IMG/VR virus record: IMGVR_UViG_3300025853_000494
Coordinates: 1 to 28,677 of that record
Direction: 5' to 3' (one strand)
Origin: a virus
Length of the DNA stretch: 28,677 bases
Below the pieces are notes generated by a model. The model made no database searches. It was not told the DNA's origin and saw only the letters and a program-made list of their open reading frames with translations. How positions within the stretch are numbered: position 1 is the first letter of the stretch; the number at the start of each line of letters is the position of its first letter. Below are positions 1-28,677 of this stretch, piece after piece. The position numbers were made by a program, and so were the translations under genes.

Positions 1-18
1 TTCACATATGCAACTATG

Positions 19-35
19 TTAGAAAAATTTTCTAA
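19..35. repeat. Palindrome TTAGAAAA-A-TTTTCTAA
   Basis: A perfect inverted repeat with 8-bp arms around one central A. It is AT-rich and lies at the very start of the leader. It could be an operator, or part of a terminator for a gene left of the window, but no T-tract or partner promoter is visible. It resembles the TTTTCA box only loosely. Confidence 0.4.
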
Positions 36-144
36 TATTAAGCTGTATTAGGTATACTTTTCTACTACATATTAACACTTGCCTCTGTGGTTAACACTTA
101 ATTTTCCTGATCTGTGTGTTTGTACATGCATAACGTACGTATAC

Positions 145-168
145 GGGGTGGCGGCCCATGCCCACCCC
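145..168. repeat. GC-rich hairpin in leader
   Basis: GGGGTGG (145-151) pairs perfectly with CCACCCC (162-168) across a 10-base loop. No run of T follows on either strand, so it is a poor intrinsic terminator. It stands out against the AT-rich surroundings. Function unknown. Confidence 0.4.
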
Positions 169-314
169 ATTGTTTACGCAGATTTCGGTCATATGTCATG
201 GGATTTGCCGCAATGTTTTGATCAATCTTGGCATTGCTTAAACATTCAATCTATAAACCGTTGCCCTATATAGGTTTTTCTTTTGCTGGCAATTGTTATG
301 CTATCACTTGCCTT

Positions 315-329
315 TTTTCACCATGAAAA
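315..329 (+). promoter_or_regulatory. TTTTCA-N3-TGAAAA box, copy A
   Basis: TTTTCA-CCA-TGAAAA followed by more A (seven in total). First of six copies in the first 3 kb. A TTGACA lies 13 bp downstream (343-348), but I see no good -10 at the matching distance. Probably a protein-binding site. Confidence 0.6.
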
Positions 330-407
330 AAACCAGTAGTTTTTGACACACCGCATGCGTTGCTTTGGCGGTGCATACCCTATGAGAACAAAGCAGGAAC
401 GGTCATG

Positions 408-448
408 TGTGACATATTTGCAACAGTGTGACATTCCCACTGTGACAT
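408..448. repeat. Three TGTGACAT direct repeats
   Basis: TGTGACAT occurs at 408-415, 427-434 and 441-448, with start-to-start distances of 19 and 14 bp, immediately upstream of box copy B. The last two copies are also part of a CAGTG-N9-CACTG inverted repeat (425-443). The half-site resembles the TGTGA of CRP-type sites, but no TCACA partner is present. Candidate operator or iteron cluster. Confidence 0.45.
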
Positions 449-471
449 AAATACCACACAGATAACGTAAA

Positions 472-486
472 TTTTCACCATGAAAA
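472..486 (+). promoter_or_regulatory. TTTTCA-N3-TGAAAA box, copy B
   Basis: TTTTCA-CCA-TGAAAA within a 25-bp stretch that matches copy C at all but one position. Its centre is about 68 bp upstream of the predicted start of transcript from the 512-540 promoter, a distance typical of an upstream activator site. Copy C has nearly the same spacing to its own promoter. Confidence 0.65.
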
Positions 487-511
487 AAAGTGAAATATGT
501 GTTTTTTCGCA

Positions 512-540
512 TTGCCAAAGCAATCAAAATTTGATCTAAT
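512..540 (+). promoter_or_regulatory. Putative sigma-70 promoter for gene 585-1202
   Basis: TTGCCA (512-517), 17 bp, TCTAAT (535-540): each hexamer is one base from consensus. Transcription would start near 547, directly at the TGGCA-ATAA-TGCCA repeat and about 38 bp before the gene. Confidence 0.5.
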
Positions 541-546
541 CATACA

Positions 547-560
547 TGGCAATAATGCCA
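547..560. promoter_or_regulatory. Inverted repeat TGGCA-N4-TGCCA at +1
   Basis: TGGCA-ATAA-TGCCA lies six bases after the predicted -10. An identical-arm repeat is at 1436-1449 in the same position relative to the next candidate promoter. It could be a repressor operator at the start site or a 5' mRNA hairpin. Confidence 0.5.
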
Positions 561-584
561 AGCAACAAATAAATGAGGTTTATC

Positions 585-1202
585 ATGACTATCACTATCA
601 ACAAGACCAATGCCGCCAAGATCGTTAATGCTGTTATTGAGTATGAAAGCAATCTGTCTGACATGTTTCATGTAAACTATGACAAGGTTTATCAACCATT
701 GCTTGATCTAATGAAAGCACGCCAAGCATACAAGGAAACACAAAAGACTGGCGTCCAAAAGGCAATGCTTGCTTGGGACCAAAACTATAGCATACGCGAC
801 AAAGCTGGAAATTATCGCATCACGCCAAAGACCATGAGCGCGGCAAAATTTGCGCTAGATACGCCAAAAGAACGCCTCTTTCAAATTGCCACCGCATGCA
901 ATGCCGCTTCTCTTGAGGGTGTTTATAACAACCGTAATTTTGATCAAGAGCCTACACAAAGAACACGCAAAAATGCGAGCGCAAGCAAAACGCCAGCAAG
1001 ACAAAGCAATCCTGATAACATTTCCAATTGGAAATTGCCTGAAATTGTTGCTGGCATTCTCGCGAATGACAAATATGGCGACATGAATGCGCCGGAAATT
1101 GTCGCATTGCTTGGAACAATTGCTCAAACACTATGTAAAGACAATGGTGTCAAACAAGCGGCCTTTTCACAAGCAATGGCCAAGACAAAGAAAGCGGCAT
1201 AA
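585..1202 (+). CDS. Early protein of unknown function (205 aa)
   Basis: I do not recognise this family. The start at 585 (MTITINKTNAAK) is chosen because GAGG (575-578) sits six bases before it; an in-frame ATG at 573 has no ribosome-binding site. The first ~120 residues look helical. Around residues 120-145 there is a basic, low-complexity linker rich in Lys, Arg, Ser and Ala. The last ~60 residues (from NISNWKLPEIVAG) look like a second helical domain, ending in a Lys-rich tail. The gene is a single-gene unit, with its own promoter candidate (512-540) upstream and a strong terminator (1226-1255) downstream. It is therefore expressed separately from the genes that follow, as expected for a regulator or early host-takeover protein. 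No helix-turn-helix is obvious. Confidence 0.8.
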   Translation: MTITINKTNAAKIVNAVIEYESNLSDMFHVNYDKVYQPLLDLMKARQAYKETQKTGVQKAMLAWDQNYSIRDKAGNYRITPKTMSAAKFALDTPKERLFQIATACNAASLEGVYNNRNFDQEPTQRTRKNASASKTPARQSNPDNISNWKLPEIVAGILANDKYGDMNAPEIVALLGTIAQTLCKDNGVKQAAFSQAMAKTKKAA

Positions 1203-1225
1203 GCTTACACAACACGCAACATACT

Positions 1226-1255
1226 GGCCGGGCATAATTGCCCGGTCTTTTTTTT
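1226..1255 (+). terminator. Intrinsic terminator after gene 585-1202
   Basis: CCGGGC (1228-1233) pairs with GCCCGG (1240-1245), extended by one G-U and one G-C pair, with a six-base loop ATAATT and eight T following. It closes the first transcription unit and implies a fresh promoter for the genes downstream. Confidence 0.9.
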
Positions 1256-1324
1256 GCGCCTAGTGTTTTAATGTGTTAATACATGAATACAGCCTGATTG
1301 CTCACCATATGACTACGGTCATAA

Positions 1325-1355
1325 GTGGGTGGTGGGTGGTGGTGGGGTGTGTGGC
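1325..1355 (+). repeat. G-rich GGGTGG tract
   Basis: A run of GGGTGG and GGTGG units on the plus strand with three runs of three or more G and several GG runs. Shorter copies lie at about 1382-1388 and 1457-1466, on either side of the candidate promoter. It could form a two-tier G-quadruplex or be simple-sequence slippage. The 1256-1519 gap also holds box copies C and D. Confidence 0.5.
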
Positions 1356-1362
1356 AAATAAA

Positions 1363-1377
1363 TTTTCATCATGAAAA
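1363..1377 (+). promoter_or_regulatory. TTTTCA-N3-TGAAAA box, copy C
   Basis: TTTTCA-TCA-TGAAAA, flanked like copy B by TAAA on the left and AAAGTG on the right. Its centre is about 66 bp before the predicted transcript start of the 1398 promoter, matching the geometry of copy B. Confidence 0.65.
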
Positions 1378-1397
1378 AAAGTGGGTGGCTACACGGC

Positions 1398-1428
1398 TTG
1401 ACTTATCTTTTCTGTATGATACTATAAG
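1398..1428 (+). promoter_or_regulatory. Candidate promoter upstream of gene 1520
   Basis: TTGACT (1398-1403) and TATAAG (1423-1428) are good hexamers but are 19 bp apart, longer than usual. The position fits: it follows a terminator and precedes the next gene, with an upstream box and a +1 inverted repeat arranged as at 472-560. A long spacer might make it activator-dependent. Confidence 0.4.
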
Positions 1429-1435
1429 GAATGCT

Positions 1436-1449
1436 TGGCAGTGATGCCA
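1436..1449. promoter_or_regulatory. Inverted repeat TGGCA-N4-TGCCA, second copy
   Basis: TGGCA-GTGA-TGCCA begins seven bases after the candidate -10 at 1423-1428. The arms are identical to those at 547-560 and only the four-base centre differs, so it is probably the same operator or 5' RNA hairpin used twice. Confidence 0.5.
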
Positions 1450-1487
1450 CTTTTATGGGTGGTGGTGATGTCAACATAAAACAAAAA

Positions 1488-1502
1488 TTTTCATGGTGAA
1501 AA
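1488..1502 (+). promoter_or_regulatory. TTTTCA-N3-TGAAAA box, copy D
   Basis: TTTTCA-TGG-TGAAAA, 17 bp before the ATG of gene 1520. The box itself contains an in-frame ATG-GTG-AAA-AAA, as do copies E and F. Confidence 0.6.
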
Positions 1503-1519
1503 AATATAGGAGGTCATAT

Positions 1520-1771
1520 ATGGCTAAACACTTAAATCTAGTGTGGGATAATGGCAGAATGGTTCCACCATCGCGTACTGCCAGATCACACTCAAGGCAT
1601 TATGTGCCATCGGGTCAAGATGCCTACATGCAAACTTATGGGCATGTAAACTGTCAACATCTATTCAAACACACTCATGAAACATATGAGGATGTTCAAT
1701 TTGCACAGGCGGCTGTTGAATTGACAAATATGATTGATTGGGATACACTTTTAGAAAGTGAAGACTTCTAA
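1520..1771 (+). CDS. Small protein of unknown function (83 aa)
   Basis: The start at 1520 (MAKHLNLVW) follows a full AGGAGG (1508-1513) at six bases. An in-frame ATG inside box D (1493) would add nine residues but has no ribosome-binding site. The N-terminal half is rich in His, Arg and Ser with several aromatic residues. The C-terminal third is acidic (ending WDTLLESEDF) and probably helical. No motif or family is recognised. It is the first gene after the 1226-1255 terminator and precedes the GP88-like gene by a short gap that contains box copy E. Confidence 0.7.
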   Translation: MAKHLNLVWDNGRMVPPSRTARSHSRHYVPSGQDAYMQTYGHVNCQHLFKHTHETYEDVQFAQAAVELTNMIDWDTLLESEDF

Positions 1772-1785
1772 ACATCAACCGAAAA

Positions 1786-1800
1786 TTTTCATGGTGAAAA
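1786..1800 (+). promoter_or_regulatory. TTTTCA-N3-TGAAAA box, copy E
   Basis: TTTTCA-TGG-TGAAAA followed directly by AAATG, so the GGTGA in the right half could act as ribosome-binding site for the ATG at 1803. It is the only recognisable element in the gap between genes 1520 and 1803. Confidence 0.6.
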
Positions 1801-1802
1801 AA

Positions 1803-2672
1803 ATGACTATCTACAATCTCAAAAACTATCGTGACTATATGCGTAACGCTAACCAGACATTGCGTGAGCATTATGACAATGACCCACTCATTGTTGCCTG
1901 TCGTGAGGCGGCACGTACCAAGATTGCCAATGCTTTGCAGTCTGACGGTGTACTTGACTGGTCAATGTTACCTAACCTGCTCACTCGCAATCCCAAGCTG
2001 GTCAAGTCCGACAAAGAGGATGTGCTGACTGCTGGCATTGCAATGGCTGCATCATGGGCGTCTGGTTACAATGGGTGCAATGATGCGTCTATCGGGTGTG
2101 GTAAGGTCTGTCTTACATTTAGTGGTCATGGGCAAAAGCACATGGTTATTGATGGCAGACATCATGTTCACATTGCTCGTATTACTCGTATGCTGTTATG
2201 GATGGAGTATCGTGACCAATTCAAGGCTAGGCTGTTGCATGAGATACGATTACACAAACGCAAAGCTGACAGACTAGGTGTGACGTGTTCTGTGCGGCCT
2301 AATGTGGTGCAGGATATTATGTGGGAAAAGCTATTTCCTGAGATGTTCAGTGCCTTTCCTGACGTGGTATTCTATGACTACACCAAAAATATTAGGCGTG
2401 ATGTCAGTCACATACCAAACTACAGCTTGACATTCTCGCTGAACGAATCCAACAGCTTGTTTATTGAAACAGCATTCATGAAAGGCTGGAATGTGGCTGT
2501 TGTGTTGCGTAATGCCGCAAAGGTTTTGCCCAAGCAATTTATGGGCAAGCGTGTCATCAACGGTGACGCACATGACTATCGGCCTAGTGATCCACATGGT
2601 GTGTTCGTTGGGCTGTTGCCTAAGGGTCCGACTGCTTGGAAAGACACATCAGGCTTTGTTTATGACGCATAA
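1803..2672 (+). CDS. GP88-like phage protein (289 aa)
   Basis: The central part resembles the phage 'gene product 88' family, known from mycobacteriophages and other phages and of unknown function. Features seen are a cysteine cluster C92-x6-C99-x3-C103, an Arg- and His-rich helical stretch after it (HHVHIARITRM), a VRPNVVQDIMWE segment (165-175) and YDYTK (191-195). The N-terminal ~70 residues look like a separate helical region. Clustered Cys could bind a metal or Fe-S centre; this is inference. Start: ATG 1803 follows GGTGA in box E, while ATG 1791 lies within the box and has no ribosome-binding site. Base composition is like its neighbours. The assignment rests on remembered motif order, so it is moderately secure. 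Confidence 0.7.
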   Translation: MTIYNLKNYRDYMRNANQTLREHYDNDPLIVACREAARTKIANALQSDGVLDWSMLPNLLTRNPKLVKSDKEDVLTAGIAMAASWASGYNGCNDASIGCGKVCLTFSGHGQKHMVIDGRHHVHIARITRMLLWMEYRDQFKARLLHEIRLHKRKADRLGVTCSVRPNVVQDIMWEKLFPEMFSAFPDVVFYDYTKNIRRDVSHIPNYSLTFSLNESNSLFIETAFMKGWNVAVVLRNAAKVLPKQFMGKRVINGDAHDYRPSDPHGVFVGLLPKGPTAWKDTSGFVYDA

Positions 2673-2685
2673 ACGTGAATATGAC

Positions 2686-2714
2686 TTGACTTCAAAGATA
2701 CCAACAGGTATAAC
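2686..2714 (+). promoter_or_regulatory. Sigma-70 promoter P2686
   Basis: TTGACT (2686-2691), exactly 17 bp, TATAAC (2709-2714). The same hexamer pair and spacing recur at 6239-6267, with a close relative at 12086-12114. It lies in a 78-bp gap and would drive the run of small genes from 2751 to about 6235. Confidence 0.8.
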
Positions 2715-2750
2715 ACCACTATAGCAACCAACAGAAAAGGAGATTTTGCT

Positions 2751-3005
2751 ATGATTATCAACTACCTCGACACAAAACTGACTCTTCTTCGCTTTCGTCT
2801 TTCGGGCCACAAGCCTACCATTATCCGCAACAACAAGCGGGTGAGCCGTGGCTATTCAGTAGAATTGTCTGCCAAGGGTAACTTCATTGAAGTGAACAAT
2901 GGCATGCAGGTTCAATACTTCACGAAAGCTAATCCTTTTCACAATGTTTATCGCATTGTGTCCAAGAATGGGAATGACTTCATCACGCACAGGGTGCAGT
3001 CATAA
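2751..3005 (+). CDS. Small basic protein of unknown function (84 aa)
   Basis: The start at 2751 follows AAGGAG (2736-2741) at nine bases and lies about 30 bp after the predicted transcript start of P2686. The protein is basic, with alternating hydrophobic and polar residues that suggest a small beta-rich fold (segments SRGYSVELSAKGNFIEV and VYRIVSKNGNDFITHRV). No family is recognised. As the first gene behind a strong host-type promoter it is probably expressed early. Box copy F begins two bases after its stop codon. Confidence 0.75.
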   Translation: MIINYLDTKLTLLRFRLSGHKPTIIRNNKRVSRGYSVELSAKGNFIEVNNGMQVQYFTKANPFHNVYRIVSKNGNDFITHRVQS

Positions 3006-3006
3006 A

Positions 3007-3021
3007 TTTTCATGGTGAAAA
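3007..3021 (+). promoter_or_regulatory. TTTTCA-N3-TGAAAA box, copy F
   Basis: TTTTCA-TGG-TGAAAA plus A, identical to copy E over the box. The ATG in its centre (3012) is the best start for the small gene that follows. Last of six copies. Confidence 0.6.
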
Positions 3022-3179
3022 AAATCACCATCATTAATCCAGTGGCTAGGGCAATGGCGGTTAATCGCCGCCGTGCCTTAGTCGTACCACCCAAGAAGGG
3101 CAAAGGCTCTTACAACAGAAAGAAGGACAAGACAGATGCAAAGCAACAACAGTTCAAATTTCCAGAAGATCAAGGCTAA
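3012..3179 (+). CDS. Small Lys/Arg-rich phage protein (55 aa)
   Basis: ATG 3012 sits inside box copy F and opens a frame beginning MVKKITIINPVARAMAVNRR and continuing with a strongly basic stretch (VPPKKGKGSYNRKKDK). Short proteins of this type (NPVA...RR followed by a Lys-rich tail) are common in marine phages, from memory, and have no assigned role. The charge suggests nucleic-acid binding. No Shine-Dalgarno sequence precedes the start, so initiation may depend on the AU-rich box or on coupling to gene 2751. Its 3' end overlaps the next small gene by 44 bases in another frame. Confidence 0.65.
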   Translation: MVKKITIINPVARAMAVNRRRALVVPPKKGKGSYNRKKDKTDAKQQQFKFPEDQG

Positions 3180-3276
3180 GAAACAGCCACGTAAAAAGTA
3201 CAACAAGCCTCAACTTGTTTCGCGCAAGCAGGAGAGGAAGTTTGTACAACAACAAAAGCAAGTAGCATTTAGCTAG
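3136..3276 (+). CDS. Small basic protein overlapping the previous gene (46 aa)
   Basis: ATG 3136 is preceded by AAGGA (about 3122-3126). The frame encodes a Lys/Gln/Arg-rich peptide (MQSNNSSNFQKIKAKKQPRK, then KYNKPQLVSRKQERKFVQQQ) ending at TAG 3274-3276, 14 bases before the next start. It overlaps gene 3012 by 44 bases. Both overlapping frames are highly basic, which may partly reflect shared A-rich sequence, so one of them could be incidental. The ribosome-binding site and tidy spacing to the next gene favour it being real. Function unknown. Confidence 0.55.
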   Translation: MQSNNSSNFQKIKAKKQPRKKYNKPQLVSRKQERKFVQQQKQVAFS

Positions 3277-3290
3277 AAAGGAGTTATGTT

Positions 3291-3497
3291 ATGGTAGGAC
3301 TTTTAATAGTAACTGCATTCGCATTGTTCGCTAATGACAATGCTGAATTTTTCAAGGATGTAGAGGTGAAACGTGAACAAGGTTGTACCTTCACCTATGT
3401 AGGCAAACAATATGCGAGGCAACATGTTCCTCATATCGCATGGGGTGAGCATGTATATTTCAGCATGGAACCATGTAAGGAGAATGACGATGCCTAA
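3291..3497 (+). CDS. Small protein with hydrophobic N-terminus (68 aa)
   Basis: The start at 3291 has AAAGGAG (3277-3283) seven bases upstream. Residues 1-14 (MVGLLIVTAFALFA) form a hydrophobic segment that could be a signal peptide or membrane anchor. The remainder is polar with two Cys (C32, C63) and several His and aromatic residues. It could be an exported or membrane-tethered early protein, possibly acting at the host envelope. No family is recognised. The stop overlaps the next gene by eight bases, so the two are probably translationally coupled. Confidence 0.65.
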   Translation: MVGLLIVTAFALFANDNAEFFKDVEVKREQGCTFTYVGKQYARQHVPHIAWGEHVYFSMEPCKENDDA

Positions 3498-3990
3498 TCA
3501 TACAGACAACAGAGTAACACTGTATCACAAAGACAGTCAGCAGATTGACATGATTTACAACATCATGAACACACCAGACACGCCACTGTGCCAGACACTT
3601 ATCCCTATGCCAAAGGAACTTGAAGGCACAGCAGGATTTGATGAGAATGGTGTGGCAGGCTGGTACAAATGGCGTCTGGACAATTGGGGTACAAAGTGGG
3701 ATGTGTATGATGCTCAATGTGATTACTTTGATGCTAACACACTGCGACTATATTTCGACACCGCATGGTCGCCACCTATGCGCATCTATGAAAAACTAAC
3801 CGATATGGGCTTTGAGGTGACAGCACGTTACCTTGATGAAGGTTGGGGATACATCGGTGAATACGTTAATGGTGATGACTGGTGTACTAATGACGTTGAG
3901 AGTGTTGCTGAACACTACCCTGAACTGGACGAGGAGTTTGGTATTAGTGAGCGTATAGCTGAGTATCAGGATGAGGAGAATGCGGCATGA
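3490..3990 (+). CDS. Api92/YubB (DUF1281)-like protein (166 aa)
   Basis: The sequence resembles the DUF1281/Api92-like proteins of phages and plasmids, whose C-terminal part is a ferredoxin-like fold (the YubB type). Visible hallmarks are WYKWRLDNWGTKWDVYD near residues 56-72, then the aromatic LRLYFDTAWSPPMRIYEKL and a Gly/Asp-rich WGYIGEY. Function of the family is unknown. The start at 3490 has AAGGAG (3477-3482) at seven bases; ATG 3484 is too close to it. The C-terminus is acidic. The stop forms an ATGA overlap with the next, very small gene. Confidence 0.7.
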   Translation: MPNHTDNRVTLYHKDSQQIDMIYNIMNTPDTPLCQTLIPMPKELEGTAGFDENGVAGWYKWRLDNWGTKWDVYDAQCDYFDANTLRLYFDTAWSPPMRIYEKLTDMGFEVTARYLDEGWGYIGEYVNGDDWCTNDVESVAEHYPELDEEFGISERIAEYQDEENAA

Positions 3991-4082
3991 CAATGGATAT
4001 GATTCCACTTGTAGTGAACTGCATTGCCTTTGGCTGGTGCCTCGCACTGTTCTTACACAGAAAGGAGAACACAAATGACTAA
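3987..4082 (+). CDS. Single-span membrane microprotein (31 aa)
   Basis: ATG 3987 overlaps the preceding stop codon (ATGA) and has GAGGAG (3973-3978) eight bases upstream. The peptide begins MTMDMIPLVVNCIAFGWCLA, carries one hydrophobic helix over roughly residues 5-23, then LFLHRKEN and a short polar tail. It ends eight bases inside the next gene. The ribosome-binding site, coupling and amphitopic layout support it as a real gene. Role unknown; small one-helix phage proteins include lysis inhibitors, holin partners and host membrane modulators. Confidence 0.6.
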   Translation: MTMDMIPLVVNCIAFGWCLALFLHRKENTND

Positions 4083-4344
4083 TGACCTACAACTAACAGA
4101 CTATGAGCGTGGCTATCTGACTGCCTATTATGACACAGTTGTGTTTGATGCTATGGCAGACAGTTGTGACGAGGATTGGTTCGGTGTTAAGATAGGTGAC
4201 AGGATGTTTGACCTGAACGCATGGGCAGATGAGGACACAGGAAAGTTTGTCTGTGTAGTTTATGACTGCATATGGGTGAACGATAGTTGGCAGACAAATT
4301 CTGTCCAGAATGGATGGGTGTTGACAGATGAGGCAGATGAATGA
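4075..4344 (+). CDS. Acidic protein of unknown function (89 aa)
   Basis: The start at 4075 follows AAAGGAG (4060-4066) at eight bases. The protein begins MTNDLQLTDYERGYLTAYYD and is strongly acidic throughout, with several Trp and Tyr residues (DEDWFGVKIGDRMFD, WVNDSWQ). Such acidic, aromatic-rich small proteins are common in phage early regions, where some mimic DNA or bind host enzymes; this is only an analogy. The stop overlaps the next start (ATGA at 4341-4344), indicating coupled translation. Confidence 0.65.
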   Translation: MTNDLQLTDYERGYLTAYYDTVVFDAMADSCDEDWFGVKIGDRMFDLNAWADEDTGKFVCVVYDCIWVNDSWQTNSVQNGWVLTDEADE

Positions 4345-4670
4345 ACTGCTGGAACTGTAAGACAGAACTTATCTGGGGCAGTGACTTTGATCTTGACCAC
4401 GAGAATGAATCCTATTCAATGATGACTGCCCTGCACTGCCCTAATTGTGAGTGTGATGTAGAGGTATATTATCCAAAGGAGAATGAAACAATGACTGAAT
4501 ACAGACCTTTCATAGACAGGAAACATCTTATGCAACACATATCTGCATTGCTAGATGAGATTGATTTTCTGAGAGAACAACTGCAACCCCACGACACTGG
4601 ACACATACACACTGCAATCGGTGTGCTAGAAAGTCGTGTAGATAAATTATGGGAGAGTATGAAAACATGA
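4341..4670 (+). CDS. Zinc-ribbon protein with possible internal start (109 aa)
   Basis: Residues 3-6 (CWNC) and 33-38 (CPNCEC) form a two-knuckle zinc-ribbon pattern. After it comes a separate helical segment (about residues 51-109) with heptad-like Leu/Ile spacing (LMQHISALLDEIDFLREQL). An in-frame ATG at 4491 with AAAGGAG (4475-4481) nine bases upstream could start a 59-residue product consisting of the helical part alone. Coupled to both neighbours by ATGA overlaps (4341-4344, 4667-4670). Zinc ribbons of this size in phages include restriction-alleviation and transcription-factor types, but nothing here separates those options. Confidence 0.7.
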   Translation: MNCWNCKTELIWGSDFDLDHENESYSMMTALHCPNCECDVEVYYPKENETMTEYRPFIDRKHLMQHISALLDEIDFLREQLQPHDTGHIHTAIGVLESRVDKLWESMKT

Positions 4671-4891
4671 TACAAGTAATTGGACAATTTGGTTGCGTCT
4701 ATTGCGAATTGCTTTGCAATGACCTTGACCTGTATGCTATACCTTACAAGTACCGTGAACTTAATCCACGGCTGAAGCGTTGGTTTCGTAGGCGTGGGTA
4801 CACAACAGTGCCACAGGTATGGTTAGACGGTGTACACATAGGTGGACACAAAGAGTTTCAACACTGGCTAAAGGAGCGAGAGAATGAATAG
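4667..4891 (+). CDS. Glutaredoxin (74 aa)
   Basis: A short thioredoxin-fold protein with the redox motif CVYC at residues 10-13, the cis-proline segment TVPQVWLDG and the glycine pair HIGGHKEF that contacts glutathione in glutaredoxins. It should reduce disulphides, and the obvious client is the phage ribonucleotide reductase at 15130-17091, whose C-terminal cysteine pair needs re-reduction. The start at 4667 makes an ATGA overlap with the previous gene; an upstream in-frame ATG (4649) has no better ribosome-binding site. It overlaps the next gene by eight bases. Confidence 0.85.
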   Translation: MIQVIGQFGCVYCELLCNDLDLYAIPYKYRELNPRLKRWFRRRGYTTVPQVWLDGVHIGGHKEFQHWLKERENE

Positions 4892-5387
4892 ATTTCTAAT
4901 TGACCATCATCCCGCTGGCATTGCTAAGTCATTGTGTGACAAGCATATTGTCAAGATGCCATTGGAAGAAGCACAGATGCTATCCTTTGCTGTCAAGCGT
5001 TATCTGCCTGACATTGAAGGCTTGCAGGGTGGTCCAAAGGCACACGCCAAGCACCCATGTACTCTATGGGCAGGTAATACACGAGCAAATTATATGTTCG
5101 GTTGCATGATGCTAGATGAGATGTCGCGTGAATACACAAGGCGATATGGCAAGGTGCATAAATGTTCACTGCTCTTGCCACGGCTAAAGGAACTTGCTAT
5201 ACATATTCCAGAAGGTCAGATCACCAAGCATCCGCAGTGCTTTGGCGAAGGCAATGACCATCTAAAGACTACAGAAACATGGCCTGTTGAGGCTTACAGA
5301 AACTACTACCGCTGGAAGTACGACACGACTGAGTGGTGTGGGAAATACAAACTGAGGGAGATACCAAGATGGCTAACAGAACGATAA
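4884..5387 (+). CDS. Conserved marine-phage protein with CDKHIVKM motif (167 aa)
   Basis: Opens NRFLIDHHPAGIAKSLCDKH followed by IVKMPLEEAQML, then HPCTLWAGNTRANYMFG and a Tyr-rich C-terminal part (YRNYYRWKY). Proteins with the CDKH-VVKM...AQ-LS and HPC-x-W order are widespread in marine phages, from memory, and are mostly unnamed; some records suggest a relation to pyrimidine-dimer glycosylases, which I cannot confirm. Conserved His, Asp, Cys and Lys suggest an enzyme acting on nucleic acid or nucleotides. The start has AAGGAG about eight bases upstream. Confidence 0.7.
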   Translation: MNRFLIDHHPAGIAKSLCDKHIVKMPLEEAQMLSFAVKRYLPDIEGLQGGPKAHAKHPCTLWAGNTRANYMFGCMMLDEMSREYTRRYGKVHKCSLLLPRLKELAIHIPEGQITKHPQCFGEGNDHLKTTETWPVEAYRNYYRWKYDTTEWCGKYKLREIPRWLTER

Positions 5388-5557
5388 AGATTGAACTGAC
5401 AGCGGATGAGATGGATACCCTTGCCAGTAAGGTTGAGCATTACTGGATGATGTTTCATCCGTTTGGGTATGACACCCGACTTGACAAGCCAGCCTACTAC
5501 GATAAAGATAGGAAGCTATGGGTTGCTGAGATAAGCAGACTTGAGAGTGCTGAGTGA
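5369..5557 (+). CDS. Small protein of unknown function (62 aa)
   Basis: The start at 5369 (MANRTIKIELTADEMDTLAS) follows GGGAG (5356-5360) at eight bases and overlaps the previous gene by 19 bases. The N-terminal half reads as a strand followed by a helix, and the C-terminal half is aromatic-rich (HYWMMFHPFGYD). No family is recognised. The next gene's ribosome-binding site overlaps its stop codon, so it belongs to the same transcript. Confidence 0.65.
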   Translation: MANRTIKIELTADEMDTLASKVEHYWMMFHPFGYDTRLDKPAYYDKDRKLWVAEISRLESAE

Positions 5558-5570
5558 AAGGAGAAATATT

Positions 5571-5816
5571 ATGAGTGAAGAAAAGAGTGAATGGGAAATG
5601 AAGCGTGAAGCAGCAACGCAATGCTGGAAGGCAATGACGCCAATACAACGAGAAGCTGTGCTAACTCTACTGAAAGCATGGGTGCCAATTCGTAGCAGGG
5701 TAAGCCAGTTTTGCACCCTAGATTACGATGAACTGCGCCAAGTAGATGACGCATGGTGGGGGTTGAAGACTGCTATCGTTGACCGCGACGTAGAAATCAA
5801 AGAGTGGGAATTATAA
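5571..5816 (+). CDS. Small charged protein of unknown function (81 aa)
   Basis: The start at 5571 (MSEEKSEWEMKREAATQCW) has AAAGGAG (5556-5562) eight bases upstream. The protein is rich in Glu, Lys and Trp and looks all-helical. Its stop overlaps the ATG of the hydrolase gene (TAATG at 5814-5818), so the two are translated together. That coupling hints at a link with lysis, but there is no membrane segment, so it is not a holin. Function unknown. Confidence 0.65.
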   Translation: MSEEKSEWEMKREAATQCWKAMTPIQREAVLTLLKAWVPIRSRVSQFCTLDYDELRQVDDAWWGLKTAIVDRDVEIKEWEL

Positions 5817-6235
5817 TGTTTGCTGAAGCACTTGTATGCCTAGCACTCAATGTGTATCACGAGGCACGTGACCAGCCCTTCATTGGGCAGGTTGCGGTAG
5901 CCCAAGTGGTAATGAACAGGGTCAAAGACAATAGATACCCTGACAACGTATGTGATGTAGTTACACAAGGACCAACCTACTCATGGAAGCCTGACTTCCC
6001 TGTGCGTCATCGTTGTCAGTTTAGCTGGTACTGTGATGGCAAATCAGATAAGGTAAAGGATGAGAAGGCATGGCAGGAGGCAATGCGTATCGCACATGGC
6101 GTGTACTATGGCAACCTAGATGACTTCGTTGAAGGTGCCACACATTATCATGCAACCTATGTTTTGCCTGAGTGGGCAGACAGCAAGACACCTATAGTGC
6201 AGATAGGCGACCACATATTCTATCGCTGGGATTAG
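5816..6235 (+). CDS. SleB-type cell-wall hydrolase, probable endolysin (139 aa)
   Basis: Resembles the Hydrolase_2/SleB catalytic domain, which cleaves the glycan strand of peptidoglycan. The block CLALNVYHEARDQP (residues 8-21) holds the presumed catalytic Glu16. It is followed by GQVAVAQVVMNRV, a Cys-containing central part with QFSWYCDG, and the closing GATHYHATYVLPEWA block. The length matches a stand-alone catalytic domain with no cell-wall-binding module or signal peptide, so a holin or similar is needed for access. It closes the small-gene operon; P6239 starts just behind its stop. In many phages the lysin lies with late genes, so its place here is notable. Confidence 0.85.
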   Translation: MFAEALVCLALNVYHEARDQPFIGQVAVAQVVMNRVKDNRYPDNVCDVVTQGPTYSWKPDFPVRHRCQFSWYCDGKSDKVKDEKAWQEAMRIAHGVYYGNLDDFVEGATHYHATYVLPEWADSKTPIVQIGDHIFYRWD

Positions 6236-6238
6236 TGC

Positions 6239-6267
6239 TTGACTATGTGTCAAATATATAGTATAAC
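6239..6267 (+). promoter_or_regulatory. Sigma-70 promoter P6239
   Basis: TTGACT (6239-6244), 17 bp, TATAAC (6262-6267), the same hexamers and spacing as P2686. TTGAC-TATGT-GTCAA (6239-6253) is a perfect inverted repeat covering the -35 and could be a repressor site. It would drive the DUF932, integrase and replication genes. Confidence 0.85.
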
Positions 6268-6299
6268 ACAATATCACTTAACGGACAAAGGAGAGAGAC

Positions 6300-7157
6300 A
6301 TGCCGTTTGATTATATAAACCAGTCCATCGTGGACGTACCGCAACACCTTGATTTCCCTGTGAAATATGAGGATACCAAGGTAGAAAAACAGAAGTATGT
6401 CATCAATGGAAACACTGATGAATACATTGGTATCGTAGGTGATGGCTTCAAATGTGAGAACCACGGTGACTTCTTCCGCAGGGTATCTGCCACCATGACT
6501 GAGCATCTCCAGCCTCATGAGACTGAGGGTGCTGTAGTGACATGGAAGGATGCCTACAACAATGGCATGGCCATCATGGATGTTCGTCTACCTAACGTGT
6601 CTGCAAAGATCAGGACCGCTCGACACGAGACTGACGTGCAGCAGCGTATCATTGCCCTGCATGGAGTTAATGGTACATGTTCAAACGTGGCTATCTTTGG
6701 GGCGATTGATTTCTTCTGCCTCAATGGAATGATTATCGGTGAGCATGACACGGTGAAGCGTAAGAATACCAGTGGCTTTGATATGGATGCCTTCATCCGT
6801 AAGCTGGGAGCATCGAAGGATAACTTCTACGCTAGGACAGAACAGCTACAGCGGTGGGCAGAAAGTCCACTGGTCCATGTAGATGTCAAGGCTCTGCTTG
6901 AAAGCATCATGAAGAATGACAAGCAAGCTGAAAAGATGTTCGCCCTGTATCGTGAGGAAGCAGTGACTCGTGGTCAGAACCTGTGGTCCCTATACTCTGC
7001 CTTCACAAACTATGCGACATATGCTGATGAGCGTAATGGTTTCAAGCTGCGTGAAACTGGCAACGATACCGAAGCAAAGACAATGCTTGGACGTGAGTTT
7101 GATGTGACCAAGTGGATCAACACTGCTCAGTTCCAGTCACTTGTCATGGCAGCATAA
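6300..7157 (+). CDS. DUF932 protein (285 aa)
   Basis: Resembles the DUF932 family of phage and plasmid proteins (YfjQ-like), whose role is unknown. Visible hallmarks are the early GDGFKCENHGDFFRRV segment, AYNNGMAIMDVRLP, a VNGTCSNVAIFGAIDFFCLNG core and ANLW-like RGQNLWSLYSAFTNYATY near the end. The length is typical. The start at 6300 follows AAAGGAG (6287-6293) at six bases, about 27 bp after the predicted transcript start of P6239, so it is the first gene of its operon. A single-stranded DNA or recombination role is sometimes suggested for relatives; nothing in the sequence proves it. Confidence 0.75.
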   Translation: MPFDYINQSIVDVPQHLDFPVKYEDTKVEKQKYVINGNTDEYIGIVGDGFKCENHGDFFRRVSATMTEHLQPHETEGAVVTWKDAYNNGMAIMDVRLPNVSAKIRTARHETDVQQRIIALHGVNGTCSNVAIFGAIDFFCLNGMIIGEHDTVKRKNTSGFDMDAFIRKLGASKDNFYARTEQLQRWAESPLVHVDVKALLESIMKNDKQAEKMFALYREEAVTRGQNLWSLYSAFTNYATYADERNGFKLRETGNDTEAKTMLGREFDVTKWINTAQFQSLVMAA

Positions 7158-7158
7158 C

Positions 7159-8055
7159 ATGAAGACTGTTCTGGAAATAGCGGATGAATATTATTTGTCC
7201 CATGATTTCAAGAACTTGCGTGACGAAACTAAGGCTTCGTACCAATACTTTCTTCGTGTCGCATTTGAGACAAAGATAGATGGTGCAAGCCTTGGTTCTC
7301 TGGATCATGCAAGCATCACCACGAAACAAGCCAAGCTGTTATATGATTTGTGGTGTGACAGAGGTATTCCATTCGCTAATCATATCATGTCTACCATTCG
7401 TATCCTGTACAACTATGCAGTGCGGATGGAGCATTGTAATCTAAACCCCTTCTCTATCGTCCGTAGACGCTCGTCCACGCCCCGCAAGGTGCTGTGGGGT
7501 AGAGAGGATATACGAAAGCTGCTAGACGTAGCCTACGGCGATTTTAACACACGTAACATTGGACTGATTGCACACATGGCATATGCTTGGTGCCAACGTG
7601 TAGGTGACATGCGTCTGCTGACATGGGATGCCATAGATTTTGATGAGGCGCGTGTGCATATTGAGCAGTCAAAGCGTAGGGCGGAAGTGTTCCTACCTAT
7701 TGACGATGACTTGCTTGATATGTTACGTCAGCAACATGATGACTTTGGGTTTCAGCAGTACGTTGCCCCACGTCCGCAGCCTATTGGTGGTAGCTACATA
7801 CCCTATAGCCAATACAAGCTGCCTCTACACGCACGTAAGCTGATGGACGAGGCAGGATTGTCAAACGAACTGCGACTGTCTGACCTGCGTCGTACTGGCA
7901 CAACCGAAATGGTAGAGGCAGGTGTTGGTATGGCACAAATTATGTCGGTTACAGGACATGCTAATCCACAATCAGTCAAACCATACATGAAAAATACATA
8001 TGAAAGTGCAAATACTGCATTGACAGCACGTAAAATACATGGTAAAAGCACTTAA
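7159..8055 (+). CDS. int: Tyrosine recombinase / integrase (298 aa)
   Basis: A site-specific recombinase of the phage integrase family. The N-terminal ~105 residues form the SAM-like core-binding domain and the rest the catalytic domain. Catalytic positions seen are Arg147 (CQRVGDMRLLTW), Lys172, Arg244 (SDLRRTG), His267 (VTGHANPQS) and nucleophile Tyr276 (KPYMKNTY), with the normal nine-residue His-to-Tyr spacing. The His usually found three residues before the second Arg is Ser241. The gene follows DUF932 by one base and has no clear ribosome-binding site, so coupled translation is likely. No attachment site or tRNA gene is visible beside it. It implies integration ability, or a role such as resolving multimers. 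Confidence 0.9.
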   Translation: MKTVLEIADEYYLSHDFKNLRDETKASYQYFLRVAFETKIDGASLGSLDHASITTKQAKLLYDLWCDRGIPFANHIMSTIRILYNYAVRMEHCNLNPFSIVRRRSSTPRKVLWGREDIRKLLDVAYGDFNTRNIGLIAHMAYAWCQRVGDMRLLTWDAIDFDEARVHIEQSKRRAEVFLPIDDDLLDMLRQQHDDFGFQQYVAPRPQPIGGSYIPYSQYKLPLHARKLMDEAGLSNELRLSDLRRTGTTEMVEAGVGMAQIMSVTGHANPQSVKPYMKNTYESANTALTARKIHGKST

Positions 8056-8078
8056 CTGCCGCACAGGAGAGAGTATAT

Positions 8079-8846
8079 ATGGATAATATATATAACATTG
8101 TAAGTGATATGAATGTACCAACAGGAACTACAGTGAGAACTAAGTGTCCTAACTGTGGTCAACGTACATTCACAGTGACCAACAACATGGGATCACTGGT
8201 ATGGAATTGCTTTCGTATGTCTTGTAACCTCAAGGGTGGTACACGTGTGCATATGTCAGCGGATGACATCCGTATGCAGCTATCAGATGTTGAGAGATTT
8301 GCAGATGACTATGCCTTCGATGTTCCTGACTATCTTGTGCCGTACAATTATGACGTGGCTGAGTGGGCCAGCGAACTGTATGGTCTTGACGCAGAGGAAC
8401 TAGGTTTGTTATATGATGTTCGTGAACACCGCGCTGTCTTTCCCATCAAGCATGAGGGTAAGATCGTAGATGCTACAGGCCGTGCGCTTGGTAGGCGTCT
8501 ACCTAAATGGCGCAGGTATGGAAAAAGTGGCTTGCCATATGCTCATGGTTGTGGTAAAGTCGCCGTAGTTGTTGAGGACTGCGTGAGTGCCGCTGTGGTT
8601 GGTGGTGGTAACTTTGTCGGGGTTGCTGTGCTTGGGACATCTTTGTCAGATGCACACAAGAAGTATCTCACGCAGTTCTCAACAGCAGTCATTGCACTGG
8701 ACCCCGACGCAGTACGCAAGACATTGCTGATGGCAAAAGAATTGAGAGGACATGTAGAGAATGTTCGTGTCCTCTACTTGACAGACGATTTGAAATATCG
8801 TAATACAACTGATATGAAAAACCTAGCCGACATAGGAGATAGATAA
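8079..8846 (+). CDS. DNA primase, zinc-ribbon plus TOPRIM (255 aa)
   Basis: Corresponds to the primase half of T7 gp4, here a separate gene. A zinc ribbon comes first: C23-x2-C26 and C44-x4-C49. The TOPRIM domain shows Glu166 (VVVEDCVSAA) and the D208-P-D210 pair (VIALDPDA), which bind the catalytic metals. It should make RNA primers for the phage polymerase. An AGGAG-containing ribosome-binding site lies about 10 bases before the start. The stop overlaps the start of the helicase gene (TAATG), so primase and helicase are probably made in step and work as a complex. Confidence 0.88.
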   Translation: MDNIYNIVSDMNVPTGTTVRTKCPNCGQRTFTVTNNMGSLVWNCFRMSCNLKGGTRVHMSADDIRMQLSDVERFADDYAFDVPDYLVPYNYDVAEWASELYGLDAEELGLLYDVREHRAVFPIKHEGKIVDATGRALGRRLPKWRRYGKSGLPYAHGCGKVAVVVEDCVSAAVVGGGNFVGVAVLGTSLSDAHKKYLTQFSTAVIALDPDAVRKTLLMAKELRGHVENVRVLYLTDDLKYRNTTDMKNLADIGDR

Positions 8847-10069
8847 TGGAAGTATCAATGCTAAGAAGTCTGATGGACAAGGGGTTCTACGATGACCATC
8901 GTGGTGCCAAGTGTCCTGACAGACTGTTCAGCGCAGACAATCGTAAGATTAAGCAGACGATTGACAAGGCGATGGACCACTACAATCGCAGTGTAACACC
9001 GGACGAGGTACAGGCTCTGTTCCTGTCATCTAACCCAACGATGACCACTGCACAGAAGACAGGCTTTGACAGTCTGTTTGCCCAACTCAAACGTGAAGCC
9101 CCGATGGGCAGCGACATTGCACAGGAAGTGCTGTCCAAGCTGTTCCAGAAGGTAGTGGGTGAGGACATTGCCAACATTGGCTTCGACATGGTGAGTGGTA
9201 CTGGCGGTACAATGGAGACACTGCGTAACCTACTTGAGCGTTATGGAGATGACTTCACACCCAATCTCAATATCGAATGGGACGACATCACCATTGAGAC
9301 ATTGATGGCGAAGGCTGAACTTGAAGCACGGTGGTCATTCAACATACCTAGCGTTGCACGTAAGGTTGAGGGTGTCAGTGCTGGTCAGCTTATTGAGGTA
9401 GGCGCACGTCCTAACACTGGCAAGACATCGTTCCACGCCAGCCTAATCGCTGCACCAAATGGCTTCGCCCATCAGGGTGCCAAGTGTGTCATCCTCTGTA
9501 ACGAGGAACCTACACACCGTGTTGGCGCACGATACCTGACCGCTGCCGCTGGCATGTCAGCACGTGAGGTCAAGGAGAATATGGCCAAGGCCAAGTCTCT
9601 GTATGAACCAGTGATGAACAACATCAAGATCAAGGAAGCATCTGGTCGTGACATGAATTGGGTAGAGAGTGTGGCCAAGACCTATCGCCCTGACGTTCTC
9701 GTGCTTGACATGGGTGACAAGTTCAAGGCAGATGGCGGCTTCGCCCGACAAGATGAGGCACTTAAGGCATGTGCTATTCATGCACGGCAGATTGCCAAAG
9801 CGTATGACTGCGCTGTGTTCTACATGTCCCAGCTTTCCGCAGAGGCAGAGGGTAGGTCACAGCTTAACCAGAGCATGATGGAAGGATCACGTACAGGTAA
9901 AGCAGCAGAGGCTGACCTGATGATCCTGATAGGTAAGTCACCGACTGTCGAGGGACAGGAGGAGGACAGTCCACTGCGGCACATGAACATTGTAAAAAAC
10001 AAGTTGAATGGCTGGCACGGTATGGTAAACTGTGAACTAGACTATTTGACAGCGAGGTATGAAGGATGA
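8846..10069 (+). CDS. Replicative helicase, DnaB/gp4 type (407 aa)
   Basis: The N-terminal ~140 residues are probably a primase-binding/helical part. The RecA-type motor follows: Walker A GARPNTGKT at 186-194, a NEEPTHR glutamate motif at 219-225, Walker B VLVLDMG (Asp288) and the sensor-like YMSQL (Gln329). This is the DnaB/gp4 helicase superfamily, which forms a hexameric ring moving 5'-3' on the lagging-strand template. It overlaps the primase stop by one base and the polymerase start by four (ATGA), forming a compact primase-helicase-polymerase cassette. Confidence 0.9.
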   Translation: MEVSMLRSLMDKGFYDDHRGAKCPDRLFSADNRKIKQTIDKAMDHYNRSVTPDEVQALFLSSNPTMTTAQKTGFDSLFAQLKREAPMGSDIAQEVLSKLFQKVVGEDIANIGFDMVSGTGGTMETLRNLLERYGDDFTPNLNIEWDDITIETLMAKAELEARWSFNIPSVARKVEGVSAGQLIEVGARPNTGKTSFHASLIAAPNGFAHQGAKCVILCNEEPTHRVGARYLTAAAGMSAREVKENMAKAKSLYEPVMNNIKIKEASGRDMNWVESVAKTYRPDVLVLDMGDKFKADGGFARQDEALKACAIHARQIAKAYDCAVFYMSQLSAEAEGRSQLNQSMMEGSRTGKAAEADLMILIGKSPTVEGQEEDSPLRHMNIVKNKLNGWHGMVNCELDYLTARYEG

Positions 10070-12108
10070 AGATAACACTAGACGTAGAGAATACAGTCAC
10101 ACATCGTGACGGCAAGATGCACCTTGATCCATTCGAGACAGACAACAGTCTGACTATGGTTGGTGTACTAACGGATCAAGGACAGGAAGACTTGATCGTC
10201 TTTGACCATGAGGATCGTGAACCTACCATTGGTGGCTTCTCTATTATCCAGAAGTGGCTTGACGAGGCTACTGTCCTTATCATGCACAACGCAGCACACG
10301 ACCTGCTGTGGCTGTGGGAGAGTGGCTTTAAGTATGATGGCCCTGTCTTTGACACGATGCTGGCTGAGTATGTCCTACAGCGTGGTGTCAAGGAGCCGCT
10401 GTCTCTGGAAGCATGTGCTGAACGCTACGATCTTGACACCAAGAAGCAGGATACCTTGAAGGAATACTTCAAGCGTGGATACAGCACACGCACTATTCCT
10501 ATTGATGAACTGTCAGAGTATCTGTCTGCTGACCTACATGCTACGCAGCAACTGGCAGACAAGCTGATGTATCGCTTAAACACACCAGCAGACAGTGGTC
10601 TCATGGGTACAGTGGACCTGACCAATCAGGTTGCTGTCTGTCTGTCTCGTATTTATCAGCGGGGATTTACAGTGGATAAGAACGCACTAGAGAATGTGCG
10701 TGTTGAGTTTGAGAAGGAACGTGACCAGCTTACTGCCGACCTGCAAGCGCATGTACGTAAGCTGATGGGTGACACCCCTATCAATCTCAACAGTCCAGAG
10801 CAACTGTCTTGGGTCATCTACAGCCGCAAGGTAAATGACAAGCAGTTCTGGGCTACACAGATTGATCCGTACATGGATGACACATCCTTCCGCAGCTTGG
10901 TTGGCGCACATACTACCCGCCTGTCCAAGACACGTGCAGTGCAGTGTCGTGAGTGTAATGGTACAGGTTATGTTCGTAAGACTAAGAAGGATGGCACACC
11001 ATTTGCCAAGCCTAATCGTTGCAAGGTATGTGATGCACAGGGCTATTTGTTCCAGCCTACCAATCAGATTGCTGGCCTCAAGTTCAAGCCTCCATCTGCA
11101 AAGTGGGCAAGTGCCAATGGGTTTAGCACGAGTAAGCAGAACCTTGAGACATTGGAAGGTGCGGCACGTGCCAAGGGTATGGACGATGCAGTGGACTTCC
11201 TATCCAAAGTCAGACGACTATCTGCTGTAGACACATACCTGTCGTCCTTTGTAGAGGGCATCAAGATGTTTACAAAGCAGGATGGTAAGCTACATGTTCG
11301 CTTACTACAGCATCGTACAGCTACAGGACGCCTGTCTGGTGCTGACCCTAACATGCAGAACATGCCACGAGGTGGTACCTTCCCTGTCAAGAAGGTGTTC
11401 GTGTCACGCTTTGATGGTGGCAAGATTATGGAAGCAGACTTTGCACAGCTAGAGTTCAGGGCTGCTGCTTATTTATCACAAGATGGAGTTGCAATTGAGG
11501 AAGTTTCTACTGGATTTGATGTACACGCATACACCGCGAAGGTTATTACCGATGCTGGTCAACCTACGGATCGCCAGACTGCAAAGGCGCACACGTTTGC
11601 TCCGCTCTATGGCGCAACAGGCTTTGGCAGAACACCAGCAGAAGCAGAATACTACACGCACTTCACGGAGAAATACAAGGGGGTCGCAGATTGGCATTCC
11701 CGACTGGCTAAAGAGGCTATAAACACAGGCTACATTACGACTCCATCCGGTAGGCAGTTCGCTTTCCCTGACGTGGTGCGTAAGGCCAGTGGTCGCGTGA
11801 CTAACTTCACGCAGATCAAGAACTATCCTGTGCAGTCATTTGCTACAGCAGATATCGTACCGATTGCTCTGCTGCACATTGATAAACTGCTTGACAGTAT
11901 GCAGTCTTGTGTGGTAAATACTGTTCACGATAGTATTGTAATTGATGTTCATCCTGATGAAGAAGAAAGGGTTATCCAAATAATTCAGGAGACTAACGAT
12001 GCACTGCCTGACTTGATCGCTATACGTTGGGGGTTGGCGTTCAATGTTCCACTAGAACTTGAGGCAAAAATTGGCCCCAACTGGCTTGACACGAAAGACG
12101 TGTCGTGA
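10066..12108 (+). CDS. polA: Family A DNA polymerase with DnaJ-like zinc finger (680 aa)
   Basis: A replicative polymerase related to T7 gp5. The 3'-5' exonuclease domain is intact (Asp6 and Glu8 in LDVEN, Asp79 in HNAAHD, Tyr152/Asp156 in EYLSAD). The polymerase domain has motif A with Asp458 (EADFAQLEFR), motif B R503-x3-K507-x3-F511-x3-Y515-G and motif C VHDS with Asp622. Phe511 corresponds to E. coli Phe762. Residues 294-326 are an insertion with Cys294, 297, 319 and 322 in DnaJ style (CRECNGTG...CKVCDAQG). It follows the LNSPEQL motif of the thumb and precedes STSKQNLETLE. This partial DnaJ domain is reported for HMO-2011 and marks the phage group. The start makes an ATGA overlap with the helicase gene. 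Confidence 0.95.
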   Translation: MKITLDVENTVTHRDGKMHLDPFETDNSLTMVGVLTDQGQEDLIVFDHEDREPTIGGFSIIQKWLDEATVLIMHNAAHDLLWLWESGFKYDGPVFDTMLAEYVLQRGVKEPLSLEACAERYDLDTKKQDTLKEYFKRGYSTRTIPIDELSEYLSADLHATQQLADKLMYRLNTPADSGLMGTVDLTNQVAVCLSRIYQRGFTVDKNALENVRVEFEKERDQLTADLQAHVRKLMGDTPINLNSPEQLSWVIYSRKVNDKQFWATQIDPYMDDTSFRSLVGAHTTRLSKTRAVQCRECNGTGYVRKTKKDGTPFAKPNRCKVCDAQGYLFQPTNQIAGLKFKPPSAKWASANGFSTSKQNLETLEGAARAKGMDDAVDFLSKVRRLSAVDTYLSSFVEGIKMFTKQDGKLHVRLLQHRTATGRLSGADPNMQNMPRGGTFPVKKVFVSRFDGGKIMEADFAQLEFRAAAYLSQDGVAIEEVSTGFDVHAYTAKVITDAGQPTDRQTAKAHTFAPLYGATGFGRTPAEAEYYTHFTEKYKGVADWHSRLAKEAINTGYITTPSGRQFAFPDVVRKASGRVTNFTQIKNYPVQSFATADIVPIALLHIDKLLDSMQSCVVNTVHDSIVIDVHPDEEERVIQIIQETNDALPDLIAIRWGLAFNVPLELEAKIGPNWLDTKDVS

Positions 12109-12114
12109 TATAAC
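12086..12114 (+). promoter_or_regulatory. Sigma-70 promoter P12086
   Basis: TTGACA (12086-12091), 17 bp, TATAAC (12109-12114), starting inside the last codons of the polymerase gene. GACACG-AAAGA-CGTGTC (12088-12104) is a perfect inverted repeat filling the spacer and part of the -35, a possible operator. It would drive the SSB-to-RNR genes. Confidence 0.85.
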
Positions 12115-12150
12115 TATGGTTTCTGACTCGAAAGAAGGAGTATAAAATAC

Positions 12151-13047
12151 ATGAACGAGATCACTACAATTGATACTAACAACTATGCAGCAATGGCTAA
12201 AGCTATGGGCATTGCCAATGAGGGTACGAGTGGCAGTAAGAAGTCTAGTACACTTGCTCGTCTACGCATTCATCACACACCTATCATGGGACTTGCCGAA
12301 GTAAATGGCAAGAAGGTGAATGTCGAAGTTGTAGAGGGCGGACAGTACAAGCTGGAGATTCCAGATGGTCCTACCTACTACGCATCTGCTGCACGTATCC
12401 GTCCATACATGCAACGCTTTATGTATAAGCGTTTCGTAATGGCTTCGGGCAATGCACCTAACCGTTACATCAAGACTGTCATGGCAGACAATCTAAACAT
12501 TGACCTCAAGGATAATGATGGTGGCTTTAACTGCGGTAAACCTGCTGGCTACATCCAAGACTTCAAGTCGTTGCCGGAGAAGACACAGGACTTGATCAAG
12601 CAGATCAAGCGTGTCAGGGTAATCTTTGGTACAGTTGAACTGGTTGATGCCACAGACGATCAGGGTAATCCTGTTGAGGTAGACGCCACTCCATTCATTT
12701 GGGAGGTGGATAATCGTGATGCCTTCAAGGGTTGGGGCGATGTGTTCTCTACCTTTGCGAAGCAGAAGCGACTGCCTATCCAGCATATGGTAGATGCTGC
12801 TACTGAGGAGCGTAAGCTGCCCAATGGCAATAGCTTCTTCCTGCCTGTGACTACAGTCAACCTGACTAACATCGTGGATATTGAGCAGTCTGATCAGGAA
12901 CTGTTCACAGACTTCATGGCGTGGGTGCAGAACTACAATGAGTATATCATCACGACGTATGCAGAGAAAGCTAATCCACATGACGATGATGATGACATTG
13001 CAATCACCGATGGCATGATTGATATTGAGGAAGATGAGGTAGCCTAA
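12151..13047 (+). CDS. Putative single-stranded DNA-binding protein (298 aa)
   Basis: No catalytic motif is present. Position directly after the polymerase and before the nuclease genes, and a very acidic C-terminal tail with five consecutive Asp followed by IDIEEDEVA, match phage ssDNA-binding proteins such as T7 gp2.5, whose acidic tail contacts polymerase and helicase. The N-terminal ~35 residues are Ser/Lys-rich. The middle holds strand-like segments (KVNVEVVEGGQYKLEI, KRVRVIFGTVELV) compatible with an OB-like fold. The start follows AAGGAG at ten bases behind promoter P12086, so it probably gets extra transcription, as expected for a stoichiometric protein. The role is inferred from context. 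Confidence 0.65.
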   Translation: MNEITTIDTNNYAAMAKAMGIANEGTSGSKKSSTLARLRIHHTPIMGLAEVNGKKVNVEVVEGGQYKLEIPDGPTYYASAARIRPYMQRFMYKRFVMASGNAPNRYIKTVMADNLNIDLKDNDGGFNCGKPAGYIQDFKSLPEKTQDLIKQIKRVRVIFGTVELVDATDDQGNPVEVDATPFIWEVDNRDAFKGWGDVFSTFAKQKRLPIQHMVDAATEERKLPNGNSFFLPVTTVNLTNIVDIEQSDQELFTDFMAWVQNYNEYIITTYAEKANPHDDDDDIAITDGMIDIEEDEVA

Positions 13048-13907
13048 TGAAACACCCTGCTGAACTGGCGTTGCACCAATACATGGAGAATGCTGCTAAC
13101 GGTAAGTCTACTATGTCACAGGAGACTATCAAGCAAGTAGGTCTTGATGTTATGAGTGCGCTTGGACGCCAGTTTGGTGGGGGCAATAAGCGCGATGAGT
13201 TTGGTCTGCGTATGTCTAATGTAGGCAGACCGACTTGTCAGCTTTGGTTTGATAAGAATGAACCAGAGAAGGCGTTGCCCCTACCAACAACATTCGTGAT
13301 GAACATGATGCTTGGAGACATTGTTGAAGCTGTCTTCAAGGGGCTACTTAAAGAAGCAGGAGTGGAGTATGAAGGCGATAAGAAAGTTACGCTTGACCTT
13401 GATGAGAATACATCCGTCTCTGGCACCTATGATATTGTTATTGATGGTGCTGTTGATGATGTTAAGTCAGCGTCTAATTGGTCTTACAATAACAAGTTTG
13501 AATCATTCGATACACTGAGCAAGGGCGACTCATTTGGTTATGTGGCACAGCTTGCTGGCTACGCTAAAGCATCAGGCAAACGTGCTGGTGGTTGGTGGGT
13601 AGTCAACAAAGCCAATGGCGAGTTCAAGTATGTACCAGCTACAGGGCTTGATGTGGAGAAAGAGGTAGCCAACATTAAAAACACGGCAGAGGCTGTTGAG
13701 AAGAACGAGTTCAATCGTTGCTTTGAAGCAGTTGATGAGACGTTCAGAGGCAAGCCTACGGGAAACAAAGTTCTATCCACTGAGTGTGGCTTCTGCCGTT
13801 ATCGCTTCGCTTGCTGGCCCGGACTGGAAGAACGCCCATCCGTAGTGTCACAGGCAAAGCAGCCTAAGACTGTCGCATACGTATCGTTGGCGGAAGAATA
13901 TGCCTAA
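13047..13907 (+). CDS. Cas4/RecB-like Fe-S exonuclease, PD-(D/E)xK (286 aa)
   Basis: A PD-(D/E)xK nuclease of the RecB/Cas4 type. Motif I-like GDIVEAVF (Glu94), Asp129 in SGTYDIVID, the DVK pair (Asp138-Val-Lys140) and Gln168 in YVAQLAGY form the nuclease centre. Cys64 plus C247-x2-C250-x5-C256 (ECGFCRYRFACWPG) match the four-cysteine Fe-S cluster of AddB/Cas4 nucleases. In phages such enzymes process DNA ends or degrade host DNA for nucleotides. No Cas1 or CRISPR repeat is nearby, so it belongs with replication and recombination. It overlaps the SSB stop by one base (TAATG) and the next gene by eight. Confidence 0.85.
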   Translation: MKHPAELALHQYMENAANGKSTMSQETIKQVGLDVMSALGRQFGGGNKRDEFGLRMSNVGRPTCQLWFDKNEPEKALPLPTTFVMNMMLGDIVEAVFKGLLKEAGVEYEGDKKVTLDLDENTSVSGTYDIVIDGAVDDVKSASNWSYNNKFESFDTLSKGDSFGYVAQLAGYAKASGKRAGGWWVVNKANGEFKYVPATGLDVEKEVANIKNTAEAVEKNEFNRCFEAVDETFRGKPTGNKVLSTECGFCRYRFACWPGLEERPSVVSQAKQPKTVAYVSLAEEYA

Positions 13908-14355
13908 CGCAAAACAATTCCGTGCAGCACGGAAATACGGATATAGGAGTGGATTAGAACATAGAGTATCTATCTATCTGGACGAACTTGACATTGATTA
14001 TTTGTATGAGCAGGTCAAGATTGAGTGGGAAGACTTAGCCTACCGCACCTATACACCAGACTTCGTGCTGCACAACGGCATCATCATTGAGACGAAGGGC
14101 ATGTTCACTGCTGCTGACAGACGCAAACATCTTGCCATCAAGAAGCAGCATCCAGCACTTGACATTCGCTTTGTGTTCGAGAATAGTAGAAGAAAGCTAC
14201 GCAAGGGTGCCAAGTCAACCTACGGTGAGTGGTGTATCAAGTATGGATTTAGATACTATGACCGTATCATTCCAGAGGATTGGCTTAAAGAAAAGGGAAA
14301 GAACAAGCACCCTAAGTTTATCAAGTTTAACGGAACCAAAGTGAAAAGGAGATAG
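13900..14355 (+). CDS. T7 endonuclease I-like Holliday-junction resolvase (151 aa)
   Basis: Matches T7 gp3 (endonuclease I) in length and catalytic residues: Glu20 (RSGLEHRV), Asp54 (YTPDFVL) and E64-x-K66 (IIETKG), almost the same numbering as the T7 enzyme (Glu20, Asp55, Glu65, Lys67). The following RRKHLAIKKQHPALDIRFVF helix-strand is also typical. It should cut branched DNA during replication and packaging and help degrade host DNA. The C-terminus is Lys-rich. The start overlaps the Fe-S nuclease by eight bases. Confidence 0.9.
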   Translation: MPNAKQFRAARKYGYRSGLEHRVSIYLDELDIDYLYEQVKIEWEDLAYRTYTPDFVLHNGIIIETKGMFTAADRRKHLAIKKQHPALDIRFVFENSRRKLRKGAKSTYGEWCIKYGFRYYDRIIPEDWLKEKGKNKHPKFIKFNGTKVKRR

Positions 14356-14358
14356 AGC

Positions 14359-14709
14359 ATGGACATTGAGAACATAGAAGATGAAGACTTTGTAATCAGG
14401 ATTCGTCCGACTGTAAATAACTCAGAGTGGACAGGAGAGATTGACATTGCTATCATATCATCCGCTGGCAATCCTCTTGATGATGAGGGTTACAGTCAGG
14501 TCATGCACTTCTGCAAGATGATGTGTGCCACTGTTCCAATCATGGAGCAGGACGAAACTATTCGTAATCTTGTGCATACATATGTAATGGAAGTTGTTGA
14601 CAAAGACAGTGACTATGTGCTAGAAGAAGATGAAGATGTGATTATCACTAAGGAAGATGGTAACGTGGTGCATCTGAGTTTCGGTAGCAAGACAAAGGGG
14701 AGTGCATGA
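14359..14709 (+). CDS. Acidic protein of unknown function (116 aa)
   Basis: The start at 14359 has AAAAGGAG (14344-14351) seven bases upstream. The protein is acidic, with a Glu/Asp cluster at the start (MDIENIEDEDFVIRIRP) and another near residues 88-94 (LEEDEDV). The middle contains FCKMMCATVP. Its place between nuclease genes and a nucleotide-metabolism gene suggests a replication-associated accessory role. No family is recognised. Confidence 0.65.
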   Translation: MDIENIEDEDFVIRIRPTVNNSEWTGEIDIAIISSAGNPLDDEGYSQVMHFCKMMCATVPIMEQDETIRNLVHTYVMEVVDKDSDYVLEEDEDVIITKEDGNVVHLSFGSKTKGSA

Positions 14710-14975
14710 TGACGGACTATGGAAAGATGATACGAGAGTACGAGGAAAAGCAAGCTGATATGGTGAACAGCCCACCACATTACAATGCTACAGGCATTGA
14801 GTGTATTCAGGCTATTGCCGCAGCTACAGATGATGGGTTTGAATACTACCTTCAAGGCAACATTATGAAGTATGTGTGGCGATATCGCTACAAGGACAAA
14901 CCACTTGAGGACTTAGAAAAAGCCCAGTGGTATCTGGACAAGTTGATTGAGGAAGTGATGAGCAATGAGAGTTAA
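14709..14975 (+). CDS. DUF3310 protein (88 aa)
   Basis: Shows the DUF3310 pattern: NSPPHYNATGIECIQAIAA, then YYLQGNIMKYVWRYRYKDK and PLEDLEKAQWYLDKLIEEV. This small helical family is common in phages and is sometimes labelled a nucleotide kinase, without firm evidence. A role near dNTP metabolism fits its position just before RNR. Two ATGs compete: 14706 is only three bases from AGGGGAG (14696-14702), while 14709 is six bases away and is preferred. It overlaps the next small gene by 11 bases. Confidence 0.8.
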   Translation: MTDYGKMIREYEEKQADMVNSPPHYNATGIECIQAIAAATDDGFEYYLQGNIMKYVWRYRYKDKPLEDLEKAQWYLDKLIEEVMSNES

Positions 14976-15123
14976 GGTATATATCACTATCGACATTGAC
15001 CCAGAAGAATACCCCATACCTGCTGATGAGGATGTGGGGCTAGAGATTGAGGATGGCATCCGTGAATATTTCTATGATGTAGAGGGTGCTGAAATTAGAC
15101 ATATGAAAACATTAACGGAGTGA
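14965..15123 (+). CDS. Small acidic marine-phage protein (52 aa)
   Basis: ATG 14965 follows GAGGAAG at a normal distance and opens a frame beginning MRVKVYITIDIDPEEYPIPA, then DEDVGLEIEDGIREYFYDVE. It ends at TGA 15121-15123, seven bases before the RNR start. A beta-strand start with IDIDPEEYP and an acidic helix is a pattern I recall from short hypothetical proteins in marine phages. Overlap with DUF3310, a ribosome-binding site and tight spacing to RNR support a real gene. Function unknown. Confidence 0.7.
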   Translation: MRVKVYITIDIDPEEYPIPADEDVGLEIEDGIREYFYDVEGAEIRHMKTLTE

Positions 15124-15129
15124 GACACC

Positions 15130-17091
15130 ATGAACAATTATCTACCAACAGACTACCAAAATTTTATCGCCCTCTCACGGTATGCCCGATGGAAAGAGGA
15201 CGAACAACGAAGGGAGACGTGGAGTGAAACAGTCACACGATACTTTGATTATATTACTAAGCATCTGGTCACTAAGCATGACTATCAGCTTTCTGATTCA
15301 CTGAGAGGTGAACTAGAAGAAGCGGTGCTTAACCAAGACATCATGCCAAGTATGAGAGCATTGATGACTGCCGGTCCCGCACTTGACAGATGTCATGTTG
15401 GCGGTTACAACTGTTCCTATGTTCCAGTTGATAGTCCACGTGCTTTCGATGAGACTATGTACATTCTTATGTGCGGCACTGGTGTAGGCTTCTCAGTGGA
15501 ACGTCATAACATTGAGAAGCTGCCTATCATCAACGAAGATATGCACGACACGGATACTGTCATAAAGGTTGGTGATTCTCGTCCGGGCTGGGCCAAGTCT
15601 CTGCGCGAACTAATCTCCTTGTTGTATGCAGGACAAATTCCTAAGTTTGATGTGAGCGAAGTAAGACCCGCAGGAGCAAGGCTCAAGACTTTTGGTGGTC
15701 GTGCCTCTGGTCCCCAACCATTACTGCAGCTTTTCGACTTCTGTATAGAAAAGTTTAAGGGTGCTTCTGGTCGCAGACTCTATCCCATCGAATGTCACGA
15801 CATCATGTGTAAGATTGGTGAGGTTGTTGTTGTAGGTGGGGTGCGCCGCAGCGCACTTATCAGCCTATCAAATCTGAATGATGACCAGATGCGTCATGCA
15901 AAGTCGGGTGTTTGGTGGGATGAACCTGAGAAAAACATCATTCGTGAAGGGCAACGTGCGCTTGCAAACAATAGCGTTGCGTACAAAGAGAAACCGCAGA
16001 TGGGTACATTCATGCGTGAGTGGCTGTCTCTTTATGAAAGCCATTCCGGTGAACGTGGTATCTTCAACCGTCAGGCTGCTAAGAAACAGGCAGCCAAAAA
16101 TGGACGGCGTGATATTGACCACGACTTTGGTTGCAACCCCTGTTCTGAAATTATTCTTAGACCATATCAATTCTGTAATCTGTCTGAGGTTGTAGTACGT
16201 GCAAGCGATACACAGCAAACACTGACAGAGAAGGTTCGCCTTGCTACAATCCTTGGCACGTTCCAGTCTACGCTGACTGACTTCAAATATCTGCGTAAGA
16301 TATGGCGAACAAACACAGAGGAAGAACGTCTGCTTGGTGTGTCACTGACTGGCATCATGGACAATGCCCTGATGTCCGGTAAGTCTGCACATCTTGGCAT
16401 GAACATTGGTGCTACGCTTGAGTCACTCAAGAATGTAGCGGTTGAGACTAACGCAGCTATGGCAGCACAGCTTGGTATTCCACAGTCAACAGCCATTACC
16501 TGTGTTAAACCTAGTGGTACAGTATCGCAGCTTGTAGACAGTGCCAGTGGCATTCATGCACGGCACAACCCATACTACATTCGTACTGTTCGTGGTGACA
16601 ACAAAGACCCAATTACACAGTTCCTTATCTCTGAGGGCATTCCTGCAGAACCGGATGCGACTAAGCCTGACAGCACTACAGTGTTCAGCTTCCCTATGAA
16701 GTCACCAGACAGTGCTGTGTGTCGTACAGATATGTACGCTATTGAGCAGCTTGAACTATGGCTGATCTATCAGCGTCACTGGTGTGAACACAAGCCTAGT
16801 GTCACCATCTCTGTGAAGGAACACGAGTGGATGGATGTAGGCTCGTGGGTATATGAACACTTTGATGAAGTGTCAGGCATCAGCTTCTTGCCTTTCAGTG
16901 AACACACATACAAGCAAGCACCTTATCAGGACATTGATGAAGAAACTTACAATGAACTGTTGACAAAGATGCCAAAGAGTGTAGACTGGTCAAAGCTACA
17001 GGAGTTTGAGAAGGAAGACACCACATCAGGTGGACGTGAGTTGGCTTGTACTGCTGGCGTGTGTGAAGTAGTAGATTTGGATGCAGCGTAA
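15130..17091 (+). CDS. Class II (cobalamin-dependent) ribonucleotide reductase (653 aa)
   Basis: Converts ribonucleotides to deoxyribonucleotides using adenosylcobalamin. By comparison with the monomeric Lactobacillus enzyme, the active site is N336-P-C338-S-E340 (thiyl-radical Cys338 with Asn336 and Glu340). The redox pair is Cys95 (GGYNCSYVP) and Cys349 (QFCNLSEV). The C-terminal shuttle pair is C640-x4-C645. The CVKPSGTVSQLVDSASGIH block (458-476) is typical of this class. At 653 residues it is shorter than the 739-residue Lactobacillus enzyme. No B12-synthesis gene is present, so the cofactor must come from the host or its uptake. The phage glutaredoxin (4667-4891) is a plausible reductant. 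Confidence 0.92.
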   Translation: MNNYLPTDYQNFIALSRYARWKEDEQRRETWSETVTRYFDYITKHLVTKHDYQLSDSLRGELEEAVLNQDIMPSMRALMTAGPALDRCHVGGYNCSYVPVDSPRAFDETMYILMCGTGVGFSVERHNIEKLPIINEDMHDTDTVIKVGDSRPGWAKSLRELISLLYAGQIPKFDVSEVRPAGARLKTFGGRASGPQPLLQLFDFCIEKFKGASGRRLYPIECHDIMCKIGEVVVVGGVRRSALISLSNLNDDQMRHAKSGVWWDEPEKNIIREGQRALANNSVAYKEKPQMGTFMREWLSLYESHSGERGIFNRQAAKKQAAKNGRRDIDHDFGCNPCSEIILRPYQFCNLSEVVVRASDTQQTLTEKVRLATILGTFQSTLTDFKYLRKIWRTNTEEERLLGVSLTGIMDNALMSGKSAHLGMNIGATLESLKNVAVETNAAMAAQLGIPQSTAITCVKPSGTVSQLVDSASGIHARHNPYYIRTVRGDNKDPITQFLISEGIPAEPDATKPDSTTVFSFPMKSPDSAVCRTDMYAIEQLELWLIYQRHWCEHKPSVTISVKEHEWMDVGSWVYEHFDEVSGISFLPFSEHTYKQAPYQDIDEETYNELLTKMPKSVDWSKLQEFEKEDTTSGGRELACTAGVCEVVDLDAA

Positions 17092-17099
17092 GAAAGGAG

Positions 17100-17128
17100 T
17101 TGACAATGGTAGGAAAGATTGTTATACA
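17100..17128 (+). promoter_or_regulatory. Candidate internal promoter P17100
   Basis: TTGACA (17100-17105), 17 bp, TATACA (17123-17128): a strong match to consensus and the phage's own 17-bp spacing. It overlaps the start of gene 17106, so a transcript from it would serve the genes from 17287 onward. It could be a chance match. Confidence 0.5.
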
Positions 17129-17297
17129 GGAAGTAATGGAACACGAAGATGGTTCGGCTACTGTAACATTTGAGTGCGACAATGAAGCAAAAGAAGCACT
17201 TATTAGTGAGGGAATACTGTCGCTAATTACAAAAGCAGTAGATAAATATAATGAAGATTACAATTGGATGAAAGGAGAAGCCGAAAATGAAGATTAA
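17106..17297 (+). CDS. Small acidic protein of unknown function (63 aa)
   Basis: The start at 17106 (MVGKIVIQEVMEHEDGSATV) follows AAAGGAG (17093-17099) at six bases. It reads as beta-beta-helix: two strands (GKIVIQEVMEH and SATVTFECDN), then an amphipathic helix (EALISEGILSLITKAVDKYN). No catalytic residues stand out and no family name is recognised. It directly follows RNR and overlaps the next gene by 11 bases. Confidence 0.7.
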   Translation: MVGKIVIQEVMEHEDGSATVTFECDNEAKEALISEGILSLITKAVDKYNEDYNWMKGEAENED

Positions 17298-17502
17298 ATT
17301 TGATACACACACAAAGGATGTTGCTGCTGCAGCGGCTGCATTCAGTACACTATATGCGTACTGCAAAGACTTGACACTGAATAAATCATCTTGGGGTGAA
17401 GAGTGCTTGAATATCTATGGTGAGATTGACTCAACTAATATGAGTGTATTAGAGAGTGCCTTGCCAGATGGTACGTTTAATGAAGACGCAGATAAACTAT
17501 GA
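17287..17502 (+). CDS. Small protein of unknown function (71 aa)
   Basis: The start at 17287 has AAAGGAG (17270-17276) ten bases upstream, within the preceding gene. An early run of Ala (DVAAAAAAFSTLYAYC) suggests a helix, followed by a polar, acidic part (SSWGEECLNIYGEI). No family is recognised. Its stop overlaps the start of a small membrane-protein gene (ATGA-type overlap at 17499-17502). Confidence 0.6.
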   Translation: MKIKFDTHTKDVAAAAAAFSTLYAYCKDLTLNKSSWGEECLNIYGEIDSTNMSVLESALPDGTFNEDADKL

Positions 17503-17612
17503 GCAACTTAATGCTTATGCTAATAGCTATATGGATAACCACAATAGGTTTGTGGTGGGAAATGTATAGCCTTCGTAAGTGGATGGAAAAACAAACAGAA
17601 AAGGATAATTAA
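17499..17612 (+). CDS. Single-span membrane microprotein (37 aa)
   Basis: ATG 17499 overlaps the preceding stop codon. The frame encodes MSNLMLMLIAIWITTIGLWW and then a charged tail, EMYSLRKWMEKQTEKDN. One hydrophobic helix spans about residues 3-20, and the Arg/Lys that follow predict a cytoplasmic C-terminus. It ends one base before the next gene. Overlap and layout favour a real gene. Possible roles are a holin-like or host-membrane function; nothing more specific can be said. Confidence 0.6.
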   Translation: MSNLMLMLIAIWITTIGLWWEMYSLRKWMEKQTEKDN

Positions 17613-17613
17613 A

Positions 17614-17835
17614 ATGGCAGAACAAAATAAAATCACTATTAACGATCAAGAGTACGACTTTGATTCGCTTGGTGAGCAGTCACAGTACTTTGTCAATCAA
17701 GTGCGTAATTTGAAAGCACGTATTGCTGAAGCAAGGTTTAACCTAGATCAACTTGTTGCAGCGGAAGATGCCTTCAGTGCCGCACTAATTAATTCGGTAA
17801 AGCCTAGTGAGCCAGAAGAAAAAGCAGCAGAGTAA
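17614..17835 (+). CDS. Small coiled-coil protein, DUF6447-like (73 aa)
   Basis: An N-terminal strand pair (KITINDQEYDFDSLGEQ) leads into a long helix (YFVNQVRNLKARIAEARFNL, continuing to about residue 62) with coiled-coil spacing and an acidic end. This strand-plus-helix layout resembles the small DUF6447 phage proteins, though the match is from memory. AAAGGA lies upstream, partly within the preceding microprotein gene. A further frame (17807-17956) overlaps its 3' end. Confidence 0.65.
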   Translation: MAEQNKITINDQEYDFDSLGEQSQYFVNQVRNLKARIAEARFNLDQLVAAEDAFSAALINSVKPSEPEEKAAE

Positions 17836-17956
17836 ATTAGTTTGGAAACAGGGTGAGGATTGGGTGCAGTTTAACCCTCCTCGCCACCATCCAAGTTACG
17901 AAGAGTGGTTGAAACTGAAAGAAAAGGAGAAGAGAGATGTTGATGGAAAGATTTAA
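17807..17956 (+). CDS. Possible small overlapping gene, GTG start (49 aa)
   Basis: The 101-base gap between genes 17614 and 17937 lies within an open frame from GTG 17807 to TAA 17954-17956. It encodes QQSKLVWKQGEDWVQFNPPR and then HHPSYEEWLKLKEKEKRD. The Trp-rich, charged composition is protein-like rather than random. No clear ribosome-binding site precedes the GTG, and both ends overlap neighbouring genes, so this is provisional. Function unknown. Confidence 0.45.
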   Translation: MSQKKKQQSKLVWKQGEDWVQFNPPRHHPSYEEWLKLKEKEKRDVDGKI

Positions 17957-18455
17957 AGAAAACCCTTATACTGGTAAGCCTATGTATTACAAAGATAATC
18001 CAGAGGCAATGACTAGAAGAAATAAAAATAGAATGTGGGTGAATGGGAAATATATTTCTAAGTCACATCCTTTACATAAACCCGGACGCTACAAATCTCT
18101 TGACGATGCATGGTCGCATTCACAGATTGAAAGCACTAGTCAGGGTGAAGTATATGCCATTGTTAATGACGCTTGGCCTGATTGGATAAAGGTAGGCAAA
18201 GCCAGCATTGCGGAAGACCGTCTAAATGGATATCAAACATCTTCACCCTTTCGTGATTACTCTATAATTGCTACACTCTATACAGAAGATAGGCATAGTA
18301 AAGAACGAGAGATGCATAAAGTATTTCAGCATTTTGCAAAAGAACGTAGAGGTGAATGGTTTAAAATTGATAAAATAAAAGCAATCAATATATTTAATAT
18401 TCACGCAATGAGTGAACTAAGTAAGGAGGTTGAGAATGAACGAAATTCTATTTAG
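17937..18455 (+). CDS. GIY-YIG-like endonuclease, T5orf172 type (172 aa)
   Basis: Residues 70-141 match the T5orf172/MUG113 branch of the GIY-YIG fold: GEVYAIVN (70-77), WIKVGKAS (83-90), Arg95, a helix holding SKEREMHKVF (candidate catalytic Glu125) and RRGEWF near 138-142. The N-terminal ~60 residues are basic (TRRNKNRMWVNGKYISKS) and may bind DNA. Such proteins may cut DNA as stand-alone homing or exclusion nucleases, or serve in repair. The start at 17937 has AAGGAG (17924-17929) seven bases upstream. It sits among accessory genes, a usual place for mobile endonucleases. It overlaps the next gene by 20 bases. Confidence 0.75.
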   Translation: MLMERFKENPYTGKPMYYKDNPEAMTRRNKNRMWVNGKYISKSHPLHKPGRYKSLDDAWSHSQIESTSQGEVYAIVNDAWPDWIKVGKASIAEDRLNGYQTSSPFRDYSIIATLYTEDRHSKEREMHKVFQHFAKERRGEWFKIDKIKAINIFNIHAMSELSKEVENERNSI

Positions 18456-18645
18456 ACACTTTGAAGAGGGTTATACTGCTTTCAATAAGGTTTCACAGCG
18501 TAACGGAAGATTTCATCACTACGCAAATCCAGTAAAAGTGAATAACCCTCGTACCTTTACATCCCATCGTGAGTGGCAAAGAGGATGGAATACTGCATAC
18601 TTTGAGAACTTGGAGAAACTGAATGAACTTGGAGCAAGAAGCTAA
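18436..18645 (+). CDS. Small protein, RMF/CrpP-like pattern (69 aa)
   Basis: The start at 18436 follows AAGGAGG (18422-18428) at seven bases. The sequence shows EEGYTAFNKV early, an Asn-Pro rich middle (YANPVKVNNPRTF) and REWQRGWNTAYFENL late. This G-Y/A...NP...W-x2-GW-x2-A order is reminiscent of ribosome modulation factor and CrpP-like small proteins, which bind ribosomes or nucleotides. The resemblance is weak, so the role is open. It overlaps the region before MazG. Confidence 0.6.
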   Translation: MNEILFRHFEEGYTAFNKVSQRNGRFHHYANPVKVNNPRTFTSHREWQRGWNTAYFENLEKLNELGARS

Positions 18646-18667
18646 ACAATGGATGAAGGAGAAAAGG

Positions 18668-19006
18668 ATGAGCGATATAAAGGCCGACTATTACCAAGAG
18701 AAGGCTTGTGATACTGCCATCTTCCCTAAGAATAAGGCTATGGAGTATCTCACTCTTGGCCTTACAGGGGAGGCTGGCGAGATTGCAAACAAGGTCAAGA
18801 AGTTTATTAGGGATGGTGCCACTGAAGATGAGTACCTAGCTAAGAAGATACAGATTGGCTATGAGATTGGTGACGTATTATGGTATTGTGCAGTATTGGC
18901 AGAAGAAATGGGGATGAACCTTGGACACATCATGGAGAACAACTTACAGAAACTTGCTGACAGGAAGGCTCGTGGGGCTTTATCAGGCAGCGGGGATAAC
19001 CGTTAA
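18668..19006 (+). CDS. mazG: MazG-type nucleotide pyrophosphohydrolase (112 aa)
   Basis: A MazG-like all-helical enzyme that hydrolyses NTPs or dNTPs to monophosphates, or possibly the alarmone (p)ppGpp. The metal-binding residues are Glu35 and Glu38 (LTGEAGEIANK) and Glu66 and Asp69 (YEIGDVLWY). Start: ATG 18668 has AAGGAG (18656-18661) six bases upstream and begins just before the domain (ADYYQEKACDTAIF). An in-frame ATG at 18623 with GGAG would add 15 residues and cannot be excluded. Phage MazG is thought to modulate host growth signals or nucleotide pools, which fits the RNR and glutaredoxin genes here. Confidence 0.85.
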   Translation: MSDIKADYYQEKACDTAIFPKNKAMEYLTLGLTGEAGEIANKVKKFIRDGATEDEYLAKKIQIGYEIGDVLWYCAVLAEEMGMNLGHIMENNLQKLADRKARGALSGSGDNR

Positions 19007-19121
19007 ATGGTCTATATACTTGGTGCTTATCAGTTGGCTACTGTACGTAATAGGCATGGCAGGTTTAGAAAATATCTGCGGTTGTACTAGAGATTTAAAT
19101 AATTGGTGGATAAAAAATTAG
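18972..19121 (+). CDS. Possible small membrane protein at arm end (49 aa)
   Basis: An open frame from GTG 18972 to TAG 19119-19121 overlaps the end of mazG by 35 bases and stops at the terminator hairpin. It encodes one strong membrane helix (VKWSIYLVLISWLLYVIGMA) followed by GLENICGCTRDLNNWWIKN, with a Cys-x-Cys pair. AGGAAGG lies close before the GTG. The composition is protein-like and fills the otherwise empty 3' end of the operon. Later starts such as TTG 19020 are possible. Candidate holin or membrane accessory protein; provisional. Confidence 0.45.
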   Translation: MGLYQAAGITVKWSIYLVLISWLLYVIGMAGLENICGCTRDLNNWWIKN

Positions 19122-19144
19122 GGGGCTTAATTGCCCCCTTTTTT
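19121..19144. terminator. Bidirectional terminator between convergent arms
   Basis: GGGGGC (19121-19126) pairs with GCCCCC (19133-19138) across the loop TTAATT. Six T follow on the plus strand (19139-19144). On the minus strand the stem is followed by TAATTTTTTA, so it works both ways. It separates the last rightward frame from the first leftward stop codon by one base. Confidence 0.9.
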
Positions 19145-19145
19145 A

Positions 19146-22100
19146 TTATCGCATTCCTATTTTTTCCCAACCTTTTGCCATATCAGTTAGTATAGAATAG
19201 TTGTAATATTCACCCTCTTCCGGCTTTCCATACACTTTATGATATTCCTCATATGCTTTATTCTGATAAATGGATTTAATTTTATTAAACTCGCTTTTGC
19301 CAATTGTATCGAAACCGTATCTCTCTACTCCAGCATACCTAGAACGATGTCTAGCAAGTTTCATAATTTGAGATTTATAGTCATCAATTAGATCAATCAA
19401 AAATTCAGCTTGCCTAACTCCGTCAAGACTTTTGTACTCTTCACTATTTTGCAGGATAGGTACTATGTACTCCACAGAATATTCACCTATAAGATTACCA
19501 ATAAGCGTATCTGCTTCTGGTACACCTGTTTTTGATAGCAGCCTTCTAGGTGATACTTTTAATCTCGCCATTTCCTTCTCAAGAAAATTACGCCTATCTC
19601 GCAAGAGAATACCCGCTACTTGACGTGTAATAGGAATCTGTCTACGCAATGGCTCATCCCTTGTTCCCGGCTGAAATACCTCTGGAGCGGTGTACTGCGG
19701 AAGCCAAGAACTTTGGCTAGTAAACTCCTGAATGTTTTTCTGTAAGGCGTAGTTCATAGGAATACGTGCTGTTGACTTTGTTACAATTAAGTCAAACAAA
19801 TTAGATGAGTCAGTTTGCCGCGCAATAACTTCGTCATCAGGAGATAGCCACGTATTTGCAATATCCTGACCTGCGGTTATAGGAATTGTGTATGTACTAA
19901 ACAGATTGGCTATATAGTTTCCACCAATTTTAGCAGCCTTCTGATACATATCTTGATCGTCACGCAACAAATCACGAATAGCACCATCAATAGCGTATGC
20001 TCCAAAACCTGCTCTCATCTGTGTACCAGTTAGTGCTTGGATTGCGTCTGCTACAAATCGTGTGTCACCTAAAACTGGATCGTTGTTCTTCCATTTTACA
20101 TACAAATCAGCAGCAAATAGATATGGAGCAGCAGGAAAGAATGGACGCATATCGTAGGTACGTCCATCATCCATCTTGTATTCATACCATCTTTCACCAG
20201 CATTTTCACTTCCCCTGAAAGCTACAGCACCTGCTAAAATACCAGTACCTACAATTGCTTTTGCAATTTCTTCGTAGTTATCGGAGTCTTTTGCAAAAGA
20301 ACGAGCAGCACCCTGAAATATATAGGCAGGTGAATATTCATAAGTAAATCTCAAGGCATTCATAATAAATCTAGGAAAAGGTACTAGCGAAGTTGTCAAG
20401 AATGGTGCAGAGTGTATAGCACTTATAAAAGCCTTGCCAACTGTGGTATTAGGTGTTGCTTGATACGTAAAATACAGTGAATCCTTAATCGCTTTATCAA
20501 GCATCTCCTGTCCACGCTTATCACCGAAAATAGTTTGAAACTTTCCCTCTTCAATAATATTTAGCAAATTAAAGTCTTTGGCTGTCACATCCTTGCCTTC
20601 AGACAATTGCTTTTGAAATGCTTCATTAAGTTGACGTTTTAAAGAACCAGAAAATGCAGCCTGTTTGAAAAAGTTATCAGTAAGTTGGTTTAGGGCATTT
20701 AGTTCCATTGCAATTGCTCTGGAAGCATTCATGCCTTTTTTCTTACCTGTTTTACCGTCAATGTCACGAAGTTGACGATACAATGCTTCTGCTTTTTGAT
20801 CGAAGCCCATCTGAAATATTTCTTTAATCGCACTAGATTCTTTAGTATTCATCATTCCATAAATTATTGACATGGAATCTGTATTAGGATCGTTAAAGTT
20901 AAAGCCTTTTTTGCCCTTACCAAAACCTACAGTTTTAAGGCCAGATGCAATACCACGATCAACCAGCTTTGTTACACCGTCAATACCTGCACGTCCAAAT
21001 CCACCTACGCCGTTACGAACTGTTGTCGCAGTTTGTGAAGTCATAGCAGCAAGACGAATTGTGTCCAGTTTTCTAGCCAATCCATCCACTTCTGCCTTGT
21101 CATCGACCGCATCAGATTTAGTCAGTGCAAGACGAACATCACCTTCATTCACTGCTTCTTCAAGTTCTTTAATTTTCTTCAATGCTTCTTCATCAAGGCC
21201 AAATATCTTATTGGCAGCAGCATTATTAAGACGCACTTGCAATCGTTTTGCTTGGGCCATCGCTGCACCACGTCTACCCCAATCAGATGCATCTGCCATT
21301 ACAAACGCACCGAAGTCTCCGTGAGTAAGTTTATACTTATCTAATATACTTCCATATAATTTTTCTGCCTTCTCCGGGTCTTTCTTAGCCACCACGTCAA
21401 AAGCACGTGCTACAAACTCTGTAATACGTTCCTCTGGTGCCTTTTCCAAACCTGCCTCTGCAGCAAGTTCGACCATACCAGCGTAGACACGTAGTGTTTT
21501 CTCTGGTGTCATACTCATATTGAAGTCAGGCTCTAAATCTTTACCTTCCTGCATTACATCACGTACAATGTTACCCTTAGCGACTTCATTTTCGTCAAGC
21601 GCACGAAGGCTAGGCAAGCTGTCTTTCACCTGCTTTGCAAGTTTTTTATTTTTCTTATTTTTAGTGAGCGTTTTTGCTGCTGCTATAGTTGCCTCTTCTT
21701 CTTGCTCAAGAACTTTTGCCACAAGGTCAGGCGTGTCTTTTTCAATATATTTTTTAACACCGCCTTTACCCGCATAAACTACACCAGCAGCAGGAAGAGC
21801 CGCACTTAGGCCAAAAGCCAATGCGGTTTCACTTGGATTATAGTCTTCACGCAGATCTGCAGTAATCTCTGTGTTTTGCGCTGCGACATTTTGTAATGAC
21901 CCACCAATACCTTCTGCAATGACGGTAGTTTTGATAGGATTTGCGGCTGCTTTTGTAGCTAGTGTAGTAAATGGGGTTTTGAGGGATTGCATCAACGTGC
22001 GATTTACGGCAACCTTCGCACCTGTTTGTGCAGCAATACCACCTGCCTTACCAGCACCGGGTAGTATCAAGCCAAGATAGGTAGAAGGTGCCGTGAGAAT

Positions 22101-22616
22101 ACCCTCTGCATAATCTGCAGTAGCAGTAAGAAAGCCATCAGCAAATGCTGGCATTTCGTTAAATGTTTGATACAGAAGACGGTAGTCACTAAGACGCTGC
22201 GCAGCCTTTTCACGAGTTTCCTGCGTTAGATCAGGTGTTTCAGTTGCATCTGCAGCAGCAGCAGACACATAACGATAGTCACCACCAGCCGTAATCTCAT
22301 TGACGTTAAAAGAACGAAAGTGTTCAATATACTCTTCCATAGCCACGTCAGGGTCTGTGATGTTTGTCATACCCAAACGGTCTTGTACAAAACGTACTGC
22401 GGCCTCACGTACAGCAGAATTATTTTCTATATTCTTATGTGCGGTAATAGCCGTAGCTTCGTTAATATCTTCAGGCTCTTCTTCTGCTTCAATAAACTGA
22501 CTTAATACACCTGTAGTTACGGGTGTATCTGCAGCAACTTTTTGGGGTGTTTCTCTCAATAAACCGGGCTGCTGATCTTCTTCTTCTTCTTCAATGAACT
22601 GATCTAGTACACCCAT
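19146..22616 (-). CDS. Large internal/ejection virion protein candidate (1156 aa)
   Basis: Very large protein, last gene of the leftward arm. The N-terminus contains a repeated acidic motif: GVLDQFIEEEEED (2-14) and GVLSQFIEAEEEPED (37-51). Downstream are several hydrophobic, Gly/Ala-rich segments (STYLGLILPGAGKAGGIAAQ, LAFGLSAALPAAGVVYAG, IVGTGILAGAVAF), long helical stretches, and a segment SLVPFPRFIMNALRFTYEY. Size, membrane-active segments and position after other virion genes match internal core proteins that T7-like podoviruses eject to form a DNA-entry channel. I see no clear lytic-transglycosylase motif. The start has GAGGAAA seven bases upstream. Function is inferred. Confidence 0.75.
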   Translation of the reverse strand: MGVLDQFIEEEEEDQQPGLLRETPQKVAADTPVTTGVLSQFIEAEEEPEDINEATAITAHKNIENNSAVREAAVRFVQDRLGMTNITDPDVAMEEYIEHFRSFNVNEITAGGDYRYVSAAAADATETPDLTQETREKAAQRLSDYRLLYQTFNEMPAFADGFLTATADYAEGILTAPSTYLGLILPGAGKAGGIAAQTGAKVAVNRTLMQSLKTPFTTLATKAAANPIKTTVIAEGIGGSLQNVAAQNTEITADLREDYNPSETALAFGLSAALPAAGVVYAGKGGVKKYIEKDTPDLVAKVLEQEEEATIAAAKTLTKNKKNKKLAKQVKDSLPSLRALDENEVAKGNIVRDVMQEGKDLEPDFNMSMTPEKTLRVYAGMVELAAEAGLEKAPEERITEFVARAFDVVAKKDPEKAEKLYGSILDKYKLTHGDFGAFVMADASDWGRRGAAMAQAKRLQVRLNNAAANKIFGLDEEALKKIKELEEAVNEGDVRLALTKSDAVDDKAEVDGLARKLDTIRLAAMTSQTATTVRNGVGGFGRAGIDGVTKLVDRGIASGLKTVGFGKGKKGFNFNDPNTDSMSIIYGMMNTKESSAIKEIFQMGFDQKAEALYRQLRDIDGKTGKKKGMNASRAIAMELNALNQLTDNFFKQAAFSGSLKRQLNEAFQKQLSEGKDVTAKDFNLLNIIEEGKFQTIFGDKRGQEMLDKAIKDSLYFTYQATPNTTVGKAFISAIHSAPFLTTSLVPFPRFIMNALRFTYEYSPAYIFQGAARSFAKDSDNYEEIAKAIVGTGILAGAVAFRGSENAGERWYEYKMDDGRTYDMRPFFPAAPYLFAADLYVKWKNNDPVLGDTRFVADAIQALTGTQMRAGFGAYAIDGAIRDLLRDDQDMYQKAAKIGGNYIANLFSTYTIPITAGQDIANTWLSPDDEVIARQTDSSNLFDLIVTKSTARIPMNYALQKNIQEFTSQSSWLPQYTAPEVFQPGTRDEPLRRQIPITRQVAGILLRDRRNFLEKEMARLKVSPRRLLSKTGVPEADTLIGNLIGEYSVEYIVPILQNSEEYKSLDGVRQAEFLIDLIDDYKSQIMKLARHRSRYAGVERYGFDTIGKSEFNKIKSIYQNKAYEEYHKVYGKPEEGEYYNYSILTDMAKGWEKIGMR

Positions 22617-22618
22617 AA

Positions 22619-24865
22619 TTATTTCCTCGACATCAAGCCGCCACGATTTTTACTTTGGGTTGGAGGCGGGAAAGATGTTTTAACGTCCTCTACATCCCTG
22701 CCTGTGGCTTTAACATATGCAGATAAAGCAGTTTCATATTCTTTTATTGTTTTTGCTTTTCTCATCTGCCTAGCTAATTCTACTGGGGTAGACTTTTTTA
22801 CCTTTTCGGAAGTAATACTATTTTTTTGTTGGTCTATTTTTTTCTCAACTTCTTTAAGTATTGCATATGCTTCTGACTTGGTTACGCCAGTTGCGGACAT
22901 AATAGCATTTACCTTTGATACTCTACCCGCCAAAACAGGCAAATCTTGTACTGCATCCACTGCCATCTGCATTTTATCTAGTCCACTGTCTATTTCAATT
23001 CCCGCATCTTCAATAGCCATTTTTGCTACTGCGGGGTCTTGCCCTTTTTCTGTGGCTATTTCAAACACAGAGAAAAATGCAGGATTTTTGTAGCCTTTAA
23101 GTTTTGCATCTGCAATAGCATCTTCAATAGACACACCTGCTGCTAAAGAAACATTGAGAAGACTCTCTGCCCCCTCTGCAGTGTCAGGATAAGTACGCCG
23201 TAGTTTATCGCCTTCCGCTATAGTGGCTGCTGTAGGCGTTGTTGATACTGTCGGCTGTTCGTCACCCACTTTATCAGCCCCCAATGCAGCAGCAGTCTGT
23301 TCAGAAGCAGTAGCGGCAGGGCTGTCTGTTGTGGTAACAGGAGCAACACCGAATGGCACAGCAGCCAAAAATGCTTCAACATCCAATGCAGGATCAAGAA
23401 CAGAAAGCTGATCTTCTACTACCTTTTTCGATACGTTTCTTTTTGCTGCTTCAATGCGGTCATATATAGCCATCGCATCAGCTTCTTCTTCTGAACTACG
23501 AAGTCGGGCTTCTTGTCCTGCACCACCGCCTTTGATTAGGTCAGCAATACGGGCATGGGCGTCTCTTTCTGTTTGGTCGAACCCCTGCAAGACATTTTTT
23601 TCTTCTGTTTCTATGGCTCGTACAAAAATACTAGACCAAGAGTTCATCTTTGCTGCTGAAGTAGCACCTTTAGGCTTGTTCTTTTCTATAATTGCTGCTC
23701 TTTGATTGAGAATAGCTACCTTTGCAGCAAACTGTTCCGGTGTGATAAGTTTACTGTCTACTTGACGATTTAATTCTTCCCTCTCTTCCGCAATCTCTTC
23801 ACCTACGGTTTTACCCGGTTTACCTGTTAATTCTAGCTTACGAGCCTCAAGTCTATCCACTTCTGTTCTGTCAATCTCTCCAGTTTTCTCGTAATTATCC
23901 ATCATATCATTAAGGGCAAACTCTATTTCTAGGTCAATACCAGCAAAAGGATTATCAGAAGTTTCTGCAGCTTTTATTTTTATGCTACGATTTACGGCTT
24001 TCAGTTGAGTTTGTATATTTCTAGCTTCATCTGAACCTGCGGGAAACCGTTTAAGCTGCTCTTCTAACACAATTTTCATGTCTTCTTCATCTTTAGTATT
24101 CAATACCGCTTGTTCTTGCTCATTACGCATTTTAGTGTACTTCTCTAAGAGGACAGAATCTTCCTGTACATTTTTCAAAGCAAGTTTTTTGTTTGCATAA
24201 TCCAAGCGTTCTGCAGGAGTTTTATCACGAAGCGAAAACTCTTCAGCCTTGAATGTTATTGTCGGAAGTTGAGCAAGGGTAGTAACGTCAGAACCGTATA
24301 ATGCACGAATTTCTTCACCCGCCTCTTGCATGGCACGACCAGTAACGTCAATATCTTTACCCAACACAACACCAACAAGAGTACGTCCAGTGCCTGTATC
24401 CATTCCTTCTGGAATACGATAGTCTGTAGCAAATGTTTTTGGCGCACCCGCAGCGGAAATAGCATAGTCATCAAGAGTTGCCAGTGGTGCATCTAAGCTG
24501 GCTCTATCAAAATACTGCATGATATCATAACCATCATCTTTAGCTTTCTGTAATTCGTCAATTCTTTGGTTAAACGCTTCTACACTACCACGTTCTTTTA
24601 GTAGACCACCTGCATAGGCAATGGCTCTTTCTGCGTTGGCGTCACCTCCCAATACAGCGTAAGCACGTTCCAGTGCTTTTTTATTCTCTTCGATTTCTGC
24701 ACGGCGTTTGTCTTGATCTTTAATAGCACGTTCAAGCTGAAACTGTTTCAGTTTATCTACACGAGTATTAATGCGTTCAATACTGTCTTTAAGGGCTTTG
24801 TTAGCTTCTGTAGCAAAACCTGTAACAAAACCTTCACCAAATGAACCTAAATTAAGAAATGACAT
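22619..24865 (-). CDS. Large coiled-coil virion protein candidate (748 aa)
   Basis: Begins MSFLNLGSFGEGFVTGFATE, a Gly/Phe-rich amphipathic segment, then long charged coiled-coil regions over about residues 25-130 and 210-460. A Thr/Ala/Pro-rich linker near residues 505-555 precedes a helical C-terminal part and the end motif RGGLMSRK. I infer an internal virion or core protein that works with its neighbours 19146 and 25603. It is two bases from the next gene and one base from the previous one, so all are on one transcript. No enzyme motif is visible. Confidence 0.7.
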   Translation of the reverse strand: MSFLNLGSFGEGFVTGFATEANKALKDSIERINTRVDKLKQFQLERAIKDQDKRRAEIEENKKALERAYAVLGGDANAERAIAYAGGLLKERGSVEAFNQRIDELQKAKDDGYDIMQYFDRASLDAPLATLDDYAISAAGAPKTFATDYRIPEGMDTGTGRTLVGVVLGKDIDVTGRAMQEAGEEIRALYGSDVTTLAQLPTITFKAEEFSLRDKTPAERLDYANKKLALKNVQEDSVLLEKYTKMRNEQEQAVLNTKDEEDMKIVLEEQLKRFPAGSDEARNIQTQLKAVNRSIKIKAAETSDNPFAGIDLEIEFALNDMMDNYEKTGEIDRTEVDRLEARKLELTGKPGKTVGEEIAEEREELNRQVDSKLITPEQFAAKVAILNQRAAIIEKNKPKGATSAAKMNSWSSIFVRAIETEEKNVLQGFDQTERDAHARIADLIKGGGAGQEARLRSSEEEADAMAIYDRIEAAKRNVSKKVVEDQLSVLDPALDVEAFLAAVPFGVAPVTTTDSPAATASEQTAAALGADKVGDEQPTVSTTPTAATIAEGDKLRRTYPDTAEGAESLLNVSLAAGVSIEDAIADAKLKGYKNPAFFSVFEIATEKGQDPAVAKMAIEDAGIEIDSGLDKMQMAVDAVQDLPVLAGRVSKVNAIMSATGVTKSEAYAILKEVEKKIDQQKNSITSEKVKKSTPVELARQMRKAKTIKEYETALSAYVKATGRDVEDVKTSFPPPTQSKNRGGLMSRK

Positions 24866-24866
24866 A

Positions 24867-25388
24867 TCAAGAACCTCTGGACATTATGCCGCCTACACGT
24901 TCTTCGGCAGCTTTTTTCATGCTATCAATAACAGGTTGTGCATCAGAAGGTTCAGTAGTTTCTTCTTCCCCTTCCATTTCTTCTTCTTTAAATTTAGTTA
25001 CAGCAAGATCAACCAGAGAACTGCGTGTTACTTTATCTTTTTCAAGACCACTTGTATATTTAATACCGGCAGTATCGCCAATCAACATAATTAGTTCAAC
25101 AAGTACAGGCAGGATCAACATACCTACATCAACACTATGTTTACCCTCCATGACACTACCTAGTTGCATTGTGTTGGCAATGGTAGTTACAGGTATTCCC
25201 ATCTCCATCACATCTAAAAGTTGTGCCGACACTTCTTCCGACTGAAGTCGAGGAAGATAATAGTCCAACGCTTCTTCTACAGTTGTATACTGTGCAGGTT
25301 GTTGCCAAGGACGTGAGCCAAGTTCAGCAGTTAATGATTGACCCGGAATAGGTGCATCAAGTTTAGGTTGCATCATTATGTCAGCCAT
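24867..25388 (-). CDS. Virion-associated protein candidate (173 aa)
   Basis: The N-terminal third is Pro/Gln-rich, followed by a helical region (VEEALDYYLPRLQSEEVSAQ). A hydrophobic stretch of about 20 residues (VGMLILPVLVELIMLIGDTA) could insert in a membrane. The tail is acidic (KEEEMEGEEETTE) and ends VGGIMSRGS, similar to the RGGLMSRK end of the 748-residue protein. It overlaps gene 25381 by eight bases. The membrane-prone segment and context suggest a small internal or ejected protein; the name is inference. Confidence 0.65.
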   Translation of the reverse strand: MADIMMQPKLDAPIPGQSLTAELGSRPWQQPAQYTTVEEALDYYLPRLQSEEVSAQLLDVMEMGIPVTTIANTMQLGSVMEGKHSVDVGMLILPVLVELIMLIGDTAGIKYTSGLEKDKVTRSSLVDLAVTKFKEEEMEGEEETTEPSDAQPVIDSMKKAAEERVGGIMSRGS

Positions 25389-25596
25389 CTTTTATTTCTC
25401 CACGTTTCTTTTGAATTGTTTCAATATAAGAAGCTATACGTCTTGAAGGTTGCAGTATGTCATCATCATTTGCATTCGCCACCCGTTTTTTTGGTGGACC
25501 CATCAGAGTATTTTTAGACGCAGGAGTTTCTTCTGGCATATTTTTCATAGCCAGTGAAAAGTTTTGATGTAATATAGGTGTAGGATTAGTTATCAT
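25381..25596 (-). CDS. Small protein of unknown function (71 aa)
   Basis: A polar, low-complexity protein with Pro, Asn and Lys patches (MGPPKKRVANANDDDILQPS) and a C-terminal basic helix (ASYIETIQKKRGEIKDG). It lies between the large repeat protein gene and the 173-residue gene, six bases from one and overlapping the other by eight. Probably a minor virion or assembly protein, judging only from position. Confidence 0.6.
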   Translation of the reverse strand: MITNPTPILHQNFSLAMKNMPEETPASKNTLMGPPKKRVANANDDDILQPSRRIASYIETIQKKRGEIKDG

Positions 25597-25602
25597 AATT
25601 TT

Positions 25603-27600
25603 TTACCCAAACTCAATAAATGCACTACCAAGTGTGCCAATCAAACCGCCTAATGCACTACCAGCCGCAGAACTACTTGCTGCCTTTGTTGCCGCTGCTT
25701 GCGCATCAGCACTAAGTTGTGCAACAGCTAAGTTATTTAAACGATTAAGTTCATTATCTGCTGCTTCCCAAGCATACTCCATGCTATCAGCATAATATTG
25801 CCACAGATTATCATATGCAGTTTTACTAATATCCAAGATAGCAGAAGCATTAAGTTCGTTAGCACGATTAACTGCAGCAGTATCTGCTGTAGCAATCTGT
25901 CTACGCCATTGTGCATTTGATTGTGCAATCACAAGCTGGTTCTGTGCATTGAACTGGTCACGCTGATTATTCATCTCAGCATTAAACCGCTCTACTGTAT
26001 TAGCCTGACCAGCATTAAACTGTGCCTGTGCATTAGCCTGTGTAGCATTGAACTGAGACACTTGCGTAGCAAGGTTAGCAAAGAACTGGTCAACTTGATT
26101 TTGACTAGAAGCATTAAACTGACGTGCAGCATTAGCTGCTGCCTGATCTGTAAACAATGATTGAGTACGCTGCTGTGCCTTAAACAGTTCAGTCTGCTGC
26201 TGATTACTAAGATTAGCCATATCCATCTGCAAGAAGGACTGTGCGTTATTTACAGCAGCTTGCTGACGGTTATTCAGGTTCTGTGTATCAAGCTGTGCCA
26301 GTGCCGCAGCTTCTGCCATAACCATAGCTTGTGAGTTAGACAAGTTATTCAGGTTCATGGTATTAACAGCACGGCTATTCTCAAGTTGTACTTGCTGCTC
26401 TGCCGTAAAGTTCATATTAGCAATGTCACTAATCCTAGCGGCATTTTGAACACGAGCCTGAAATGCTTGGTCAAACTCTTGACCCATAAAGGTAGCACGT
26501 TGCTGTGCAGCCAGCATTGCACGTTGTTGTCTATTAGACAGGTTCTGTGCTTCAAACTGTGCAGTTGTAGCAGCATCTGCCTGTGCAATAGGAAGAGCAG
26601 CCTCAAGCGTGGCCTGAACAATTGCCTGACCAGCGAGGCTACTTGCGCCTAGTCCACGTGCAGCCATCTGTGCTGTAGCATTACGCATAGCACCAGCAGC
26701 CCATGCAGGTGGATTGGCAGCATCAAAGTTAGCAGTAAGCTGTGCAAGCTGACCTTGTACAGTAGCCTGTGTAGATGGTGTAGCTTCTGCTGCTTGAATC
26801 TGTTCTGTAAACTGTGCAGCCTTAGTAGCGTCTGCCGCTGCACCACTGATAAGTTCACCAGCCTGAATCTCACGCTGTACAGGATTATCTATTAGTGTAG
26901 CATTTCCTTGCGCTGCTGTCAAGTCTCCAACACTGGATGCTGTTTGCTGGGCCGCTGTGACCTGCGCACGTGGGTCTACAGTACCTTGTGCTGCCTGTGT
27001 AGCATTCATAGCTGCATCAACGGCTGGTGCGGCTTGTGCAGCCTCCATGATATTTGCTTGCTGTTCTTGTGGGGCAGCAGCTTGTTGTGTTGCAGCCATA
27101 GCTGTAGGCACTGCAACTGCACCTGTCACTGTACCAGCACCGGGTTGTATGTACTGACCTGCTTCAGTAGGAGTAAGTGCTGCTTGTGTTACACCACCCG
27201 CTGGCAATCCCGGCTGGTACATACGTTGTACAGTAGATTCACCGATATTATCTGGTGTTTCTGTTTGTGCTGCAGGTGTGTCTGCTTGTTGTTGTTGTGT
27301 ACCCTGTGCTACAGTACCAGTGTTTGCAGCAGGTTTTGTGACGGGTTGAATAGGCGGCATAGGCTGTGCTACTTGTTCAAACTTTAATGGTTCACCTACA
27401 ATGCCACCCTCTTGATACTTCTTACGTACCACACCACCCTTTGCCATCTGCATAGCCTTCTGTTGGTATGTCTGCATCTGCTGTTGACGCATAGGGTCTT
27501 GAGCAAGGTAATCTTGAAAGCCCTGCATATTGCCTTGATAACCCATGGCACGTGCAATCTTCTCCATGCCACTAGGTTTAAATGCTTTGAACATTGCCAT
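25603..27600 (-). CDS. Ala/Gln/Asn-rich repeat protein, probable virion component (665 aa)
   Basis: The first ~50 residues form a normal-looking domain (FKPSGMEKIARAMGYQGNMQ). Two GG motifs follow (KGGVV, EGGIVG), then a Pro/Thr/Gln-rich linker, and from about residue 330 to 590 a long array of imperfect repeats of about 22 residues with NLSNRQQ or NLNNRQQ cores. Later it changes to shorter QFNA repeats (QFNATQANAQAQFNAGQAN, QRDQFNAQNQ). The end is Gly/Ala-rich and hydrophobic (LGGLIGTLGSAFIEFG). The repeats predict a long helical rod. Proteins with QFNA repeats occur among internal or tail-associated proteins of marine podoviruses, from memory. GTG/ATG shadows on the other strand are artefacts of the repeats. 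Confidence 0.75.
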   Translation of the reverse strand: MAMFKAFKPSGMEKIARAMGYQGNMQGFQDYLAQDPMRQQQMQTYQQKAMQMAKGGVVRKKYQEGGIVGEPLKFEQVAQPMPPIQPVTKPAANTGTVAQGTQQQQADTPAAQTETPDNIGESTVQRMYQPGLPAGGVTQAALTPTEAGQYIQPGAGTVTGAVAVPTAMAATQQAAAPQEQQANIMEAAQAAPAVDAAMNATQAAQGTVDPRAQVTAAQQTASSVGDLTAAQGNATLIDNPVQREIQAGELISGAAADATKAAQFTEQIQAAEATPSTQATVQGQLAQLTANFDAANPPAWAAGAMRNATAQMAARGLGASSLAGQAIVQATLEAALPIAQADAATTAQFEAQNLSNRQQRAMLAAQQRATFMGQEFDQAFQARVQNAARISDIANMNFTAEQQVQLENSRAVNTMNLNNLSNSQAMVMAEAAALAQLDTQNLNNRQQAAVNNAQSFLQMDMANLSNQQQTELFKAQQRTQSLFTDQAAANAARQFNASSQNQVDQFFANLATQVSQFNATQANAQAQFNAGQANTVERFNAEMNNQRDQFNAQNQLVIAQSNAQWRRQIATADTAAVNRANELNASAILDISKTAYDNLWQYYADSMEYAWEAADNELNRLNNLAVAQLSADAQAAATKAASSSAAGSALGGLIGTLGSAFIEFG

Positions 27601-27603
27601 ACC

Positions 27604-27828
27604 TTATTCCCTACTCAATACTTTGTCTAGCTTATCTTCAACACGATGCAGTGCATCCATGACCTGCCTCATATCATCACGCAATTCAAACTTGGTTGCG
27701 TACTCTTCACGTGTCTTGTTCACAAGGATGTTTATTCGCTTTTGTTCTTTGTTTTGTTCACTAAGAAACCAAGCTACCCCTGCCACAACAAGGCCAAGTA
27801 ACATATCAATGAGGCTGGTCATTTCCAC
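27604..27828 (-). CDS. Membrane-anchored coiled-coil protein, spanin/holin-like (74 aa)
   Basis: A GTG start at 27828 is favoured because AGGAG (27836-27840 on the complement) is seven bases away; ATG 27822 is 13 away. A membrane helix (LIDMLLGLVVAGVAWFL, residues 6-22) is followed by a charged coiled coil to the end (RDDMRQVMDALHRVEDKLDK). This one-span plus coiled-coil layout is shared by i-spanins and some holin-associated proteins, and a similar small gene often follows phage tail genes. No partner o-spanin lipoprotein is visible, so function remains a suggestion. Confidence 0.65.
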   Translation of the reverse strand: MEMTSLIDMLLGLVVAGVAWFLSEQNKEQKRINILVNKTREEYATKFELRDDMRQVMDALHRVEDKLDKVLSRE

Positions 27829-27838
27829 TGGTCAACTC

Positions 27839-28081
27839 CTACGCTGTGTAGGATTTGCCAGCAGAGATAGCGGCATTGGCTGCTGTCATGTCTTCTGTAG
27901 TCCAAAAGTCCTTTGCCACCATAATCTCAAGATGCTCAACATTTCTGTCAACACAGTCCTGCTTATCTGCGGCATCATCGTCTGCCATTGCATCTCCAGC
28001 AATGATTGCATTGATAAGGTCAACGCTGTGACCCATCGCTGTGTAGTGCTGTGCGATTTGTTCTGCTGTGATTTCGTCCAT
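27839..28081 (-). CDS. Small acidic protein downstream of tail fibre (80 aa)
   Basis: The start at 28081 (MDEITAEQIAQHYTAMGHSV) has AGGAG a few bases upstream. The protein is acidic and Ala-rich with a central DAMADDDAADKQDC and ends AANAAISAGKSYTA. It looks helical. Small acidic proteins directly after phage tail-fibre genes are common in marine phages and sometimes act as tail assembly chaperones; here that is only a positional guess. Confidence 0.65.
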   Translation of the reverse strand: MDEITAEQIAQHYTAMGHSVDLINAIIAGDAMADDDAADKQDCVDRNVEHLEIMVAKDFWTTEDMTAANAAISAGKSYTA

Positions 28082-28092
28082 TTTATACTCCT

Positions 28093-28677
28093 TTAGTTGG
28101 ACTCAAGTGCGGCTATACGAGCCTCAAGTTCTTGTATGGTTGCCACAAGAAGCGGCACAAGTTTTGATTGGTCAATGCCCTGATAGACTGCGTTACCATC
28201 GGCATCAACCTCATCTTTTGTTCCTGTGATTGCCTCTGGAACAATGTCCTGAACCTCATGTGCAAGGAAGCCATCAACAGTTCTATCGGCATCTGCAATA
28301 AAGTTGAAGCGAACAGGATTAAGTTGCTTCAGGCGTTCAGTTGCGCCTGTCATATCAATCACGTTCTCTTTGAGGCGGTAATCGGATGAGGTGTTGTAAC
28401 TGACACCAGTTGTTCCATTCATGTCGATTGTGCCGATTGATACGTCTGCACGACTAAACTTTATAAACCTATCTCCATCTCCAGATGATGAAGTTTTTTC
28501 AATAAGGACAAAACCACCATTATCATTATTAGCTTGCAAAGCTAAACTGCCTAGCGACCTAGTGCCAACGCCTGTTCCAAATTCTGCGCTTGTTCCATTG
28601 TGAACAATTCTAGGATTACCATCGCCATCCGACAGCACGATGTAGTTGCTGGATGTGCGGATGTCTAGGCCGCCTTG
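28093..28677 (-). CDS. Tail fibre C-terminus with S74 chaperone domain (partial, 5' end outside window)
   Basis: The frame stays open to the window edge, so only the last 194 residues are present; the GTG at 28638 is not the true start. The N-terminal part of the fragment is Gly/Ser/Asn-rich and beta-like, typical of trimeric fibres. From about residue 97 the peptidase S74 (endosialidase-type intramolecular chaperone) domain begins with SSDYRLKEN, holding the Ser/Asp and Lys of the self-cleavage site, followed by FLAHEVQDIVPEAITGTKDE. It ends in a coiled coil (ATIQELEARIAALES). The domain drives trimer folding of the receptor-binding fibre and then cuts itself off before the conserved Ser (residue 98 here). 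Confidence 0.9.
   Translation of the reverse strand, partial: QGGLDIRTSSNYIVLSDGDGNPRIVHNGTSAEFGTGVGTRSLGSLALQANNDNGGFVLIEKTSSSGDGDRFIKFSRADVSIGTIDMNGTTGVSYNTSSDYRLKENVIDMTGATERLKQLNPVRFNFIADADRTVDGFLAHEVQDIVPEAITGTKDEVDADGNAVYQGIDQSKLVPLLVATIQELEARIAALESN

Follow-up and report, generated by a model that had tools for sequence, protein, structure and literature searches.

The early region of the virus analysed here carries six copies of a palindromic box that are probably operators of the phage's own Gp1, the product of its first early gene, which would repress or roadblock early transcription and whose specificity would have diversified as it does in immunity systems. That Gp1 binds the boxes is strongly supported by the comparison of sequences across relatives; dimer binding, repression and a role in immunity are what we infer for it.

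The early region and its boxes

The window, that is, the whole 28.7-kb virus record under study, is kin of Puniceispirillum phage HMO-2011 and of the roseophages CRP-1 and CRP-345. By its sequence it is an HMO-2011-type marine podovirus, with a DnaB-like helicase, a primase and PolA in shared synteny and with a divergent structural block. Genomes of this type measure about 55 kb and the window is a fragment of one, its position 1 corresponding approximately to position 53,470 of HMO-2011. A conserved element at 66-175, found upstream of the early genes in box-bearing and box-less relatives alike, forms the left edge of a hypervariable early stretch that reaches to about 3478, in which the following features were located.

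66..175, + strand: conserved DNA element, by blastn to HMO-2011 53535-53601 and to many IMG/VR relatives
315..329, + strand: box 1, TTTTCACCATGAAAA, exact pattern match
472..486, + strand: box 2, TTTTCACCATGAAAA, exact match, 98 nt 5' of the ATG at 585
585..1202, + strand: gene of Gp1, candidate regulator of 205 aa, from synteny and co-occurrence
1226..1255, + strand: predicted strong intrinsic terminator, directly 3' of Gp1
1363..1377, + strand: box 3, TTTTCATCATGAAAA, exact pattern match
1398..1425, + strand: between boxes 3 and 4, promoter-like TTGACT-16-TACTAT, the second hexamer being preceded by TG
1488..1502, + strand: box 4, TTTTCATGGTGAAAA, exact match, upstream of and adjoining AGGAGG and the ATG at 1520
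1520..1771, + strand: early gene (ORF) of 83 aa, no function assigned
1786..1800, + strand: box 5, TTTTCATGGTGAAAA, exact match, overlapping the translation start of the next gene
1803..2672, + strand: GP88-family early gene (PF17338)
2751..3005, + strand: early gene (ORF) of 84 aa, no function assigned, no box in front
3007..3021, + strand: box 6, TTTTCATGGTGAAAA, exact match, including the ATG (3012) of the next gene
3012..3179, + strand: small early gene of 55 aa, with relatives in other box-bearing phages

An earlier note, made from the letters of this DNA, had reported six exact copies of TTTTCA-N3-TGAAAA at 315, 472, 1363, 1488, 1786 and 3007, and our count returned the same six, the pattern being found in none of 100 dinucleotide shuffles of the window. 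Their common orientation is also as described, with an A-run (6-7 A) 3' of the right arm in all copies and AAA before five left arms, and so is the order of the centres (CCA, CCA, TCA, then TGG three times); the repeated unit is about 25 bp long. The confinement of the boxes to the first 3 kb stands for the window fragment, the rest of which holds no further copy even with two mismatches, but not beyond it: the near-identical contig L208 has an extra copy (L208:8196), preceding a primase allele different from that of the window.

The boxes at 1786 and 3007 overlap start codons, the former an in-frame ATG at 1791 and the latter the ATG of the 3012 gene. Because a terminator follows it directly, Gp1 probably forms its own transcription unit, and terminator-like hairpins lie 3' of the Gp1-slot genes in L134, L214 and L210 as well. 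The number of promoter-like matches near boxes in the early region is not above chance; the 2751 gene has a promoter-like sequence of its own (TTGACT-17-TATAAC at about 2690).

Box sets of the relatives

The TTTTCA box was absent from all loci found through the primase, including three at 97% primase identity, and a direct search of relatives detected it only in the near-identical L208. This lack was at one point read as a refutation, a reading overturned by de novo palindrome searches, which found other spellings. With a search for any repeated palindrome, many relatives were found to have a uniform palindrome set of their own in the corresponding early region, with sites of 14-16 bp spelled GTCCAA-N2-TTGGAC, GTCCGA-N2-TCGGAC, GTCCGACAGCGGAC or GTCCTACCTAGGAC, and further TGTAAC-N3-GTTACA, TGTAGCA-N2-TGCTACA or GTGTTA-N2-TAACAC; the GTCC class can be summarised as GTCC[A/G/T]..GGAC. 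Each phage uses one spelling at all of its sites. The earlier expectation of fixed arms with drifting flanks among relatives is thus borne out within a phage, where the arms are constant, but not between phages, where the arms switch as a set. For example, the window and L236 share a GP88 gene at 87% DNA identity, and the box in front of the L236 copy, GTGTTAAATAACAC, is completely different.

A search for asymmetric direct repeats in the box-less relatives gave nothing convincing, and an 18-bp pattern scan of the sequence collection, with a pattern that was too permissive, gave single matches only.

Co-occurrence of the boxes with Gp1

Gp1 is an unannotated protein of about 170-217 aa encoded by the first early gene, and the relatives without boxes are without it. 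Its slot is that of HMO-2011 gene 74 (ADW08446.1), CRP-1 gp01 (QBQ72410.1) and CRP-345 gp01. Measured from a conserved leftward gene, by a slot definition fixed after inspection of the rows and with L214 entered as box-bearing from the palindrome searches, an ORF was present in the slot in 11/11 dereplicated box-bearing loci versus 1/16 box-less ones (p=9e-7), and a Fisher test of "any long ORF" against box status gave p 0.52. Several early genes are retained in box-less relatives that lack Gp1.

Among loci picked regardless of Gp1, all 16 with a GTCC-family Gp1 carry a box set. When loci were picked by GTCC-branch Gp1 itself, repeated palindromes formed a set in 75 of 80 (shuffled, 0.4%), nearly always one of the GTCC type, and L372, counted among the 75, owed its call to another palindrome; in most of the remaining five the contig stops shortly after Gp1. 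Furthermore, 68 of the 75 distinct GTCC-branch Gp1 genes contain one box within their own coding sequence, in the segment that encodes the low-confidence linker.

Covariation of Gp1 with the box in the GTCC branch

Within the GTCC branch, base 5 of the box can be predicted from residue 110 of Gp1 for every distinct protein (75/75), this residue carrying the full label entropy. The base is A where the residue is Thr or Val, G where it is Ser, G in the form of the box found in HMO-2011 where it is Lys, and T where it is Gln. Next in the ranking come residues 114 and 117, which share a face of the helix with 110. On a Gp1 tree from which the helix and linker columns were excluded, the box label changes about 15 times, at least 11 of them on well-supported branches, and all 11 phylogenetically independent pairs agree on residue 110 and base 5 (11/11, p=0.001). 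AlphaFold predicts for the GTCC-branch Gp1 a confident all-alpha core, a flexible linker and C-terminal helices, the helix with residue 110 spanning 109-125. Given this covariation and the occurrence of box sets with Gp1, the GTCC-branch proteins almost certainly recognise their own boxes; the evidence for this, at the level of sequence, is strong. The family has no sequence match in Pfam, PHROG or the PDB, and Foldseek against the PDB gave nothing below E 0.9. Residue 138 also scores, but the internal box itself encodes this residue.

The Gp1 candidate of the window

The window was thought at first to contain no recognisable repressor gene, which is probably wrong, since 585-1202 is a candidate, though no library recognises its product (no Pfam or PHROG family). 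The same gene had been named among the possible binders, a proposal now backed by comparative data, namely slot co-occurrence and the GTCC-branch covariation. Window Gp1 shares with its counterparts the slot, a similar length, the linker, the terminator and a multi-copy box set around the gene; its C-terminal part is reached via an A/K/P-rich linker and ends in -KKAA. The leftward anchor gene is absent from the window, and the slot was here judged from element 66-175. From this synteny we infer that window Gp1 belongs to the GTCC-branch family, from which it is too diverged for sequence or fold tests: hhalign of the two gave E 0.25, the best indirect link (L214) stood at E 0.005, and AlphaFold of window Gp1 with three distant rows reached pLDDT 36. 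Database searches for its relatives returned only the near-identical L208 contig. The broader suggestion that the boxes are the sites of one dedicated regulator gains support from the sets in the same region, from their co-occurrence with the 585 slot and, in the GTCC branch, from the tracking of base 5 by residue 110.

Proposed action of Gp1 and alternative explanations

We envisage that the first early gene, closed off by its own terminator, makes the regulator, and that a Gp1 dimer would bind duplex DNA at each dyad-symmetric box. At the boxes upstream of its gene, and in other branches also inside it, bound Gp1 would limit its own synthesis, and at those in the leaders of the following early genes it would block or roadblock their transcription. 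Changes in the recognition helix would then carry the whole site set along, which may render relatives mutually insensitive in the manner of immunity groups.

The placement of the sites is consistent with this scenario. They lie no more than 60 nt before an ATG in 59% of cases for the other classes and 39% for GTCC, versus 15% at random positions, at distances that range from overlap with the ATG up to about 100 nt and that in the GTCC branch are most often 19-22 nt. Distances as variable as these are easier to reconcile with an operator or roadblock than with a promoter or ribosome-binding element at a fixed position, and the repeated switching of specificity suits an immunity-type system. 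A -10 signal just upstream of boxes is weakly enriched (0.29 vs 0.21). In addition, centres that are reverse complements of each other occur within one genome in 24/66 loci (CCA/TGG in the window, ACAG/CTGT in HMO-2011), which points to the recognition of duplex DNA.

Gp1 might instead read the boxes to activate early or middle genes or to act on them by antitermination, which we regard as unlikely, if the most credible of the alternatives. Many early genes do have a box in front, and the gap of about 62 bp that separates box 3 from the downstream start expected from the promoter-like site at 1398 is one that is typical of activators; however, the variation in distance to promoters and starts speaks against a fixed activating position, the internal box of most GTCC-branch Gp1 genes is hard to understand as an activator site, and several early genes are kept by relatives devoid of both boxes and Gp1.

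Less probable again is that Gp1 binds the boxes as a partition or replication site set, parS-like or iteron-like. In favour of this, several 14-16-bp palindromes share a region of the genome with the gene of their binder, and there was one fold match, very weak, to a phage protein resembling ParB. Against it, the sites occur at gene junctions and near starts across about 3 kb rather than as a single intergenic cluster, the window proteins that were scanned included no recognisable partition ATPase, and Gp1 displays no ParB/KorB-type domain, having neither a Pfam match nor a significant PDB fold match.

That the boxes work at the RNA level, as hairpins in mRNA leaders that signal translation or processing, is a shade more doubtful still. 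In favour of hairpins, many boxes lie 19-22 nt before the ATG and adjoin the Shine-Dalgarno sequence, a placement similar to that of the SAS/ESAS sites of cluster K mycobacteriophages, repeats just before start codons of which about half are preceded by an inverted repeat with a consensus that differs between subclusters (PMC3203893). Nevertheless, a Shine-Dalgarno-like GGAG is part of the SAS (GGGATAGGAGCCC), for which no binder is known, whereas the box here is separate from the Shine-Dalgarno sequence and covaries with a protein. Moreover, the reverse-complement centres within one genome would give unrelated RNA loops, many sites leave almost no loop, the spacing to the ATG varies, and the residue-base covariation points to a DNA-reading helix. 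A host regulator is the least plausible binder of all, because, although palindromes with A-rich flanks look like host operators, the spelling differs among closely related phages and changes along with one of their own genes.

Relation to known regulatory systems

The nearest likeness to the operator set proposed here for Gp1 is found in cluster A mycobacteriophages (L5, Bxb1 and relatives), which carry many copies of a short stoperator whose motif is group-specific and tracks the repressor (PMC6550527, PMC9283540). Both systems have dispersed sites and a motif that covaries with a protein across phages, in our case for the GTCC branch only. The stoperators, however, are asymmetric 13-bp sites read by a monomer, whereas the boxes are dyad palindromes of 14-16 bp, fewer in number (about 5-10) and mostly in the early region; and the cluster A repressor blocks transcription elongation and gives superinfection immunity, two roles that Gp1 would share by analogy.

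In phage P1, one repressor, C1, acts through operators scattered at many separate genes. The scattering resembles that of the boxes, but the P1 operators are asymmetric 17-bp sites, and no relationship was found. In the lambdoid phages, CI and Cro read dyad operators, a few helix residues set the specificity, immunity groups exist, and the operators are clustered at two promoters. The dyad sites, the specificity through a few helix residues and the immunity groups have their likes in the scheme proposed here; the clustering has not, and Gp1 falls into no recognised repressor family.

As a tentative proposal, Gp1 may represent a previously unrecognised family of phage immunity-type regulators, with specificity switched mainly by one residue and sites rewritten in concert. 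If true, such a family would be widespread in a dominant marine phage group, with five to ten dispersed sites per phage, and the immunity group of a phage could be read from its sequence. It would offer a natural data set on the joint shift in specificity of a DNA-binding protein and the numerous dispersed sites that it reads. Passages of PMC9038755 describe HMO-2011-type phages as dominant and broadly distributed in the sea; a search of that text for a repressor or promoter of these phages gave none, the passages of PMC6918029 on integrase and lysogeny name no regulator, and a literature search for HMO-2011 with palindrome gave nothing on point. The present analysis thus provides HMO-2011-type phages with a candidate regulator, its sites and a residue-to-base rule that can be tested in the cultured isolates HMO-2011, CRP-1 and CRP-345.

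The part played by Gp1 may belong to lysogeny or to the shut-off of early genes during lytic growth. With respect to lysogeny, the relevant passages report an integrase in some HMO-2011-type phages and integration by CRP-3, which belongs to another subgroup (PMC9038755, PMC6918029). No box set was found in the 8 kb of CRP-3 examined, and no lysogen or prophage with Gp1 in 84,980 species genomes. An integrase is present in box-less relatives too, and the prophage search brought up one MAG contig with a related primase.

Predicted RNA elements around the GTCC boxes

In L226, L206, L167, L250 and other loci compared with the window, a hairpin leader is found, 60-70 nt before the GTCC boxes (GTCC[A/G/T]..GGAC, the spelling of the early-region palindrome in the best-sampled branch), as in the following example:

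L206:2977-3046, hairpin leader, predicted pairing

Its apex, CTTGAAACTTTAGTGAAAG, is conserved, and compensatory changes occur at 11 of the 17 predicted pairs; a scan of three loci returned no Rfam family at the gathering threshold. On the 3' side of the boxes, in the early-gene leaders of many loci, a short hairpin of the form N4-CGGAG-N4', whose stem covaries, often carries the Shine-Dalgarno sequence within its loop; the stem is at least 4 long in 42 of 91 cases versus 1 after shuffling.

Other observations

Two relatives without the palindrome set carry tRNA genes:

L133:5443-5516, tRNA-Trp (CCA) gene
L203:3132-3205, tRNA-Trp (CCA) gene

In the box-less locus L248 (2888-3523), the position of the candidate regulator Gp1 holds an ORF, and another kind of repeated leader element, GCCAATAATGGCCGACTAAC, precedes two genes. 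The product of window gene 3012-3179 is small and basic, its ArfA match being weak and under the curated cut-off. Seventeen tightly spaced TCACA-N-TGTGA palindromes lie at L284:2089-2510, on a large phage contig that is unrelated.
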